Source: Clostridiales bacterium (GTDB lineage: Bacteria > Bacillota > Clostridia > Peptostreptococcales > Anaerovoracaceae). Taken from it: a stretch of 64,000 bases of DNA. The notes beneath the pieces are model-generated. The model saw only the letters and a list, made by a program, of their open reading frames with translations, did not search any database and was not told the DNA's origin. The stretch lies in contig DUTT01000017.1 in the NCBI GenBank assembly GCA_012841925.1, positions 62,001-126,000 on the forward strand. The letters run 5' to 3'. Positions 1 to 64,000 of this stretch are shown here, piece by piece. Made by a program: the position numbers and the translations under genes. How positions within the stretch are numbered: the first letter of the stretch is position 1; each line of letters opens with the position of its first letter.

Positions 1-183
1 ATCAAAGAGCTGCAGGCCGTTTCCCAGCGCTGGAAAGTGGCCAGAATGCTCCATGCGGGCCGCACCTATCAGGATATCGCTTCCGATACGACCGCCAGTG
101 CTGCGACGATCAGCCGGGTCAACAAATGCCTGCTGTACGGAGCCGAAGGCTATCGCATGCTTTTAGAGCGACTGCAGCTCTAG
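1..183 (+). CDS. YerC/YecD-family TrpR-like DNA-binding protein (3' part)
   Basis: The frame is open from the window edge and stops with TAG at 181-183, giving the last 60 residues. The stretch RTYQDIASDTTASAATISRV looks like the helix-turn-helix of the TrpR/YerC-YecD superfamily: a Q-D-I-A first helix, then S-x-A-T-I-S-R-V as the recognition helix. Members of this family are about 100 residues long, so roughly the first 40 lie outside the window. YerC/YecD proteins are small putative repressors of poorly known target; the sequence gives no clue to the target here. The gene converges on the S41 protease gene with only 11 bases between the two stops, and no terminator hairpin is visible in that gap. 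Confidence 0.85.
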   Translation: MKELQAVSQRWKVARMLHAGRTYQDIASDTTASAATISRVNKCLLYGAEGYRMLLERLQL

Positions 184-194
184 CCATCCGGCTT

Positions 195-1418
195 TCATTG
201 TCCGCTTACGATTTCCCACCCGCGATTCAGCTGCCGGTCGACGAGCAGCGTGCCGTCCTGCGCGTAATCTTCTTCTTCCGGCTCGACTTCGATATCCGGC
301 TCGATGCCCACGCCGTGGATGACGTGTCCCTTGGGTGAATAGTACTGCATGACCGTTAAATTGATGGCGCTTCCGTCCCGCAGTTGTTCCAGTTGCTGAA
401 TGATACCTTTCCCAAATGTCGTCGTGCCCACGATGAGCGCAACGCCGTTGTCCTGGAGACCAGCCGTCAGAATTTCCGACGCCGAGGCCGATCCTTCGTT
501 TACGAGGACCACAAACGGCAGGTCCGTTTTTCCGTCTTTTACATGGAAATACTCCCGGTTACCGGCCTGGTCCTCGCTGTACACGACGGTTCCCTTGTCC
601 ATGAGCGCATCCGCCACATCGACGCTGGCGTTGACCAGCCCGCCCGGATTGTCGCGCAGGTCGAGCACGAAGCCTTTTGCACCGCGCTGCTCCACCGTCT
701 TGAGGGCTTTCTTAAAGTCGGAGGCCGTGCTCTCCTCAAACGAAGCGATGCGGATGTGAGCGATGTCGCCATCCATCCATTCCCAGCGAACTGTCTGCGA
801 TATGATTTTCTCGCGCCGAATCGACAGTTCCACTTCTTCCCCGTCTCTCAGGAGCGTCAGCGTCACCCGCGTGCCGGCCTTCCCGCGTATCGCGGCAGCG
901 GCCAGATCGATCTCCGTGCCCGAATAGGGCGTGCCGTCCACCTTCAGTATGATGTCACCCCGGCGCACGCCCGCAGCGTGTGCAGGTGAGCCGTCCTGCG
1001 GGGCGACCACCTCGATCGCTCCGTTTTTATTCGTGCTCAGCGAAACGCCGATGCCGGAATATTCACCGGTGAGGGAAATTACGACCGATTCGTATTCCTC
1101 CGCTGTCATATAATAAGAATACGGATCATCCAGTCCATCGAAAAGTCCCCGCAGCATACCCAGTTCCAGATCGTCATCCTCGACCGGCAGATAGTAGTGT
1201 GCGCTGACGTGTTCGCGCAGCCTGTCAATTTTCCCGTATGCGTTGTGCAAATATCGGTACCAGTCGTAGTCCTCTTCGGAGATCATCCGCTCCGCCTTGT
1301 ATCCTGGCTGCAGCAGCCGGTACACATCCACACCGGCGTACAGCGCCATGGATGCCGCCCCTGCAATCAGACTTACGGCGATCAGAACGATCAGCGATCT
1401 TTTCTTGATGGAAATCAT
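195..1418 (-). CDS. S41 family C-terminal processing protease (CtpA/Prc type)
   Basis: This 407-residue protein has an N-terminal membrane anchor or uncleaved signal (about residues 9-30), a PDZ domain (about 115-200, with the loop after SGIGVSL) and the S41 catalytic domain. The serine-lysine dyad is visible: Ser310 in NEGSASASEI and Lys337 in TFGKGII. Family members cleave C-terminal tails of extracytoplasmic substrates. The ATG start overlaps the recJ stop by four bases (ATGA), which suggests translational coupling. In this leftward run it lies downstream of ftsEX and an M23 hydrolase, consistent with a role in controlling wall enzymes at the membrane. That role is inference. The specific substrate is unknown. 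Confidence 0.93.
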   Translation of the reverse strand: MISIKKRSLIVLIAVSLIAGAASMALYAGVDVYRLLQPGYKAERMISEEDYDWYRYLHNAYGKIDRLREHVSAHYYLPVEDDDLELGMLRGLFDGLDDPYSYYMTAEEYESVVISLTGEYSGIGVSLSTNKNGAIEVVAPQDGSPAHAAGVRRGDIILKVDGTPYSGTEIDLAAAAIRGKAGTRVTLTLLRDGEEVELSIRREKIISQTVRWEWMDGDIAHIRIASFEESTASDFKKALKTVEQRGAKGFVLDLRDNPGGLVNASVDVADALMDKGTVVYSEDQAGNREYFHVKDGKTDLPFVVLVNEGSASASEILTAGLQDNGVALIVGTTTFGKGIIQQLEQLRDGSAINLTVMQYYSPKGHVIHGVGIEPDIEVEPEEEDYAQDGTLLVDRQLNRGWEIVSGQ

Positions 1419-3145
1419 GCTCCGTCCCCTCTCCTGATATCCCGGGCCACGAGCTGGAGGCTCCGGGTATCTCTGAATTCGTTAATGCCGAGTTCGCCTG
1501 CCACATCGACGACGGCTCCGGGCTGCAGGTACATCCCGTACTCGGCGGCGCGCCGGAATAAGATGCAAGGCAGCATCGTTCCGTCTCCTGTGCGCAGCAT
1601 AAAGCGCGCATGCTCTTCTTCGGTTCCCATGCGATGCACTGATTCGACGCGCGAAGGGCCGCTCGCAAACAACGGCTTTGGATTGGCTTCCCCGTGCGGC
1701 TCGAGCAGGCGCAGCGTTTCGGCAAACTCCAGTGTTTTCTCCGATGCGTCGAGCACTTTGACGACTTTGATTTCTTCTGTCAGAATATCGGGGTCGGCGC
1801 GCAGAGCCTCCGCCATCGCCTCCTGCATCGCTTGCCGGAACCGTTCGAGATTCTGCTTTTTCATCGTAAACCCGCATGCACCCGCATGGCCCCCGAAGCG
1901 CTCAAACAGAGGGGCAACGCTCGAAAGCATGCCGTGCAGATCGAGCCCCGGGACCGACCGCCCCGTCCCTTTAACGAGCCCTTCTTCCCCATCGGTCACA
2001 ATGAACACGGGCCGATACAGCGACTCTTTCAGATGCCCTGCGACGATACCGGCGACACCTTCGTGGGCGTCGGGCGCGTACACGACGGGGAACAGTTCGC
2101 CGGACCCCCCCTGCCCGATTATTTTCTCGCACAGCCTGTGCGTCTTTTCCTGTTCGGCTTTTCTGGCCCGGTTGTTTGCAGCCATATCCCGCGCGATGCG
2201 GTCCAACCCGCTCCGCCCGTCGGCGTCGCCGCACAGCAGGTCGACACCGGGATCCGCAGACTCCATACGCCCCTGGGCATTGATATTTGGGGCGATCATG
2301 TAGGCGATGTGACCAGCCTCGACTTCTCTTTCTCCGAAATCCACCGCCTCCAGCAACGCGTCCAGACCTTCTCGTTCTCTGCGGTTGATAAACTCAAGGC
2401 CATATTTGACGAGCGTGCGATTTTCATCCAGAAGCGGCACGACATCGGCCACGGTCGAAATCGCCACGAGATCCAGGAGGCGGTTGAGATCGGCCTTTAA
2501 AAAGCGTCCGTCACCCTGCTGTTCCAGCAGACGCTGAATCGCCTGCGCCAATTTAAACGCAACACCGCATCCGGAAAGATGGGGGAAAGGATAGGTGCTG
2601 TCGCTTCTCTTTGGATTGATGAACAGGCAGTCCGGCGTCGCATCGGGCGCGGGACTGTGATGATCGGTGATGATCAATTCGATGCCGAGGCTCTTTGCAT
2701 GGGCGGCTTCGGACACCGATGTGCTGCCGCAGTCCACCGTGATGATGAGATCGATACCCTCCGAGGCAATGGTGTCGATGGCCTGTGTGGATAGCCCGTA
2801 CCCTTCATGAAAGCGGGACGGGATATAGTAGCGCACGCGATCCGAAATCGCGCGAAGCGTGCACAGTAAAAGCGCCGCCGACGTGACGCCATCCGCATCG
2901 TAATCTCCGTACACGCAGATGCGCCCTCCGCCCAGTGCCGTTTGAACGACGGTTTGCGCCGCCTGCGCCATATCGTTGAGCAGAAACGGATCGTGCGTCA
3001 GCTTTGGAAACGGAGCGAGAAAGTCTTCGACGCACGACGGCTCGGTAACTCCGCGCTCCTGCAGAATGCTCAATATGGCAGGGGGGACCCTGCGGGGTCC
3101 CCTGAGCAAGTCGTTATTTTTCTGTGTAAATACCCATCGGGCCAT
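1415..3145 (-). CDS. recJ: Single-stranded-DNA-specific exonuclease RecJ
   Basis: The 576-residue protein is a DHH/DHHA1 phosphoesterase. Motif I DYDADG lies at residues 81-86, VDCGS near 138, and the DHH motif at 161-163 in IITDHHSP. A C-terminal DHHA1 segment carries GGHAGACGF near residue 405, followed by an OB-like tail. RecJ degrades single-stranded DNA 5' to 3' in recombination and base-excision repair. The length matches the short RecJ forms. The gene follows the M23 hydrolase by 30 bases and overlaps the S41 protease start by four bases. An eight-base-pair hairpin (3083-3102) sits inside the first 25 codons and may only reflect the GPRRVPP coding sequence. Confidence 0.95.
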   Translation of the reverse strand: MARWVFTQKNNDLLRGPRRVPPAILSILQERGVTEPSCVEDFLAPFPKLTHDPFLLNDMAQAAQTVVQTALGGGRICVYGDYDADGVTSAALLLCTLRAISDRVRYYIPSRFHEGYGLSTQAIDTIASEGIDLIITVDCGSTSVSEAAHAKSLGIELIITDHHSPAPDATPDCLFINPKRSDSTYPFPHLSGCGVAFKLAQAIQRLLEQQGDGRFLKADLNRLLDLVAISTVADVVPLLDENRTLVKYGLEFINRREREGLDALLEAVDFGEREVEAGHIAYMIAPNINAQGRMESADPGVDLLCGDADGRSGLDRIARDMAANNRARKAEQEKTHRLCEKIIGQGGSGELFPVVYAPDAHEGVAGIVAGHLKESLYRPVFIVTDGEEGLVKGTGRSVPGLDLHGMLSSVAPLFERFGGHAGACGFTMKKQNLERFRQAMQEAMAEALRADPDILTEEIKVVKVLDASEKTLEFAETLRLLEPHGEANPKPLFASGPSRVESVHRMGTEEEHARFMLRTGDGTMLPCILFRRAAEYGMYLQPGAVVDVAGELGINEFRDTRSLQLVARDIRRGDGA

Positions 3146-3175
3146 CGCGTTTCTCCGGCTTTGTACGGCATCAGT

Positions 3176-4333
3176 TCAGCGCGAAACGTAATCCAGCGGA
3201 TTTTTGTACACGCCGTTGAGCCGGACTTCGAAGTGCAGATGAGGTCCGGTGGACATGCCGGTCGAGCCGACCTTGGCAATGGTCTGTCCCCGGGCGACGA
3301 CGTTGCCTGTGCTCACCAGAAGTTTGCTCGCATGCGCATACAGCGTAACGATGCCGCCCCCGTGGTCGATCATCACCATATAGCCATAGCTGTTGTTCCA
3401 GCCGGCCGTGATGACCGTGCCTGCATTGGCGGCGAGGATGTCGGTGCCGGAGCTGGCTCCGATATCGATGCCTGTGTGCATTTTGGGCACTTTCAGAATG
3501 GGGTGGTTGCGCATCCCGAACGGCGACGTGATGCGGGTGCTGGCTTTCGAAGGCCACTGCATCGTTCCGCCGATGTAGTTGCCGCTGCCCTGCAGACCCA
3601 GGATCTTAGCTGTAAGCGCGTTGGCTTCGGCGTTGAGCGCATCGACCTGCTTTTCTAACGCTTTGTTGTCCTGATCGACGGCTGATTTTTTGCTCTGTAC
3701 CTGTTGTTTGCTGGACTGGAGCGATTCCTGGCGCGAGCTCTCTTCGGCCTGCTGCGCGAGCAGGTTGTCCCGCAGAGCCTGCAGCTGAATCTTCTGCCCG
3801 ATAAAAACATCGTACTGCTGCTGCAGTGTTTCGAGCAACTCCGCATCGCTGTCGTAAATCCGCTGAACCATATCCAGATTTGTCATGAAGTCCGACATAT
3901 CCGACGATCCGAGAAGCACGGTGAGAATGCCGACTTCGCCATTTTTGTACATCGTGCGCAAGCGCGCATTCAGCGCTTCGTTTTGCGCAGCGATATCCTG
4001 CTCGAGCTCCGTCAGCTCCGCCAGTTTATTCGTTATTTTCGCTTTCGTCGCATTGATGCTCTTCTGCAGCGAGTTGAGCTCCACTTCTGCCGAGTAAATC
4101 TGTTTTTCGAGCGTGCGGATTTCGCTCTGCAGCGCGCTGGCCTCCTGCTTGCCTTTGTCCAGCGCTTTCTGCGTGTCGTCGATTTGACTCTGGATGTCGT
4201 CGAGCTTGCTCTGATCGCTTGTGGCGTAGACGAACGGTGCGAAGCACAGACTCGCCGCCACGATGACAGCAAGCAACCGAGCGCCGTTGCGCTTTGATGT
4301 ACCGGTTTTCATCTCTTTCTTTATGTAATTCAT
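3176..4333 (-). CDS. Secreted coiled-coil M23 (LytM) peptidase, EnvC/PcsB-like
   Basis: The 385-residue product starts with a signal peptide (about 1-38, ending FAPFVYATS). A long coiled coil follows (about 40-250, repeating Q/E/K-rich heptads such as SKLDDIQSQIDDTQ). A C-terminal LytM domain occupies about 260-383. The zinc ligands and catalytic residues appear intact: HTGID and the HLHF motif near the C-terminus. It is therefore likely an active peptidoglycan endopeptidase, unlike E. coli EnvC, whose LytM domain is degenerate. It sits directly downstream of ftsX with a GGAGG site before its ATG. In characterised bacteria FtsEX controls EnvC, PcsB or RipC-type partners through the coiled coil; the same pairing is inferred here. 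Confidence 0.9.
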   Translation of the reverse strand: MNYIKKEMKTGTSKRNGARLLAVIVAASLCFAPFVYATSDQSKLDDIQSQIDDTQKALDKGKQEASALQSEIRTLEKQIYSAEVELNSLQKSINATKAKITNKLAELTELEQDIAAQNEALNARLRTMYKNGEVGILTVLLGSSDMSDFMTNLDMVQRIYDSDAELLETLQQQYDVFIGQKIQLQALRDNLLAQQAEESSRQESLQSSKQQVQSKKSAVDQDNKALEKQVDALNAEANALTAKILGLQGSGNYIGGTMQWPSKASTRITSPFGMRNHPILKVPKMHTGIDIGASSGTDILAANAGTVITAGWNNSYGYMVMIDHGGGIVTLYAHASKLLVSTGNVVARGQTIAKVGSTGMSTGPHLHFEVRLNGVYKNPLDYVSR

Positions 4334-4348
4334 ATGTAAACCTCCGGT

Positions 4349-5242
4349 CTATGCATTTAAAAATCGCCTCATGGACAGGATGCTGCCAAACGCACCGATG
4401 CTCGCCCCCAGCGCGATAAAGATCCACGACAGATTCTTCATCATGAACCCCACTTCGACAAACGAACTGGAGAACAGAAGCAGAGCCTGGGTGGCAAACA
4501 GATTGACGATGCGCGCGTAAATCAACCAGGTGAGGCCCAGCGCGATGAAGGCGGAAATGCAGCCGATCATCATGCCTTCCGCCAGCAGCGGTCCGCGGAT
4601 AAACCAGTTCGTTGCACCGACATATTTCATAATCATAATCTCGCGCTGCCGGGCCATCACGGTCAGCTTGACAGTGTTGGATACGACGATTACGGAGACG
4701 ATGATCAAGAACACGATGACGATGAGCGCGCCCTTTTGTATAAAATCCGTGATGGTCAGGATTTTACTGACCTCTTCCTGGTAAAAACGCACGTCCTCCA
4801 CGCCGATGAGGTTGCGACAGGCCTCGTAGACGAGACGGCCGTCCTCCAGGTCCGCAAGCTCGACCCGAAGTGCATTCGGCAGCGGGTTGTCGGCAAGTCC
4901 GTCCAGCAGGTAGGACTTCTCGCCCCAGCGCTGCTTAAACGCCTGCATGGCGTCTTCTTTGCTGACGTAGACCACGCCCGAAATCTCATCCATGGACAGG
5001 AGGCTCTGCGCGATGACATCCGCATCCTGCCGCGTCGTCTCCTCGAGCAGATACACTTCGATGGTGTTGAACTGCTGTTTTGCCTTCTCCGTAGCGATGT
5101 TGATGTTGACGCTGATAAAGAAGAACAACCCCAGGATCAGCAGCATCGCCGTGATGGAGAATATGGAGGCCAGACTCATCCCCTTGTTCCGGAATACCTG
5201 GACGGTTGCCTGTGTGAGAGAATAGCGCAAGCTTCTAATCAT
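4349..5242 (-). CDS. ftsX: Cell division ABC transporter permease-like protein FtsX
   Basis: The 297-residue protein has the FtsX topology: a cytoplasmic N-terminus, TM1 (about 23-45), a large extracellular loop (about 46-165), and three more helices toward the C-terminus. The start was set at the ATG of MIRSLRYSLTQ because that codon overlaps the last codons of ftsE (stop at 5235-5237); a longer in-frame extension would run back into ftsE. FtsX transmits ATP hydrolysis by FtsE to wall hydrolases outside the membrane. The coiled-coil M23 gene immediately downstream is the obvious candidate partner. Confidence 0.93.
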   Translation of the reverse strand: MIRSLRYSLTQATVQVFRNKGMSLASIFSITAMLLILGLFFFISVNINIATEKAKQQFNTIEVYLLEETTRQDADVIAQSLLSMDEISGVVYVSKEDAMQAFKQRWGEKSYLLDGLADNPLPNALRVELADLEDGRLVYEACRNLIGVEDVRFYQEEVSKILTITDFIQKGALIVIVFLIIVSVIVVSNTVKLTVMARQREIMIMKYVGATNWFIRGPLLAEGMMIGCISAFIALGLTWLIYARIVNLFATQALLLFSSSFVEVGFMMKNLSWIFIALGASIGAFGSILSMRRFLNA

Positions 5243-5918
5243 CGTAGCCGTATTCTCCTCCCCACGCATCGCGCACAATTTTCCCCTTGTCGATCGCCAC
5301 AACGCGCTTCCCCATCCGGTCTACGATGTCCTTGGCATGGGTGACCATGAGCACCGTCGTTCCCCTGCGGTTGATCTGATTGATGAGCTTCATGATTTCC
5401 CAGGCGGTGTCCGGATCCAGGTTTCCAGTCGGCTCGTCGGCGATCAGCATCATCGGATTGTTGATGAGGGCGCGTGCGATAGCGACCCGCTGCTGCTCTC
5501 CTGCAGACAGTTCCGCCGGGAACTGATCGGCCTTGTCGCTGATACCCATAATGGACAGAACCAGCGGTATCTGACGGCGCATGGCGCGCTGCGTGGACTG
5601 GACAACTTCCATGGCAAACGCCACATTTTCGTACACGGTTTTATGAGGCAACAGGCGAAAATCCTGAAACACCATGCCGATATTTCTGCGAAGAGCCGGA
5701 ATTTCGCGGTTGGACAGGTGCGTGATGTCCTGCCCGTTGACAAAGATGCTTCCTTCGTCGGGTTCGATTTCTTTTAATATGAGTTTAATCAGTGTAGACT
5801 TCCCGGCCCCGGACGGACCGACCAGAAATACGAAGTCCCCTTTTTTTATCCTGATGGTTGCGTCTTCGAGACCGACATTGCTGCCGTACATCTTGGTGAC
5901 GCCTTCGAATCTTATCAC
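5235..5918 (-). CDS. ftsE: Cell division ATP-binding protein FtsE
   Basis: The 227-residue ABC ATPase has Walker A GPSGAGKST at residues 34-42, a Q-loop in GMVFQDFRLLPHKTVYENV, the signature LSAGEQQRVAIARAL, Walker B ADEPTGNLD and a switch His in MVTHAKD. The DEPTGNLD and RLLPHKTVYENV stretches are typical of FtsE/LolD-type proteins. The start is a GTG at 5918 behind GAGAGGA. FtsE pairs with FtsX at the division site. The end overlaps the ftsX start. A weak promoter (TTTCTA-N17-TATACT, -10 near 5959-5964) lies in the 48-base gap upstream. Confidence 0.95.
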   Translation of the reverse strand: MIRFEGVTKMYGSNVGLEDATIRIKKGDFVFLVGPSGAGKSTLIKLILKEIEPDEGSIFVNGQDITHLSNREIPALRRNIGMVFQDFRLLPHKTVYENVAFAMEVVQSTQRAMRRQIPLVLSIMGISDKADQFPAELSAGEQQRVAIARALINNPMMLIADEPTGNLDPDTAWEIMKLINQINRRGTTVLMVTHAKDIVDRMGKRVVAIDKGKIVRDAWGGEYGYDD

Positions 5919-5966
5919 GTACGATCCTCTCTTGTGTCTTTTTGGCAGTTTAACGCATCAAGTATA

Positions 5967-6815
5967 CTATATCTTCGCTTTTTTAGAAACACCATTTCCT
6001 GTGCCTCTCGTGCGCAGCGCATCCGGAGATCCGCACGTACGGTCCCAGAGTTCGGCCAGTACCGGTGCAACGATTTTTCGCACGGAAGCGATGCTATAGG
6101 GGAGTACGCAGTTGTACTGTGCCCGGTACAAATCCTCCGTCGCCACATGAGGCAGCTCCAGCCAGTCCGTTCCCCTGAAAAACCGCCTCAGTTCTCCCCG
6201 GTGAACGCCCCGGTTCATGTTGTTTGCGACAAACACCGGGCGGGGAGCTTCGATCCGTATGCGCTCGATGCCGGCGATATAAGGGCAGAGGCGCGTCGGC
6301 AGAGGGTCCAGCACGCACACGACGGCGTCCATATCCGGCAGAATGTCCCACATCAGTCCGGCACTCATGCCGGAACAGTCGAACAAGCGGACGGTGCCGG
6401 TTGCATTGTGCACAAGCCGCAGCGAATCTCCAGGCGAGAGCGCCTCGTGGACCCCGCCCGGGGGTGCATCTCCAGGACAGCGCAGAATCCAGTTAATCCC
6501 CTGTTCCATATTCGCCAGACCGCGAATGTTCTTGCGCTCTGCGACCAGGCGGTGAAACGGATAGAAATCCCTGTACAAAAATCGTTTTTCGATGCCGTAC
6601 GCTTCGTAAAAATACGGAGTCCCCAGCTCGACGAGCGCGACGCTTTCGTCGGAAAACGCCTGCCCGACCCACGCAGCCAGAAGCCCTGCAACAAAGCTGA
6701 CACCGCTACCCTGTGCCACGCCGATTACGGCCATGCGCACTGTCTCTTGGACGTCAGCGCCTTCCGGCCGGTTCCCTCCGGCATCGGGAATCCGAAATAT
6801 CTGATTTGCCTGCAT
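5967..6815 (-). CDS. Uncharacterised protein with degenerate P-loop (CpaE/ParA-like N-terminus)
   Basis: I do not recognise a named family. The start was set at the ATG preceded by GGGGA at six bases (MQANQIFRIPD...); an in-frame GTG nine codons upstream lacks a ribosome site. The 282-residue product has VIGVAQGSGVSFVAGLLAAWV near residue 30, placed like the deviant Walker A of MinD/CpaE ATPases. It lacks the Lys residues of that motif (GSGVS instead of GKT/S), so ATP binding is doubtful. Downstream strand-like segments (VALVELGTPYF, TVRLFDCSGM, AVVCVLDPLP, RPVFVANNMNRG) follow a Rossmann-type alternation. It has its own near-consensus promoter and precedes ftsE, so a division or surface role is possible but unproven. 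Confidence 0.6.
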   Translation of the reverse strand: MQANQIFRIPDAGGNRPEGADVQETVRMAVIGVAQGSGVSFVAGLLAAWVGQAFSDESVALVELGTPYFYEAYGIEKRFLYRDFYPFHRLVAERKNIRGLANMEQGINWILRCPGDAPPGGVHEALSPGDSLRLVHNATGTVRLFDCSGMSAGLMWDILPDMDAVVCVLDPLPTRLCPYIAGIERIRIEAPRPVFVANNMNRGVHRGELRRFFRGTDWLELPHVATEDLYRAQYNCVLPYSIASVRKIVAPVLAELWDRTCGSPDALRTRGTGNGVSKKAKI

Positions 6816-6855
6816 GGTCATTCCCCATATGAAGACCCGCACCCACGCCGGATAA

Positions 6856-6883
6856 ATTATACATTATTTGCCATATTTGTCAA
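6856..6883 (-). promoter_or_regulatory. Sigma-A-type promoter upstream of the P-loop-like gene
   Basis: On the minus strand TTGACA (6878-6883) is followed after 16 bases by TATAAT (6856-6861), both perfect consensus hexamers. The -35 box lies inside the last codons of the transketolase C-subunit gene, which stops at 6864-6866. Transcription would start near 6849 and run into the gene at 5967-6815 and perhaps on into ftsEX. Confidence 0.75.
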
Positions 6884-7805
6884 GATTGCGGGCAGCCTGC
6901 GCGATGGCCCCTGCCGTCAGTCCATACTTTTCGAGCAGTTCATCCGGCTTACCCGACTCGCCGAACGTGTCGCGGATACCGACCGTCGCCACGCGCACCG
7001 GATGGTGAGCGCAGCAGATCCGGGCGACGGCAGCCCCCAGGCCGCCTTCGAGCGTATGCTCCTCGGCGGTTACGATGCCGCCCGTCTCGCGCGCGGCACG
7101 GATCACGGCTTCTTCGTCCAACGGTTTGAGCGTGTGCATGTCGATGACGCGCGCCTCGATACCTTCGAGCGCCAGCTGCTCCGCAGCCAGAAGCGCTTTG
7201 CTGACCATGATGCCTGTGGCAATGATCGCACAGCCTGACCCCTCGCGCAGCACGCGGGACTTCCCGATTTCGATGTCCGCCTCCTCTTCGTAGAGAACCG
7301 GAACTGCGGCGCGGCCCAGTCGCACGTACACGGGTCCGTCGAGATCTGCGGCTTGCTGCAGCAGCTTCCGGGCGGAGACATCGTCAGCCGGATTCAGCAC
7401 CGTCATGCCCGGTATCGCACGCATCAGCGCCAGATCCTCGATCGCCTGGTGGCTCGCTCCGTCCTCCCCGACAGTCAGCCCTGCGTGCGTTGCGCAGATT
7501 TTGACATTGGCGCCGGTGTACCCGATGGAGTTTCTTATAATTTCGTATGCCCGGCCGGCTGCGAACATCGCAAACGTGCTGGCGAAGACCGTCTTGCCGG
7601 ATACGGCAAGTCCTGCAGCCATGCCGTACATGTTGGCTTCAGCGATGCCGACGTTAAAGAATCGATCCGGATAGGCGCCCGCAAAAAACTTCGTCATCGT
7701 AGAGCCGGACAGGTCGGCATCCAGAACGACGATGTCCTGCCGCACAGCGCCGAGTTCGACGAGTGCCTTGCCGTAACTCTGTCTTGTCGCAATCATCTCT
7801 GCCAT
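6864..7805 (-). CDS. Transketolase, C-terminal subunit (split form)
   Basis: The 313-residue protein has the pyrimidine-binding domain of a transketolase (DADLSGSTMTKFF, FNVGIAEANMYGMAAGLA with the conserved Glu of the ThDP site, CATHAGLTVGEDGASHQ) followed by the C-terminal transketolase domain (VIDMHTLKPLDEEAV). Together with the preceding gene it forms one enzyme that moves two-carbon ketol units in the pentose phosphate pathway; such split enzymes are common in Clostridia and archaea. The ATG overlaps the TGA of the N-terminal subunit as TGATG. A GTG one codon earlier is an alternative start. A few split paralogues act on other sugars, so the exact substrate is not certain. Confidence 0.92.
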   Translation of the reverse strand: MAEMIATRQSYGKALVELGAVRQDIVVLDADLSGSTMTKFFAGAYPDRFFNVGIAEANMYGMAAGLAVSGKTVFASTFAMFAAGRAYEIIRNSIGYTGANVKICATHAGLTVGEDGASHQAIEDLALMRAIPGMTVLNPADDVSARKLLQQAADLDGPVYVRLGRAAVPVLYEEEADIEIGKSRVLREGSGCAIIATGIMVSKALLAAEQLALEGIEARVIDMHTLKPLDEEAVIRAARETGGIVTAEEHTLEGGLGAAVARICCAHHPVRVATVGIRDTFGESGKPDELLEKYGLTAGAIAQAARNLDKYGK

Positions 7806-8623
7806 CACAGTACACCCCCCAGTTCGCTCATCGCCTGCAACGCTTGCTCCTTGTCCGGCGCCTTCCCGTGCCAGCCGGCTTCGTTTTCCATATACGAAAC
7901 ACCTTTTCCCTTGACAGTCCTGGCTACGAGCACCGTCGGACGGCCTTTGTGCCCGCGGGCTTCGGCAAGCCCGGCGCGGATCGAATCGATGTCGTGACCA
8001 TCGATCTTTTTTGCATTCCAGCCGAACGCCTCGAACTTTTCTGCGACAGGCGTCACGCGCATCACATCGTCGTTAGCTCCGTCGATCTGCAGCCCGTTAA
8101 AGTCGACGATGGCGCACAGGTTGTCCAGTCCGTAGTGCGCAGCGGCCATAGCCGCTTCCCACACAAGGCCCTCCTGGAGTTCCCCGTCACCCAAAAGCGC
8201 GTAGACCCGGCTGGCTCTGCCGTCGATCCGGCTGGCAAGCGCCATGCCGACCGCGGCCGAGAATCCCTGCCCCAGCGAACCGGTGGACATCTCCACGCCC
8301 GGCACGGCGCGCATGGACGGATGCCCCTGCAGCGGACTGTCGATCTTTCTGAACGTGCCGAGCAGCTCGGCCGGGAAAAATCCTTTCTCCGCCAGAACCG
8401 CATACAGAAGCGGAGAAGCGTGTCCCTTCGACAGGACGAAGCGGTCCCGGTCCGGATCCGTCGGATTGCTCCCGTCGATGTTCATATGCTCAAAGTACAG
8501 AACGGCCAGAATGTCTGCAGCCGACAGCGATCCGCCGGGATGTCCCGATCCGGCCAGGTACACCTGCCGGATGATGTTTTGCCGGATGGCCGTCGCCCTG
8601 TCCCGCAATGCTTTGTTATCCAT
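7805..8623 (-). CDS. Transketolase, N-terminal subunit (split form)
   Basis: The 272-residue product carries the ThDP-binding half: SGHPGGSLSAADILAVLYF, RDRFVLSKGHASPLLYAVLAE, HPSMRAVPGVEMSTGSLGQGFSAAVGMA split over the usual loops, and the GDGELQEGLVWEA motif with GDG...N-type metal site (VDFNGLQIDG). The start was placed at the ATG behind GGAGGG (MDNKAL...), eleven codons inside the longest frame. It is translationally coupled to the C-terminal subunit. It provides interconversion of xylulose-5-P, ribose-5-P and related sugars. Confidence 0.92.
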   Translation of the reverse strand: MDNKALRDRATAIRQNIIRQVYLAGSGHPGGSLSAADILAVLYFEHMNIDGSNPTDPDRDRFVLSKGHASPLLYAVLAEKGFFPAELLGTFRKIDSPLQGHPSMRAVPGVEMSTGSLGQGFSAAVGMALASRIDGRASRVYALLGDGELQEGLVWEAAMAAAHYGLDNLCAIVDFNGLQIDGANDDVMRVTPVAEKFEAFGWNAKKIDGHDIDSIRAGLAEARGHKGRPTVLVARTVKGKGVSYMENEAGWHGKAPDKEQALQAMSELGGVL

Positions 8624-8673
8624 GTTCCCTCCTTCGCTGCCGCGCGATGTATGCAAATTATGCTTTTATAATT

Positions 8674-9417
8674 TTACGCTCCGCTGACCTTCTGTGCGGC
8701 TACCCTGACTAAAAACAGCGGAAGCGTTGCGATCCTCTTTATGCGGGAGGGCTCCTGCCCGAGCCGGTACAGCCACTCCAATCCAAAAGACCGGAAAATC
8801 TTTGGCGCACGCTTGAGCGCGCCGGCCCACACATCGAAGCTCCCGCCTATTCCGATGCCTGCCTTCATGTGCAGAGCGTTCTTGTTTTCCAGAAGAAACC
8901 GCTCCTGTTTCGGAAAGCCGAGGGCTACACATAGAAACCCTGCCCCCGATTCGTTGATAGCTTCGACGATCGAAGCGGTGTCGCTTTGCTCGAAGTATCC
9001 GTGATGTGTGCCGGCGATACGAAGCCCCGGAATGTCGCGCATCTTGTTTGCTGCCGCCTGTTCGGAGATACCCGGCCGGCCGCCCAGAAAATAGACGCTG
9101 ACCCCGTTCGCTGCACAGCGCTTTAGGGCGCAGTGGGCGAAGTCGATCCCGGCCACCCGCTCGCGCAGCGGACGCCCGAGCATTCGCGATGCGTGCAGAA
9201 GCCCGACACCGTCGGGAATAACAAGGTCTGCGGACATCAGCAGCTGTGCCAGCGACGAATCGCCGGAAGCCTGAGACACGATTTCGGCATTCGGCGTTGC
9301 AATCCACGCCATCGACTTCCCGTTGAGAAAGCCGTCAAACGCAGACAGGGCATCCCCCATCGTTACATTATCCACAGGGATGCCCAGAATATCGATTGTG
9401 CCTTTTCGCTGATCCAT
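8674..9417 (-). CDS. WecG/TagA/CpsF family glycosyltransferase
   Basis: The 247-residue GT26-family protein shows the family landmarks: TPNAEIV, DLVIPDGVGLLHASR, RVAGIDF, VYFLGGRPG, and LGFPKQERFL followed by GIGIGGSFDVWAGALKRAP and the WLYRL segment near the C-terminus. WecG and TagA transfer N-acetylmannosamine(uronate) onto a polyprenyl-linked GlcNAc in making enterobacterial common antigen or teichoic-acid linkage units. The ATG with GGAGAAGG upstream was chosen over an in-frame start 22 codons earlier. The divergent neighbour is a UDP-ManNAc dehydrogenase, supporting a ManNAc or ManNAcA donor. Confidence 0.88.
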   Translation of the reverse strand: MDQRKGTIDILGIPVDNVTMGDALSAFDGFLNGKSMAWIATPNAEIVSQASGDSSLAQLLMSADLVIPDGVGLLHASRMLGRPLRERVAGIDFAHCALKRCAANGVSVYFLGGRPGISEQAAANKMRDIPGLRIAGTHHGYFEQSDTASIVEAINESGAGFLCVALGFPKQERFLLENKNALHMKAGIGIGGSFDVWAGALKRAPKIFRSFGLEWLYRLGQEPSRIKRIATLPLFLVRVAAQKVSGA

Positions 9418-9439
9418 ACCCTTCTCCGCTATCGCATGT

Positions 9440-9468
9440 ATTCTACCACAAAGCTCCTGTTCATTAAA
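9440..9468 (-). promoter_or_regulatory. Possible promoter for the WecG/TagA gene
   Basis: The minus strand has an extended TGG-TAGAAT -10 box (9440-9445) with a weak TTTAAT at -35 (9463-9468) and a 17-base spacer. It precedes the chosen start by about 22 bases. Support is moderate only. Confidence 0.35.
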
Positions 9469-9545
9469 CACGAATTTGCGCAAACCGATAGTATCGAAGC
9501 GCCGCTTGTGCTATCATAAACGCATCTAAATCCGGGAGGACAATC

Positions 9546-10862
9546 ATGAAAATCTGTGTAATCGGTTTGGGATATATCGGGCTTCCGACGGCGGCCATGT
9601 TCGCGCGTTCGGGACTGGACGTCCTGGGCGTCGACTGCAACGAGACCATCGTACACGAGCTGAATCAGGGAAGGACGCTCATCGAAGAGGACGGACTGGC
9701 GGAATGGATTCCGGGTGTCGTCGCGAGCGGAAAACTCCGGGCATCCACGACTCCCGAAGAGGCCGACGCATTCATCATCACCGTGCCGACCCCGTTGGAT
9801 GTGGAGAAAAAAGCGGATCTGTCGTTCGTCGAATCGGCGGCGCGCTCCATTGCACCGCTGCTGCGGCCCGGCAACATCGTCGTATTGGAATCCACCTCTC
9901 CCGCAGGGACGGTGGAAGAGCGGCTAAAACCTCTGCTGGAACAGAGCGGCCTTTCGGCCGGAACGGATTTCTCGCTGGGGTATTCTCCTGAGCGCGTCAT
10001 CCCCGGCAACATCCTGCGCGAGCTCGTTACAAACGACCGGATTGCAGGAGGTATCGACGGGGCATCGGCAAAAAAAATCGCAGCGCTGTACCGGGCATTC
10101 GTGCAGGGCAGCATCTACGAGACAGACGTGAGGACGGCTGAGCTGTGCAAGCTGGCGGAAAACACGTACCGCGACGTCAACATCGCCTTTGCCAACGAAC
10201 TGGCGAAGATCAGCGAGGATCAGGGTGTCGATGTGTGGGAAGTGATACGCCTGTGCAACAGGCATCCGCGCGTCAACATTCACCAGCCCGGACCGGGCGT
10301 GGGAGGACACTGTATCGCCGTGGATCCGTGGTTCATCGTGGAGAAAAATCCGGAAGACTCGCAGCTCATACGGCTTTCGAGAGAAATCAACGACCGCATG
10401 CCTCTTTATGCAGCCGACCTCGCATCGGGAATCCTGTCGGCCATCGAACACCCGGCTGAAGAAGAACACCCGGTCGGGGCGACGTACCCCAAAGGTGTCG
10501 GCCGACCGGTCGTCGCCGTCCTGGGCATTGCGTACAAGCCGAATGTGGACGACACGAGAGAAAGCCCCATACTCACGCTGATCGAAGAGCTCGAGCGCCG
10601 CGGCATGGACGTGCGCTGGCACGATCCTCACGTGAGGAACCGGCCGGGCAACGCCCCGGACGTACTCGAAGCGACGGAAGGAGCGGATCTCCTGATTCTG
10701 GGCGTCAATCACACGGAATTTCGTCAACTGGATTATCGATCGGTCGCCCGCTCAATGCGGCACCGGAACCTTCTCGATGCGCGCGGCTCCGTCGATGCCG
10801 AAGCGGCCAGAAGCGCAGGATTCCTCGTCTACGCGCTGGGGCGGGGGCACAGGCTCCGCTGA
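9546..10862 (+). CDS. wecC: UDP-N-acetyl-D-mannosamine dehydrogenase (WecC type)
   Basis: The 438-residue nucleotide-sugar dehydrogenase has an N-terminal NAD site (VIGLGYIGLPTAAMFA), TVPTPLD, ESTSPAGT, the AENTYRDVNIAFANELAKI segment, the catalytic cysteine in GPGVGGHCIAVDPWF and the C-terminal VLGIAYKPNVDDTRESP. The HCIAVDPWF context is typical of WecC-type enzymes, which oxidise UDP-ManNAc twice to UDP-ManNAcA. A GGGAGG site lies before the ATG. It is divergent from the WecG/TagA glycosyltransferase, and together they suggest a surface glycan containing ManNAcA. Its 3' end stops two bases from the accA stop on the other strand. Confidence 0.9.
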   Translation: MKICVIGLGYIGLPTAAMFARSGLDVLGVDCNETIVHELNQGRTLIEEDGLAEWIPGVVASGKLRASTTPEEADAFIITVPTPLDVEKKADLSFVESAARSIAPLLRPGNIVVLESTSPAGTVEERLKPLLEQSGLSAGTDFSLGYSPERVIPGNILRELVTNDRIAGGIDGASAKKIAALYRAFVQGSIYETDVRTAELCKLAENTYRDVNIAFANELAKISEDQGVDVWEVIRLCNRHPRVNIHQPGPGVGGHCIAVDPWFIVEKNPEDSQLIRLSREINDRMPLYAADLASGILSAIEHPAEEEHPVGATYPKGVGRPVVAVLGIAYKPNVDDTRESPILTLIEELERRGMDVRWHDPHVRNRPGNAPDVLEATEGADLLILGVNHTEFRQLDYRSVARSMRHRNLLDARGSVDAEAARSAGFLVYALGRGHRLR

Positions 10863-10864
10863 GA

Positions 10865-11638
10865 TCAGGGCTGAATTTTTCTGAACTTTTGATAACGCGC
10901 CTGCAGCAGTTCTTCGGCAGGAACGCGCTGCTTTTCGTCGAGAAACGCTTCGATGTCGCTGCGCAGCAGCGCAAAGGTCTCTTCAAATCCCTTGCCGCGC
11001 TCGGGTACGATGCGTTCGGCCACGGAGAGCTGCACCAGATCCTGCGCCGTCAGCTTGAGACAGTCCGCCGCTTCCGCGGCCCGGCCTGCATCCTTCCACA
11101 GGATGCTTGCACAGCCTTCCGGCGATATGACGCTGTATACGGAGTTTTCCAGCATCCACACTTCATCGGCAACCGACAGTCCCAGCGCACCGCCGCTGCC
11201 GCCCTCGCCGATTAAAATCGCAAGCACGGGCACGCGAAGCGTCATCATTTCCATCAGATTTTCCGCGATGGCCCGGCCCTGGCCGCGCTCTTCGGCGCCG
11301 ATGCCGCAAAAGGCCCCGGACGTGTCGACGAGCGTAACGACGGGTCGTCCAAACTTTTCAGCCTGCTTCATAAGGCGAAGCGCCTTTCGATACCCTTCCG
11401 GGTGTGCGCTCCCGAAGTTTCTTGCAGCCCGCTCGCGGGTCGTCGTCCCCTTTTCCTGGGCGATGAGCGTAACATATGTCTGCCCGAGCCGGGCAATCCC
11501 GCCGACGATCGCCGGATCATCCCCGAAGAGCCGGTCCCCGTGGAACTCTGTAAATTCGTCAAACAGGCTTCTTATATACGAACGCGCTGTAGGCCGGTCC
11601 TTGGCCCGGGCCGCGGCTACGCGATGCTTGGCTTCCAT
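10865..11638 (-). CDS. accA: Acetyl-CoA carboxylase carboxyltransferase subunit alpha
   Basis: The 257-residue carboxyltransferase begins with the RPTARSYIRSLFDEFTEFHGDR segment typical of AccA. It contains GRPVVTLVDTSGAFCGIGAEERGQGRAIAENL and LIGEGGSGGALGLSVADEVWMLENSVYSVISPEGCASILW. With AccD it moves the carboxyl group from carboxybiotin to acetyl-CoA, giving malonyl-CoA. It is somewhat shorter than E. coli AccA because the N-terminal extension is missing, as often in Clostridia. It is the last gene of the fab operon, three bases after accD. Confidence 0.95.
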   Translation of the reverse strand: MEAKHRVAAARAKDRPTARSYIRSLFDEFTEFHGDRLFGDDPAIVGGIARLGQTYVTLIAQEKGTTTRERAARNFGSAHPEGYRKALRLMKQAEKFGRPVVTLVDTSGAFCGIGAEERGQGRAIAENLMEMMTLRVPVLAILIGEGGSGGALGLSVADEVWMLENSVYSVISPEGCASILWKDAGRAAEAADCLKLTAQDLVQLSVAERIVPERGKGFEETFALLRSDIEAFLDEKQRVPAEELLQARYQKFRKIQP

Positions 11639-11641
11639 GAT

Positions 11642-12517
11642 TCATCCCTCCCTGCGAGGTTTTTTGTGCGCCCGGAGCATCCGGACGATGAATTTCTTCT
11701 GCTGATCCCTCGGTACAATTTTATCTAAAAATCCGTTTTTAAGCAGCGATTCGGCACGCCCCAGCCCCGGCGGAAGTTTTTGACGGATCGTCTGTTCAAT
11801 GACTCTGGGCCCGGCAAAGCAGATCAGAGCACCCGGCTCCGCCGCGGTCACATCCGCCTCCATGGCAAAACTCGCCGTAACACCACCCGTCGTCGGATCC
11901 GTGAGCATGGCCAGATAAAAGCCTCCTGCGTCAGAAAACCGCTTGACCGCACCGCTGGTCTTCGCCATCTGCATCAAAGACAACATGCCTTCCTGCATGC
12001 GCGCACCGCCCGAAGCCGTAAACCCCACGACCGGCAGGTCTTCCTCTGCTGCGTGTTCGAACAGTCGAGCAATTTTCTCGCCCGTCACCGTTCCCATCGA
12101 ACCCATCATAAAGGCAGCATCCATTACAAACAATGCGGTCTCGATGCCGCCGATGCGCGCCGTCCCCGTCAGGACGCTTTCGCTTTCCCCGGATGCGCGC
12201 TCCGCCGCTTCCAGCTTTTCTTTGTATTCCGGAAAATTCAGCGGATCGGAGCTCTTCAGATCCGGCCAGAGTTCGACAAAGCTGTCCGGGTCGGCGATCC
12301 AGGCGATGCGCTGCCTGGCCGGAAACCGCATGTGCAGCCCGCAGTTCGGACAGGTGTAGGCGTTTTCCTGCACATCGGACGTAAAGACCGATTTCTTGCA
12401 CCTCGGACAGACGGTGAACAATTCGGGCGGAATGTAGACGCCGGAAGGCGCCGGTTTCGCACCGGTTGTCGAAAGCTCCAGTTCGTTCCTCGGCTTTTTA
12501 AAAAGTCCTTTGATCAT
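11642..12517 (-). CDS. accD: Acetyl-CoA carboxylase carboxyltransferase subunit beta
   Basis: The 291-residue protein has the AccD zinc ribbon near the N-terminus, CPRCKKSVF...CPNC (two CxxC pairs, about residues 38-60), followed by the crotonase-like carboxyltransferase fold (FTASGGARMQEGMLSLMQMAKT, TDPTTGGVTASFAMEADV, PGALICFAGPRVIEQTI). It forms the carboxyltransferase with AccA. The ATG overlaps the accC TGA by four bases, so expression is probably coupled. Confidence 0.95.
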   Translation of the reverse strand: MIKGLFKKPRNELELSTTGAKPAPSGVYIPPELFTVCPRCKKSVFTSDVQENAYTCPNCGLHMRFPARQRIAWIADPDSFVELWPDLKSSDPLNFPEYKEKLEAAERASGESESVLTGTARIGGIETALFVMDAAFMMGSMGTVTGEKIARLFEHAAEEDLPVVGFTASGGARMQEGMLSLMQMAKTSGAVKRFSDAGGFYLAMLTDPTTGGVTASFAMEADVTAAEPGALICFAGPRVIEQTIRQKLPPGLGRAESLLKNGFLDKIVPRDQQKKFIVRMLRAHKKPRREG

Positions 12518-13854
12518 TTTATACCCCTCGATTCAAGGTAATCCGTCGTATAGGCACCGCTTTGAAATACCGGATCGGCCAGGATGTCCAGATGCAGGTC
12601 GATGTTCGTATCCACGCCGGTGATCACCAGTTCGGCCAGCGCCGCCTGCATCTTGCGGATCGCTTTTTCCCGCGTGCTCGCGTGGACAATCATCTTGCCC
12701 AGCAGAGAATCGTAGTACGGCGGAACGGTGCATCCCGTGTACAGAGCCGTATCGAACCGGACGCGGGGCCCGCCGGGAATGTGCAGAAAGTCCACCGTAC
12801 CCGATGACGGGCGGAACCCTTCCGCCGGGTTTTCTGCATTGACCCGGCACTCGATGGAGTGCCCCTGAATGTTTACATCTTCCTGATTATAGGGAAACGG
12901 CACGCCGGCGGCGATGCGAATCTGCCATTTGACGAGGTCGATGTTGGCCACCGTCTCGGTGACGGGATGCTCGACCTGCAGGCGGGTATTCATCTCCATA
13001 AAGTAGTGATCTCCGGCCTCGTCGACGAGAAATTCCAGCGTCCCCGCATTGACGTATCCGATGTGCTCGGCCGCCCGCACAGCGTCGGCATGCATGCGCG
13101 CCCGCGTCTGCTCGGGAAAATCCACCGCCGGACTCTCCTCCAGCACCTTTTGTTTCCGCCTCTGCATGGAGCAGTCCCGTTCGCCGAGGCAGATGACCTT
13201 GCCGAAAGCATCGGCCAGAATCTGCACTTCGATGTGGCGGACATTCTGCATGTATTTTTCCAGATAGAGCCCGGAATCGCCGAAGCCGGACGACGCTTCG
13301 CGCGACGCATCCAGGAACGCGCGTTCGAAATCGCTTTCGTCCGTCACGAGCCGGATGCCCCGGCCGCCGCCTCCGGCGCGCGCTTTGATCATCAGAGGAT
13401 ATCCGATATCGCGCGCAGCCGCTCTGGCTTCGCCGGCATCGCTTACGGTTTCCGTTCCCGGAACGACCGGAAGCCCGAGATCCCTCATCGTCCTGCGGGC
13501 GTGGTCTTTGTCTCCCATGGCGATCATGTGACGGCTCTCCGGCCCGATAAACCGGATGTTGCACTGCTCACACAGCGCAGCGAATTTCGCATTTTCCGCC
13601 AGAAACCCGTAGCCCGGATGGATGGCTTCCGCGTTCGTGACGGCGGCCGCAGACAGAATGGCCTGCATGTTCAGATAGCTGTCCGCAGCCGGCGCTTTTC
13701 CGATGCAGATGCTCTCGTCGGCCAGCCCGACGTGCAGCGCTTCCTGATCCGCATCGCTGTAGACAGCCACCGTGGCGATGCCCATATCCTTGCACGCGCG
13801 GATGATGCGCACGGCGATTTCACCTCTGTTAGCGATCAGCACCTTCTGAAACAT
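12514..13854 (-). CDS. accC: Biotin carboxylase subunit of acetyl-CoA carboxylase
   Basis: The start is the ATG of MFQKVLIANRGEIAVRI, two bases after the fabZ stop; the longer open frame upstream is the shadow of fabZ. The 446-residue product has the biotin carboxylase N-domain, an ATP-grasp domain with the glycine-rich loop ARAGGGGRGI, catalytic FMEMNTRLQVEHPVTE, and the C-terminal domain with GHSIECRVNAENP. It carboxylates the biotin on AccB using ATP and bicarbonate. Length and motifs match the family. Confidence 0.96.
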   Translation of the reverse strand: MFQKVLIANRGEIAVRIIRACKDMGIATVAVYSDADQEALHVGLADESICIGKAPAADSYLNMQAILSAAAVTNAEAIHPGYGFLAENAKFAALCEQCNIRFIGPESRHMIAMGDKDHARRTMRDLGLPVVPGTETVSDAGEARAAARDIGYPLMIKARAGGGGRGIRLVTDESDFERAFLDASREASSGFGDSGLYLEKYMQNVRHIEVQILADAFGKVICLGERDCSMQRRKQKVLEESPAVDFPEQTRARMHADAVRAAEHIGYVNAGTLEFLVDEAGDHYFMEMNTRLQVEHPVTETVANIDLVKWQIRIAAGVPFPYNQEDVNIQGHSIECRVNAENPAEGFRPSSGTVDFLHIPGGPRVRFDTALYTGCTVPPYYDSLLGKMIVHASTREKAIRKMQAALAELVITGVDTNIDLHLDILADPVFQSGAYTTDYLESRGIK

Positions 13855-13855
13855 G

Positions 13856-14272
13856 TTATCCCTCCAAAACGGCGAACGAAAACTCGCCTTCCGCCGCGAC
13901 CCTGCCCGAAACGGACACCGTTCCCTGCGCAAAGTAGAACGGCGGCCGGCTCTTCGTGAGGCTGCAGCGAATCTCCAGCTCGTCACCCGGCTGCACTTTT
14001 TCCCGGAATTTAACCTGACGGATGCCCGTGTAGTACGGAGTGGCACCGGCAGGCATGTCGCTTCCCAGCAGCACGCAGCACGCCTGTGCCATCATTTCGC
14101 ACAGGATGACGCCGGGCACGACCGGATGCCCCGGAAAGTGGCCCTGCAGGAAAAATTCATCGCCCCGCACCCGATACGATGCGACCGCCTCGCTGTCCAC
14201 GAGATCCGCCTCGTCCAACAGCAACATGGGAGGCCGGTGCGGCAGTATTTTTTTGAGTTCGTTCTGATCCAT
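13856..14272 (-). CDS. fabZ: 3-hydroxyacyl-ACP dehydratase FabZ
   Basis: The 138-residue hot-dog-fold enzyme has the FabZ opening LKKILPHRPPMLLLDEADLV and the active-site block GHFPGHPVVPGVILCEMMAQ, with His49 and Glu59 as the probable catalytic pair. It removes water from 3-hydroxyacyl-ACP in each elongation cycle. It is placed between accB and accC, three and one bases from its neighbours, an order common in Clostridia. Confidence 0.95.
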   Translation of the reverse strand: MDQNELKKILPHRPPMLLLDEADLVDSEAVASYRVRGDEFFLQGHFPGHPVVPGVILCEMMAQACCVLLGSDMPAGATPYYTGIRQVKFREKVQPGDELEIRCSLTKSRPPFYFAQGTVSVSGRVAAEGEFSFAVLEG

Positions 14273-14275
14273 GTT

Positions 14276-14725
14276 CTATACCTCTTTTAAGCGGAACAGG
14301 CAGGCTCCGTAGTCAACAACCGCTTCGTTTTCGACGCAGATTTCTTCGACGATCCCGTCGACCGGCGACGCGATTTCGTTGAGCATCTTCATGGCTTCGA
14401 CGATGCACAGCACCTGTCCGCGCTTCACGCGGTCTCCCTGCGACACATACGACTCGCTCTCCGGAGACGGCGCCAGGTAAACGACGCCCACGAGCGGAGA
14501 GGCCACTTCGAGCAGATCGCTTCGGACCGGCTCTTCAACGGCCGGCTGAGGTGCGTCCGTCCGGAACGGCACCTCCTGAGAAGGTGCAGAGACCGCGCTG
14601 TGCACCGATACGGTCTGACCGGTTTTCTCGACGCGGACCCGCAGTCCGTCCTGTTCGGCCTCGATCGCCGTCAGGCCTTTGGCGATCAGAAGATCGGCGA
14701 GCTGTTCCACAATGTTGATGTCCAT
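14276..14725 (-). CDS. accB: Biotin carboxyl carrier protein of acetyl-CoA carboxylase
   Basis: The start is the ATG of MDINIVEQLADLLI behind GGAAAGGAAG; the longer frame upstream is a shadow of fabF. The 149-residue protein has an N-terminal domain, a Pro/Ala/Ser-rich linker (about 40-75) and the biotinyl domain with Lys113 in EAMKMLNEI as the biotinylation site. It carries the carboxyl group between AccC and AccA/AccD. It sits 17 bases after fabF. Confidence 0.95.
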   Translation of the reverse strand: MDINIVEQLADLLIAKGLTAIEAEQDGLRVRVEKTGQTVSVHSAVSAPSQEVPFRTDAPQPAVEEPVRSDLLEVASPLVGVVYLAPSPESESYVSQGDRVKRGQVLCIVEAMKMLNEIASPVDGIVEEICVENEAVVDYGACLFRLKEV

Positions 14726-14742
14726 TTTTCTTCCTTTCCGGT

Positions 14743-15972
14743 CTACAGCGACACAAAGGCCAGGCACGCGTTGTGCCCCCCGAACCCCAGCGAAGTCGAC
14801 AGACTTACATCGACGCCAGCCTCGCGCGCCCGGTTGGGAACGTAATCCAGATCGCAGTCGGGATCCGCCTCGCGGTATCCGATGGTCGGCGGGATGTGTC
14901 CGGTCCGCAGCGCCAGGATGCTGGCAATGGCCTCCACGCCGCCGGCAGCGCCCAGCATGTGGCCTGTCATGGATTTCGTGGAGCTTACAAGCACATCTGT
15001 ATCCGCGCGGTCGCCGAGTGCGGTGCGTATGGCAAGCGTCTCGTATTTGTCGTTGAGCGGTGTGCTCGTACCGTGCGCGTTGATGTACATTTTTTCGTAC
15101 CCGTTTCCAACCCGCTCTGCGAGCGCCAGCTCGATGGCCCGGCTGCTGCCGCCGACCTCCGGATCCGGAGCCGTCATATGGTACGCATCGCACGTGTTAC
15201 CGTATCCGGCGATTTCCGCATAGATATGCGCTCCCCGCGCTTTGGCGCGCTCGTATTCTTCCAGAATCAGAACGCCCGCTCCTTCGCCCATCACAAACCC
15301 CGAACGCTCCCGGTCGAATGGAATGGAAGCACGATCCGGATCCGTGCTCGTCGTCAGCGCCATGCTGCTCGTAAATCCGGCGACGCTGATGGGATTGATG
15401 GCGGCTTCCGCGCCGCCTGCGATGATCGCATCGGCATAGCCGTGCCCGATAGCCCGGTACGCTTCGCCGATGGCGTGGGTGGCCGTCGCACAGGCTGTAA
15501 CAACCGGCAGGTTGACTCCTTTGGCCCGATAGCGGATCGCAGCCAGCCCTGAGGCCATGTTGCCGATCATCATAGGTACGAGAAAGGGCGACACGCGCCT
15601 GGGACCGCGCTCGAGCAGCTTTTCAGTCTCCTGAAACATCGTTCCCAGCCCGCCGATACCCGAGCCGATATACACGCCCAGCCGGTCTTCATCGACCGTG
15701 CCCGCCAGACCGCTGTCCGCCATCGCCTCGTCACCCGCCGCAAGCGCAAACTGGATAAACCGGTCGTACTTCCGGAACTCGCTTCCTCCGAGCACCGCCG
15801 GCCCGTCGAAATCCTTCACCTCGGCGGCCAGCGTTACTTTATATTCCGATGTGTCGAAATGCGTAATGCTCCCGATGCCGTGGCGCCCGGCCAGCATGGC
15901 CTGCCACATATCGTCTTTGCTGTTGCCGATGGGACTTACGGCGCCCATGCCCGTGATAACTACTCTTCTCAT
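14743..15972 (-). CDS. fabF: 3-oxoacyl-ACP synthase II FabF
   Basis: The 409-residue condensing enzyme carries the Cys-His-His triad: Cys161 in VTACATATHAIGEA, His in NAHGTSTPLNDKYE and His in STKSMTGHMLGAAGG. The opening RRVVITGMGAVSPIG is typical. It elongates acyl-ACP with malonyl-ACP. The start overlaps the stop of the upstream flavoprotein by four bases. Confidence 0.96.
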   Translation of the reverse strand: MRRVVITGMGAVSPIGNSKDDMWQAMLAGRHGIGSITHFDTSEYKVTLAAEVKDFDGPAVLGGSEFRKYDRFIQFALAAGDEAMADSGLAGTVDEDRLGVYIGSGIGGLGTMFQETEKLLERGPRRVSPFLVPMMIGNMASGLAAIRYRAKGVNLPVVTACATATHAIGEAYRAIGHGYADAIIAGGAEAAINPISVAGFTSSMALTTSTDPDRASIPFDRERSGFVMGEGAGVLILEEYERAKARGAHIYAEIAGYGNTCDAYHMTAPDPEVGGSSRAIELALAERVGNGYEKMYINAHGTSTPLNDKYETLAIRTALGDRADTDVLVSSTKSMTGHMLGAAGGVEAIASILALRTGHIPPTIGYREADPDCDLDYVPNRAREAGVDVSLSTSLGFGGHNACLAFVSL

Positions 15973-17012
15973 GACACTCTCCCCGATTCGAATTCTTCTT
16001 TAAGAAGGCGGAACACGTCGGCTACCGGTAAAATTTCCTGCGCCAGATAGCCCTTGGCGCCTGTAAACACGAACGCTTCGTCCATGCGACCCCGGTAGGC
16101 GTTGATCAGTGCATGGCAGATGCAGTACGGCGCTTCGGTCTTCGGGCAGGGCGTAAGGCAGTTGAACTCGCAGAACTCCGGCCGCTTATCGCCCCGGGCC
16201 ACCGCATTGAGAAAATCGCTGCGAAACGCCCGGCCGGGCAGCCCGACCGGACTTGCGATCAACTGGACGTCATCCTCGCCCGCCCGTATATAAGCTTGCT
16301 TGAATTCCGGCGATGCGTCGCATTCATCCGTCGTCACAAACCGGCTGCCGAGCTGCGCGGCACAGACGCCGAGATCCAAAACGTTTGCGATGTCGCCGCC
16401 GTAATAAACGCCGCCGCCTGCGATGAGCGGAATCGGCCCAAACGGCGCAAGCTCCCTCTGCACGTCCCGGACAATGCTTTCGAGCGTACAGGACGGGTCG
16501 GTCAAGTCGTCCGGTTTAAAGCCCAGATGCCCGCCGGCCAGAGGGCCTTCCACGACGACGGCATCCGGCGTGTATCCGAACCGGCTCTGCCAGCGCTTGG
16601 CGATGAGTTTTGCCGCCTTGCCCGACGACACGATGGGTGCGATTTTCGTTTTGGTTCCCGCCGGCAAGAGTCCCGGGAGCTCCAGCGGCAGCCCGGCCCC
16701 CGCAAAGAGGATATCGGCTCCGGCAGCGATGGATTCCCGAACCAGCTTTTCGAAATCCGAAAGTGCAACCATGATGTTGACGCCGATGACGCCATCGGTC
16801 TTTTCCTTGGCCGCATAGATCTCTTTGGCGACGCTGCGGCCCGGTTCCATAAAATCCAGACCCGTCGCCGAGATGACTCCAAGGCCGCCCTGTTCGGCCA
16901 CGGCAGACGCGAGGCCGGAGAGCGAAATACCGACGCCCATGCCGCCCTGCACGACCGGCAGTGCCATTGTAAGATCTCCGATGGACCAGGCATGGTCCTC
17001 CCACTTGCGCAT
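15969..17012 (-). CDS. FabK-related FMN oxidoreductase (nitronate monooxygenase-like)
   Basis: The 347-residue protein is a flavin TIM-barrel oxidoreductase of the nitronate monooxygenase/FabK superfamily: VVQGGMGVGISLSGLASAVAEQGGLGVIS at the N-terminus, GVIGVNIMVAL, VEGPLAGGHLGF, IPLIAGGGVYYGGDI. It differs from the true FabK of this operon by a C-terminal Cys-rich segment, CEFNCLTPCPKTEAPYCIC, about residues 280-298. It may be a second enoyl reductase, detoxify nitroalkanes, or act elsewhere; the operon suggests a lipid role. The start is the ATG behind AGGAGG at 17010-17012. The longer frame upstream is a shadow of fabG. Confidence 0.8.
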   Translation of the reverse strand: MRKWEDHAWSIGDLTMALPVVQGGMGVGISLSGLASAVAEQGGLGVISATGLDFMEPGRSVAKEIYAAKEKTDGVIGVNIMVALSDFEKLVRESIAAGADILFAGAGLPLELPGLLPAGTKTKIAPIVSSGKAAKLIAKRWQSRFGYTPDAVVVEGPLAGGHLGFKPDDLTDPSCTLESIVRDVQRELAPFGPIPLIAGGGVYYGGDIANVLDLGVCAAQLGSRFVTTDECDASPEFKQAYIRAGEDDVQLIASPVGLPGRAFRSDFLNAVARGDKRPEFCEFNCLTPCPKTEAPYCICHALINAYRGRMDEAFVFTGAKGYLAQEILPVADVFRLLKEEFESGRVS

Positions 17013-17020
17013 GTTTCCTC

Positions 17021-17761
17021 CTAAATATATAAGCCGCCGTCGACGCGGATCACTTCGCCTGTGATGTACGCGCCGGCGTCGCTTGCAAGAAATACGGCCA
17101 CGTTTGCGATGTCTTCGGGCGTCCCGAAGCGGCGCATCGGTATCTGGTCCAGCACGGCGCGCTGCTTTTCTTCGGGCAGCGCCTCCGTCATCTCCGTGCG
17201 GACGAATCCGGGTGCGATCGCATTGCACGTGATGCCGCGCCCGGCCAGCTCTTTGGCCACGGATTTCGTAAAGCCGATGAGACCGGCTTTCGACGCTGCG
17301 TAATTGGCCTGCCCGGGATTCCCCATCAGGCCCGAAACGGACGAGATATTGATGATGCGTCCGGCCCGTTTCTTGAGGAAGTGACGATACAGACTCTTCG
17401 TAAAGTGAAACGCACCGCCCAGATTCACATCCAGCACGCGCGAAAAGTCCTCCTCGGACATCGTTGCGAGCAATCCGTCGCGCGTAATGCCCGCATTGTT
17501 GACCAGTATGTCGACACCTCCGAATTCGGCCAGAATGGCCTCGACAACCGTCGGGACCTGGATTGGGTCGGCGACGTTGCACGCATACGCCTGCGCGCGC
17601 ACGCCGAACGCTGAAGCCTGTTCGCACACAGCCTGTGCCGCCGCTTCGCTGCCGTTGTATATAACAGCGATGTCTGCGCCCTGCTCCGCCAGCGCCAGAG
17701 CGATGGCGCGTCCGATGCCTCTGGATCCCCCGGTGATGATGGCTGTTTTACCGTTCCACAT
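17021..17761 (-). CDS. fabG: 3-oxoacyl-ACP reductase FabG
   Basis: The 246-residue short-chain dehydrogenase has the NADPH site TGGSRGIGRAIA, NNAGITRD, the catalytic Ser in NISSVSGLMGNPGQANYAASKAG with the YxxxK pair, and the PGFVRTEMT segment. It reduces 3-oxoacyl-ACP. The start is MWNGKTAIITGG; it overlaps the 3' end of fabD by 14 bases. Confidence 0.95.
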   Translation of the reverse strand: MWNGKTAIITGGSRGIGRAIALALAEQGADIAVIYNGSEAAAQAVCEQASAFGVRAQAYACNVADPIQVPTVVEAILAEFGGVDILVNNAGITRDGLLATMSEEDFSRVLDVNLGGAFHFTKSLYRHFLKKRAGRIINISSVSGLMGNPGQANYAASKAGLIGFTKSVAKELAGRGITCNAIAPGFVRTEMTEALPEEKQRAVLDQIPMRRFGTPEDIANVAVFLASDAGAYITGEVIRVDGGLYI

Positions 17762-18668
17762 GTATCTGCCCCTCTTTCCATTTTTCCAGCGACTCTGCAG
17801 AGTCGACGGAGTATACGGGTACTCCGGGCGCGATGCGCGCCGAAAACCCGCCGAGCGTCCTGCCCGGTCCCGCCTCTGCAAAACCGTCGATACCCTGACG
17901 AACCATGTTGCGGATCAGCGTTTCCCAGCGCACGGGGTGATCGATCTGATCGCGCAGCAGCCGGGCTGTATCTTCACCGTAGCGCTCTCCTGTGACATTT
18001 GAGTACAGGGGCATGCGCGGCGTTCTAAAATCTATGTTCTCCAGCGCTTCCTCCATCGAACGGGCAGCATCTTCCATGAGCGGGGAATGAAATCCGCCGC
18101 TGACGGCCACGGGCACGCTGCGACCGCCCGCTTCCCTGACTTTTTCCTTCAGGTAGTCGATCTCAGAAACGGTGCCCGATACGACGAGCTGCCCCGGACA
18201 GTTATAGTTAGCCGGATACAGCTCGCGTCCCTCGCACAGCGCCTCGACCTCTTCGTTCGTCATCCTCAGAACCGCCAGCATGGTACCCGGACGCTCCGAA
18301 GCCGCCTGCGCCATGAACGCAGATCTCATTTGCACGAGGTCAAACCCCTGCTCCGGCGTCACATAGCCTGCGTAGGCGAACGCCGCAAGCTCCCCGAGCG
18401 AAAATCCGGCGACGGCGTCGGCCCGCAGTCCCGCTTCCTCCAGCGCAAAAGCGGCCGCCAGATCCACAGCGTACACCGCCGGCTGCGTATTTTCCGTCTT
18501 CGCAAGATCGGCCGCGCTGCCGTCGAAGCAGAGCTCCAGCAGATCGCCGCGCCTTGCCTGCAGCCGGTCCAGCACCTCGCGTGCCGCCGTGCTCGTTTCG
18601 TACAGGGATTTTCCCATGCCGGGATACTGCGCGCCCTGTCCGCTGAACAGAAGTCCTACACCAGCCAT
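17748..18668 (-). CDS. fabD: Malonyl-CoA:ACP transacylase FabD
   Basis: The 306-residue acyltransferase starts at MAGVGLLFSGQGAQYPGMG. The catalytic serine is Ser90 in GFSLGELAAFA, where the family usually has GHSLG; the His to Phe change beside the nucleophile is seen here directly. The second catalytic residue lies in SGGFHSPLM. The enzyme loads malonyl groups onto ACP. The start overlaps the fabK stop by 13 bases. Confidence 0.93.
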   Translation of the reverse strand: MAGVGLLFSGQGAQYPGMGKSLYETSTAAREVLDRLQARRGDLLELCFDGSAADLAKTENTQPAVYAVDLAAAFALEEAGLRADAVAGFSLGELAAFAYAGYVTPEQGFDLVQMRSAFMAQAASERPGTMLAVLRMTNEEVEALCEGRELYPANYNCPGQLVVSGTVSEIDYLKEKVREAGGRSVPVAVSGGFHSPLMEDAARSMEEALENIDFRTPRMPLYSNVTGERYGEDTARLLRDQIDHPVRWETLIRNMVRQGIDGFAEAGPGRTLGGFSARIAPGVPVYSVDSAESLEKWKEGQIHVER

Positions 18669-19603
18669 GCGTCGCACCTCTTTAACAGCTCTTCCGCCTC
18701 CGAAACGACCGAACGGACGATGTCGCGGGCGGACTGTTCCTCCCGGATCATGCCGGCAATCTGGCCGGCCATAAAATAGCCTTCCGATTCGGATCCGTCC
18801 AGAACCGCTTTCTTTAAACCTCCCGCCCGAAGTCCCGACAGTTGATCGTCGCAGACGCTGCGGTCGAATTCCATCTCGGCGTACCGCCTGGCCAGCGGGC
18901 TTTTCAGCGTGCGGATCGGATGACCCGAGCGCCTGCCTGTGACGAGCGTCGCGATGTCCGAGGCTTTGAGGATCTTTTTTTTGTAGTTTTCGTGGATGCC
19001 GCACTCCTGCGCCACGAGAAACCGCGTGCCCATCTGCACGCCGGAAGCTCCGAGCATCAGACAGGCGGCAAGTCCGCGGCCGTCACCGATGCCTCCGGCC
19101 GCAATCACGGGGATGCGCACCGCGTCGCACACCTGAGGCACGAGCGCCATCGTCGACGTATCGCCCACGTGACCGCCGGCTTCTCCGCCTTCTGCGATGA
19201 CCGCCGAAGCGCCGATGCGCTCCATCAGCCTCGCAAAGGCCACGGAGGCCGCAACGGGCACCACTTTGATGCCGGCGGCGAGCCAGGCTTCCATGTACTT
19301 AGACGGATTGCCTGCCCCCGTCGTCACGACCGGTACGCCCTCCTCGACGACGAGCTTCGCCATGTCTTCGACGCCCGGGCTCATCAGCATCAGATTGACG
19401 CCAAACGGCTTGTCGGTAAGCGTCTTGACTTTGCGGATCTCCGAGCGCAGGCGTTCGCAGTCAGTGCCCATCGCAGAGATGATTCCAAGCCCGCCGGCTT
19501 CCGACACGGCCGAAGCCAGTGCAGCATCGGCGATCCACGCCATGCCGCCCTGCAGGATGGGATATTCGATTTTTAACAGGTCACACACCTTCGAACGCAG
19601 CAT
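18656..19603 (-). CDS. fabK: Enoyl-ACP reductase II FabK
   Basis: The 315-residue FMN enzyme has the FabK signature: YPILQGGMAWIADAALASAVSEAGGLGIIS, KPFGVNLMLMSP, EGGEAGGHVGD, IPVIAAGGIGDGRG, GASGVQMGTRFLVAQEC. FabK replaces FabI in many Bacillota and performs the last reduction of each elongation cycle. It lies 10 bases after acpP and before fabD. Confidence 0.95.
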   Translation of the reverse strand: MLRSKVCDLLKIEYPILQGGMAWIADAALASAVSEAGGLGIISAMGTDCERLRSEIRKVKTLTDKPFGVNLMLMSPGVEDMAKLVVEEGVPVVTTGAGNPSKYMEAWLAAGIKVVPVAASVAFARLMERIGASAVIAEGGEAGGHVGDTSTMALVPQVCDAVRIPVIAAGGIGDGRGLAACLMLGASGVQMGTRFLVAQECGIHENYKKKILKASDIATLVTGRRSGHPIRTLKSPLARRYAEMEFDRSVCDDQLSGLRAGGLKKAVLDGSESEGYFMAGQIAGMIREEQSARDIVRSVVSEAEELLKRCDAWLV

Positions 19604-19613
19604 CCGGAACCTC

Positions 19614-19832
19614 CTATACCAGCTTCTCGATGGCGTCGATTACGTCCTGCACCGTCTTGAGGTCTTCGGTGATCTTCAGCTCGATGTCGAACGCCTCTTC
19701 CAGATTCATGACGATTTCCACCGTGTCCAGCGAATCCAGTTTCAGCTCTTCAAAACTCTGTGCCGCATCGATGTCTTCGGCGTCGCAATCTTTGTACTCT
19801 GCAAGAATCGCAATGACTTTTTCCTTTACCAT
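19614..19832 (-). CDS. acpP: Acyl carrier protein
   Basis: The 72-residue acidic protein begins MVKEKVIAILAEYKD and holds the phosphopantetheine site Ser34 in KLDSLDTVEIVMNLEEAF. An AGGAGG-like site (GGAGGTACTACC) precedes the ATG. It carries growing acyl chains. Its place between fabH and fabK matches other clostridial fab clusters. Confidence 0.95.
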   Translation of the reverse strand: MVKEKVIAILAEYKDCDAEDIDAAQSFEELKLDSLDTVEIVMNLEEAFDIELKITEDLKTVQDVIDAIEKLV

Positions 19833-19876
19833 GGTAGTACCTCCAGTTTGTACTTTCCTAATACAGTGTTTTCCAC

Positions 19877-20842
19877 TCAGTCTTTCGACCACTTTATGAT
19901 GCAGGCGCCTGTCGTGAGACCCGCTCCGAATGCGCTCATCACCAAAATCTGTCCTGCCCGTATCGTCCCGGCGCGACACGCTTCGTCCAGCAGGATGGGA
20001 ATGCTGGCCGCCGACGTGTTGCCGGTGTGGCGCATGTTGTTTAAAAACTTCTCCGGCGCGATCGGCAGTTTTTTTGCCGCCGCTTCCAGGATGCGCAAAT
20101 TCGCCTGATGCGGCAGCACGTAATCCACCTGGTCGGGCGAAATGCCCGCGTCGTCGAGCACGCTTAAGATGTCTTTCACCATGGCGCCGACGGCGAACCG
20201 GTAAATTTCTCTTCCGTCCATGTGCAGGTAGCCGTCTTCATCGTCCGTCTCTGCGGAACCGTACGGACAGTTTGAGGCCTGTCGCCTCATGTACAGCGGT
20301 TCGGCCCGGCCGACGGCCCCGACCCGGAGTGCCAGCAGATCGTCGCCCTCTTCTACGACGACTGCGCCGGCTCCGTCGCCGAACAGGACGCTGACTTCCC
20401 GCTTCGTCCAGTCCACCGTGCGGCTCATCGATTCGGCCGCGATGAGCAATATGCGCTTCGCCCGCCCCGAAGTGATGAGTGCCCGCGCCATGTCCAGGCC
20501 ATAGATGAAGCCGGAGCACGCGGCGTTGATGTCCAGCGCCGGACACGATGCGCCGAGCTCCTGCTGCACGAGGCAAGCCAGGGCGGGAGTGACGTAGTCT
20601 GCGCTCATGGTGGCGCAAAGGATATAATCCAGCTCGTCGGCAGCCCGCCCTGCGTTTTTGAGAGCGTTGGCACCGGCCTCTGCAGCCGTCTGCGTAAGGC
20701 CGTGCTCGCAGATATGTCGGGATTCGATGCCCGTGCGGCTTTCGATCCACTCGTGACTCGTATCCAGGATATCGCTGAGGTCGTGATTTGTGACGCTGAG
20801 CGGGGGCAGCGAACTGCCCGTGCCCGTAATCGTTATGCTCAT
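19877..20842 (-). CDS. fabH: 3-oxoacyl-ACP synthase III FabH
   Basis: The 321-residue enzyme has the Cys-His-Asn triad: Cys109 in INAACSGFIYG, His in VLPHQANLRIL and Asn in HTGNTSAASIPI. It starts chains by condensing acyl-CoA with malonyl-ACP; branched or straight primer use cannot be told from the sequence. Its ATG overlaps the marR stop by four bases. Confidence 0.95.
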   Translation of the reverse strand: MSITITGTGSSLPPLSVTNHDLSDILDTSHEWIESRTGIESRHICEHGLTQTAAEAGANALKNAGRAADELDYILCATMSADYVTPALACLVQQELGASCPALDINAACSGFIYGLDMARALITSGRAKRILLIAAESMSRTVDWTKREVSVLFGDGAGAVVVEEGDDLLALRVGAVGRAEPLYMRRQASNCPYGSAETDDEDGYLHMDGREIYRFAVGAMVKDILSVLDDAGISPDQVDYVLPHQANLRILEAAAKKLPIAPEKFLNNMRHTGNTSAASIPILLDEACRAGTIRAGQILVMSAFGAGLTTGACIIKWSKD

Positions 20843-21297
20843 GGCTTTTCTTTCAACAACCTTTCTTCAAAAAACTGATTCATCTTACGCATGGCTTCGT
20901 ACAGCGCATCCTTTTCTTCACCGCTGAGTCCGGACGCGATGTTGCTGACGAGTTTTTTATGAAAATACCGGTGAACCCGGTTCATCTGCCTGCCTTTGTC
21001 GGTTAGGCGGACATATACTTTTCTGCCGTCAAGCTCGTCCCGCTCCTTGGTGACGTACCCTTTTTTGACGAGCTTGTTGATGGCCACGGTTACGGAAGGA
21101 GGCGTGATGAACAGATCTTCGGCAAGATCTCCGATGGTGCGGCCGGCTCCCTCGGGTTCGGCCACCGCCTCCAGGATGTGTACCTCGCTGACCGTCAGGT
21201 CGTGTCCGGCCCGCTTGATCGACACCTCTTCGATCTTCGTGATGCTGTTAAAGGTGTCCACCAGCAGATCGTTGAGTCTTCTGTTGAATGTAGGCAT
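20839..21297 (-). CDS. MarR-family regulator, FabT-like
   Basis: The 152-residue winged-helix protein has an N-terminal dimer helix, the recognition region TIGDLAEDLFITPPSVTVAINKLVKKGYV and a wing with RDELDGRKVYVRLTDKGR, all typical of MarR proteins. It is the first gene of the fab operon and is coupled to fabH. In streptococci and related Bacillota the MarR protein FabT occupies the same position and represses fab genes with acyl-ACP as corepressor; the same role is inferred. A TTAG-N5-CTAA dyad just downstream of the operon promoter is a candidate target. Confidence 0.85.
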   Translation of the reverse strand: MPTFNRRLNDLLVDTFNSITKIEEVSIKRAGHDLTVSEVHILEAVAEPEGAGRTIGDLAEDLFITPPSVTVAINKLVKKGYVTKERDELDGRKVYVRLTDKGRQMNRVHRYFHKKLVSNIASGLSGEEKDALYEAMRKMNQFFEERLLKEKP

Positions 21298-21364
21298 TTG
21301 AATCCTCGTTTTTTTTAGTGTTTATATGTGCAGTTTTAGTATTGAATTTATATGTGCTATGTGC

Positions 21365-21440
21365 GTTTTGGTGTTGCTCGGGTGTTTTGGTATTGCTCGG
21401 GCGCTTTGGTGTTGCTCGAGCGCTTTGGTGTTGCTCGAGC
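21365..21440. repeat. Four tandem 19-bp repeats in the fab operon leader
   Basis: Four 19-base units follow each other without spacers at 21365-21383, 21384-21402, 21403-21421 and 21422-21440. Units 3 and 4 are identical (GCTTTGGTGTTGCTCGAGC) and units 1 and 2 differ at a few positions. They lie between the predicted transcription start (about 21469) and the marR ATG, so they would be copied into the leader RNA. Confidence 0.9.
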
Positions 21441-21445
21441 GGTTT

Positions 21446-21462
21446 ATTTAGTTTGTCTAATT
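21446..21462. promoter_or_regulatory. Candidate operator of the fab operon
   Basis: ATTTAG-TTTGT-CTAATT is an imperfect dyad (five of six positions pair) located just after the predicted transcription start. Its position suits a repressor such as the adjacent MarR protein. The assignment is inferred from position and symmetry only. Confidence 0.4.
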
Positions 21463-21475
21463 AATTGATAATTGC

Positions 21476-21503
21476 ATTATACACCTTCACACCGGCTTGT
21501 CAA
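21476..21503 (-). promoter_or_regulatory. Promoter of the marR-fab-acc operon
   Basis: The minus strand has perfect TTGACA (21498-21503) and TATAAT (21476-21481) boxes separated by 16 bases. It begins only four bases after the T-tract of the terminator of the upstream gene and would drive all 13 genes down to accA. Confidence 0.85.
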
Positions 21504-21506
21504 CAT

Positions 21507-21535
21507 AAAAAAGGAGCTATATTTTGTATAGCTCC
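21507..21535 (-). terminator. Rho-independent terminator overlapping the end of the 87-residue gene
   Basis: On the minus strand GGAGCTATA-CAAAA-TATAGCTCC forms a nine-base-pair hairpin (21513-21535) followed by six Ts (21507-21512). The left arm lies inside the last codons of the gene ending at 21517. Confidence 0.85.
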
Positions 21536-21780
21536 CACCTGCATTCGCGCACGAGGTATTTTAGCTGATAGCGCTTTTGCACGCCGTCGACGGTACTCTG
21601 ACAGTCGTACACGATGGTTTGTATCCCGGCGACGCGACGCTCCTCTGCCGAGATCACCTGATCCACCCGCACTTCCTGTCCGCTTCCGTCCGCATCCCGG
21701 AACCGGAACTTGTACGGCCTCGGATGCCCCGACCCTTTGAACACCGCGATGGCATCGACCGGCTTTGCCACGATCTTCAT
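21517..21780 (-). CDS. Conserved small hypothetical protein coupled to Y-family polymerase
   Basis: The 87-residue product (MKIVAKPVDAIAVFKGSG...) is rich in beta-type residues and has no membrane segment or signal. I cannot name a family. Its ATG overlaps the polymerase TGA by four bases, so both are made from the same SOS-controlled transcript. The position recalls the small accessory genes (YolD-like) paired with Y-family polymerases in Bacillota, but the sequence is not recognisably YolD. It ends inside the terminator hairpin. Confidence 0.75.
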   Translation of the reverse strand: MKIVAKPVDAIAVFKGSGHPRPYKFRFRDADGSGQEVRVDQVISAEERRVAGIQTIVYDCQSTVDGVQKRYQLKYLVRECRWELYKI

Positions 21781-23057
21781 AGTCCGTATCCTCCCATCAT
21801 GAGGAACTGGCCCTCGTTGACGCCGCCCTCCATCGGCTTAATCGTCGTATTGGCAAAGACCCCCCGCATAATCGCATCCGTTCCGTAGCGGGCCCGGATA
21901 TCGTCGACGCACGCATCGACGGACCGGCTCTCCAGCTCTTCGCCCCGGCCGAACACCGGCAGCCGTTCCTGATCCGTCCGGTCGAACACCGACAGCTGCT
22001 CCTGATCCGTCCGGCTGAACGCACCGAGGCTGACGCCCAGCTGGCGAACGGGTTCGCCCATCCAGCATTCGTCCACGAGCATCCGGGCAATCCGGTAAAT
22101 CTCCGATGTCCGATCTGTGTAAAGCGAAAGCTGCCGCTGGTGTTGCCTGCTTGCGAACACATCGGTCCGGAACGACACGGAAATGAGGGAGGCGCGGACT
22201 CTCTGCCCGCGCAGACGGGCCGACGCGCGCTCGCACAGACTCAGAAGGTAGGCGTGCAGCTCGCTGCGATCCGTAACGTCGTAAAAAATCGTCATGCTGT
22301 TACCGATGCCCTTTTGGAGGATGCGATCGTTGGGGATGACCGGAGTGGAATCTATACCCCTGGCATACTGTCCGATGAGCTCTCCGTGGCTTTTTAGCAT
22401 GGCGACGAGCTGACGGCGGTCCATGGCGGCCAGCTCGCCGATGGTTCGAACGTTGATTGCCGCCAGCTTTTTCGCTGTGGCGCGCCCGACCATAAACAGC
22501 TCCGACACCGGAAGCGGCCACATCTTTTCCGGGATCTCTTCCGGAAACAGCGTGTGGATACGATCCGGCTTTTCCATCTCCGACGCCATTTTCGCAAGCA
22601 GTTTATTGGAAGATATGCCGATGTTTACCGTAAATCCGAGTTCGCAGCGCATGCGGCGCTGAATGTCCGCTGCAGCCGCCAACGCATCGCCGAAGCAGCC
22701 GGCCGAAGCGGTATAGTCCAGGAAGCACTCGTCGATGCTGTAGCGCTGAATGACCGGACTGTATTCCGCCAGGATGCTGTACATCGCATCGCTGCAGCCC
22801 ATGTACAGATCGTAATCCGGAGAAATCACGAGCAGGTCCGGACATTTTTGACGGGCTTCGAACAGGCTCTCTCCGGTCTTGACGCCGTGCTTTTTTGCGG
22901 GAATCGATTTGGCCAGCACGATGCCGTGGCGGGAAGCCTGACTGCCGCCTACGGCGGACGGGACGGTCCTCAAATCCAGGGTAGCACCCCGCTCGAGCAG
23001 AGCCCGCGCGCTCCAGCTCAGATACGCTGTATTTGCATCGATGTGGAAAATGATCAT
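21777..23057 (-). CDS. Y-family DNA polymerase (DinB/UmuC-like)
   Basis: The 426-residue lesion-bypass polymerase has the catalytic carboxylates in FHIDANTAYLSW (Asp7) and YSIDECFLDYT (Asp109, Glu110), GFTVNIGISSNKLLAKMASEMEKP, and a helix-hairpin-helix region (LFMVGRATAKKLAAINVRTIGELA). The little-finger domain follows to about residue 345. The C-terminal tail has two back-to-back copies of an 11-residue unit, RTDQEQLSVFD (349-359) and RTDQERLPVFG (360-370), each holding a QxxLxVF beta-clamp-binding motif. A canonical SOS box lies in its promoter. It resembles the UvrX/YqjW branch more than dinB, but that is a judgement by eye. Confidence 0.92.
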   Translation of the reverse strand: MIIFHIDANTAYLSWSARALLERGATLDLRTVPSAVGGSQASRHGIVLAKSIPAKKHGVKTGESLFEARQKCPDLLVISPDYDLYMGCSDAMYSILAEYSPVIQRYSIDECFLDYTASAGCFGDALAAAADIQRRMRCELGFTVNIGISSNKLLAKMASEMEKPDRIHTLFPEEIPEKMWPLPVSELFMVGRATAKKLAAINVRTIGELAAMDRRQLVAMLKSHGELIGQYARGIDSTPVIPNDRILQKGIGNSMTIFYDVTDRSELHAYLLSLCERASARLRGQRVRASLISVSFRTDVFASRQHQRQLSLYTDRTSEIYRIARMLVDECWMGEPVRQLGVSLGAFSRTDQEQLSVFDRTDQERLPVFGRGEELESRSVDACVDDIRARYGTDAIMRGVFANTTIKPMEGGVNEGQFLMMGGYGL

Positions 23058-23080
23058 GCTCCTCCCTCCGTCGCACGATC

Positions 23081-23109
23081 ATTATAACGAACATATGTTC
23101 TTTTTTCAA
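23081..23109 (-). promoter_or_regulatory. Promoter of the Y-family polymerase gene
   Basis: The minus strand reads TTGAAA (23104-23109), a 17-base spacer and TATAAT (23081-23086). The LexA box occupies the spacer, so repressor binding would block RNA polymerase directly. A GGAGGGAGG site follows before the ATG. Confidence 0.85.
23089..23100. promoter_or_regulatory. LexA/SOS box
   Basis: GAACATATGTTC is a perfect GAAC-N4-GTTC dyad, the SOS operator of Bacillus and most Gram-positive bacteria. It sits between the -35 and -10 boxes of the polymerase promoter. Confidence 0.9.
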
Positions 23110-23112
23110 GTC

Positions 23113-23137
23113 AAAAAACAGCCCGTTAAACAGGGCT
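23113..23137 (-). terminator. Terminator after the LysR-family gene
   Basis: The minus strand has a hairpin with AGCCC and GGGCT arms (23120-23137) followed by G and six Ts (23113-23118). It separates the LysR gene from the polymerase promoter only a few bases away. Confidence 0.75.
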
Positions 23138-23175
23138 CCTAGAAAAGCGGGCATCTGGGATGAATTTTTAAAAGC

Positions 23176-23222
23176 CATTAACAAGAGCTTTTTAAGAGGC
23201 ATTAACAAGAGCTTTTTAAGAG
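23176..23222. repeat. Two direct copies of a 23-bp sequence over the LysR stop codon
   Basis: The same 23 bases (CATTAACAAGAG... ending TTTTTAAGAG) occur at 23176-23198 and 23200-23222. The second copy covers the TAA of the LysR gene (23216-23218), so the gene end appears to have been duplicated. Confidence 0.85.
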
Positions 23223-24118
23223 CCGTAAAACTTTACGGCCTTGTTGTACTCTCTTACGATGCTCTGCAGAATATCTTCGTGCTGGAAGTCCTTGTGATAC
23301 AAGATGTTGATTTCTCGAATCATGCTGAGATTTTCGATCGGAAGCACGGTAATCTTCCCTTTTTGCAACTCGTCGAGGCAGGCGCTTCGCGCCAGAATCG
23401 AGATGCCGATGTCCCGGCGAATCAGATCCTTAATCGTCGCGATGTTGTCGACCTCCAGGATCAGGTTAAAATCGTCCAGCGACATGTTGTTGCTCTCCAG
23501 GTGCGCCGTGAAGAGATTCCTCGTCCCGGATGACGGCCTGCGCAAAATGAGCGGTTCCTTTTTTAAATCCTCGATTGTCACCATGCTCTTTTGGGCCAGC
23601 GGACTGTTGTTCGACACGACGAGCATCAGCGAGTCGGTGTCCAGCAGCAGCGAGTTGATGCTGTTGTCCTGCACTTTTCCTTCGACTACGGCAAGATCCA
23701 GTTCGTAATTCTTCAACATGTCATAAAGATCGCTTATGGACCCTGTAACGATCGTTATGCTTGTGCCGGGATGCTCATAGCAGTACTTGCCGAGCACTTC
23801 GGCTACGGCATTGCTCTCTGCCGTGTGTGTGATGCCGACCGTAAGCCGGCGGATGCGGCGATGTGCATCCCGGATGTTCTGCTCCATCCGCTGATATAAA
23901 GCGATATTTCTCCTCGCATACGAAATCACGATCTCCCCTTGTTCCGTGGGCTTGATCTCGTTTCCGGCGCGGTTAAATATTTTGATGCCCAGCTCGCGCT
24001 CCAGCTGTTTGATGTGCTGGGTTACGGCCGGTTGCGTCAACGAAAGATGCTCTGCCGCACGCGTATAACTTTTGTGTTCCAGAACCGCCAGCAGCGTGTA
24101 TAGCTTCGGATCGATCAC
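23216..24118 (-). CDS. LysR-family transcriptional regulator
   Basis: The 300-residue protein has the N-terminal winged helix (DPKLYTLLAVLEHKSYTRAAEHLSLTQPAVTQHIKQLERELG, residues 3-45) and a periplasmic-binding-like effector domain (about 90-295, starting LTVGITHTAESNAVAEVLGKY). The start is a GTG behind AGGAGG at 24118. It is divergent from the antiporter gene across about 80 AT-rich bases, the usual layout when a LysR protein controls its neighbour. The effector is unknown. Confidence 0.9.
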   Translation of the reverse strand: MIDPKLYTLLAVLEHKSYTRAAEHLSLTQPAVTQHIKQLERELGIKIFNRAGNEIKPTEQGEIVISYARRNIALYQRMEQNIRDAHRRIRRLTVGITHTAESNAVAEVLGKYCYEHPGTSITIVTGSISDLYDMLKNYELDLAVVEGKVQDNSINSLLLDTDSLMLVVSNNSPLAQKSMVTIEDLKKEPLILRRPSSGTRNLFTAHLESNNMSLDDFNLILEVDNIATIKDLIRRDIGISILARSACLDELQKGKITVLPIENLSMIREINILYHKDFQHEDILQSIVREYNKAVKFYGS

Positions 24119-24200
24119 GGGATTACCTCCTGTCGATTATATTCCAACGCTTATATATAAGTTAATTTTATCAACTGCGAATATATTATAATTTTACTTA

Positions 24201-25547
24201 ATGCAAATTGCAACGATAATAAATGCAGAACACAAAATCCACCCCGGAATCAACTGCCGATCGAAAACGCGCGGCAGTGAAAACAAGCGAAAGAAGGCGC
24301 ACGCTGATGAGACACCCTGGACCTGCCTAAATGAGACAACCGTCGTACTTCTATCCCTGTCGGCCATCCTGCTGGCCGGGTTTCTGCTGACGCGCCTTAC
24401 AAAAATTGCAAAGCTACCCAATGTGACCGGATATATCCTCGCCGGTGTTCTGATTGGCCCGCACGTCCTGAATCTGATTCCGAATCAGATGGTGGAAAAC
24501 ATGTGCTTTATCAGCGACATTGCACTGGCATTCATCGCGTTCGGCGTCGGACGGTTCTTTAAAAGGGAAGCATTCCGGGAAACCGGAGCCGGTGTCTTTA
24601 TCATCACCCTGGCCGAATCGCTGCTGGCCGGTGTGCTCGTAACCCTCCTGATGTGCTATGCCTTCCGATTGGACTGGAGCTTCAGCCTGCTTTTAGGCGC
24701 CATCGCGACGGCGACAGCACCTGCGAGCCTCATGGTCACCATCCGCCAGTACCGGGCTCGCGGAAACTTTGTCAACCTCCTTCTGCAGGTCATCGCCCTG
24801 GACGACGCCGTGTGCCTCGCAGCGTTCAGCCTGGCGGCCGCCTTCGTAAGCGCGAGTTTCGGCAACGGCCTGTCTGCTGCCGAAATCGGCATGCCGCTGC
24901 TGTTCAATCTCGTGGCGCTCGTTCTCGGATTTGTGAGCGGGCTCGTGCTCAGCCGGCTGATGACGCCGAAGAGAAGCGAAGATAATCGCCTGATTGTAAC
25001 GATTGCGCTCCTGCTCGGCATCGCCGGTCTGTGCGCAGCCGTCGACATCTCTCCGCTTCTGTCCTGCATGCTGTTTGGTACAACTTACATCAACCTGACG
25101 AAAGACAGCGACCTCTACAAGCAGGTCGAACGGTTTACGCCTCCCGTTCTTTCCTTGTTCTTTGTCGTATCGGGCATGAATCTGGATCTCAGCGCATTCA
25201 ACACGCTCGGAGTCATAGGGGTCGCATACTTCGTCGTGCGCATCGTCGGGAAATACGCCGGCTCCTATCTCGGTTGCACGCTGGTCGGTGCGCCCGAAAA
25301 TATCCGGCGCTACCTCGGCCTGGCGCTCGTGCCCCAGGCCGGCGTCGCCATCGGTCTGGCATTTCTGGGAAAGCGGATTCTGCCGCCCGATGCGGGAAAC
25401 ATGCTGCTGACAATTATCCTGGCTTCTTCCGTATTATATGAACTCATCGGCCCGTCCAGTGCAAAGCTCGCCCTGATTCTGTCGGAATCCATCAAGACGG
25501 AATCCGCTCCGGCCGCTACAGCCTCTTTGCTGCGCTCCGGTCGATGA
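24201..25547 (+). CDS. Cation:proton antiporter, CPA2 family (KefB/NapA-like)
   Basis: The 448-residue frame encodes about 11-12 membrane helices beginning near residue 46 (VVLLSLSAILLAGFLLTRL) and includes KLPNVTGYILAGVLIGP, typical of the Na+/H+ exchanger superfamily. No RCK/TrkA-N domain follows. The start is uncertain: the ATG at 24201 has no ribosome site and lies only about nine bases after a TATAAT (24187-24192), so it would be leaderless. The first 45 residues are polar and unlike the family. No other in-frame ATG, GTG or TTG exists before the first helix. The gene overlaps the end of nagB by 32 bases. Confidence 0.85.
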   Translation: MQIATIINAEHKIHPGINCRSKTRGSENKRKKAHADETPWTCLNETTVVLLSLSAILLAGFLLTRLTKIAKLPNVTGYILAGVLIGPHVLNLIPNQMVENMCFISDIALAFIAFGVGRFFKREAFRETGAGVFIITLAESLLAGVLVTLLMCYAFRLDWSFSLLLGAIATATAPASLMVTIRQYRARGNFVNLLLQVIALDDAVCLAAFSLAAAFVSASFGNGLSAAEIGMPLLFNLVALVLGFVSGLVLSRLMTPKRSEDNRLIVTIALLLGIAGLCAAVDISPLLSCMLFGTTYINLTKDSDLYKQVERFTPPVLSLFFVVSGMNLDLSAFNTLGVIGVAYFVVRIVGKYAGSYLGCTLVGAPENIRRYLGLALVPQAGVAIGLAFLGKRILPPDAGNMLLTIILASSVLYELIGPSSAKLALILSESIKTESAPAATASLLRSGR

Positions 25548-26241
25548 CGGCTACGACGTTGGGATGCAACTGCAGAATGGACGCGGGAAGACGCGGGCTG
25601 ATCGGGCCCCGCAGCGCACCGTACACGGCATCGATTTTGCTTTCGCCGTTGGCTAAAAACAAAAGCATCTTCGACTGAAGAATCGGCCGGATGCCCATGG
25701 TGATCGCCTCCGTGGGGACGTCCTCTATGGAAGAGAAAAAGCGCGCATTGGCGCGAATCGTACTTTCGTGCAGGGCAATTTTATGCGTATCGGGATAAAA
25801 GCAGTCGCCCGGTTCGTTGAAACCGATGTGTCCGTTGATACCGATGCCTACGACCTGCAGGTCGATCCCTCCGCTGCGTTCGATCTCGGCATCGTAACGC
25901 CTGCAGGCGGCTTCGATATCGCCGGCCATGCCGTCGGGCAGATGGATGTGCTCCGGGCGGACGTTGATGTGGTCGAACAGGTGTTCCTTCATAAAATACG
26001 TATAGCTCTGATCGTTGGACGGATCGAGCCCGCAGTACTCGTCCAGATTGAAGAAACGGGTTTCCGAAAAGTCCAGCTTTCCCTCCCGGTGGGCTTCCAC
26101 CAGGCCTTGATACATTCCGATCGGAGTTGTCCCTGTCGCACAGCCCAGTACACAGGCCGGGTGATTCGAAACGTAGTCTTTGACAATCGAAGCCGCCGTG
26201 CGGCTCATGTCTTCATAATTTTCTTCGATAATAATTCTCAT
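25516..26241 (-). CDS. nagB: Glucosamine-6-phosphate deaminase
   Basis: The 241-residue enzyme shows VLGCATGTTPIGMYQGLV (phosphate loop), FFNLDEYCGLDPSNDQSYTYFM (catalytic Asp), GIGINGHIGFNEPG (catalytic Asp/His region) and ITMGIRPILQSK. It converts GlcN6P to Fru6P and ammonia in amino-sugar use. No nagA or sugar transporter is adjacent. The start is the ATG behind AGGAG. It overlaps the antiporter tail in convergent orientation. Confidence 0.95.
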   Translation of the reverse strand: MRIIIEENYEDMSRTAASIVKDYVSNHPACVLGCATGTTPIGMYQGLVEAHREGKLDFSETRFFNLDEYCGLDPSNDQSYTYFMKEHLFDHINVRPEHIHLPDGMAGDIEAACRRYDAEIERSGGIDLQVVGIGINGHIGFNEPGDCFYPDTHKIALHESTIRANARFFSSIEDVPTEAITMGIRPILQSKMLLFLANGESKIDAVYGALRGPISPRLPASILQLHPNVVAVIDRSAAKRL

Positions 26242-26373
26242 GGGTTTTCTCCTCGCTGTACTTCGCTGGCAGGTTTTACTACGGTAGTGATTTTATCACA
26301 GGTTGCAGGTCGGATAAAGTCCTATGACCCGTTTGAAAGCAAAAAATTTACAAACCGGCCAGTTACGTACTGC

Positions 26374-26402
26374 TTGAACTGTGTTCATATAATGGATATA
26401 AT
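26374..26402 (+). promoter_or_regulatory. Promoter of the liv operon
   Basis: TTGAAC (26374-26379), a 17-base spacer and TATAAT (26397-26402) form a strong promoter 67 bases before the livK start. A TGAAC-TGT-GTTCA dyad (26375-26387) overlies the -35 box and could be an operator. Confidence 0.75.
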
Positions 26403-26469
26403 GATGTTCATCAACAATCCGTGAAGATTCTAACCGCTTCCGGATGTAACGAAACGGAGGAATACGCTT

Positions 26470-27639
26470 ATGAGAAAAATTATCGCATCCCTGTTGGTCG
26501 TTCTTCTGCTGCTTGCAAGCCTCGCCGGCTGCGGCGGAGGCGGAGGCGCCACCACGGAAAACATCATCAAAGTCGGTGTGTTTGAGCCTGTCACAGGCGA
26601 GAACGGAGGCGGCGGGTTCCAGGAAGTCCTGGGCATCCGCTATGCGAACACCATCTATCCAACCGTAGAAATCGACGGGGAGACCTACACGATTCAGCTG
26701 GTCGAAGTGGACAATAAGTCCGACAAGACCGAAGCGGTCACAGCCGCACAGAGACTGATCAGCGAAGGCGTATCGGTCGTCATCGGCTCCTACGGCTCCG
26801 GCGTATCCATCGCAGCCGGCGACATCTTCGCAGAAGGGAAAGTACCGGCCGTCGGCGCTTCCTGCACGAACCCGCAGGTCACAGCCGGCAACGACTATTA
26901 CTTCCGCGTGTGCTTCCTGGATCCGTTCCAGGGCACGGTCATGGCCAACTATGCCATCCAGAACGGCGCAAAAACCGCTGCGGTCATCACGCAGCTCGGC
27001 GATGACTATTCGTCCGGTCTCGGCGCGTTCTTCGTCCAGGCGTTCAACCGGCTGGGCGGCGAAGGTTCGGTCGTCTCCGAACAGCAGTTCCAGACGAATC
27101 AGACCGATTTTAAGGCCATCCTCACCAATATCAAAGCGCTGAATCCCGACGTCATCTTCGCACCGTCATCCATCACAACGGCACCGCTGATCATCAAGCA
27201 GGCCCGCGAGCTGGGTCTCACCTGCCCCATCATGGGCGGCGACACCTGGGAGAATGCGACCATCATCGAAAATGCAGGTGCTGATGCCGAAGGCATCGTC
27301 CTGTCGACCTTCTTCGACGAAGAAGAGCCGGCCACGGACGAAGCGGCCTCCTTCATCGCAGGATTCAAAGAATATCTCGTGCAAAATGGCCAGGAAGACA
27401 TCATCCCGGCCGTATCCGCACTGGGCTACGACGCCTACCTCACCGTCCTCGAAGCCATCCGTCAGGCCGGATCCACCGAAGGAACCGCCATCCGCGACGC
27501 GCTGGTCGGGGTCGAGGTCGTCGGCGTTACGGGCGCTATCTCGTTTGACGAAATCGGCGATGCCGACAAAGACATGGCGTTCATCAAAACCGTCGAAAAC
27601 GGCAAATTCAAGTTCCTGATGACCGTTTCCGTCGAATAA
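26470..27639 (+). CDS. livK: Branched-chain amino acid ABC transporter substrate-binding lipoprotein
   Basis: The 389-residue protein has a lipoprotein signal with lipobox LAGC (Cys21) followed by a glycine linker. The body is a type I periplasmic-binding fold of the LivJ/LivK family (IIKVGVFEPVTGENGGGG, VIGSYGSGVSIAAGDIFAE, VPAVGASCTNPQVT, ALNPDVIFAPSSITTAPLIIKQARELG). It captures the substrate outside the membrane for LivHMGF. A GGAGG site precedes the ATG. Substrates of this family include Leu/Ile/Val but also amides and urea, so the ligand is not certain. Confidence 0.92.
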   Translation: MRKIIASLLVVLLLLASLAGCGGGGGATTENIIKVGVFEPVTGENGGGGFQEVLGIRYANTIYPTVEIDGETYTIQLVEVDNKSDKTEAVTAAQRLISEGVSVVIGSYGSGVSIAAGDIFAEGKVPAVGASCTNPQVTAGNDYYFRVCFLDPFQGTVMANYAIQNGAKTAAVITQLGDDYSSGLGAFFVQAFNRLGGEGSVVSEQQFQTNQTDFKAILTNIKALNPDVIFAPSSITTAPLIIKQARELGLTCPIMGGDTWENATIIENAGADAEGIVLSTFFDEEEPATDEAASFIAGFKEYLVQNGQEDIIPAVSALGYDAYLTVLEAIRQAGSTEGTAIRDALVGVEVVGVTGAISFDEIGDADKDMAFIKTVENGKFKFLMTVSVE

Positions 27640-27722
27640 TCCGTCTAACGAACCGGGCGGGGGCCGACGCTCCCGCCCATTTCTTGTAACTGACAGAAAG
27701 CAACACGGTAAAGGAGAACCCC

Positions 27723-28604
27723 ATGAGCAGCACGATCCTGTTGCAGCACACGCTGACAGGCATCTCACTGGGCGGTGCATATGCGCTGATCGCCATCGGA
27801 TACACCATGGTATACGGCATTCTTCGGCTCATCAATTTTGCACACGGCGACATCTTTATGATGGCGGGCTACTTTATGATCTTCGCGATGGCCTCCATGC
27901 CCTGGTTTATCGCTATTCCGCTCGTCATGATCCTCACGGTTATGCTCGGCATCGCCGTCGAGCAGGTCGCCTACAAACCGCTGCGCAGCGCGCCGAGGAT
28001 GTCGATCATGATATCCGCCATCGGCGTATCCTATCTGCTGCAAAACCTGGCGACGTACCTGTTTACAGCGCTGCCGCGGGGGTACCCTGAAATCCCTTAC
28101 CTGAAAAAAATACTGCACATCGGCGATGTATCCGCCTCGCTTGTCACAATCATTACGCCGTTTTTAACCGTTGCGCTGACGTTCCTGCTCATCGCGCTTA
28201 TCAACCACACCAAGCTGGGTATGGCCATGCGCGCTGTGTCGAGGGACTATGAAACGTCGCAGCTGATGGGCATCAAAATCAACCGGGTAATCAGCGCAAC
28301 GTTCGCCATCGGTTCGCTTCTGGCCTTCATCGGTTCGCTGCTGTACTTTACAGATCGCATGACGGTATTCCCGTTCAGCGGGACACTTCCCGGCTTGAAG
28401 TGCTTCGTCGCTGCCGTGCTCGGCGGGATCGGAAGCATCCCGGGGGCCGTCGTCGGCGGATTCATCCTCGGCATCGGCGAAACCGTGCTCGTCGCCATGG
28501 GTTACTCGACGTTCAGCGATGCGTTTACGTTCGCCATTCTCATCGTGATGCTTTTGTTCCGGCCGACAGGTCTTTTCGGAGAGAAGGTGACGGATAAGGT
28601 ATGA
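27723..28604 (+). CDS. livH: Branched-chain amino acid ABC transporter permease LivH
   Basis: The 293-residue permease has about eight membrane helices and the LivH features GGAYALIAIGYTMVYGILRLINFAHGDIFM near the N-terminus and GGIGSIPGAVVGGFILGIGET near the C-terminus. It pairs with LivM to form the channel. An AAGGAG site lies before the ATG, and the end overlaps livM by four bases. Confidence 0.93.
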   Translation: MSSTILLQHTLTGISLGGAYALIAIGYTMVYGILRLINFAHGDIFMMAGYFMIFAMASMPWFIAIPLVMILTVMLGIAVEQVAYKPLRSAPRMSIMISAIGVSYLLQNLATYLFTALPRGYPEIPYLKKILHIGDVSASLVTIITPFLTVALTFLLIALINHTKLGMAMRAVSRDYETSQLMGIKINRVISATFAIGSLLAFIGSLLYFTDRMTVFPFSGTLPGLKCFVAAVLGGIGSIPGAVVGGFILGIGETVLVAMGYSTFSDAFTFAILIVMLLFRPTGLFGEKVTDKV

Positions 28605-29707
28605 AGACGCTGGATAAAAAGATTACATATCTGTTATCGGCAGGACTGCTGGCAGCGGCCATCATGGTCCTTCTGTACATGGATCATAACCGCACCACGT
28701 ACAACTACTCCCTGTCCATCCTGCAGCGCAGCGCCATCTATGCCGTTGCGGCCGTCGCCATGAATCTGCTGACCGGGTTCACCGGTCTGTTCTCGCTCGG
28801 GCAGGCCGGCTTTATGGCCATCGGCGCCTATACGGTCGCCATCCTGACGATTCCCGTCGCACAGCGCCCGTCGGTGTACTACATCAGCGGGATTGCCGAA
28901 CCTCTGGCGCAGGCGACCGCTCCGCTGTGGGCCGCCCTGCTGCTCGGAGGCCTGTTCGCCGCGCTGCTGGGATTCTTTATCGGCTACCCCGTCCTGCGCC
29001 TCAAAAGCGATTACCTGGCAATCGCGACGCTGGGGTTTTCCGAAATCATCCGCGCGTTCATCGCGGCGCCCATGCTCAACCGCGTCACGAACGGCTCGTA
29101 CGGACTGAAGAGCATTCCGGGATTCCCGTCCACGCTCATGGTATTTTTGATTTCCGGTCTGTGCATCTTTCTGATGGTCCTCGTCATACGATCTTCGTAC
29201 GGCCGCGCATTCCAGGCGATCCGCGAAGACGAAATCGCAGCGGAATCCATGGGAATCGGCCTGTTTAAGCACAAGCAGATGGCGTTTGTCATCAGTTGCT
29301 TTTTTACAGGCATCAGCGGAGGCATGCTCGCTGTCTTTATGCGGTCCATCGACTCCAAGACCTTCCAGATCGGTCTGACCTACGATATTCTTCTGATCGT
29401 CGTCCTCGGCGGTATCGGCAGCATCACCGGCAGCGTGCTGGGTTCGTTTCTCATGACCGCCGGCCGGGAGTGGCTGCGCTTCTTCGATAATCCGCTGACG
29501 ATTGCAGGCGTTCAGGTACCGCTGTTCCGCACCGGCTTTCGCATGGTCATCTTCTCGCTGATCCTCATGGCCGTCGTGCTGTATTACCGCAAAGGCCTGA
29601 TGGGAACCAAAGAGTTCTCGTGGAACGGAATCTACGCGTTCCTGCAGCGCCTCGGGCAGAAACGAAGCAAGACGCGGCCCGGGAAGGAGGGCGGGAACGA
29701 TGAGTGA
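28601..29707 (+). CDS. livM: Branched-chain amino acid ABC transporter permease LivM
   Basis: The 368-residue permease includes AVAAVAMNLLTGFTGLFSLGQAGFMAIGAY and the conserved VLGGIGSITGSVLGSFLMT near the C-terminus. It forms the heterodimeric pore with LivH. It overlaps livH by four bases and livG by eight, which points to coupled translation. Confidence 0.93.
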   Translation: MKTLDKKITYLLSAGLLAAAIMVLLYMDHNRTTYNYSLSILQRSAIYAVAAVAMNLLTGFTGLFSLGQAGFMAIGAYTVAILTIPVAQRPSVYYISGIAEPLAQATAPLWAALLLGGLFAALLGFFIGYPVLRLKSDYLAIATLGFSEIIRAFIAAPMLNRVTNGSYGLKSIPGFPSTLMVFLISGLCIFLMVLVIRSSYGRAFQAIREDEIAAESMGIGLFKHKQMAFVISCFFTGISGGMLAVFMRSIDSKTFQIGLTYDILLIVVLGGIGSITGSVLGSFLMTAGREWLRFFDNPLTIAGVQVPLFRTGFRMVIFSLILMAVVLYYRKGLMGTKEFSWNGIYAFLQRLGQKRSKTRPGKEGGNDE

Positions 29708-30542
29708 AACCGTACTGAAACTGAACCGGATTACGATGCAGTTTGGCGGACTCATGGCCGTCAACGATTTTTCCATGGACGTCAACCGCGGAGAAGTCGT
29801 CGCGATCATCGGCCCGAACGGCGCCGGAAAGACAACTGCCTTCAATGTGATTACAGGTGTGTACGCCCCGACAAACGGGTCTGTGGATTTTTGCGGCGAG
29901 ACGATCATCAGCAACCGCCCGCAGGGCAAAATGCGCAAGCTGTACGCAGGCGATGCGGACAGCATCTGCGACCGGGTCGTCCGAAAAACGCCGGACCGGA
30001 TCACGAAGCTTGGAATTGCGCGCACATTTCAGAATATCCGCCTCTTCAAAAGCCTGACGGTGTTCGAAAACGTGCTGATCGCCAAGCATATGAACATCAA
30101 GGCCAATCTGTTTTCGGCTGCCTTTATGCTCAACCGGCACGAAGAGCATCGCATGCGGCAGGAGACCGCTCAACTGTTGGAGATTTTAGAGCTTGCCGAT
30201 GTCGCAGACGAAGTGGCCAGCTCCCTCCCCTACGGCAAACAGCGCCGCCTCGAAATTGCGCGCGCGATTGCCACCGGACCGGAACTCCTGCTCTTAGACG
30301 AGCCGGCGGCCGGGATGAACCCCCAGGAAACAAACGACCTGATTCATTTGATCCACAGGCTCAAGCAAGACTTTCAGCTGACGGTACTCATGATCGAGCA
30401 CCACATGAATCTCGTTATGGAAATCTCCGACCGGATTTATGTGCTGGATTTCGGGCGGCTCATCGCTTCCGGCACGCCGGATCACATACAAAACGACAAG
30501 CGCGTTATCGACGCGTATCTGGGGGTGGCAGAGGATGAGTAA
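29700..30542 (+). CDS. livG: Branched-chain amino acid ABC transporter ATP-binding protein LivG
   Basis: The 280-residue ATPase has Walker A GPNGAGKTTAFN, LGIARTFQNIRLFKSLTVFENVLIA, a signature region SLPYGKQRRLEIARAIA, Walker B LLLDEPAAGMNPQE and the LivG-type IEHHMNLVMEISDRIYVLDFG. An insert between Walker A and the Q-loop (about 65-95, GKMRKLYAGDADS) is longer than in most LivG proteins. It powers uptake with LivF. Confidence 0.93.
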   Translation: MSETVLKLNRITMQFGGLMAVNDFSMDVNRGEVVAIIGPNGAGKTTAFNVITGVYAPTNGSVDFCGETIISNRPQGKMRKLYAGDADSICDRVVRKTPDRITKLGIARTFQNIRLFKSLTVFENVLIAKHMNIKANLFSAAFMLNRHEEHRMRQETAQLLEILELADVADEVASSLPYGKQRRLEIARAIATGPELLLLDEPAAGMNPQETNDLIHLIHRLKQDFQLTVLMIEHHMNLVMEISDRIYVLDFGRLIASGTPDHIQNDKRVIDAYLGVAEDE

Positions 30543-31257
30543 CGAGCGGCTTCTCACGATTGAAGATCTTCGGGTGGACTACGGCGGCATTCACGCCGTT
30601 AAAGGAATCTCCATCGACGTGCCGAAGGACCGGATCATAACGCTGATCGGATCCAACGGCGCCGGCAAGAGCACGACGCTGCGCACGATTGCAGGGGTCG
30701 TAAAAGCTACGTCCGGGTCCATCTGCTTTGAGGGAAATGAACTGATCGGGAAAACTCCCGACGAAATCGTGTCGATGGGCATCACGCTGGTGCCGGAAGG
30801 CCGTCGCGTGTTTGAGAATCTGACCGTTCTCGAAAACTTAAAAATCGGTGCCTTTATCCATAAGTACAAGTTAGATGATGACCTGGAGCGCGTATACCAC
30901 CTGTTTCCCAGGCTGCGCGAGCGCGCCTGGCAGCTGGCCGGCACGCTGTCCGGCGGCGAGCAGCAGATGCTGGCGGTCGGCAGAGCGCTCATGAGCCGAC
31001 CCAAACTCCTGATGATGGACGAGCCGTCGCTGGGGCTTGCACCTTTAATCGTTAAAGATATCTTCGACATCATCCGGACCGTCAACCGCGAGGGCATCAC
31101 CGTTCTTCTCGTGGAACAAAACGCCAACCAGGCGTTGAAAATCGCAGACTACGCCTACGTTCTGGAGACGGGCGACATCTCGATGCAGGGCAGCGGCAAT
31201 GAGCTGCTGGCCGATGAGCGCATCCGCGAAGCGTATCTGGGTAAAAGGAAAGAATGA
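30535..31257 (+). CDS. livF: Branched-chain amino acid ABC transporter ATP-binding protein LivF
   Basis: The start is the ATG of MSNERLLTIEDLRVDYGG, which overlaps livG by eight bases; the longer frame upstream is a shadow. The 240-residue ATPase has Walker A GSNGAGKSTTLRTIAG, VPEGRRVFENLTVLENL, signature LSGGEQQMLAVGRALM, Walker B LLMMDEPSLGLAP and VEQNANQALKIADYAYVLETG. It ends the operon just before a hairpin terminator. Confidence 0.94.
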   Translation: MSNERLLTIEDLRVDYGGIHAVKGISIDVPKDRIITLIGSNGAGKSTTLRTIAGVVKATSGSICFEGNELIGKTPDEIVSMGITLVPEGRRVFENLTVLENLKIGAFIHKYKLDDDLERVYHLFPRLRERAWQLAGTLSGGEQQMLAVGRALMSRPKLLMMDEPSLGLAPLIVKDIFDIIRTVNREGITVLLVEQNANQALKIADYAYVLETGDISMQGSGNELLADERIREAYLGKRKE

Positions 31258-31267
31258 ATACTCAAAA

Positions 31268-31331
31268 GACTAAAAGAGCGATACCGTAAAGACTAAAAGA
31301 GCGATACCGTCAAAATCGATATCGCTCTTTT
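31268..31331. terminator. Terminator between livF and the convergent selenoprotein gene, with a duplicated arm
   Basis: AAAAGAGCGATA (31295-31306) pairs with TATCGCTCTTTT (31320-31331) and is followed by Ts, giving a strong plus-strand terminator; on the minus strand the flanking A-run makes it work the other way too. A 20-base copy of the left arm region is present twice (31268-31287 and 31291-31310), so either copy could pair with the right arm. Confidence 0.85.
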
Positions 31332-31332
31332 T

Positions 31333-31449
31333 TTACTTTACGAAGAAATGTTTAACCAGATAGGCAATCCCGAATCCTGCTCCCAGCACGATATAAATCA
31401 GAAGTCAGGGAGGGCAGCTGCCTAAAAACGATTTTATTACCTCTTTCAT
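31333..31449 (-). CDS. Candidate small membrane selenoprotein with CPP-U motif (in-frame UGA)
   Basis: A minus-strand frame starts at ATG 31447-31449 behind AGGGGG (31455-31460) and ends at TAA 31333-31335. It is interrupted only by TGA at 31405-31407. Read as selenocysteine, it gives 38 residues: MKEVIKSFLGSCPP-U, then a membrane helix (LLIYIVLGAGFGIAYLV) and a short KHFFVK tail. The CPP-U motif resembles the CxxU/CxxC redox motif. Twenty bases after the UGA a 19-base stem-loop has a GGG loop, as expected of a bacterial SECIS. I do not know this family. The alternative is a pseudogene of a Cys/Trp codon form, but the frame after the UGA is open, ends neatly and encodes a clean helix. It follows purC by 71 bases. 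Confidence 0.65.
31374..31392 (-). promoter_or_regulatory. SECIS-like hairpin downstream of the in-frame UGA
   Basis: The minus-strand RNA AUCGUGCUGGGAGCAGGAU folds into an AUC/GAU and UGCU/AGCA stem with a single G-G mismatch and a GGG apical loop. The loop begins 21 bases after the UGA. Bacterial SECIS elements, the SelB-binding signals, are short stem-loops at this distance with at least one apical G. Confidence 0.6.
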
Positions 31450-31520
31450 GAAATCCCCCTCTCACATGTAAGGTGCGTTCGTATCGCACTCTACTCTGCA
31501 GTCGAAGCGCGGTCCAGGTC

Positions 31521-32207
31521 CTACCCCTGGAGAATCCGCTCCGCCAGTGCGAGCGGATCCACGGCTTTCTCCCCGTCGAATGCGCGCATGTTGCCGCCCG
31601 AGATTTCGTCGATCAGGCCGATGTGTCCATCCGCCCCCAGACGTCCGAATTCAAACTTGATATCGTAGAGCTCCAGGCCCTTTTCTTCGAGCTTTCCGGC
31701 CACGATATCGCCGATGTCGCGCGCCAGGCCGACCAGGATATCGTACTCGCCCCGGGTCATGATCCCGAGCAGCTCAAGCGCATCCGACGTGATGAGCGGG
31801 TCGCTTCTCCCGTCGTCCTTGAGCGTCACTTCCACATATCCGTCCAGGGGTGCTCCCTCTTCGACGTACATGCCGTACCGCCTGTAAAAGCTCCCCACCG
31901 CGCGATAGCGCACGATCACTTCCACGCCGTTTCCGAACACCTGCGCCGGCATCACCGTCATCGTTCCCCTGTCGATGTCCGCACTCAGGTAGTGCGTCGG
32001 TATGCCCGCCCGCGCAATCTCTTCAAAGAAAAACTTCGTCAGGCGCAAACCCGCCTGCCCGGCCCCCTGCATGGTCATGCCGACCGCATTGGCCCCCGGA
32101 TCGAACACGCCGTCCGCCCCCGTCACGTCGTCCTTAAACTGCAGCACAACGTTTCCTTCTGCATTGAGATACACATCTTTTGTTTTCCCGGTACGGATTT
32201 TTTGCAT
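31521..32207 (-). CDS. purC: Phosphoribosylaminoimidazole-succinocarboxamide synthase
   Basis: The 228-residue SAICAR synthetase shows IRTGKTKDVYL (nucleotide loop), LRLTKFFFEEIARAGIPTHYL, EVIVRYRAVGSFYRRYG, a TLKDDGRSDPLIT substrate region and LYDIKFEFGRLG. It joins aspartate to CAIR in purine synthesis. No other pur genes are adjacent. It has its own promoter. Confidence 0.95.
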   Translation of the reverse strand: MQKIRTGKTKDVYLNAEGNVVLQFKDDVTGADGVFDPGANAVGMTMQGAGQAGLRLTKFFFEEIARAGIPTHYLSADIDRGTMTVMPAQVFGNGVEVIVRYRAVGSFYRRYGMYVEEGAPLDGYVEVTLKDDGRSDPLITSDALELLGIMTRGEYDILVGLARDIGDIVAGKLEEKGLELYDIKFEFGRLGADGHIGLIDEISGGNMRAFDGEKAVDPLALAERILQG

Positions 32208-32289
32208 CGTTTACGGCTCCTCGCACAAGGGCATGCGGTACATATGGCGGAAAATCGCACAGCGCAGAGTCCCGCCGGCGGATAGCATC

Positions 32290-32318
32290 AGTATAATGGA
32301 TACAGCAAAAAAAGACAA
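32290..32318 (-). promoter_or_regulatory. Promoter of purC
   Basis: TTGTCT (32313-32318), a 17-base spacer and TATACT (32290-32295) lie on the minus strand about 83 bases before the purC ATG. The leader shows no recognisable purine riboswitch. Confidence 0.6.
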
Positions 32319-32353
32319 AGCGATTGTGCGCTTGTTACACAAAGCGCCTGATC

Positions 32354-33424
32354 TCAGAATTCTTGAAGCAGTTCGTCCAGATAATAGCGATAGGCTGTCG
32401 GGACGGGGTAGGTGCTCAGCAGCTCATCGCGCGCGACCCAGGTCCAGCGATCCGGATTTTTTGCGGAGAGCACGTCGACCCGATAGCCTTTCATGTGCCA
32501 TTCCACGTGCGTAAATACATGTCTGGCGGCTCCGAGAGGTGCGATCGACGATGCGGAGATTGTAAGATCCTCCAGCAGGTTTGCAAAATCGGACGGTGCC
32601 AGCCATCCGTCTGCGCCCGGAAATTCCCACAGGTGCTCGAGGAGCCCGCCGCCCGGCCTTTTTTGCAGTGCGACGCGTCCTTTGCTGACGAGGAGCATCA
32701 CCGTCTTCTTTTCGATGCGCCTTTCTTTTTTTGTGTCCCGCACCGGCAGTTGCTTCTCCAAACCGCGGATGCGGGCGAGGCAGTCGGCACTCCACGGACA
32801 CCGTTCGCACAGCGGCGCACCGCCGGGCAGGCAGATGGTCGCTCCCAGGTCCATGAGCGCCTCGTTGAAGTCACCCGGACGATCGGATGGAATCCATCCC
32901 TCAAGCGATGCAGTCAGATCGTTTTTGACGGGCTGGCGGTCGATGCTCTCTTCGCAGGCCGTCAACCGTGCCAGAATGCGAAACACGTTTCCGTCCGACG
33001 CAGGTACCCGCTGGCCAAACGCAATCGAAGCGATGGCGCCGGCCGTATACGGACCGATGCCGGGCAGCTGCACCAGATGAGACGGCTCCTGCGGCATGCA
33101 TCCGCCGTATTGCCCGACGATGATAGCTGCTGCTTTTTTCAGGTTCGTCGCTCTGCGGTAGTACCCGAGCCCTTCCCACAGCTTGAGCAGCGCATCGTCA
33201 TCCACGGCCGCCAGATCGGAAACGGAAGGCAGCGCACGGATAAACCGCTCGTAATACGGAATGACGGTTTCCACCCGGGTCTGTTGAAGCATAATTTCCG
33301 ACACCCAGATCTTATACGGGTCTTTGTCGATCCGCCACGGAAGATCCCGCTTGTTTTCGTCGTACCAGTCCAGAAGCTCAGATTGAAGCCGTTTACCGTC
33401 GATTGTCGTCGGTTTTTCCGCCAT
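32354..33424 (-). CDS. mutY: A/G-specific adenine glycosylase MutY
   Basis: The 356-residue protein has catalytic Glu43 (VSEIMLQQTRVETV), a helix-hairpin-helix LPGIGPYTAGAIASIAFG, catalytic Asp144 (PASDGNVFRIL) and an Fe-S site with Cys198, 206, 209 and 215 (C-x7-C-x2-C-x5-C; E. coli MutY has C-x6). A C-terminal NUDIX-like domain (about 240-350) recognises 8-oxoG. It removes A mispaired with 8-oxoG. The start at MAEKPTTIDG was chosen because a longer form would begin inside cadA. Confidence 0.94.
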   Translation of the reverse strand: MAEKPTTIDGKRLQSELLDWYDENKRDLPWRIDKDPYKIWVSEIMLQQTRVETVIPYYERFIRALPSVSDLAAVDDDALLKLWEGLGYYRRATNLKKAAAIIVGQYGGCMPQEPSHLVQLPGIGPYTAGAIASIAFGQRVPASDGNVFRILARLTACEESIDRQPVKNDLTASLEGWIPSDRPGDFNEALMDLGATICLPGGAPLCERCPWSADCLARIRGLEKQLPVRDTKKERRIEKKTVMLLVSKGRVALQKRPGGGLLEHLWEFPGADGWLAPSDFANLLEDLTISASSIAPLGAARHVFTHVEWHMKGYRVDVLSAKNPDRWTWVARDELLSTYPVPTAYRYYLDELLQEF

Positions 33425-33440
33425 CCCCTTAGCCCCCCCG

Positions 33441-35375
33441 TTACAACTGCTGCGCGCCTGCAACGCGGTTCTTAAACCGCATGGCGCGAATCGAATTCAG
33501 TACGACGAGGACGGTCACGCCGACGTCTGCGAACACAGCCCCCCACATCGACGCCGCACCCATCGCTCCCAGAATCAAAAACAGACCTTTAACGATCAGG
33601 ACGAACCAAAGATTCTGCGTCACGATTTTTTGCGTATGCCTTGCAATCCGGACAGCAAGAGGCACTTTCGACACCTCGTCGGTCATGAGAACGACATCAG
33701 AAGCTTCGATAGCTGCATCCGATCCGAGACCGCCCATCGCAATGCCGATATCGGCGCGCGCAAGCACCGGAGCGTCGTTGATCCCGTCGCCGACGAACAC
33801 CGTCCGGCCCGCAGACGAATCTTCGGAAGCCATCGCTTCCATAAGCTCTACTTTTTCTTCGGGCAGCAACCCCGCATGCACTTCGTGAATCCCGAGCTCC
33901 GCGGCAACCCGCTGCGCAGCGGTCTGCGTGTCTCCGGTGAGCATCGCAATCCTCCGGATCCCGAGTTCCCTCAGCTCCCGGATCGCCCTTGACGCATCTT
34001 CTTTCAGAGCATCGGAGACATCGATCCGACCGGCAAACACCCGGTCGACTGCGACGTAAACCGATGTTCCGACAGAATTGGACACAGGCAGAACGACCTC
34101 GTTTGACCGCATCCATTTCTCGTTGCCGGCCAGAACTTCGCGCCCGTCCACGCGGACCCGAACACCGTGCCCGGCAATCTCCTCGTACGATTCCACCCGC
34201 TCGTGCTCGATTTCCTTTCCGTACCGGGCAATGACCGCCCGGCCCACCGGGTGGTTGGACTGACTTTCCGCATGCGCCGCATAGGCGAGGACGTCTTCGT
34301 CGCTCCAGCCGTCCGCTGCGGCAATCTGCGTTACGCGAAATACGCCCTGCGTCAGCGTACCGGTTTTATCGAACACGACCGCATCGACATTCGTAAGCGC
34401 CTCCAGATAGCTGCTCCCCTTGATGAGGATCCCCTGTCTCGAAGCGCCACCGATGCCTCCGAAAAAGCTGAGCGGTATGGAGATGACCAGTGCGCACGGG
34501 CACGAGATGACGAGCAGAACCAGCGCACGGTACACCCACTCAGACAGCACCGCGCCGGGCAACACGAGCGGGGGCACGAATGCGAGCAGCGCAGCGGCCA
34601 GCACAACCGCCGGCGTATACACGCGGGCGAACCTGGAGATGAACTGCTCCGCAGGCGCTTTTCGATTTGCTGCATGCTCCACGAGCTCTAAGATCTTAGA
34701 CACGGCCGAATGCTCATAATCCCGCTCGACCGCTACCGTCAGCGCACCGTTCATGTTGATAAATCCGCTCAGAACATCGCTGCCGGGTTCGAGCAGGCGC
34801 GGCACGGATTCGCCCGTGAGCGCCGACGTGTCCGCCATGGACGTTCCTTCGGTTACGTGACCGTCCAGCGGTATGCGTTCTCCGGGCTTGACGAGGATGG
34901 AGTCTCCGATGTGAACCTCCTGAGGTTCGACTTTCTGGACGCCTCCGTCGCGCAGCACGTTGGCGTATTCGGGCCGTATGGCCATCAGCGCACCGATGGA
35001 GCGCCTGGAACGGCCGACCGCCACACCCTGCAGCGTCTCGCCGACGAGATAAAACAACATAACCGCAACGCCTTCGGGATATTCTCCGATCAGGAACGCG
35101 CCGATGGTCGCTATGCTCATCAGAAAATATTCGTTAAACACATCGCGCCTGAGCGCCGCCTTAACCGCATGCCAGACGACACCGTGGCCCAATATGACGT
35201 AACTGCTCAAAAACACAGCCAGCCTCAGCGTGCCCTGCGGCTGTAAAATCAGCCCGGCCAGAAACAGAGCGCTCCCGGCGAGAAGCTGTGCGATTTGACC
35301 GCGGCTAATGCCTCCATCTCCGTGGTCATGGTGATGATCGTGGCCGTGATTGTGATCGTGGTCGTGATGTGCCAT
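33441..35375 (-). CDS. cadA: Heavy-metal P-type ATPase (Cd2+/Zn2+ exporter type)
   Basis: The 644-residue P1B-type ATPase starts with a His/Asp-rich metal-binding tail (about residues 3-20, repeats of HDH/HNH) instead of a CxxC domain. It has TGES, the membrane SCPCALVIS metal site, DKTGTLTQG phosphorylation site, a SNHPVGRAV nucleotide site and GDGINDAPVLARADIG. The CPC site and CadC-like partner point to export of Zn, Cd or Pb. It follows the ArsR-type repressor by 19 bases. Confidence 0.92.
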   Translation of the reverse strand: MAHHDHDHNHGHDHHHDHGDGGISRGQIAQLLAGSALFLAGLILQPQGTLRLAVFLSSYVILGHGVVWHAVKAALRRDVFNEYFLMSIATIGAFLIGEYPEGVAVMLFYLVGETLQGVAVGRSRRSIGALMAIRPEYANVLRDGGVQKVEPQEVHIGDSILVKPGERIPLDGHVTEGTSMADTSALTGESVPRLLEPGSDVLSGFINMNGALTVAVERDYEHSAVSKILELVEHAANRKAPAEQFISRFARVYTPAVVLAAALLAFVPPLVLPGAVLSEWVYRALVLLVISCPCALVISIPLSFFGGIGGASRQGILIKGSSYLEALTNVDAVVFDKTGTLTQGVFRVTQIAAADGWSDEDVLAYAAHAESQSNHPVGRAVIARYGKEIEHERVESYEEIAGHGVRVRVDGREVLAGNEKWMRSNEVVLPVSNSVGTSVYVAVDRVFAGRIDVSDALKEDASRAIRELRELGIRRIAMLTGDTQTAAQRVAAELGIHEVHAGLLPEEKVELMEAMASEDSSAGRTVFVGDGINDAPVLARADIGIAMGGLGSDAAIEASDVVLMTDEVSKVPLAVRIARHTQKIVTQNLWFVLIVKGLFLILGAMGAASMWGAVFADVGVTVLVVLNSIRAMRFKNRVAGAQQL

Positions 35376-35394
35376 GTCTTCCTCCCTGCTGACC

Positions 35395-35772
35395 CTATTC
35401 GTAACGATCCTCGAGGATGTGCTCCAGCGCCTGGTCGAAAACCTGTCGGACGTGCTCGTCTGCCAGCGAATAGAACACGGTTTTCCCCTCGCGCCGATTC
35501 GTGACCAGCTTTGCCTGCTTTAAGTGCCTCAGTTGATGCGATACCGCCGACTGCGTCATCCCGAGCAGCGCTGCGATATCGCATACGCACATCTCGGACT
35601 CGTCGAGCGCCCACAGAATCCGCACCCTGGTCGAATCGCCGAACACCTTGAACAGCTCGGCCAGGTCGTACAGCGTTTCGTCCGGCGGCATCAGCTCGCG
35701 CACCCGGTTGACCGTCTCTTCGTGTATGACTGTGTCGCCGCAGCGTTCCACAGCTTCCGGTTTTATCTGCAT
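35395..35772 (-). CDS. ArsR/SmtB-family metal-responsive repressor (CadC-like)
   Basis: The start is MQIKPEAVERCG behind AGGAGGAAG. The 125-residue winged-helix protein has the alpha-3 metal motif ESEMCVCDIAALLGMTQSAVSHQLRHLKQA, where the ELCVCD-like segment supplies Cys ligands, and a C-terminal helix with DEHVRQVFDQALEH that could form an alpha-5 site. It likely releases its operator on Zn, Cd or Pb binding and controls cadA. A 12-4-12 dyad covers the predicted transcription start upstream. Confidence 0.9.
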   Translation of the reverse strand: MQIKPEAVERCGDTVIHEETVNRVRELMPPDETLYDLAELFKVFGDSTRVRILWALDESEMCVCDIAALLGMTQSAVSHQLRHLKQAKLVTNRREGKTVFYSLADEHVRQVFDQALEHILEDRYE

Positions 35773-35802
35773 CACTTCCTCCTGGATTTCTCTAAAGTGA
35801 AT

Positions 35803-35830
35803 ATATGAACATATATTCATATGTTCATAT
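35803..35830. promoter_or_regulatory. Operator of the cadC-cadA operon
   Basis: ATATGAACATAT and ATATGTTCATAT are perfect 12-base arms separated by four bases. The core TGAA-N6-TTCA pattern is typical of SmtB/CadC operators. It covers the predicted transcription start (near 35826) just before the repressor gene. Confidence 0.75.
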
Positions 35831-35832
35831 TA

Positions 35833-35860
35833 AGTATAGCACTTTGCGCGCAAAGTGCAA
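35833..35860 (-). promoter_or_regulatory. Promoter of cadC-cadA with a 20-bp palindrome in its spacer
   Basis: TTGCAC (35855-35860), a 16-base spacer and TATACT (35833-35838) lie on the minus strand. A perfect palindrome of 20 bases (35839-35858, arms GCACTTTGCG and CGCAAAGTGC) fills the spacer and part of the -35 box. It might be a second operator, or the hairpin end of the gene upstream. Confidence 0.6.
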
Positions 35861-35870
35861 CAACAAAATA

Positions 35871-36509
35871 TTAATATGTAAAATATACAAATCCTCCGCC
35901 GCGAACCGTCGTATCGGTCCAAAGGCGCAGATCGATCGTTTTTACATGTCCTTCATCCAGCACGGTAACGACGGCCTGCCCGCCGTCCGGTTCGCACGCA
36001 AGCGAGACGATCGTCACCCAGTGCCAGCGGTCCAGGTTGCACACGTCCCCGTTGCACAGATTGAGAAACGCGACAGGAGCATCCGACCGGAGTCCCTGTT
36101 CGACGAACGACCGGACCGTCTCAAACGAAGGCCGGCCTGCCGGAGAGCCGAAAACGTTCAGCACGTGGTCGCAGACGCGAAAGCCCCTGCCGTTTGCGTA
36201 GCGTAAGAACCCGTCCCGGAACATGTCTGTGGACGGCATGCCTTCTTCGCCCGGTGTTACGTGATTCCACGCTTCTTCCATCGCCGACACGCAGGCGCTT
36301 TGATTACCTGCCTCGATTCTGTGCCCCGCACCGGATGCGTACAGCATGTATGCCATGATGTTGCACGCGGCGGTCGGGCCGCATCCGCTCGTCTGCTGCC
36401 ACTTCGTCGGATACCACTCCTGATTGTATCCGATGACGGGCTCCCCCCGGTACTGCGCTATTTGAAAAACCTCATCCCCATATTTCAATGCGATGCGGCT
36501 CTGTTTCAT
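35871..36509 (-). CDS. C39-like cysteine peptidase-fold protein
   Basis: The 212-residue protein has QTSGCGPTAACNIMAYML (Cys43), the nucleophile motif of the papain-like C39 peptidase superfamily, and a candidate His in RWHWVTIVSLA near residue 163 followed by VTVLDEGH. No signal peptide or membrane segment is seen, so it is probably cytoplasmic. Members of this group are often uncharacterised. Substrate and role are unknown. It lies upstream of the cad operon but separated by that operon's promoter. Confidence 0.65.
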   Translation of the reverse strand: MKQSRIALKYGDEVFQIAQYRGEPVIGYNQEWYPTKWQQTSGCGPTAACNIMAYMLYASGAGHRIEAGNQSACVSAMEEAWNHVTPGEEGMPSTDMFRDGFLRYANGRGFRVCDHVLNVFGSPAGRPSFETVRSFVEQGLRSDAPVAFLNLCNGDVCNLDRWHWVTIVSLACEPDGGQAVVTVLDEGHVKTIDLRLWTDTTVRGGGFVYFTY

Positions 36510-36635
36510 CTTTCGTTCTCCTCCTGATTGATATATCGATTTCGTTTCGGTGTTTCCCCCGAATCTCTAAGAACTTCCGTTCAGCGAAACAGTAAACGCG
36601 CTTATTTTATCACACTATGTCTCCGCTGTCTCCGG

Positions 36636-36664
36636 TTGACACCGGGAAGTGCTATACTTATACT
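36636..36664 (+). promoter_or_regulatory. Promoter of the YkvI-like gene
   Basis: TTGACA (36636-36641), a 17-base spacer and TATACT (36659-36664) lie 60 bases before the start codon. Confidence 0.8.
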
Positions 36665-36723
36665 TAATATTAGTACGCAATGCTGAGTTTAGCATAGCCG
36701 CAGGTTGGTGGGAGGGTAGAAGA

Positions 36724-37830
36724 ATGAAACAGCGGATCAGCGGTAAAACCGTCTATTCGGTGGCGATGGCTTTTATCGGGTATTGCATCGGTGCAGCGTT
36801 TGCGACAGGCCAGGAAGTTTTGCAATACTTCAGTTCTCATGGATTCCTGGGCATCGCAGGTGTTGCCATCTCCTGCGTCTTATACATCTACATGTGCACT
36901 TCGTTTCTCCTCGCAGGGCTCGACATCCCTTCGGGCGACGGGAACGAAGTGTTTCGCTACTATGCCGGAGACAAAGTCGGCCGCTTGTTCGAGGCGTATA
37001 CGATTCTTCTGTTATACACGATGCTCGTCATCATGCTGGCAGGCTCCGGCGCCGTATTCGCACAGTACTACGGTCTCGACCCATTCTGGGGCCGCTTGAC
37101 GATGGCGGTGCTCGTCTTGTTGTCCGTGATCTTCGGATTGCACCGTCTCGTGACAATCCTCGCTCCGCTCGGTGCGCTCGTGATCATCGGCTGCATGGCC
37201 GTTGCATTCATCGGATTCCTGAAAAATGCAGGGCAGCTGCAATACGCTCAAGCCTACGTCGAAAGCACCGATATGTTCAAGATGTCCGAGTCGTTCTGGT
37301 TTTCGGGCATCCTGCACGCGACGCTCATGGTCGTGCTCTTAGCGGTGTTCAACACGTCGCTCGGCACGACGATCGACAACAAGCGGGAGGCGTATCTCGG
37401 CGGTCTGCTCGGCGGCGGAGCGTTCGGCGCCGGCATGCTGCTCGTCGTGCTCGCAGAGCTTGCGCACATCGAACACGTCGCGTTCAGCGACGTGCCCATG
37501 CTGTACATTGCGACACAGCTCGGCATCCCTGCGATCGCCCCCTTCTTTTCCATCGTGCTGCTTGCAGGCATCTTTACGACGACCGCTCCGCTGCTGTGGT
37601 CCATCTGCATCCGCTTTGCAGAGGATAAGACGCCGCGCTTTCGGCTGTTGGCGCTCGCGCTCTCAGCGGTCGGGCTGTTCGCTTCGTTCATGCCGTTTCA
37701 AAAGGTGGTCAACCTCGTGTTTCCCACCGTCGGGTATGTCGGCGTCGTGTTCATGGCGTTTATGATCGTAAAACAAATCCGGCTCCTCCGGGAGTCGAAA
37801 GAGCCGGATGCAGAACGGAGAATCGACTGA
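36724..37830 (+). CDS. YkvI-like multi-pass membrane transporter
   Basis: The 368-residue product has about ten membrane helices and starts KQRISGKTVYSVAMAFIGYCIGAAFATGQEVLQYF, where GAAFATGQE is the unwound first-helix motif of the YkvI/LeuT-like (amino acid-polyamine-organocation) fold. The start is the ATG behind GGAGGG; the longer frame lacks a ribosome site. YkvI proteins are uncharacterised, probably small-solute symporters. It converges on the NifX-like gene with no gap. Confidence 0.82.
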   Translation: MKQRISGKTVYSVAMAFIGYCIGAAFATGQEVLQYFSSHGFLGIAGVAISCVLYIYMCTSFLLAGLDIPSGDGNEVFRYYAGDKVGRLFEAYTILLLYTMLVIMLAGSGAVFAQYYGLDPFWGRLTMAVLVLLSVIFGLHRLVTILAPLGALVIIGCMAVAFIGFLKNAGQLQYAQAYVESTDMFKMSESFWFSGILHATLMVVLLAVFNTSLGTTIDNKREAYLGGLLGGGAFGAGMLLVVLAELAHIEHVAFSDVPMLYIATQLGIPAIAPFFSIVLLAGIFTTTAPLLWSICIRFAEDKTPRFRLLALALSAVGLFASFMPFQKVVNLVFPTVGYVGVVFMAFMIVKQIRLLRESKEPDAERRID

Positions 37831-38193
37831 TCAGTGCTCGCTGCACTCATCGTGATGGCTGTGCTCCTGGCACACGCTTCCGGTCGACGTCAGTTCGCCC
37901 CGGGCATACGCTTCGGCTGCGGCCCGGGCATCGCCTGTCGCACCGACGATCACTTCGATGTCCTTTTCGTCAAATATGGCGATTGCACCGCCGCCCATGC
38001 CGCCCGATATGATGGCGTGCACACCGATGTCGTGCAGGAAATTCGGCAGGAATCCAGGCCGGTGCCCGGGATTATCGAGCGCTTCCTCCCGAACGATTTT
38101 ACCGTCTTCCGCTTCGAATATCATAAACGTCTCGCAGTGTCCGAAATGCTCCGTTACGGCTCCGTTGTCGCTTGCTACCGCAATTTTAATCAT
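37831..38193 (-). CDS. NifX/NifB-type iron-molybdenum cofactor-binding protein
   Basis: The 120-residue protein has the NifX-like domain (KIAVASDNGAVTEHFGHCETFMIFEAEDGKI, IISGGMGGGAIAIFDEKDIEVIVGA) and ends in a His-rich metal-binding tail (QEHSHHDECSEH). Proteins of this family bind Mo-Fe or Mo-Cu-S clusters or precursors. No nif genes are present, so nitrogen fixation is not implied. It is the last gene of the leftward cluster with Mrp and MinD-type ATPases. Confidence 0.9.
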   Translation of the reverse strand: MIKIAVASDNGAVTEHFGHCETFMIFEAEDGKIVREEALDNPGHRPGFLPNFLHDIGVHAIISGGMGGGAIAIFDEKDIEVIVGATGDARAAAEAYARGELTSTGSVCQEHSHHDECSEH

Positions 38194-38195
38194 GA

Positions 38196-39035
38196 TTATT
38201 TTTCCTCCGCAGTTTCTAAGAGTTTCGCCAGGGAATCGAGCCAGTCACCCTCAAACAATTCGATCATGCCCTTGTCGGAGGCGGCCGTCAGCTTGGGGTC
38301 GATCGGCAGCTTCGCCAGGACATCGAGGCTGTGCGCTTTCGCGATTTCTTCGATGTGGCTCTCACCGAATATCTGATAGTCTTTTCCGTTGTCGGGGCAC
38401 CTGAAGTACGACATGTTTTCCACAAGCCCTACGATCGGAACGTTCATCATCTCCGCCATCTTTACGGCTTTTGCCACGATCATGGATACCAGTTCCTGAG
38501 GCGATGTAACGACGATGATGCCGTCAACCGGTATCGACTGAAAGACCGTGAGTGCCACATCGCCGGTGCCCGGCGGCATGTCTATAAACATGTAGTCCAC
38601 GTCGCGCCAGATTACGTCGGTCCAGAACTGCTTGACCGTGCCTGCGATGATGGGGCCTCTCCAGACGACCGGATCCGTCTCGTTTTCGAGCAGCAGATTG
38701 ACCGACATGATGTCGATGCCGGTCTTCGTGGTGACGGGGAATACTCCGATTTCGCTGCCTGCAGCTTTGTCCTTTACACCGAACGCCTTGGGAATCGACG
38801 GGCCCGTAACATCCGCATCCAGGATGGCCGTGCGATATCCCAGGCGGTGCATGCTGACTGCAAGCAGAGACGTAACGAGGGATTTCCCGACGCCGCCCTT
38901 GCCGCTGACCACGGCATAGACTTTTTTGACATTGCTCATCTCGTGCTGTTTTTCGAGAAAGTCGCTCTGCGGTTCGCTTCGTTCCGCGCAGTTCTCCGAA
39001 CAGCCGCTGCAATTTTGGTTGCAATTTTCGCTCAT
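38196..39035 (-). CDS. Mrp/NBP35-family Fe-S carrier ATPase
   Basis: The 279-residue protein has an N-terminal Cys cluster (CNQNCSGCSENC, residues 4-15), the deviant Walker A SGKGGVGKSLVTSLLA, DADVTGPSIPKAFG, IDMPPGTGDVALTVFQS and the CxxC-equivalent region near VENMSYFRCPDNGKDYQIFG. Family members assemble and transfer Fe-S clusters. Two bases separate it from the NifX-like gene, so cofactor delivery to that protein is plausible. Confidence 0.92.
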   Translation of the reverse strand: MSENCNQNCSGCSENCAERSEPQSDFLEKQHEMSNVKKVYAVVSGKGGVGKSLVTSLLAVSMHRLGYRTAILDADVTGPSIPKAFGVKDKAAGSEIGVFPVTTKTGIDIMSVNLLLENETDPVVWRGPIIAGTVKQFWTDVIWRDVDYMFIDMPPGTGDVALTVFQSIPVDGIIVVTSPQELVSMIVAKAVKMAEMMNVPIVGLVENMSYFRCPDNGKDYQIFGESHIEEIAKAHSLDVLAKLPIDPKLTAASDKGMIELFEGDWLDSLAKLLETAEEK

Positions 39036-39039
39036 AATT

Positions 39040-39915
39040 TCAGTTTACCTCTTCCTCTAAAAGCAGTTTCATCGTCTCTTTATAAACGCTTCTCACTGCG
39101 GTTCCAGAAATACACTCGATATCGACGACGGTTTTCCCGTCGTTGATCGCTTCGACTGCGCGCGGATCGAATGGAATATTGCCCACAAAAGGCAGTCCGT
39201 GCTCCGCGCAAAATACTTCAATTTTCTTGGTATTCGACAGGTTTGTATCGCTCTTGTTGACGCACACGACCGCCTCGACTTCGAAAGCGGCTGCCGTCCG
39301 GATGATCCTCTCCATATCGCTGATGCCCGACACGGAAGGCTCCGCGACGATCAGCACCATGTCCACGCCCGAAAGCGATGCGATGACCGGACAGCCGATG
39401 CCCGGCGAGCCGTCGATGATCGCGAGATCAACATCCCCGGCCCCGGATTTCATCTGTTTTTTTACTTCGGTAACGAGCAGGCCCGATGTACCGCTCCCCA
39501 TGGCAAGCTGCGCAGTCGAAAATACCTGTCCGCTGTCACGGTACAGCATCAGCTCGCCCGCCACCGCCGGAATCATGCGGGCTGCGCCGGCCGGACAGAC
39601 GTATTCGCATACGCCACAGCCTTCGCACGAAAACGGCTGTACCCGGTAGACGTCCCCTGTCTCGATAGCGTCGAACCGGCAGTGCTGCCTGCAGAGGTCG
39701 CAGGCTGTGCAGAGGTCCGGATCGATGACTGCCTGCGGCAGTCCGCAGTAATCGCTTCGTTCCGGTTCGGACGTCCACCCCATAATCAGGTGCAGGTTTG
39801 GCGCATCGACGTCGCAGTCTGCATAAGCCTTTGCCGCTGCCAGCTTAATAAAGGCGCTGGCAATCGTCGTCTTGCCCGTGCCGCCCTTGCCGCTAAGAAT
39901 GAGCAGCTGCTTCAT
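39040..39915 (-). CDS. MinD-superfamily P-loop ATPase with inserted ferredoxin domain (copy 1)
   Basis: The 291-residue protein has Walker A ILSGKGGTGKTTIASAF and, at about residues 60-115, two [4Fe-4S] motifs: CTACDLCRQHCRF and CEGCGVCEYVCPAGA. The rest is a MinD-like ATPase with DGSPGIGCPVIAS and CVNKSDTN. Such ATPases occur in pairs next to NifX-like genes in anaerobes, including the orange-protein locus of Desulfovibrio. It overlaps the upstream paralogue by 23 bases. Confidence 0.9.
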   Translation of the reverse strand: MKQLLILSGKGGTGKTTIASAFIKLAAAKAYADCDVDAPNLHLIMGWTSEPERSDYCGLPQAVIDPDLCTACDLCRQHCRFDAIETGDVYRVQPFSCEGCGVCEYVCPAGAARMIPAVAGELMLYRDSGQVFSTAQLAMGSGTSGLLVTEVKKQMKSGAGDVDLAIIDGSPGIGCPVIASLSGVDMVLIVAEPSVSGISDMERIIRTAAAFEVEAVVCVNKSDTNLSNTKKIEVFCAEHGLPFVGNIPFDPRAVEAINDGKTVVDIECISGTAVRSVYKETMKLLLEEEVN

Positions 39916-40795
39916 GGCCTACCTCCTCTTTAACCGTCTCTAAAAGCGTCCGGAACGCATCCCGGTACACGTCGCTTTCGTTAGCGACGATCTTCGCGTC
40001 GGAGTTCAGCGCACCCAGTTCGTGATCGAACGGTATGCGGCTCAGGATTTTTATCCCGCGCTCCACGCAGTACACCTCGGAAGGATTTTCTCCTTCGAGG
40101 CATTTGTTGAGCACGACACCGAACGGTTTTTCGAACAGCGTCACAAGCTCGTGTACCATGCGCAGATTGTGCATACCGAATATCGTCGGCTCTGCGACGA
40201 GGATGCAGTAGTCGGCATCTTTGATGCTTTCCATCACGATGCAGGCACTGCCCGGCGGGCAATCGATAAACGTCGCTTCGCCGTCCGCCCTGCGGGGTTG
40301 CTGCTCTGAGTCGCTGTGCAGCGGCTCCTCTAAGCTACTTTGTTCGAGAAGCCTGTGAATGATCGGTATGCCGGTCGCTTCCCCTGTATTCAGGATGCCC
40401 GTGTACACCTCTACACGGTCCGCTGTACCGCGCTGCACGCAGCCGATCGCCTTGTCTTTTTCGCTCAGCGCGCCCTCCGGGCAGACCAGAACGCACCCGC
40501 CGCACGAGTGGCAGATGTCGTCGAACACGATCAGCTTACCGCTTGCGTACGCAAGCGCGTTAAAGTTGCAGAATTCAACGCATTTCCGGCAACCGGTACA
40601 TGCCGCAGGGTCCACGTGCGGAATCAGAACCGTCACCGGCTCCTCCTGCACCTGCCCGGGCTTAAAGAACAGGTGTCCGTTGGGCTCCTCCACGTCGCAG
40701 TCCACATACACCGACGGTGCGGCCACAGCAGCCAGATTGACGGTGACCAGCGTCTTCCCCGTACCGCCTTTGCCGCTGAGAACAGCTACCCTCAT
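39893..40795 (-). CDS. MinD-superfamily P-loop ATPase with inserted ferredoxin domain (copy 2)
   Basis: The start is the ATG of MRVAVLSGKGGTGKTLVTVNLA; the longer frame is a shadow of the NifX-like gene. The 300-residue product has [4Fe-4S] motifs CTGCRKCVEFCNF and CHSCGGCVLVCPEGA and an IDCPPGSACIVMESI segment. It is paralogous to the next gene, and the two probably form a heterodimer handling a metal-sulfur cofactor. This pairing is inferred from adjacency and overlap. Confidence 0.9.
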   Translation of the reverse strand: MRVAVLSGKGGTGKTLVTVNLAAVAAPSVYVDCDVEEPNGHLFFKPGQVQEEPVTVLIPHVDPAACTGCRKCVEFCNFNALAYASGKLIVFDDICHSCGGCVLVCPEGALSEKDKAIGCVQRGTADRVEVYTGILNTGEATGIPIIHRLLEQSSLEEPLHSDSEQQPRRADGEATFIDCPPGSACIVMESIKDADYCILVAEPTIFGMHNLRMVHELVTLFEKPFGVVLNKCLEGENPSEVYCVERGIKILSRIPFDHELGALNSDAKIVANESDVYRDAFRTLLETVKEEVGHEAAAHS

Positions 40796-40796
40796 G

Positions 40797-41165
40797 CTAC
40801 CGCTCCCCCTGCCCGTGGTGACCGGCATGGATTTCGTCCAGATGCGGCAGCTCGCCGGCAAGGAAGGCCTCGATGTTTTCCCCGGCGGTTTTATGCAGTG
40901 TTTTGTGCATCCTGATGTTTGCAGCCAGAATGACATCTGCTGCATTTTCGCCGCACCGGGGAGTCAGAAGGACCTCGGCTTTGCTGTCTACGACGAGCTG
41001 AGCCGCTTTAACGCCCGCGCCGCCGGCCATCATCGCCGCACTGTTGTCTACAAAGGTGCTTTCCTTTGTCTCGGTGTCATAAATAAGATAGTACGGCGCG
41101 CGCCCGAACGAAGCGCTTACGTCCGTTTCAAATACATTGTTATCCGTAGGTATAGCTATGATCAT
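40797..41165 (-). CDS. NifX-like cofactor-binding protein
   Basis: The start is the ATG of [30 protein letters not shown], which overlaps the DUF134 gene by four bases. The 122-residue protein has the NifX domain ([33 protein letters not shown]) and a His-containing tail ([12 protein letters not shown]). It is the second NifX-like protein in the cluster, next to the two ferredoxin-MinD ATPases, and resembles the ORP subunits of Mo-Cu cluster complexes. Confidence 0.88.
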
Positions 41166-41524
41166 GTGAGATCCTCCTCGTTTACAGAACAGAGACCGCG
41201 CCGATGCCTGCGGCAACCGCGCGCAATCCCGTCGCACAGCCGGTATTCGCCGCCTTCGATCGAAAGGATTTTTCCGTCGACAAGCGACTCGGCGAGCTTC
41301 TTTCTCGCTTCGCTGTAAATACCCTGCACCGTTGTCCGCGCAACATTCATCTGAAGCGCGCATTCCTCCTGGGTATAGCCTTCCAGGTCGATCAACCGGA
41401 TGGCTTCGTATTCGTCAACCGTCATGTTGAGGCGCACAGGCACCTCCGCCGCCGAATCGAGCGGGCCGAACGTGCTGCTTTGCGGCAGGCGGCAGACCTG
41501 TCTCCATTTTATCGGCCGTGCCAT
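41162..41524 (-). CDS. DUF134-family helix-turn-helix protein
   Basis: The 120-residue protein starts [21 protein letters not shown], the DUF134 hallmark, with a sigma-70 region 4-like HTH ([48 protein letters not shown]) and a C-terminal Cys/His stretch ([16 protein letters not shown]). DUF134 proteins accompany NifX-like and MinD-type genes and are presumed regulators of the cluster. It is translationally coupled to the NifX-like gene. Confidence 0.88.
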
Positions 41525-41549
41525 ATGACTTCACCCCGCTTCTCCGACA

Positions 41550-41867
41550 CTACAGTTCTTCCTCCTGCCGATCGATCTCCTCCAGGCGCTTTTCGATTTC
41601 TCCAAGGCGTTCCTGCAGTATAATTTTCTCTTCGATCAGCGCGTCATTTTCTCCCGACGCGAGATCTGCGCCAGGTCCGATTCCGAACCGGCGACCCAGT
41701 CTGCAGTCCAGTTTACGGCACAGACCGTAACGAACCGCAAGGCCCAGGCCAAGGCCGATCCCTACACCCGCAGCGCATCGAACCGCTTTCGATTCCAGAC
41801 ACGTACCGAACCCTCGTCCGGTCATGGGTCCTTTACCAAGCGGACCCGTCCTGTCCCATCCAGGCAT
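41550..41867 (-). CDS. DUF5320-like small Gly/Cys protein with C-terminal coiled coil
   Basis: The start is the ATG of MPGWDRTGPLGKGPMTGRGFGTC behind GGAGGTG. This opening (M-P-x-x-D-x-T-G-P-x-G-x-G-P-M-T-G-R-G) is typical of the DUF5320 family found beside NifX/ORP genes. A central glycine- and leucine-rich segment follows, then a coiled coil (about 75-105). Function unknown; it is the first gene of the cofactor cluster. Confidence 0.8.
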   Translation of the reverse strand: MPGWDRTGPLGKGPMTGRGFGTCLESKAVRCAAGVGIGLGLGLAVRYGLCRKLDCRLGRRFGIGPGADLASGENDALIEEKIILQERLGEIEKRLEEIDRQEEEL

Positions 41868-42087
41868 TCTTTTCACCTCCATCGCTTATTCTTAACGTAC
41901 GGCACACCTTATAAGTTTATGACATATGCCATCTATTATTATACCGCATCCGCGACCGGTGGCAAGAGATATTTCAAGAATGCCGAAAAAAAACGCGTCA
42001 CCATGTGCTGTCTGCTTCGGCCGGGCTTTACGGCCACAGGTCTCCATGATAAGATATTTACACACAAAGTCGAAGGAGGAAAAACCA

Positions 42088-42777
42088 TTGGAAAGATATG
42101 TCGCAACAAGAATCGGACCGGAACTGACGGTCATCGACGATGATTATGTCCGCATATTTCTGATTACGGGCCGAGACCGCGCCCTCCTGTTCGATGCCGG
42201 AAATCCGGACGGCGATCTAAAGAGTTTTGTCGAGGGGCTGACAGATCTGCCGGTGTTTGTCGTTCTGTCGCACGCGCACATCGATCACGTAGGCGCTCTG
42301 GAGCAGTACGGACTCGTTCACATCCACCGGGACGAAGAGCCGTTGCTCCGCAACCACTGCCCGGATCTGCCGGTCGAATATGTGGAAGACGGACAGGTGT
42401 TCGACCTCGGCGGCGAGTGCGTCACGGCTTATCATGTGCCCGGTCACACGCCGGGCGGACTCGTGCTGTACGACGAATCGCGCAAAAGGCTCTACGCAGG
42501 CGACATGCTGTCCGACCTGACGCTGTACATGTACATGGATCACTGCTCCATGGAAGATTTTGTAGCATCCATGGACAAAATGCTGAATCTTCCGTTCGAA
42601 GAAGCGATCACGAGCCACGGGACGCTGTCCATCGGCCGGGAAAGCGCTGAAACGCTGCGTCGGGTCGCGCTCGGTGTGATGGATCAAAGCCTGGAAATCA
42701 AGACGACTCACAAAGAATTTACCGAAGACGAAACCGCCGAAACGGCGCGAATCGGAGATTACTCGATGCACGTATAG
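42088..42777 (+). CDS. MBL-fold metallohydrolase
   Basis: The start is taken as TTG 42088-42090 because AGGAGG lies seven bases before it and the family begins near here (ERYVATRIGPELTVIDDDY). Longer in-frame ATG starts have no ribosome site. The 229-residue protein has the metal motif SHAHIDHVGAL, then YHVPGHTPGGLVLYD, LYAGDMLSD and TSHGTLSIG. It is of the glyoxalase II-like type. Substrate unknown. It sits divergent from the DUF5320 gene and 26 bases before an NTF2-like gene. Confidence 0.85.
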   Translation: MERYVATRIGPELTVIDDDYVRIFLITGRDRALLFDAGNPDGDLKSFVEGLTDLPVFVVLSHAHIDHVGALEQYGLVHIHRDEEPLLRNHCPDLPVEYVEDGQVFDLGGECVTAYHVPGHTPGGLVLYDESRKRLYAGDMLSDLTLYMYMDHCSMEDFVASMDKMLNLPFEEAITSHGTLSIGRESAETLRRVALGVMDQSLEIKTTHKEFTEDETAETARIGDYSMHV

Positions 42778-42803
42778 CGCGCGTGCAATTTAGGAGGAAG
42801 AAA

Positions 42804-43190
42804 ATGTCGGAACAGAAAAAAGCAGCGATCGAACAGGTCATCGCAAAGTATTTCGATGCGAGCTATAACGGAAGCGGCGAAGGGATGATCGAGGTGTTTC
42901 ATCCGGCGGCGCACATCTACGGCCTCCGGGACAGCGGTGCGCTCATCGACTGGCCGATTGAGGAATTTGCAGAGCTGGTTGCAGAGGATGATCCGCCCGC
43001 AAAAAGCGGACAGCCGCGCGAAGATGAGATTCTTGCCATCCGGTTTACCGGGGAGCACGAAGCGGCTGCCTTTGTAACGCTGCGCATCGGGCAGACGCGC
43101 TACACCGACGTGCTGAACTTTATTGAATTCGAAGGACGCTGGCAGGTCATCGCTAAAATGCTCGCAGCCGCTGCAGTAACCGCAGAATAA
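42804..43190 (+). CDS. NTF2-like (SnoaL/lumazine-binding type) protein
   Basis: The start is the ATG behind AGGAGG (MSEQKKAAIEQVIAKYFDASYNG). The 128-residue protein follows the NTF2-like pattern: an N-terminal helix, a short FHPAAHIYGL segment, and a beta-rich C-terminal half (AAFVTLRIGQTRYTDVLNFIEFEGRWQVIAKMLA). Such proteins are small enzymes or ligand binders. It is probably co-transcribed with the MBL hydrolase. No catalytic role can be assigned. Confidence 0.8.
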   Translation: MSEQKKAAIEQVIAKYFDASYNGSGEGMIEVFHPAAHIYGLRDSGALIDWPIEEFAELVAEDDPPAKSGQPREDEILAIRFTGEHEAAAFVTLRIGQTRYTDVLNFIEFEGRWQVIAKMLAAAAVTAE

Positions 43191-43205
43191 ACTCCGCGAA
43201 CGGGT

Positions 43206-44804
43206 TTATATTCCGCTCCCTTCGCGGCGCCACACGATCTGCCCGTCCACAACGGTCATCACTGTCCTGATGTCCTTGATTTCGTCATCCGGCACTGTGA
43301 GAATATCCCGTTCGGTCACGATTAGGTCGGCCAGCTTCCCGACTTCGAGCGTGCCTTTTTTGCTCTCCTCAAACGAAGCGAATGCGCTGTCGATTGTGAA
43401 CAGCCGCAGCGCTTCAGAGCGACTGAGGCGGTCTTCGGGGATGAATCCCTCCGGTGGCTGACCCTGAAGGTCCTGTCTGAGCACAGCCGAATGGATGTTG
43501 TGATAGGGATTGAAGTATTCGACCGGTGCATCGGATCCGCCGCTTACGTGCACACCCTGCTCCTGCAACGCTTTGATTAAATACGATTTGAAAGCCCTGT
43601 CCCCGACGCGGTGATGGAGCATTTTAAGATCGTTGTTAAAGAAAATCGGCTGGACATACACCATCACATTTTGCCTCGACAGCTTCCGCATAATGTCTTC
43701 TGTAAGGATATGCCCGTGTACGATGCCGTGGCGCGCATTGTCCCTCCGGTGACGCTGCCGGGCGTTTTCAAAGCTTGCAAGGACCATTTCGATGGCCCTG
43801 TCGCCGATGGCGTGCACAGCGATTTGCATGCCGTTTTTATGGGCATATTCGATAAACGCATCCAGCTCATCCTGGGGATACATGGCCACTCCGCAATTCG
43901 AGGGATCGTCTGCATAAGGCTCTGACAACAGCGCGGTACGGGCTCCCAGCCCGCCGTCCTGGAAAAGTTTTAACGGCCCGACTTTAAAAAAGTCACTGCC
44001 TGTGCCGGTCCTGTAGCCCATGCCGATGAGCTGCGCAAGCCCGTCCCGGTCGAGCGAACACTGCTCGTACACGCGCACGGTCAACCGGCCTTCGCGGTCG
44101 AGCTCTTCGTAGGCGTTAAGAATTTTAAGATAATCGACATCCGGGAACGAATGAAAGTCGTCGCTTTGAACCGAAGTAACTCCATGTTGCGTCAGTTCTG
44201 CACTTGTCTGTACGATCATATCTTTAATCTCATCCAGACCGGGCGAATCGATGTAGCGACGCGGGTATTGCATCGCATCTTCTTTAAATATACCTCTTGC
44301 AAGTTCCACGTTTCGATGAGTCTGCACATCCGCATCCATCATGTCGATCGCTTTTGTATTGCACACCGCCATGTGTCCGCACGTCCGCACGAACATGATG
44401 GGGTGTCTGTCGGAAATCGCATCGAGATCCTCGCGTGTAAAGAAACGCTTTTCCGCAAGGGACTCCTGATTCCATCCACTGCCCAGCACCCATCGGCCTT
44501 CTTCGATATTCTGACTCCGGATGGTGCGCTTTACATCTTGAATCACTTCGTCGATCGAGCCATACTTACACAAATCAATTTGCTTTTTTGCGTACGCGTA
44601 CCCCAGAAGGTGCATATGGCTGTCGTTGAATCCCGGCAGTACAAGATGCCCCTTCAGGTCGATGACCGTCTCATACCGATCCTTCAGCGCTTCCTCGCTT
44701 CGCCCCAGGAAGTCAATTCGATTCCCGACAATCCCGATTGATTCGTAATAGCGATCCTGCGCATCCAGCGATGCGATTTTCCCATTGAATAACAGTATGC
44801 TCAT
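43206..44804 (-). CDS. Amidohydrolase family protein (YtcJ-like)
   Basis: The 532-residue protein has an N-terminal beta-sandwich (MSILLFNGKIASLDAQDRYYESIGIVGNRI), the metal motif HMHLLGYA, QIAVHAIGDRAIE, YVQPIFFNNDLKMLHHRVGDR and SGGSDAPVEYFNPYHNIHSAV, and ends ADLIVTERDILTVPDDEIKDIRTVMTVVDGQIVW. It matches the amidohydrolase_3/YtcJ group, metal-dependent hydrolases with unclear substrates. It converges on the NTF2-like gene with 15 bases between. Confidence 0.88.
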   Translation of the reverse strand: MSILLFNGKIASLDAQDRYYESIGIVGNRIDFLGRSEEALKDRYETVIDLKGHLVLPGFNDSHMHLLGYAYAKKQIDLCKYGSIDEVIQDVKRTIRSQNIEEGRWVLGSGWNQESLAEKRFFTREDLDAISDRHPIMFVRTCGHMAVCNTKAIDMMDADVQTHRNVELARGIFKEDAMQYPRRYIDSPGLDEIKDMIVQTSAELTQHGVTSVQSDDFHSFPDVDYLKILNAYEELDREGRLTVRVYEQCSLDRDGLAQLIGMGYRTGTGSDFFKVGPLKLFQDGGLGARTALLSEPYADDPSNCGVAMYPQDELDAFIEYAHKNGMQIAVHAIGDRAIEMVLASFENARQRHRRDNARHGIVHGHILTEDIMRKLSRQNVMVYVQPIFFNNDLKMLHHRVGDRAFKSYLIKALQEQGVHVSGGSDAPVEYFNPYHNIHSAVLRQDLQGQPPEGFIPEDRLSRSEALRLFTIDSAFASFEESKKGTLEVGKLADLIVTERDILTVPDDEIKDIRTVMTVVDGQIVWRREGSGI

Positions 44805-44972
44805 CGGTCACCCCTCCTTCTCACTACCTTACATCGCTCATAAGATTTGTCAATTATTTTTACACTGTAGTGCATCTGCGGCGGCAAATACTTCCTTCTC
44901 CTTTTGACTATCAATCCCTTTTCCATTATGATTCAGTGTGATGGTCAAAAACTCATTTGCAGGGGGACGGGC

Positions 44973-46637
44973 ATGATAACAGAATATATCAACGACATAA
45001 AACGCGAATTCAACGGGTACGGAAAAACCGGACTGTCCAAAGATTTGATGGCGGGGCTCACCGTCGCCGCAGTGGCCCTTCCGCTGGCGCTGGCGTTCGG
45101 TGTCAGCTCGGGAGCTACAGCCGCTTCCGGACTCATCACGGCGATCATCGCAGGCCTGCTCATCGGGGCGCTCTCAGGCGCTTCGTTTCAAATTTCGGGG
45201 CCGACGGGCGCCATGACCGCTATCCTGATACTTCTGGTGAGCAAGCACGGGCTCAACGGGATGTTCATCGCTACGTTTTTAGCAGGCCTGATGTTGATAC
45301 TGGCCGGCGTTTTAAAGCTCGGTCGCATCATTTCCTATATCCCCTCTTCTGTCATCACCGGCTTTACATCGGGCATCGCTGTAATCATCGCCCTCGGCCA
45401 GCTGGACAACTTGTTCGGCGTGTCGTCGAAAGGGGACCACGCACTCGTCAAACTGATGTCTTATGCGACCGACGGTTTTCATCCTCACTTGCCGACGCTT
45501 GCAATCGGACTCTTTGTAGTTGCGGTGATGGCTCTCTGGCCCGCGCGGTGGAACGCAACGTTTCCTTCGTCTCTTGCCAGCCTCATCCTCGTGCTTATTC
45601 TCAATCGGTTTTTGCAGCTCGACACACCGCTCGTGGGGGCGATTCCCAAAACGCTGTTTCTGGCAGACCGCCTTACACTTGCATCCCTGTCACCGGGCGA
45701 CTTCGGCACATTTATGATGCCGGCTCTCAGCATCGCAGCGCTTGCGATGATCGAAAGCCTCCTGTGCGGCGCCGCTGCGGGGAAGATGAAGAACGAGGTG
45801 CTGAGCGCCGATCGGGAGCTTGTCGCTCAGGGAATCGGCAATGTCGTAATCCCGTTTTTCGGTGGCGTACCCGCCACTGCAGCCATCGCACGGACAAGCG
45901 TCGTCATCAAGTCCGGCGGAGTAACGAGGCTTGCAGGCATCATCCACTCCGTCGTGCTGCTTCTGTCCATGTTCCTGCTCGCTCCCGTCATGTCTGCCAT
46001 TCCGCTTTCCGCGCTGTCGGGCGTGTTAATCGTCACCGCCTGGAGAATGAACGACTGGGAGAACATCCGCTTTATTTTCGGACACCGGTTTAAATCAGGC
46101 ATTGCAAAATTCGCTGTCACTCTCTGCGCAACCGTCGTGCTCGACCTGACGCAGGCCATCGTCGCAGGGGTTTTATTTTCCACGGTTCTCTTCGTCGCCC
46201 GCCTTACGGATCTCGATGTCGACATCCGCGAAGTCGATCGAAAAAGGCTTGAAGAAATCGGCATTCATCTTACCGATGACCCGTGCCATATCCGCGTCGC
46301 TTATCTGACGGGCACCATTTTCTTCGCTTCGGTGGACAAGCTGAAAGCGCAGCTTTCGGATCTGGACCGCGCATCCGTCCTGATTTTGTCCATGCGGGGG
46401 GTTCCGGTCATCGATCTTTCGGGCATCCAGGCACTCAACGAACTGATTCGGGAGCTGCAGCAATCGGGAACCACTGTGCTGCTGACGAGCGTGCAGCCGA
46501 AAGTCATGGCAAATCTGATCCGCGGCGGCATAGGAGAGCTCATCGACGAGCGCTGCGTGTTCAGCAGCGCAGAACACGCGATCGTTTACGCTCACGAGCA
46601 GCACCCGGACTGCATAGAGCCGGAAGCCGCTATATAG
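44973..46637 (+). CDS. SulP-family anion transporter with STAS domain
   Basis: The start is the ATG of MITEYINDIKREFNGYG behind GGGGA. The 554-residue protein has about 12 membrane helices (about 25-410) with KDLMAGLTVAAVALPLALAFG and GASFQISGPTGAMTAIL typical of SulP. A C-terminal STAS domain (about 440-545, ILSMRGVPVIDLSGIQALNELIRELQQSG) follows. SulP proteins carry sulfate, bicarbonate or dicarboxylates; the substrate is not evident. Its end overlaps the convergent UDG-like gene by eight bases. Confidence 0.93.
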   Translation: MITEYINDIKREFNGYGKTGLSKDLMAGLTVAAVALPLALAFGVSSGATAASGLITAIIAGLLIGALSGASFQISGPTGAMTAILILLVSKHGLNGMFIATFLAGLMLILAGVLKLGRIISYIPSSVITGFTSGIAVIIALGQLDNLFGVSSKGDHALVKLMSYATDGFHPHLPTLAIGLFVVAVMALWPARWNATFPSSLASLILVLILNRFLQLDTPLVGAIPKTLFLADRLTLASLSPGDFGTFMMPALSIAALAMIESLLCGAAAGKMKNEVLSADRELVAQGIGNVVIPFFGGVPATAAIARTSVVIKSGGVTRLAGIIHSVVLLLSMFLLAPVMSAIPLSALSGVLIVTAWRMNDWENIRFIFGHRFKSGIAKFAVTLCATVVLDLTQAIVAGVLFSTVLFVARLTDLDVDIREVDRKRLEEIGIHLTDDPCHIRVAYLTGTIFFASVDKLKAQLSDLDRASVLILSMRGVPVIDLSGIQALNELIRELQQSGTTVLLTSVQPKVMANLIRGGIGELIDERCVFSSAEHAIVYAHEQHPDCIEPEAAI

Positions 46638-47217
46638 GCTTTACACTGCCCGCTACGACCGATTTGAGCACCGGCAGCACATCGCTTTCGAACCAGGCAT
46701 TCTTCTTCATCCAGCGCTGATTCAGCGGAGAGGGATGCACGAGCGGAAAATACTCCGGCAGATAGTCCTTAAAATTTCGCACGGTCTCAGTCAGATTCTC
46801 TGCACGTCGATCTCTCAGGTAAAACTCCTGCGCATAGCGCCCGACGAGCAGTATCGTTTCGAGATCCGGCATCGCTTCCAGCAGCCGGGGGTGCCACTTG
46901 TCTGCAAATCCTTTTCTCGGAGGCGCATCGCCGCTTTTTCCTTTCCCGGGGTAGTAAAAATCCATCGGGAGCTGGGCGATGAGGCCCGAATCGTAAAACG
47001 TTTCGCGGGATATCCCCATCCATTCGCGCAGCCGGTCGCCGCTCGCATCGTTCCACACGAGCCTGGTTTCTTCTGCGATGCGGCCCGGCGCCTGACCGAC
47101 GATGGCGATACGAGCCTGTTTCGATACGGTGTAAAGAGGCGGGATTTCCCGCGCCGTATACTTCATATTCATGGGGTCAGCCATGATCTCCCGCTCGATT
47201 TTTTCAAAGACCGTCAT
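46630..47217 (-). CDS. Uracil-DNA glycosylase family protein
   Basis: The start is the ATG of MTVFEKIEREIMADPMNM, eight bases after AGGAG. The 195-residue product has the UDG-superfamily motifs IAIVGQAPGRIAEE (water-activating loop) and VHPSPLNQRW (minor-groove loop). It has no Cys residues for an Fe-S cluster, so it is not a classical family 4 enzyme. It probably removes a damaged or deaminated base, but activity is inferred from fold motifs. Confidence 0.85.
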   Translation of the reverse strand: MTVFEKIEREIMADPMNMKYTAREIPPLYTVSKQARIAIVGQAPGRIAEETRLVWNDASGDRLREWMGISRETFYDSGLIAQLPMDFYYPGKGKSGDAPPRKGFADKWHPRLLEAMPDLETILLVGRYAQEFYLRDRRAENLTETVRNFKDYLPEYFPLVHPSPLNQRWMKKNAWFESDVLPVLKSVVAGSVKPI

Positions 47218-47311
47218 GACGCTTACTCCTTTCGAATCGACAGCAGGATACGCGCAGCGCACCGCGTTTCCAATGCCCGCGGGCGCAGCGATCCGTTTCG
47301 TCGACTCTGCC

Positions 47312-48451
47312 CTATTTTAACACATTTGCGGAATTCAGCAGCAACGCATTGTAGATAAAGAGAACATCCTGATCGACAAAGTCAACGTACTCGCCGACCA
47401 GCTCGCTGCGGATGTAGCGGATGTCGACGAGCGTCACGCGACTATATGCCTCGAGAAGCAGCGGGATGAGACTGCTCGCAAACGAGTCGCGGAACACGAC
47501 GAGCTCGCAATCCGTACGAGCTTCCGGATTTTCGACGACGAGGAGCGCCGCCGCACCGGACAGATATACATCGTAGGGATCCCTGCCGCTCAGCTTCTCC
47601 ACGTCGTAGACCGGTGCAAACGCGTCGGTTTCCACGTTGAATACGCGGCTGTACCCAGTCGCTGCGTTTTCGGCATAGACTACGCGATCGGGAATAAGTC
47701 GAAGGGCCGACTGCCCGTAGTATGCGCCCAGGAGCAGTTCGTCCGCCTCCGTTAGAACGTACGCTTCCGGTGAAGCGGTGCCTGTGCCGAGCGCCTGCCC
47801 GATGCGCCCGGCCACGTCCCACAGTCGTTCCTGACGCCAGTGAATGTCGGTTCGGTAGAAGTCTTCGATGGTCAGCGAATCCGCGATGTCGATGTACTCC
47901 GCATACGGCATACCGTCTTCAATCATCGAAAACAGCCGGTCGTAGTCCATCGACGGATAGTCCATGCGGGCGCCGAGGTAGTAGTGCTTGTCCGGGATGA
48001 CCGCTGCGTATACGTTCGTCTGCGTTCCCTCCAGGTACGCATCGTACAGCCACTGGAAGCGATTGAGGGCTGTCTGCACGGACTTATCGTTCAGCGGATA
48101 ATCAAGCTTGGCCGCGATTCCGTCTTCGATGTAGATGTCGTTGTTGTCTTTGTACCCGAGCAGGTGATAACGAACCGACGCTTTGAGCGACCGGAATCCA
48201 AACCGGGCGGGAAACTGATCTTTGGCATACTCCTCGAACCCGTCCATAAACGTCCCGGCAAGGACCGAACGCACGCTCAGCGCCGGTCTCTGCGCAAGCG
48301 TCCGGCGCTCTTCGAGCGAGATGCTTCCCGGCGCCTTGATCCAGGCGAACAGAGCGAGCAGCAGCCAAAGGCCGCAGACGAGCGCGACGATCGCTCTGTC
48401 TGCCTTAACAGTACCTGTCTCCTGATTTTCCGCAATGTCTGTTCGCTTCAT
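47312..48451 (-). CDS. AlgJ/AlgX-like (DHHW-type) SGNH acetylation protein
   Basis: The 379-residue protein has one N-terminal membrane helix (about 21-40) and an extracellular SGNH-like domain. AYVAVIPDKHYYL-type and DFYRTDIHWRQERL segments match AlgX/AlgJ, where TD-x-HW holds the catalytic Asp and His; the Ser may lie in VVFRDSFASSLIPLLLEAYSR. It is next to an AlgI-like MBOAT. Such pairs O-acetylate polysaccharide outside the cell: AlgI brings acetyl groups across and AlgJ/X transfers them. The glycan is unknown. Confidence 0.88.
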   Translation of the reverse strand: MKRTDIAENQETGTVKADRAIVALVCGLWLLLALFAWIKAPGSISLEERRTLAQRPALSVRSVLAGTFMDGFEEYAKDQFPARFGFRSLKASVRYHLLGYKDNNDIYIEDGIAAKLDYPLNDKSVQTALNRFQWLYDAYLEGTQTNVYAAVIPDKHYYLGARMDYPSMDYDRLFSMIEDGMPYAEYIDIADSLTIEDFYRTDIHWRQERLWDVAGRIGQALGTGTASPEAYVLTEADELLLGAYYGQSALRLIPDRVVYAENAATGYSRVFNVETDAFAPVYDVEKLSGRDPYDVYLSGAAALLVVENPEARTDCELVVFRDSFASSLIPLLLEAYSRVTLVDIRYIRSELVGEYVDFVDQDVLFIYNALLLNSANVLK

Positions 48452-48492
48452 CCTTTAAACACTCTTTCGGTTGGCGTGACTACACTCATCCC

Positions 48493-49896
48493 CTAAAATC
48501 TGAAATATAAAAATGGATTGAACGATGAATCCACGAGGTAGGCCGTGACCGCCAGAAGCAAGACAATCGCGACGACGGGCTCAGCCAGCCCCAGCGTGCG
48601 CTGCCCGATCCGGCCTGTGCGCAGGCGTTCGGCGACATGCTTTGGCCAGGGCGTGCTTCCTATGGCCGCGAGCAAAAACGTTACTGCGTAGCTGCGCAGG
48701 TAATACAACGACACCGTATCGGTGAGCGGAATGCCGCCCGCTCCAGCCATCAGTCCGAGCCTTCGAACCGCTTCGGTCAGACTGGGCGCATCGAACAGCA
48801 CGAAGCTGACACCGACAATGATGAGCACGTAAGCGTGAGACAAAATCCCGGGCGCCGCCGCAAGCCGCTGGCCGATCCAAAACTTCTCAAGAACCAAAAA
48901 GACGGCAAACAGCAAGCCCCACAAAACAAAGTTCCAAGCCGCCCCGTGCCAGAGACCCGTCAGCATCCAGACTGCGAATATGTTGAACAACCAGCGACGG
49001 TTCGTCACCCGGTTGCCTCCGAGCGGTATGTAGAGGTAATCGCGAAACCACGAGCCGAGCGATATGTGCCACCGCCGCCAGAATTCCGTAATGCTTTTGG
49101 AGACAAGCGGGTAGTTGAAATTTTCCATGTAGTCAAAGCCCAGCATGCGCCCCAGGCCGATAGCCATATCGCTGTACCCGGAAAAGTCAAAGTAAATCTG
49201 CAGCGTAAAGGCTGCTGCATACATCCATGCAAACAGCACTGTTTCGTTCTGCGTCTCCCCAAACAGCGCGCTCAGCTCTCCGAGCGAGTTGGCGATGAGC
49301 ACCTTTTTCGAGAGGCCGATCATCAGACGGCCGAGGCCGAGACGCATCCGGCGGACGCTGTGCGTTCGGGATTCGAGTGCAGCCGCCACATCGGCGTAGC
49401 GCACGATCGGTCCTGCGATCAGCTGCGGGAACAGCGCAATGTACGTCGCCAGATTGACGAGACTCCTCTGCGCTTTAACATCCCCCCGATATACATCTAT
49501 GGTATAGCTGAGAATCTGAAATGTGTAGAAGCTGATGCCGATCGGCAGCGAAATGCGCAGCAGCGGTACGGAAAGCCCCGTGACTGCGTTGAAGTTGGCG
49601 ATAAAAAAATCCATGTATTTGAAATAGCCCAGCAGGCCGAGCGAAAAAGCGACGGAGGCGGCCAGCCAGGCCTTCGCCTGTGTTTCGTGACGGTGTTTTT
49701 CGATTATCAGCCCGAACGCATACTGAACCGCTACGGACAGCAGCATAATCGCTACGTACTTCGGCTCACCCCAGCCGTAAAACAACAGGGACGCAAAAAG
49801 AAGCACAAGGTTCTTGCGCTTCTTCGGCGTCAAAAAATAAACAGTCAATGTCACCGGCAGGAAGTAGTACAAAAATGTGATGCTCGAAAACAGCAT
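48493..49896 (-). CDS. MBOAT-family O-acyltransferase (AlgI-like)
   Basis: The start is the ATG of MLFSSITFLYYFLPVTLTVYFL behind AGGGGAAG. The 467-residue protein has about ten to twelve membrane helices, WRRWHISLGSWFRDYLYIPLGGNR and the catalytic His in LTGLWHGAAWNFVLWG, both characteristic of AlgI/DltB-like MBOAT proteins. It transfers acetyl groups for surface polysaccharide modification with the AlgJ-like gene, which starts 41 bases downstream. Confidence 0.93.
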   Translation of the reverse strand: MLFSSITFLYYFLPVTLTVYFLTPKKRKNLVLLFASLLFYGWGEPKYVAIMLLSVAVQYAFGLIIEKHRHETQAKAWLAASVAFSLGLLGYFKYMDFFIANFNAVTGLSVPLLRISLPIGISFYTFQILSYTIDVYRGDVKAQRSLVNLATYIALFPQLIAGPIVRYADVAAALESRTHSVRRMRLGLGRLMIGLSKKVLIANSLGELSALFGETQNETVLFAWMYAAAFTLQIYFDFSGYSDMAIGLGRMLGFDYMENFNYPLVSKSITEFWRRWHISLGSWFRDYLYIPLGGNRVTNRRWLFNIFAVWMLTGLWHGAAWNFVLWGLLFAVFLVLEKFWIGQRLAAAPGILSHAYVLIIVGVSFVLFDAPSLTEAVRRLGLMAGAGGIPLTDTVSLYYLRSYAVTFLLAAIGSTPWPKHVAERLRTGRIGQRTLGLAEPVVAIVLLLAVTAYLVDSSFNPFLYFRF

Positions 49897-49942
49897 GTAT
49901 CTTCCCCTATCGACCTGACCGCAAGGCAATCAGGCTCCTGCG

Positions 49943-50452
49943 CTACAGTGTGACGTCAGGTTCCCCGCCGAGCACCTGGATAAACGCATCCACCAGATCC
50001 TGAGACGTGACTGCATCGCTCAACTCCGACGAAACCATCGCGAGCATCACGATGTCGCCGCGCGCGACCACCTGCAGGTCATCCGCACCGACGCAGATCC
50101 ACTTCCACGGATCGATGCCTTCCTTCATGGCCTGAGCGATGTCTTTTGCCGCCGCGCCTTCGCTTGTGCGCACGAGCACCAGCGAGTACGCCTGCGATCC
50201 GATCATGGCCTCAGACACAGCGATTTCCGAAATATCGGAAGCTTCGCTCAGCCCCGTATACGCTTGAACGGCATCCGAATCCTCCAAATCGACTTCGATG
50301 TCTCCCACGGCAATGCCCGGATCTTTGATTTCGTACATCTTTTCGATGATTGAAGCGAGCGTCCCGTCGTACTCCCCGCCGCCTCCGCTCTGACATCCGC
50401 TCAAAGCGAGCAGCAGAACAAGCGCCAATGCAATTATGATATTTCTCTTCAT
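49943..50452 (-). CDS. DUF4358-type lipoprotein
   Basis: The start is the ATG behind GGAGGAAAAC (MKRNIIIALALVLLLALSGC); Cys20 is the lipid anchor. The 169-residue protein has a Gly linker and a domain with VLVRTSEGAAAKDIAQAMKEGIDPWKWICVGADDLQVVARGDIVMLAM that matches the DUF4358 pattern seen in Clostridia next to MBOAT/AlgJ genes. It is upstream of, and probably co-transcribed with, the acetylation pair. Function unknown. Confidence 0.82.
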   Translation of the reverse strand: MKRNIIIALALVLLLALSGCQSGGGGEYDGTLASIIEKMYEIKDPGIAVGDIEVDLEDSDAVQAYTGLSEASDISEIAVSEAMIGSQAYSLVLVRTSEGAAAKDIAQAMKEGIDPWKWICVGADDLQVVARGDIVMLAMVSSELSDAVTSQDLVDAFIQVLGGEPDVTL

Positions 50453-50525
50453 GTTTTCCTCCAATTTTATCGTATGAGCGGGTACCGTGTACCCATTTTG
50501 AAAATATAGCACACAAAGACCCCGC

Positions 50526-50554
50526 TTGCAACGAAGATACGGCTTTCGTATACT
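50526..50554 (+). promoter_or_regulatory. Promoter of the barnase-like gene
   Basis: TTGCAA (50526-50531), a 17-base spacer and TATACT (50549-50554) lie about 70 bases before the start codon. Confidence 0.65.
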
Positions 50555-50625
50555 GTATGTGATATGCGCACAAACCGCATGCGGCAGACAGCTGGAATGC
50601 GCGCGGGATACGGGAGAAATCGACG

Positions 50626-51150
50626 ATGAGGAACACAGAAAGCGGCAGAAGCAAACGTATGAGGGTGGCTATTTTTGTGCTGTTGATCGCCGTTAGCTTC
50701 GGCCTCTTTATGGCAAGCCGGAACCCGGCAACGCCGAATGTGCTTCCCGATCAATCCGGAACAGAGCAGGATGTAAACCGGGGAGAAGGCAGTGTAACCG
50801 ATGAATTGCCGGATGAACACGGCCGGTATACGACACCGGAGGATGTCGCGTCCTATCTCCACGCCTATGGGGAGCTGCCCGTCAACTATATCACGAAGAA
50901 ACAGGCGCGCGCACTCGGCTGGAACAGCAGTGAAGGAAACCTGTGGGATGTGACCGACAAACTGTCCATCGGGGGCGATGCGTTTGGCAACCGGGAAAGA
51001 TTGCTCCCGGAAGCAGACGGCAGGCAGTATTATGAGTGCGACGTCAACTACGAAGGGGGCTACCGCGGGTCCGAGCGCCTCGTGTATTCAAACGACGGGC
51101 TCATATTCTATACGGACGACCACTACGCCACGTACGTCCGCCTCTACTGA
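50626..51150 (+). CDS. Secreted or membrane-anchored ribonuclease, barnase family
   Basis: The 174-residue protein has an N-terminal hydrophobic segment (about 13-30) without a clear cleavage site, a linker, and a barnase domain from about residue 60. All active-site residues align with barnase: Lys91 (NYITK, barnase Lys27), Arg123 (GNRERLLP, Arg59), Glu137 (YECDVNY, Glu73), Arg147 and Arg151 (YRGSERLVYS, Arg83 and Arg87) and His166 (DDHYATY, His102). It should cleave single-stranded RNA. The inhibitor gene follows. Whether it acts outside the cell or as a competition toxin is unknown. Confidence 0.93.
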   Translation: MRNTESGRSKRMRVAIFVLLIAVSFGLFMASRNPATPNVLPDQSGTEQDVNRGEGSVTDELPDEHGRYTTPEDVASYLHAYGELPVNYITKKQARALGWNSSEGNLWDVTDKLSIGGDAFGNRERLLPEADGRQYYECDVNYEGGYRGSERLVYSNDGLIFYTDDHYATYVRLY

Positions 51151-51257
51151 CGGATCGGCGGAAAACAAACGGACCGGCCGCGCGGTGCGCAACCGGTCCT
51201 TCCATACGATTGAACCCTGCGTTCCCTACACGGGAAACGTGCAGAAAGGAGCCCGCG

Positions 51258-51527
51258 ATGGCCTGCATCGTGCTGGATGCAAACCGGCTGACGGATAGAG
51301 AAACCGCCCACTCCTACCTCGAATATATTCTCCGTTTTCCGCCGCACTACGGCCGCAACCTCGACGCGCTGTACGATCTGCTGACGGAAATCTCCGAGCC
51401 GACGAACATCGTGCTCGTTCGCCGCTTCTGCGGTGACCCGTCCGAAAATCCACTCCGGGAATCCATCCTCAAAACCGTCGAAGAGGCCTGTCGGGATAAC
51501 GACCGGCTGACGCTCAGCATCCTGTAG
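51258..51527 (+). CDS. Barstar-family ribonuclease inhibitor
   Basis: The start is the ATG of MACIVLDANRLTDRETAHSYL behind AAAGGAG; the longer frame is a shadow of the barnase end. The 89-residue protein has barstar's size and the key helix PPHYGRNLDALYDLLTE, with Tyr and Asp placed like Tyr29, Asp35 and Asp39 of barstar, which fill the barnase active site. It lies 107 bases after the nuclease gene; a GGACCGG/CCGGTCC hairpin (51171-51199) lies between them. Confidence 0.92.
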   Translation: MACIVLDANRLTDRETAHSYLEYILRFPPHYGRNLDALYDLLTEISEPTNIVLVRRFCGDPSENPLRESILKTVEEACRDNDRLTLSIL

Positions 51528-51536
51528 TCTGCCCGT

Positions 51537-52592
51537 CTAGACTTCGTCGCACACGTCCCCTTCGACTTCGAACGGATAGTACTCTTCGTCTGCTCCGCCG
51601 ACGCCCTGCCCTTTGATGTGGACGGGTTTCAGCACGGACTTGTTGATGCCGAAGTGGAATACATCCGTCCGCTGATAGCTGCCCGCGATGTCGTGGATGG
51701 ATTTCTGTGTAATGATCTGCGAAAGATCGCACTCCGCATAGGCGATTCCCTCTTGATTGTCTTTAATCGTGTCGCTGATTACAAGGCCCGCGGGCGAAAC
51801 GATCATCGATCCGCCGTAGGTCAGCTTGTCCAGCAGATCCCGAAGGTCCTGGCGTCCATCGGAGAGCACTTCGTAGCCCTGTTCGTCGACTGCCTGCGAC
51901 GAAACCGCCGTAAACACTTTCCCTTCGTAGGACATGGAGCAAGCGCGCACGATCAATGTATCCAGGTAAGGCTGCCCTTTCGATGGCGTGCGTGACGTGG
52001 GGAAGCAGGCAGGATAAGTCGAGATATGGATCTGTTCTCCCTGTGAGATGAGTGCAAACTTGGCGAGCGAGTTGGTGTTTTCCCCGCAGATCAGCGCGCC
52101 GATGCGACCGATCTCCGTGTCGTGCACATTGAGCGTGGAACCGTCACCGAACGCCCAGGCGAGCTTTTCGGACCACGTAGGCAGCAGCTTTCTGTGCCGT
52201 GCGATCATATTCCCGTCGCGGTCGAAGATGACATTCGTATTCCAAAGCACGCCGAGGCTCTGCTTCGGCGCTTTTTCCGTGATACCCACGGAAAGGAATA
52301 CGCGGTTATCCCGTGCAATCTGCTGCAGGCGATGAAATGCAGGTCCTGGAATCTCGATGGAACTCTGCGCGAACTTCATGAACAGCGCATGCTGGTCCAT
52401 CGGCGCAAGCATGTGGACATACGTGGGAAAGCCGGGGATAAACGACTCGGAAAACACGACGAGGTCCGCGCCGGACGCTTTCGCCTTTTCGGTATACTGC
52501 TGCACTTTAAGAAGGCAGGCGTCCAGATCAAAATACGCCGGTGCAGCCTGGACAGCGGCTACGACGGGTTTCGGCAATGTGGCAACGTTCAT
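51537..52592 (-). CDS. Nitrilase (carbon-nitrogen hydrolase family)
   Basis: The 351-residue enzyme has the Glu-Lys-Cys triad: Glu49 (VVFSESFIPG), Lys135 (HRKLLPTWSEKLAWAFGDG) and Cys169 (ALICGENTNSLAKFAL). The RHRKL(L)PTWSEKL and CGENTN contexts fit true nitrilases of the plant/bacterial aliphatic and aryl type rather than amidases. It converts a nitrile to acid and ammonia; the natural nitrile is unknown. A GGGAGG site lies before the ATG, and the leader has a 26-base palindrome. Confidence 0.9.
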   Translation of the reverse strand: MNVATLPKPVVAAVQAAPAYFDLDACLLKVQQYTEKAKASGADLVVFSESFIPGFPTYVHMLAPMDQHALFMKFAQSSIEIPGPAFHRLQQIARDNRVFLSVGITEKAPKQSLGVLWNTNVIFDRDGNMIARHRKLLPTWSEKLAWAFGDGSTLNVHDTEIGRIGALICGENTNSLAKFALISQGEQIHISTYPACFPTSRTPSKGQPYLDTLIVRACSMSYEGKVFTAVSSQAVDEQGYEVLSDGRQDLRDLLDKLTYGGSMIVSPAGLVISDTIKDNQEGIAYAECDLSQIITQKSIHDIAGSYQRTDVFHFGINKSVLKPVHIKGQGVGGADEEYYPFEVEGDVCDEV

Positions 52593-52623
52593 AAATTAAC
52601 CTCCCAATGCGATACACAGGAAT

Positions 52624-52649
52624 GCGGCGAAGGTGTACACCTTCACCGC
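52624..52649. repeat. 26-bp imperfect palindrome in the nitrilase leader
   Basis: Thirteen-base arms (GCGGCGAAGGTGT and ACACCTTCACCGC) pair with one mismatch and no loop, including the perfect core GAAGGTGTACACCTTC. It lies between a TATAAT box (minus strand, about 52672-52677) and the nitrilase start, where a repressor could act. Confidence 0.75.
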
Positions 52650-52827
52650 TACTATGTTATACATTGAGCATTATACCACAAATCACTCTGCTTGATACAG
52701 ACCGGAGTTTGTTTTGCGCGCCGGGAATTACTTCAGATCCGGGTGCACGTAGCGGCCCCGGCCTTTTGTTTTTTTGCCGTACTGAATCGGGCCCGGTATG
52801 ACCCGGAGATTGATTGTGAAAATCAGA

Positions 52828-53307
52828 TTAGTCTCTCAGCTTCAGCTCCAGAAACCTCGCTCCTTCGACGGGGTTGTATACATAGGGTTCAATGTCGTAG
52901 AATCCATGTGACTCATATAGCCTTTGCGCCTTTTCCATTGAAGGGAGCGTATCCAGTCTCATATATCGATAGCCCAGTTTATTTGCTTCTTCGATGACCG
53001 TAACGATGAGCTTGTTGCCCAGACCCGTTCCCCGGTACTCGTCGCGGGTGTACAGTCTCTTCATTTCGCATGTATCCTTGGAGCTGTTGCGAAGAGCAAC
53101 GCATCCTGCGGTTTTGCCATCGACGAACACGAGAATCAGAGCACCGTCCGGTGACGCATATTTACCCGGCAAAGATTGCAGTTCTTCTTCGAAGTCCTGA
53201 AAGTCCAGACTGATTCCCAATGATTGCGCGTATTCTCTGAAGAGCTGTCTCGCTTCTTCGACCAACGCCACTTCAGTTGCATATTTAAATTCAATGTTAT
53301 TTCCCAT
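52828..53307 (-). CDS. GNAT-family N-acetyltransferase
   Basis: The 159-residue protein (MGNNIEFKYATEVAL...) has the GNAT core: DGKTAGCVALRNSSKDTCEMKRLYTRDEYRGTGLGNKLI with the acetyl-CoA loop R-G-T-G-L-G, and LGYRYMRLDTLPSMEKAQRLYESHGF. The ATG at 53305-53307 was chosen because a GGTGA site precedes it. An in-frame GTG at 53349 that overlaps the lipoprotein stop (GTGA) is an alternative and would imply coupling. Substrate unknown. Confidence 0.85.
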   Translation of the reverse strand: MGNNIEFKYATEVALVEEARQLFREYAQSLGISLDFQDFEEELQSLPGKYASPDGALILVFVDGKTAGCVALRNSSKDTCEMKRLYTRDEYRGTGLGNKLIVTVIEEANKLGYRYMRLDTLPSMEKAQRLYESHGFYDIEPYVYNPVEGARFLELKLRD

Positions 53308-53345
53308 GCTGTTCACCAGGAGTTCTGTAAATGCCGCAAGCCTAT

Positions 53346-53735
53346 TCACTTGCCCGCGTAATACCGGTCATAATAGTCTGCAAGCGGTTCAATGACAGGT
53401 TCAGCCGGTTCATCGGAGTACTCCGTTGCGATGCACAACATGTCACCTGTTCCCGGGTGAACCAGGATATCGAGCCAGTCATATCCGCTTAATTCAAAAA
53501 AGTAATATTCCTCACCGTCGTAGGAATACAATTCGTCACTCATTCCTGCGATAGTCGTAGGTTCGTAGGGAGTCGCCATGTCCGGATGCTCGTCGAGCCA
53601 CGCCTGGACAAGCACCTGCGCCTCCGCACCTGTCAGCCGGCTACCCGCTTCATCTCCGTCACTATCTGTATTACATCCCGCGAACAGCGCAAAGCTCAAC
53701 AGCACCGTCAGGATGATTGCAAGATTCTTCTTCAT
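53346..53735 (-). CDS. Small lipoprotein of unknown function
   Basis: The start is the ATG behind GGAGG (MKKNLAIILTVLLSFALFAGC); Cys21 is the lipidation site. The 129-residue protein has an acidic linker and a domain with EEYYFFELSGYDWLDILVHPGTGDMLCIATE. I do not recognise a family. It precedes the acetyltransferase gene. Confidence 0.75.
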   Translation of the reverse strand: MKKNLAIILTVLLSFALFAGCNTDSDGDEAGSRLTGAEAQVLVQAWLDEHPDMATPYEPTTIAGMSDELYSYDGEEYYFFELSGYDWLDILVHPGTGDMLCIATEYSDEPAEPVIEPLADYYDRYYAGK

Positions 53736-53767
53736 ATAAACCTCCTTCGAGTAACTCATAGCACCGG

Positions 53768-54990
53768 CTATCTACTCGCTGGTATCGAAGTCCGACCGAG
53801 ATAAACGCCGTCTCTGGTAAAGAAATAGACAACACGTTCCATGCTGCTGTGTTCGTATATCCTGATTCCGCGGCTGGCCGGCGCTCCGGGCTCTGTTATT
53901 TTCGGATATTGAAACTCTGAATCCGAAATGTACCTGTTTGTCCAATCGCTGTCCTGGTATTCCCGTAACGACCGGTCCGAAAAGAAAAACACGGTCGCCA
54001 TGACCTGTTCAGTCTTTTCTATCCGTTCTGCGCGTGTGGTGTTTCCATTACCCGGGGGATAAGAAAAGATGATGCAATACCATCCGCTGTCAACATAGTT
54101 TCCGTTCCGCTTGACTGGACGGATATAGGAAATACCTGTGCCGTCATCCCGCGGTGCATATCGCTCTTCTCCGAGCTCAAATTGATTCCTGTCCCAGTTT
54201 TGAGCAACGGTATCGATAATCCGGTGATAGTCTGCGCTGAGCGTTGCACCGTCGAAACCGGTCGCTGTCTTAAAAGTAACCTCCTGTATACGCGCCGGCT
54301 TATCAGGAACCCTGCACCAGCCGAGCACTTCGTATTGACTGTCCGTCAAATAGATGGTGACTCCGGGAACGGCAAGAACCGCACTGACCGTTACCCAGTC
54401 GCTCCCGCTATAATGCTTCTCGTATGACAGCGCCTCGATAAACCGGAGTTCCTCGCGGCTGTACCGGTCGGAAAGATAGAACGGCGAATCTTCGGGCGTG
54501 CCCGATGTGAACAGCACGTGCGCCGTGTCCGGGAAAAAATGCTGCAGGGTTATTCGCGATAGCACATAAGACTGCTGATCGTCACTCGAACTCACAGGAA
54601 CAGCCAATGCCGTTTGACCGGCGTTCCAGTAAGCCGTGCTTTTCAGGGCGCCCCCCTCCTGAAGACTTTCGTAAAGAGTCTTTTCACCGGTTCGCAGATA
54701 TTGTGACAGGGCATTCTCTGAAACGATTGCCGCATCCCCACGGGTAAAGTTCCCTCCGGAAGACACGCGTTCATCCACAAGGCCCCGCTGTATGCCGAAA
54801 CTCACGGCCTGTGCATAACTGAAATCGGATGCATTCCCGCCGTCCTCATACCCCAGAGCCCGCAGAACGAACGTAACATACATCGCTGCAGTCGCCCGTT
54901 CGATCCCGCTGCCAATGCAGTAGCAGATTGTAGCGACAAAGCGACTGTCAACAAAATCGCAAGCATAGAGATTCGCAAACATCTTCCCAC
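53768..54990 (-). pseudogene. Frameshifted SLH-like surface protein gene
   Basis: A GTG at 54988-54990 behind GGGAGG opens a frame with a perfect signal peptide (SMLAILLTVALSLQSATALAA), but this frame leaves the conserved sequence near 54895. The main body is in another frame (open 54982 to 53768). There it begins with out-of-frame signal sequence and then shows SLH-domain remnants: ERATAAMYVTFVLRALGYED and FGIQRGLVDERVSSGGNFTRGDAAIVSENAL. About 290 residues of an unrecognised C-terminal region follow. The first half of an SLH repeat is missing, suggesting a deletion that joined two frames. A sequencing error is the alternative. Confidence 0.6.
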
Positions 54991-55040
54991 TTTACAACCT
55001 CCCGCAAAGTAAACTATAATAAATAACCGGAATAGCGGAC

Positions 55041-56126
55041 CTATACATTAAACCTGAAGTTGACGATGTCCCCGTCCTGCACGATATATTCCTTACCTTC
55101 CAGGCGAAATTTGCCCAGTTCTTTGGCTTTTGCCATGCTGCCTGCTTCTTTGAAGTCCGCAAAACTTACCACTTCCGCCCGGATAAATCCGCGCTCGATG
55201 TCGGAATGTATTTTACCGGCAGCCGACCGGGCGTTCAAACCCTTTCTAATTGTCCAGGCTCGAACCTCGTCTTCGCCCGCCGTTAGAAACGATATCAGAT
55301 TCAATCTTTCGTAAATGGTTTTGGCCAGCACGTCCACGCCGGATGTTTCGATGCGGAGCTCTTCCATAAACTCAGCCCGATCCTGCGGATCCAGTTCGCT
55401 GATTTCCATCTCCGCTTTTGCGCTGATTTGAAACACCGGATATCCGTGGTCCCGGCAGTGCGCCACGATTTCGTCCTGTTGCTCGTAGCCCTCGACAAGC
55501 TGCATGTCATCCACATTCACGACGATCACGACCGGCTTGTCGGTTAAAAAGTCGAGGTGCTCGATGGTCTGACTTTCTTCATCGGAAAGAGTTGCATCCG
55601 AAAAGGACACCCCCTCTTCGAAGAGCGCGAGAAGCTTTTTAAGAACGGTGCTTTCCGCTTCCTGTTCTTTCAGGATTTTCTTACCGCTTGCGATTCGCTC
55701 GATCCGGCCTTCCACCATCTGCAGATCTGCCAGGAGCAGTTCGGTTTTAATGTTTTCTATATCCCTTATAACGTCGATTGAACCTTCGGCATGCATCACA
55801 TGCTCGTCGGCAAATGCCCTGACGATATGGACAAGGCAATCAACCTGCCTGATATTGCTCAGAAACTGGTTTCCAGACCCCAGGCCTTCGCTGGAACCGC
55901 TTACCAAACCGGGGACATCAATCACTTCGATCTGAGCATACGTCGTTTTTTTAGGATGATATTGCTCCGACAAAAAAGCTACCCGCTCATCCGGCACCTG
56001 TGCCAGCCCAAGGTGAGCTTCGACCTTGCCGCTCTGAAAAGAACTGGTCTCCATCTTTTGGTTTGTAAGCAGGTTAAAAAAAGTCGTTTTGCCAACAATG
56101 GGCAGGCCGATTAATCCAACTTTCAA
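55041..56126 (-). CDS. ychF: Ribosome-associated ATPase YchF (OLA1 type)
   Basis: The 361-residue Obg-family protein has the P-loop LIGLPIVGKTTFFNLL, IDVPGLVSGSSEGLGSGNQFLSNIRQ (switch II with the YchF pattern), a coiled-coil insert (about 140-200), VVNVDDMQ in place of NKxD (fitting ATP rather than GTP preference), and a C-terminal TGS domain (LISFLTAGEDEVRAWTIRKG...VQDGDIVNFRFNV). It binds ribosomes and is linked to oxidative stress control in other bacteria. Confidence 0.94.
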   Translation of the reverse strand: MKVGLIGLPIVGKTTFFNLLTNQKMETSSFQSGKVEAHLGLAQVPDERVAFLSEQYHPKKTTYAQIEVIDVPGLVSGSSEGLGSGNQFLSNIRQVDCLVHIVRAFADEHVMHAEGSIDVIRDIENIKTELLLADLQMVEGRIERIASGKKILKEQEAESTVLKKLLALFEEGVSFSDATLSDEESQTIEHLDFLTDKPVVIVVNVDDMQLVEGYEQQDEIVAHCRDHGYPVFQISAKAEMEISELDPQDRAEFMEELRIETSGVDVLAKTIYERLNLISFLTAGEDEVRAWTIRKGLNARSAAGKIHSDIERGFIRAEVVSFADFKEAGSMAKAKELGKFRLEGKEYIVQDGDIVNFRFNV

Positions 56127-56319
56127 TTTATGCGATCTCCTTCGTAAATAATTGTTCTATATTTGGGTAGAGTTCCTTCGAGTATTGACAACGTTGCGAA
56201 CATGGAACCGGACGATTCCAATCTGAAAGATAATTTATCACGGAAATCGTTTGATTGCAATGTACAACAATGGTAGCATGGATGCGTAGATTTCTTGCAC
56301 AAAAATGGAGGACCTTCGC

Positions 56320-56811
56320 ATGAAAATGTCTGTACTATACTACACCGAAACCGGAAACACGAAGCGCATGGCGGCTATAATCGCCGAAGGTATGGCATCG
56401 ATCGAAGGAGTGGAGACAAAATGCTTCCCGCTCGACACAATTGACCGGGACTGGATAAAGGAGAGCTGCTGCGTCGTACTGGGAACACCCACTCACCGGT
56501 CAAACGTGAGCAGTGCCATTAAAGTTTGGCTCGACGAATCCGCATCAGAATACGACCTGGCCGGGAAAATCGGCGGCGCATTCGCTACGTCAAACTACGT
56601 GCACGGCGGTGGCACCATGGCGATACAGTTCATCCTCGATCACCTGATGGTGTTCGGCATGTTGGTCTATTCGGGCGGCAGCGCACTGGGGCGGCCGATC
56701 ATCCATTTAGGACCTGTCGCTCTGGAAAACGAACTCGAAAAAACGGAGGACATATTTCGCACGTACGGGCGACGCATGGCAGCGAAGGCCGTTGAGGTTT
56801 TTAAAAGGTAG
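56320..56811 (+). CDS. Flavodoxin-like protein
   Basis: The start is the ATG eight bases after GGAGG (MKMSVLYYTETGNTKRMAAIIAEGM). The 163-residue protein has the FMN phosphate loop YTETGNTKRMA, VLGTPTHRSNVSSAIKVWLDE and AFATSNYVHGGGTMAIQFI, as in the flavodoxin/WrbA group. It should carry electrons or reduce quinones or nitro compounds. It is divergent from ychF, and the two promoters appear to overlap around 56225-56280. Confidence 0.88.
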   Translation: MKMSVLYYTETGNTKRMAAIIAEGMASIEGVETKCFPLDTIDRDWIKESCCVVLGTPTHRSNVSSAIKVWLDESASEYDLAGKIGGAFATSNYVHGGGTMAIQFILDHLMVFGMLVYSGGSALGRPIIHLGPVALENELEKTEDIFRTYGRRMAAKAVEVFKR

Positions 56812-57279
56812 AGGGCTCCTGCGCCGCCTAAACTGAAACAAATCTTATAGGTAGCACGGGCGGCACCTGATATCCACCCGAAGCAGATAGCATTTATCTG
56901 ATTTTTTACATCTTAGCTGTAATTAGGACAAAATTTTCGCTCTTGAGTGAACGATTTGGGAATATATGGAGTTTCTCTTGAGATAATAGACACATTTCGC
57001 AAATGTGTCTATTATCTTTCCGAAACTTAGAAAGTATTCACTCATTATCGTAAATTTTGCACTTTTATTCCACGATTCTTGCAGAAGGCGATTCGACAGA
57101 GCCGCGCTCGCGTCAGTCGGAAATTTTGACGAGCGTCACCAGTCCATTCCTCCTTTTGCTGCATCTACATGAACTTTTCCATGATGCAGTTATTGTTAAA
57201 AGAATCAGCTTTTATCCAAGGCAATAAATTGTATTAAGATAATAAAATGGTACAATAGTTTATTAAGAGGTAAGGTATA
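56812..57279. other. Gene-poor AT-rich stretch
   Basis: No coding sequence with a ribosome site was found in these 468 bases. It holds a large imperfect palindrome (56929-57059), a GC-rich segment with partial inverted repeats (57095-57140) and a small CTGCATC/GATGCAG hairpin (57159-57189). A TACAAT box at 57251-57256 may belong to the promoter of the next gene. Confidence 0.7.
56929..57059. repeat. 131-bp imperfect palindrome with a 17-bp perfect core stem
   Basis: The core arms (56981-56997 AGATAATAGACACATTT and 57001-57017) pair perfectly around a CGC loop. Outward there are matching segments GTTTC/GAAAC (56971-56975 with 57022-57026), TGAGTGAA/TTCACTCA (56944-56951 with 57037-57044) and CAAAATTT/AAATTTTG (56929-56936 with 57052-57059). 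It looks like a MITE or a structured RNA. No target-site duplication was seen. Confidence 0.8.
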
Positions 57280-58719
57280 GTGACTACGAAGAAGGCCTTT
57301 AAAGAACAACTTTTCATTACTGCGGCCGTCGGCCTGATCTACTTTCTCTTTCTTGTGCCTATGAGCAGTTTGTTTGCGCTGCTTCCCGGGACAGAGGTCC
57401 GCCCCGGCTCGTTTATTCCGCCGGCAGCAGGAATTTATTTTGGAATGCCAGCTGCAATCGGAGTTTTCGCCGGCAATCTCGCCGCCGATATTTTTACGTA
57501 CCGAACCTTAGATCTGCCGATGCTCTTCGGCAGTTTATTTAATTTTTTTATGGCCTACATCCCGCACAGACTCTGGTATGCCACCGATCGAAAACATTTA
57601 AAGCAGAACCTATTAGTCTACGACAGCAGGAGTCTCGTAAAGTATATCGCGATATTGCTGTACAGTTCTGTTGCCGCTGCTATTGGTGTAAGCTATTCCA
57701 TGCTGATGTTTGCCGAGGTCGATCCCGGAAATAGCATCGCTCAGTTGTTCTTGAATAATTTTGAGTTTGGCCTTATCTTTGGCGCCATTTCCCTGATGCT
57801 CCTACCTAAAGGCAACTATAAGCCGATGTTGCCTGAAGAAATCTTTCGCAGCAAAACAGCTTCCCGATTCGCCTATTTTCTTTTGCTGCTGCCTCTAATA
57901 ATTTTCGCACAAGGACTATTCTCCGAACAGGGTTTTACAGCGACCGATGCAGGGCTCATCCTGCCTCTCATATCCGTTTCCCTTGCTCTCGGCATTGCGC
58001 TGCTCCCGGCATATCGGCCGGAAGCAAGCAAGGATAGCGAGATGCTCAAGACTTCGATCCGCTTGCGAATCTTTATGTATTTCATCACCGCGGTCATGTT
58101 GATCGCCTTCACCCTGCTGCTGGTCTTTTTCGGTTTCTACAGCAAGGTCGAACCGGATACAATGCGCCTCTGGAATGTGACGTACATTGCCGCCGGCATC
58201 AGCTTAAACTTCATCATGCTTATCTCCGCCGTCATCCTCCGCAACATGGAAAAGAAGATCACCGTGCCTTTATACAATCTGGCGCGAGCCCTTCAGACTG
58301 AAGACCATGCGAAGACTGGCAAAGATGAAATGGATGTTTTATCTTCAGCCGTTGACTTTTATTCGGTCAGCATGGAGGGTGACGAAAACACTACAGATGA
58401 ATACAAACTATATATCGGCCTGACCGACAAGGACGCCTGCGAACAGCTGGTGACCGTAGAACAGGCCCGGGCTGTTCTCGGACACATATGCCTCGATTAC
58501 GTCCAGGGCTATATGGCGGACGAAACCAGCGGTGGCTGGCTGGATAAGGGTAATAATAAAATTCAGGAGAATACCCTGGTGTTTACCATCCTGGGTGCAA
58601 CTGACGAGCAGATATACGGCATTGCGGATGAGTCAATCGTCGCCTTGAATCAGGAAGCGATTCTGATCATCAAAAACAGCAGACAGCATGAATTCTATAG
58701 AGGCTCACTAATCCAGTAG
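57280..58719 (+). CDS. Multi-pass membrane protein with C-terminal cytoplasmic domain
   Basis: The 479-residue frame begins with GTG behind GAGGTAAGG. It has about eight to nine membrane helices (about 10-320). The N-terminal part, with SFIPPAAGIYFGMPAAIGVFAGNLAADIF, resembles ECF S-component or MASE-like integral sensor domains. After the last helix a short linker (KITVPLYNLARALQTEDHAKTGKDEMDVLSSAV) looks HAMP-like. A soluble domain follows (YIGLTDKDACEQLVTVEQARAVLGHI...FTILGATDEQI) with some likeness to DUF3574 proteins. No kinase, GGDEF or other output motif is visible. The overall family is not recognised. Confidence 0.72.
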   Translation: MTTKKAFKEQLFITAAVGLIYFLFLVPMSSLFALLPGTEVRPGSFIPPAAGIYFGMPAAIGVFAGNLAADIFTYRTLDLPMLFGSLFNFFMAYIPHRLWYATDRKHLKQNLLVYDSRSLVKYIAILLYSSVAAAIGVSYSMLMFAEVDPGNSIAQLFLNNFEFGLIFGAISLMLLPKGNYKPMLPEEIFRSKTASRFAYFLLLLPLIIFAQGLFSEQGFTATDAGLILPLISVSLALGIALLPAYRPEASKDSEMLKTSIRLRIFMYFITAVMLIAFTLLLVFFGFYSKVEPDTMRLWNVTYIAAGISLNFIMLISAVILRNMEKKITVPLYNLARALQTEDHAKTGKDEMDVLSSAVDFYSVSMEGDENTTDEYKLYIGLTDKDACEQLVTVEQARAVLGHICLDYVQGYMADETSGGWLDKGNNKIQENTLVFTILGATDEQIYGIADESIVALNQEAILIIKNSRQHEFYRGSLIQ

Positions 58720-58753
58720 GCAATGAATACATGCAGCCTCCGCCCAAAATCGC

Positions 58754-58787
58754 AAAAGCCTGCTCCTATAAAAGAGGGCAGGCTTTT
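58754..58787. terminator. Terminator between the membrane protein and LemA genes
   Basis: AAAAGCCTGC (58754-58763) pairs with GCAGGCTTTT (58778-58787) around a 14-base loop. The T-tracts at both ends allow termination of both convergent transcripts. Confidence 0.75.
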
Positions 58788-58832
58788 CAGAGTTGCCGCC
58801 GGAATCAAAGCCGCAGGCCCCGCAAGCGTAAA

Positions 58833-59384
58833 TCAGGTCATATGAGACATGTCCGTCTGCTCCACAAGATATCCCCTTTGACCGAAGCCCAGCATCCCGG
58901 CGACCATAGAGACGGGAAATATCCGGATTTCGCGGTTCAGCCTGGTTACGCTGTCGTTGTAGATCAGGCGGCTTGTGCGCACCATATTTTCAAACGTCTG
59001 CACCGCATCCATGGCTTTGATATAATTTTGATCGGTCTTCAGATCGGAGCACTGCTCCGCTGTCATGGCAATCCTGTCCAGAGCTTCGGCAATCGCTCGT
59101 TCCTGACGCATCACATCATCCGGCGCGGATGTTGCCGTGATGATGCTTCTTTTTAATTTTATTGTCTCAATCAGCGCTTCGCCCTCAACCCCTGCGTAGT
59201 CCTTTGCCAAATCTAAAAGGACTGTCAGCGCATCGAAGCGACAGGAAAGCTGCACTCCGATCTGGCTCATGGCATTGCAGCTGTTCTGATCCAGCGCGGC
59301 CAGTCTGCGGCGGGTGGAGATGATCCATAGAACAATGGCCGCAGCGATTACGGCTATTGTGATCGTGATGAAGATCGGCAGCAT
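58833..59384 (-). CDS. LemA-family membrane protein
   Basis: The start is the ATG five bases after GGAGGAGG (MLPIFITITIAVIAAAIV); a GTG two codons earlier is less likely. The 183-residue protein has one N-terminal membrane helix and a helical domain. Family landmarks are seen at the end: SRLIYNDSVTRLNREIRIFPVSMVAGMLGFGQRGYL. LemA proteins are widespread and poorly understood. It starts 45 bases after the WG-repeat gene and probably shares its transcript. Confidence 0.9.
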   Translation of the reverse strand: MLPIFITITIAVIAAAIVLWIISTRRRLAALDQNSCNAMSQIGVQLSCRFDALTVLLDLAKDYAGVEGEALIETIKLKRSIITATSAPDDVMRQERAIAEALDRIAMTAEQCSDLKTDQNYIKAMDAVQTFENMVRTSRLIYNDSVTRLNREIRIFPVSMVAGMLGFGQRGYLVEQTDMSHMT

Positions 59385-59429
59385 CGTCACCTCCTCCTTT
59401 CTGCGAAAGTTGTATAGGTCACGGCGCAG

Positions 59430-61592
59430 TTAGTCCTCCGTGTACGGCGACACGTCAGGCTCGATCCAGGCTTTGCCATCGCGCCAGTCCACATCGAAGT
59501 CAAACAGCTTTGCAATATCCCGCAGCTTGATATAGTTGTTGCCGCCGATGGTATAGGCGGTCAGACCCGTCACCGGCGCGGCGGTGGCAGCCCACACAAA
59601 GTCTGTGGTGCTGAGCGTCGCACTTTTACTGTCCTTGCCGATTTCGGCAAGTTCACCGCCGACCCTGGTGTATAACGCATGGTTGTACAGCTTCGCCTTG
59701 CCGTCTTCCCAGCGGACATCGAAGCGGGTTTTCAGCAGGGCTGCCACATCCCTGAGTTTTACAAAGTTATTGCTATTGATGTTATAGGCAGGAAGATTAA
59801 CTTCTTTATCATTGAGCATAAATTTCGTGGCTGTGGGTTTTGCTGTGGTGTCGCCTGAGCCGCTTGGTCCGGCGGGCTTGGCTGGCTCGGGTTGAGCCGG
59901 AGCAGGTTTGACAGGGGCCGGCATATCGGCAACTTTATAGCTTTCCCCTGCGAAATATACATAACCGTTTGCATAGCCATAACCATAGCCGTCTGCCCTG
60001 CCGCCCAGGACGTAGTAGTCATTTTTTGCGGCAAAATCTACCACAATGTTTCCATAGCGGTCAAAGACGGTCCAGTAGCACTCATAGGCCTGTGTATCAA
60101 GATATGTAATAATTTGCCCCTGGTTAAGCTGGTGTTTTGCCAGGGTATAGCCGCCGCCCAGAGGCACGGCAACCCGATAGCCATCCAGCTTTTTAATCAG
60201 CTTGCCTGAATAATCATATATTTCCGCAAAGGTCCAGGAATATCCGCCACCCTTTGTCGGCACACCGCTTTTATTTACTTCCGTAGTGTATGTGTTGGTT
60301 ATAATGCCGTCTGCCCATTGGAAACCAACGTCACTGGAAGGATATATTCTGTCCTTATTTCCGGGAATAATTGCCTTGCCTGCTTTGTCCATTACCCCTA
60401 CGGGAGCATACAGGACCAGACCCTTGCTGAAGCCTTTTGCTCCAAGGTATTCAACAAAACAGGTCAGACCATCCTTGTAGCAAAGCATGAGGTTGTTGTA
60501 CATGTTTTCACCCCCGTACTTATAGGGAATGACTTGTTTGCCTGTTTTATCTATATATCCTATCTTGTTATAGGTATAGCCATCTGCTCTGCCTTGGTAC
60601 TGATATACCGCTGCCATTCCATCCTGAAAGGACATGGCCTCATCGAATTTCAGAGGGATGACTTCTTTACCGGTGGTATCGATAAATCCGTACTTATCGT
60701 CAGGCTTAATCTGCTTGCCGCTTCGCATCATAACCATAGTTACGCCATTTTCTGAACCGGCTCCCACAACACCATCCCCGTTCATAATGGCCTTGACTAC
60801 TTCCTCCCCTTCAATCGCAACCTTCACCAGGCCATCGTAAACAATATGGCTGCTGGCTGCCGGATAATACTTAAATGGGGTGATAAGCTTGCCGCTGGTG
60901 TTGATGTAGGCACAGGCACCCTTGTATTTGTCATATACTTTTGCGATTCCCTGGGAAAATTTCTCTGCCCGGTCAAACTGAGCCTTGATTACCACATTGC
61001 CTTTGGCGTCCTTGTAGCCATACAGATTGTTTTCCGTATAAACCGACCAGCTTTCTCCGCTGGTGTCCGGTTCTGAACTTGCCTTGATAAAACGGAATTC
61101 AGCATGGTTTGGGGCATCCAGACCTTTATATGTCCAGAGAATAACATTGGTTCCGTCGGCATTTTTCTGGCCGGATGCATTGACAACAAGTTGTGGAGCC
61201 TCAGGTGGCCGCAGGCTGAAAATGTCCGATTTATCTTTGTTGAAGTTGGTGGCCTCCCAGTGGATGAGCCAGATGTAGGGGTCTTTTACCGCTTTGACTC
61301 GTGTCCCGTCTTTTCTGCTGTCCTCCAGGCCCAGATACCTGCCATCCTTCATTTTCAGGGTAAACTGGCTACCCCCCTTGCTTTCCACGTAAAAAGCCTC
61401 GTTTTCGGACAGCTTGCGGAGTTCCGCTTTTCCATCTGCGGTAATATTGAGATAATTATTCATGCTGCGCAGATAATACCAGTCATTTCTAATAGTACTC
61501 TCGTCTGTCCACTGTGTTGCAAAAGCCGATACAGGCATCAGGGTCAATACCATGGACATGATGACCAGTAGGCTTACAATTTTCCTTTTCAT
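59430..61592 (-). CDS. Secreted WG-repeat protein with ricin-like and copper-amine-oxidase-N-like domains
   Basis: The start is the ATG behind AGGAGGAAG (MKRKIVSLLVIMSMVLTLMPVSAFA signal split at residue 25). The 720-residue exported protein has a beta-trefoil-like region (about 30-165, ending NVILWTYKGLDAPNHAEFRFI). WG/KWG repeats follow (about 185-500; units such as KYGFIDTTGKEVIPLKFDEAMSFQDGMA and NKIGYIDKTGKQVIPYKY). Next come a Pro/Ala-rich linker (about 555-590) and two copies of a stalk domain of copper amine oxidase N type (NNFVKLRDVAALL...DVRWEDGKAKLY and NNYIKLRDIAKLF...DVDWRDGKAWIE). It is probably cell-surface attached; ligand unknown. Confidence 0.88.
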   Translation of the reverse strand: MKRKIVSLLVIMSMVLTLMPVSAFATQWTDESTIRNDWYYLRSMNNYLNITADGKAELRKLSENEAFYVESKGGSQFTLKMKDGRYLGLEDSRKDGTRVKAVKDPYIWLIHWEATNFNKDKSDIFSLRPPEAPQLVVNASGQKNADGTNVILWTYKGLDAPNHAEFRFIKASSEPDTSGESWSVYTENNLYGYKDAKGNVVIKAQFDRAEKFSQGIAKVYDKYKGACAYINTSGKLITPFKYYPAASSHIVYDGLVKVAIEGEEVVKAIMNGDGVVGAGSENGVTMVMMRSGKQIKPDDKYGFIDTTGKEVIPLKFDEAMSFQDGMAAVYQYQGRADGYTYNKIGYIDKTGKQVIPYKYGGENMYNNLMLCYKDGLTCFVEYLGAKGFSKGLVLYAPVGVMDKAGKAIIPGNKDRIYPSSDVGFQWADGIITNTYTTEVNKSGVPTKGGGYSWTFAEIYDYSGKLIKKLDGYRVAVPLGGGYTLAKHQLNQGQIITYLDTQAYECYWTVFDRYGNIVVDFAAKNDYYVLGGRADGYGYGYANGYVYFAGESYKVADMPAPVKPAPAQPEPAKPAGPSGSGDTTAKPTATKFMLNDKEVNLPAYNINSNNFVKLRDVAALLKTRFDVRWEDGKAKLYNHALYTRVGGELAEIGKDSKSATLSTTDFVWAATAAPVTGLTAYTIGGNNYIKLRDIAKLFDFDVDWRDGKAWIEPDVSPYTED

Positions 61593-61681
61593 GTTTCTTC
61601 CTCCTGTAAATTGAACCATACAAACACAAAATTCCAGCTACAATTTAACAGGATTCTCTAAACAAAACCCGTCCGCTGCAC

Positions 61682-61715
61682 GAAACACATTTTTTCTGGC
61701 ATGAAACATAGTTTT
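61682..61715. repeat. Direct repeats upstream of the LytTR regulator gene
   Basis: GAAACACATTTTT (61682-61694) and GAAACATAGTTTT (61703-61715) share 11 of 13 positions and are spaced 21 bases apart, two helical turns. LytTR regulators bind pairs of direct repeats with this spacing. They lie between the WG-repeat gene and the regulator gene. Confidence 0.55.
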
Positions 61716-61777
61716 AGATTGTCGACTTTTATAGTAAAATGACTTTGCTAAAGAAGATTGAGAAGCGGAGAGATCTT

Positions 61778-62506
61778 ATGCTGCATATTGCGGTCTGTGA
61801 CGATCATATGGACGAGCTGTCCAACATGATACAGCTCATCGACCTGTACCGGACGTCAAGGCATATCAACTGCGAACACGCCGGATTTTTAAACGGGTTA
61901 GATCTGATTTCAGCCCTGGAAAAAGGAAAGCGGTTTGATATATACTGCCTGGATATTATGATGCCGGGATTTAGCGGGATGGATGCAGCGAAGGAAATCC
62001 GCACATTTGACAAAACTGCGCCGATTTTATTCTTCACCTCTTCGCCTGAGTACGCCCTGGAAAGCTATTCGGTGAAGGCAATCAACTATGTGCTCAAGCC
62101 GGTTTCAAAAGAAAAACTGTTCTTTACCTTTGACGATCTGCTGGAGCAGATGAACATGAGAAACGAAGTGGATGCGATTATTGTAAGGAGCAACGAGGGC
62201 ATCCAAAAAATAGTGGTCTCCAGCTTAGTGTTTGCCGAGGTCATCGGCAGAAACGTCCTCTATCACCTGCACTCCGGCAAAGTCATCGAGTGCACGGAAG
62301 CTTTTTCCCCTGTCTGCGACCACCTGATGAAATACGGGTGTTTCGTCAAACCCCACCGTTCTTATCTGGTAAATATGCAGTATATAGATACGATCGATAA
62401 CCATCAGATTACATTGCAGACTCTTTCCGCTGTTCCGATCGCACAGGGCAAGGCAAAGGAGATGAAGCAGCGCTATCTGAATTATCAAATGGAGGAGGAC
62501 GCTTAA
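61778..62506 (+). CDS. LytTR-family response regulator (AgrA/VirR-like)
   Basis: The start is the ATG behind GGAGAG (MLHIAVCDDHMDELSNM). The 242-residue protein has a receiver domain with acidic pocket Asp8/Asp9, phospho-acceptor Asp59 (YCLDIMMPGFSG) and Lys in YVLKPVSKE. A C-terminal LytTR DNA-binding domain follows (about 140-238, FAEVIGRNVLYHLHSGKVIECTEAF... and FVKPHRSYLVNMQYI). It is the partner of the kinase one base downstream. Its likely targets include its own promoter region and the divergent WG-repeat gene, by inference. Confidence 0.93.
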   Translation: MLHIAVCDDHMDELSNMIQLIDLYRTSRHINCEHAGFLNGLDLISALEKGKRFDIYCLDIMMPGFSGMDAAKEIRTFDKTAPILFFTSSPEYALESYSVKAINYVLKPVSKEKLFFTFDDLLEQMNMRNEVDAIIVRSNEGIQKIVVSSLVFAEVIGRNVLYHLHSGKVIECTEAFSPVCDHLMKYGCFVKPHRSYLVNMQYIDTIDNHQITLQTLSAVPIAQGKAKEMKQRYLNYQMEEDA

Positions 62507-62507
62507 A

Positions 62508-63779
62508 ATGGCCGTCACCGTGATCGGACTCCTGCGATTTGGAGTCTCCCTGGTCTTTGGCATAACGGTATCCGTCCTCTTTGCGGGGGTTGAACGCACA
62601 AGGAAAAATAAACGCGTCGCCATTTATCTCTGTATCGTTTTCTTGCTTATCCAGACCGTCAGCTGGCGGCTCCTGGGATTGGATTTGACATCAAAGCTAT
62701 ACCCGCTGATTATCCACCTGCCGCTGATTGTAATATTCACCCTGTACTATAAACGCCCATGGCTCATGTCCGCCATCGGTGTGCTTTCCGGCTATCTTTG
62801 CTGCCAGGCGCCGCGCTGGATTGGTTTTCTTGCGGGGGCTGCTTTAGATAGCAAAATTGCAGATCACCTTTTTTATATCGCAGCCGTGCTATTGTTCTAT
62901 TATTTCTTGAAGAGGTATGTGACCGGCTCAGTTCGACAGCTGATGGAGGCCTCCGCTAAAGCTCGCTTGTTTTTAGGCGGAGTGCCTCTCTTTTACTACC
63001 TGTTCGATTATACGACCACCATTTACACCGATGTGCTTTACAGCGGAACCGAATGGGCCGTGCAGTTTATGCCTTCGACAATTTCTATTTTCTATTTTTT
63101 GTTTGTTGTCCTTTACTACGCGGAGACGCAAAAGCAAGCAAACCTTCAACGCGAACGGGACATGCTGGATGCGCAGTTTCGTCTGGCTCAAACAGAGTTT
63201 GCCTCCCTGCGGCAGCTGCAGCAGAACGCCGCAGCCTACCGTCACGATATGCGCCACCATTTTGCTCTTTTGCAAGGGTTGACCTCCAAAGAAAACATAG
63301 AGGGGATAAGAGAATACCTGCGCACGGCCCAGTCCGACATGGAGGCCATTACGCCCGCGCGCTTTTGCGAAAACGAAACCGTCAACCTGATTTTGTCCGC
63401 CTACGCAACAAAAGCGAAGCAAGCGGAAATCATGTTGACGGTAGATGCGAAGCTGCCTGATGTGCTTCCGTTTAGCGATACAGAACTTTGCGCGCTTTTA
63501 TCAAACGCTTTAGAAAATGCTATACAAGCTACGAAAAATATGCCTGACAAGTCGGATCGCTCTATTGCGGTGCGAATGTATTCCAAAAATAACAAGCTGT
63601 GCATCGACATTCGCAACCGTTATCAGACAGAACCGACATTTTGCCGGGGGCTTCCTGTATCAAGAGAACAGGAGCACGGTCTCGGAACAAAAAGCATGGC
63701 CCATATCGTGGAAAAACACGGGGGTGTATTCCAGTTTTCAGCGAAGGACGGCTGGTTTGTATTTCAGGCTACAGCCTAA
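62508..63779 (+). CDS. GHKL-family sensor histidine kinase (AgrC-like)
   Basis: The 423-residue protein has six membrane helices (about 1-205), a coiled linker (ETQKQANLQRERDMLDAQF) and a kinase core. The phospho-acceptor is His246 in YRHDMRHHFALLQGL. The ATPase domain has the N-box LLSNALENAIQAT and the G-box HGLGTKSMAHIVEKHGG of GHKL kinases. This is the peptide- or small-signal-sensing type seen in agr-like systems, but no agrB or pheromone gene is visible. Confidence 0.92.
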   Translation: MAVTVIGLLRFGVSLVFGITVSVLFAGVERTRKNKRVAIYLCIVFLLIQTVSWRLLGLDLTSKLYPLIIHLPLIVIFTLYYKRPWLMSAIGVLSGYLCCQAPRWIGFLAGAALDSKIADHLFYIAAVLLFYYFLKRYVTGSVRQLMEASAKARLFLGGVPLFYYLFDYTTTIYTDVLYSGTEWAVQFMPSTISIFYFLFVVLYYAETQKQANLQRERDMLDAQFRLAQTEFASLRQLQQNAAAYRHDMRHHFALLQGLTSKENIEGIREYLRTAQSDMEAITPARFCENETVNLILSAYATKAKQAEIMLTVDAKLPDVLPFSDTELCALLSNALENAIQATKNMPDKSDRSIAVRMYSKNNKLCIDIRNRYQTEPTFCRGLPVSREQEHGLGTKSMAHIVEKHGGVFQFSAKDGWFVFQATA

Positions 63780-63812
63780 AAGGACTGTCACTGCTCGCCT
63801 TCGACAGGATCC

Positions 63813-64000
63813 TCAGCGCGCGTTTACGGTTCCGATGTCGGTTACCCGGCCGCTTTGGACGGTAATTCCTGTTTTAGAGGGATTGGAGCTTCCAACAACA
63901 AATAATTCATAGGTGCCAGGAGCAAGGGCAAGGACAAAGGACCCGTCACTTTGTATATTCGCCTGCAGTGTCCAGGCGTCGGGGCTGTGGCGAAAGTCGG
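63813..64000 (-). CDS. C-terminal end of a carboxypeptidase-regulatory-like (Ig-fold) domain protein
   Basis: The minus strand is open from the window edge to TGA 63813-63815, giving 62 residues: DFRHSPDAWTLQANIQSDG, then SFVLALAPGTYELFVVGSSN and PSKTGITVQSGRVTDIGTVNAR. The G-S-F-V-L...APGTYEL pattern is that of carboxypeptidase regulatory-like (CarboxypepD_reg) domains, common at the surface protein C-terminus. The rest of the protein is outside the window. It converges on the kinase gene. Confidence 0.7.
   Translation of the reverse strand, partial: DFRHSPDAWTLQANIQSDGSFVLALAPGTYELFVVGSSNPSKTGITVQSGRVTDIGTVNAR

Follow-up and report, generated by a model that had tools for sequence, protein, structure and literature searches.

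A predicted 38-residue, one-helix membrane selenoprotein with a CPP-U motif and the same in-frame UGA in two species of one Clostridiales genus

The window analyzed here is the whole stretch of 64,000 nucleotides taken from a contig of a Clostridiales genome (G000, the source genome; 1.61 Mb, 89% complete). On its minus strand, positions 31333-31449 carry a predicted selenoprotein gene of 39 codons, that is, 38 residues from ATG and a TAA, and a homologue with the same TGA was found in a second species, G003. The translation reads MKEVIKSFLGSCPP-U-LLIYIVLGAGFGIAYLVKHFFVK-TAA. The in-frame UGA at codon 15 (31405-31407), predicted to encode selenocysteine (Sec), closes a CPP-U motif of the CxxU type (codons 12-15, 31405-31416). 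It is followed by hydrophobic codons 16-32 (31354-31404), which are predicted to form a single transmembrane helix by the Kyte-Doolittle scale and by AlphaFold2. The sequence AGGGGG at 31455-31460 ends 5 nt before the ATG and is a likely ribosome-binding site. The preliminary description of this DNA had reported the 39-codon minus-strand frame, the single TGA after GSCPP, the hydrophobic stretch, the TAA and the ribosome site; all of them were present on re-reading. Promoter scans around the gene found none.

Frames of this kind also arise by chance. Among 1715 TGAs in the window, 20 gave CxxU or UxxC readthrough frames when an ATG start, 10 codons before the TGA and 15 after it were required. 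By a simple test, a purine-rich site precedes the ATG in two of these 20, at 31333-31449 and at 48493-50016, both on the minus strand. What raises the first of them above chance is its relative with the same TGA.

A gap of 71 nt separates the gene from the purC-like gene upstream of it (31521-32207, minus strand). Further upstream on the same strand lie mutY, a Cd/Zn-type P-type ATPase and an ArsR/SmtB regulator; this heavy-metal ATPase with its preceding regulator occupies 33441-35820. The purC-like gene scored 81 bits against TIGR00081, for which the cut-off is 190. Right after the TAA, a hairpin with a U-run (31295-31332, minus strand; fold z -4.75) is a likely terminator shared with the convergent livF, and it was absent from the pattern-scan listing despite this z value. 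Immediately past the gene, at 31265-31310, two tandem copies of the 23-nt unit ACGGTATCGCTCTTTTAGTCTTT give the terminator-like hairpin its 3' arm in duplicate.

The homologue belongs to a Clostridiales MAG (G003) of the same genus and lies in a stretch deposited as JAAYDG010000055.1 (Clostridiales bacterium isolate AS06rmzACSIP_54). Its frame runs MKEILKSFLTHCPP-U-IMIYLLLGAGFGIYFLVKNFLLR-TAA, with the TGA at the same codon as in the window gene (L011:1543-1545). The match (G003:C4:5769-5879) had an E value of 5.9e-13 and 62-63% identity, with one TGA and no indel over 117 nt. GGAGG precedes its ATG. The residues of the CPP-U motif are identical in the two species, and both Pro codons differ. 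The preliminary description had proposed a homologue search and had warned of relatives with random stops and no conserved codons after the UGA. The one homologue found keeps the TGA at the same codon and has conserved codons after it.

In G003, the stop codon of a putative NPN-dependent ornithine cyclodeaminase gene (L029:4663-5772; NF052526, 597 bits) overlaps the selenoprotein ATG as ATGA. The genes upstream are this cyclodeaminase-like gene, a radical SAM gene with weak family matches only, a purC-like gene, mutY and an ilvD-like dehydratase gene. The purC-like gene and mutY upstream and livF downstream are common to both species, and two other genes separate the selenoprotein gene from livF in G003. 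After the gene, G003 has an unrelated hairpin at the same place. The shared neighbours mutY, purC-like gene and livF suggest neither a redox nor a metal role, and the gene context does not choose between the two. For the purC-like gene, G003 contains a copy 71% identical to that of the window (102 bits) and a 36% paralogue. In G001 and G002, the two other genomes of the genus, only a 36-37% paralogue was found, and no empty site was located. The match to livF in G003 (L029:7056-7934) is limited to its C-terminal half, and by eye this half directly adjoins a second C-terminal half, that of a different ABC ATPase encoded on the opposite strand. Because two ABC half-genes abut, the G003 contig may be chimeric about 1.7 kb past the selenoprotein gene.

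Comparison of the two DNA sequences suggests selection on the reading frame. Conservation is limited to the stretch from ATG to TAA: 30-base windows share 21-23 bases when they lie inside the frame and 2-10 when they lie entirely beyond it, and those straddling the ends share 14 at the start and 22 and 15 at the end. The ATG, TGA and TAA are all kept. The differences fall 12, 5 and 15 times on the first, second and third codon positions. Before the UGA, dN is 0.26 and dS 1.59 (dN/dS about 0.16), and after it, dN is 0.25 and dS 0.72 (dN/dS about 0.35); these ratios come from few sites, and dS is near saturation before the UGA. We also placed the same substitutions at random in neutral runs and scored them with BLOSUM62. 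For codons 2-38 without codon 15, the observed score was reached in none of 40000 runs in either direction, and for codons 2-14 alone in 3 of 40000. For codons 16-38 alone, with the frame kept open, it was reached in 127 of 40000 runs from the window to G003 and in 1218 of 40000 in reverse. By this score, the codons past the UGA change conservatively. The UGA frame retains 24 of 38 identical residues (UGA counted), compared with 18 of 38 in each other frame, and both other frames contain a stop in the window.

A hairpin that could direct Sec insertion follows the UGA. The predicted bSECIS element (31374-31392, minus strand) has a GGG apical loop at 31382-31384, which begins 20 nt past the UGA. 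The preliminary description had drawn a stem of 3+4 bp with a GGG loop 20 nt past the UGA, and the minimum-energy fold agrees: AUC/GAU and UGCU/AGCA, separated by a G.G mismatch, carry the GGG loop. The tip UGCU-GGG-AGCA and the 20-nt spacing are common to both mRNAs, so the upper stem and the loop are identical in G003. Under the tip, the G.G mismatch of the window is a C-G pair in G003; one pair of the lower stem changes from U-A to U-G, and the outermost pair is open in G003. No double-sided compensatory change was found in the hairpin between the two sequences.

The published bSECIS constraints are a loop of 3-9 nt, an upper stem of 4-16 bp, a G in the first two loop bases, a spacing of 16-37 nt and an MFE of -7.5 or lower. 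Both sequences satisfy them, with a loop of 3, a spacing of 20, an upper stem of 4 (window) and 7 (G003), and a 45-nt fold MFE of -10.6 (window) and -8.9 (G003); the window hairpin alone, 27 nt, gives -6.6. The bSECIS fit claimed earlier is thus confirmed, but the hairpin alone is weak evidence: 104 of 1000 randomly drawn window TGAs (10.4%) also pass with a 45-nt fold. Under a laxer perfect-stem rule, 1066 of 1713 window TGAs pass, and for the gene at 31333-31449 the rule selects a different hairpin, with 5 bp, a loop of 7 and a spacing of 23. Fold energies differ little from those of shuffled sequences and in G003 are sometimes worse, with z values of -0.4 to -1.9 for the window and +0.7 to -0.9 for G003. 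The residues encoded by the tip, Leu22, Gly23 and Ala24, keep their exact codons in 3 of 3 cases, while the other conserved Leu, Val, Ser, Pro and Gly residues do so in 1 of 8 (about 0.024, one-sided, calculated by hand on a split chosen after seeing the data). Codon keeping in the tip is a better sign than fold energy. In the same genome, grdB has a similar short hairpin, with a GGU loop at 18 nt. The Rfam model RF00031 gave no match, but as it also gave none in any control genome, this carries no information.

The source genome has the genes for reading such a codon. It encodes SelB (372 bits, above the cut-off) and SelA (573 bits), contains tRNA-Sec, and has in-frame UGAs in selD (SHSG-U-AAKIG), grdB (LTST-U-GTCTR) and grdA (CFV-U-TAAGAM); grdA was identified by PF04723, and selD and grdB by sequence, selD without a family search. 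The genes that the preliminary description had proposed to look for, selA, selB, selC and selD, are therefore all present, selB and selC included. Across the four genomes of the genus, selA matched in all four (above the cut-off in two; in G002 and G003 the gene runs off the end of its contig), selB was above the cut-off in all four and full-length in G003, and the best grdA match contained one TGA in all four, G003 included. tRNA-Sec was above the cut-off in three of the four. In G003 it was not found, the best match being an ordinary tRNA, and the selA contig of G003 ends on the side where its relatives carry selC.

These genes of the source genome are gathered in a compact selenium island (G000:C29:85001-105000, L028), where selA, tRNA-Sec, an aminotransferase-like gene (recognized by eye), selD and selB are accompanied by a glycine reductase cluster with the UGA-containing grdA and grdB. 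Two hairpins lie downstream of the UGA in selD (L028:12457-12504). The first has a CCGG loop on a GGCC/GGCC stem of 4 bp, and the second has a 9-bp stem with a GUU loop 33 nt past that UGA.

For the predicted protein with Cys in place of U, the best 19-residue Kyte-Doolittle mean is 2.14, for residues 14-32. AlphaFold2, given the two sequences with Cys for Sec, placed helices at residues 2-11 and 13-37 (mean pLDDT 79, pTM 0.38), so that Cys12 falls between the two helices and Sec15 in the opening turn of the longer one. Thiol-redox motifs are arranged in this way, with a Cys-x-x-Sec pair where a helix begins, and because of this resemblance we favor a redox relay at the membrane surface. In the part of PMC13188914 available to us, CxxU is likewise termed redox-related.

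Our main reading, to which we give a probability of roughly 0.8, is that this gene with a conserved UGA is decoded with Sec and yields a predicted one-pass membrane peptide that would act as a CPP-Sec thiol/selenol redox relay. SelB and tRNA-Sec would read the UGA by means of the hairpin 20 nt downstream. Residues 16-32 would then form the membrane helix and residues 2-11 a short helix. Cys12 and Sec15 may alternate between a selenenylsulfide and a reduced pair at the membrane surface, and electrons could pass between a cytoplasmic donor, for example thioredoxin, and a membrane partner or peroxide.

The main rival accepts the selenoprotein and differs in its function. It is possible that CPP-U is a site for soft metals (Hg, Cu, Cd, Zn) in a small metal-handling membrane peptide. 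In PMC13188914, as far as its table was accessible, the mercuric transport protein MerT appears among the predicted selenoproteins with C/SxxU, and Sec-containing metal transporters are listed as well; in the window, counting upstream along the strand of the gene, the third gene encodes the Cd/Zn-type ATPase and the fourth the ArsR/SmtB regulator. However, neither protein matched the MerT model (PF02411) up to E 10, and the ATPase and the regulator are missing among the five upstream genes in G003. We consider a metal site less likely than a redox relay, and on the whole unlikely.

Alternatively, the UGA could be a true stop that ends a 14-residue leader peptide, the conservation downstream being that of an RNA element. 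The conserved hairpin after the UGA agrees with this, as does the unremarkable number of identical residues in the post-UGA part (not significant; 2666 of 20000 neutral runs were as good). The conservative codon changes after the UGA seen in the neutral runs argue against it, and conservation stops at the TAA, where the next element is a terminator-like hairpin and not a regulated gene. A leader peptide is improbable in our estimate.

A pseudogene or a chance frame with a nonsense mutation might be suspected for a gene so short, in a window with 20 CxxU/UxxC readthrough frames, but G003, whose flanks do not align, has the same TGA, no indel and selection-like substitutions, which makes this very improbable. 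Equally hard to credit is that another frame is the real gene, for example the 45-aa GTG frame at 31352-31489 (minus strand), which is a listed ORF and is open across the compared stretch in G003, since it retains 18 identical residues of 38 against 24, is interrupted in the window, though not in G003, by a stop at position 32 of that stretch, and would have its least-changed codon position as the third.

We also assessed how widely the gene occurs. Among 148 related genomes, 18 matched at E <= 0.1, and G003 was the sole convincing match besides the source genome itself; the 16 others had E values of 0.017 or worse. Searches with a profile built from the two sequences matched 11 of 393 genomes of the order and 9 of 391 of the class (both at E <= 0.01) and 6 of 349 of the family (E <= 0.001), the three draws of genomes overlapping. 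Convincing matches were confined to G000 and, in the lists that include it, G003, with E values of about 1e-25 that are explained by both sequences having built the profile, and the rest stood at 2e-4 or worse. In the family profile search, the gene had no match in G001 (94% complete) and G002 (77% complete), both incomplete and both with selA and selB matches. A pattern scan of 84,980 species genomes, which allowed Sec or Cys at codon 15 and made CPP and the hydrophobic pattern obligatory, returned G003 and one chance match. No candidate was found among about 5.8 billion proteins in a search limited to 0.55 to 1.75 times the query length and to three shared 5-residue words. Plasmids gave no tblastn match, phages gave only 14 records at E 5-8, and a scan of viral contigs gave no match. 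As the query has only 38 residues, distant relatives were probably missed by all the searches used. The family is very narrow: two species were found.

The weak matches were rejected as relatives. Several are long frames, which we take to be AzlC-like; others are fragments of different frames, or contain a TAA, a TAG or more than one stop, and none has a TGA at the motif. The same applies to the minus-strand matches L013, L015, L018, L019, L020, L022 and L027. L035 (G255) carries SPPC at the motif, and its single TGA lies a long way downstream. The Xenorhabdus pattern match L048 reads TCPP*LLIYIFIGAS and is flanked on either side by more stops. Both were taken as chance.

A Cys homologue was not found in the genome, pattern and protein searches. 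According to the accessible part of PMC13188914, nearly all selenoproteins have Cys homologues. We somewhat favor the view that this is a lineage-specific micro-selenoprotein family, born in one genus, with an obligatory Sec and no Cys counterpart, whose 38-residue one-helix members with a CPP-Sec switch would be invisible to gene callers. As described in the sources we could consult in part, selenoprotein search strategies begin with Cys homologues, or apply a SECIS model and then examine the coding context. Given these starting points, a gene that is very short and has no Cys homologue can easily escape notice. If the view is correct, it would suggest that more short UGA-interrupted membrane peptides exist in Sec-using anaerobes. 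If the gene is real, it would add a membrane micropeptide to the 119 selenoprotein families or subfamilies of the 2026 inventory, as given in the portion of PMC13188914 available. It would also raise the question of which chemistry at the membrane surface needs selenium in 38 residues, and of the number of such genes.

Comparison with known families agrees with the earlier claim that no known selenoprotein family fits. Up to E 10, Pfam gave for either protein nothing but BNIP3 (E 0.22), and NCBIfam gave no family beyond chance level. Solved structures gave none except one at E 0.46. A weak likeness to photosystem I subunit IX (PDB E 0.46; NCBIfam E 0.017, with only one of the two proteins) was rejected, like BNIP3, as chance between short helices. 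Judged by names and motifs, Table 1 of PMC13188914, in the form available, contains no short one-helix CPP-U family. The accessible parts of PMC9312934, PMC12013277 and PMC1088965 describe no such protein, and neither did the literature on small membrane selenoproteins or CPPU, as far as it was covered. The peptide is most likely a genuine, Sec-only selenoprotein with one predicted helix, of a narrow family that would be new.

Four known systems come close in one respect or another. In MerT, a Cys pair precedes a helix rich in Leu and Gly; the protein is larger than this peptide and has several helices. Its predicted selenoprotein form (PF02411, unmatched here) has a comparable motif, C/SxxU. 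SelW-like proteins have a thioredoxin-like fold and no membrane helix. In the part of the literature covered, they are likewise short and carry CxxU (80 aa in C. jejuni), and the model PF10262 had no match here. GrdA also has CxxU, and a UGA-containing copy lies in the same genome, but its model (PF04723; no match here) spans 147 positions, compared with 38 residues. The GrdA protein is, moreover, soluble. The eukaryotic SelK and SelS combine a single membrane helix with Sec; they are larger, have Sec near the C-terminus and use a eukaryotic SECIS, and their relation to this peptide is one of analogy only.
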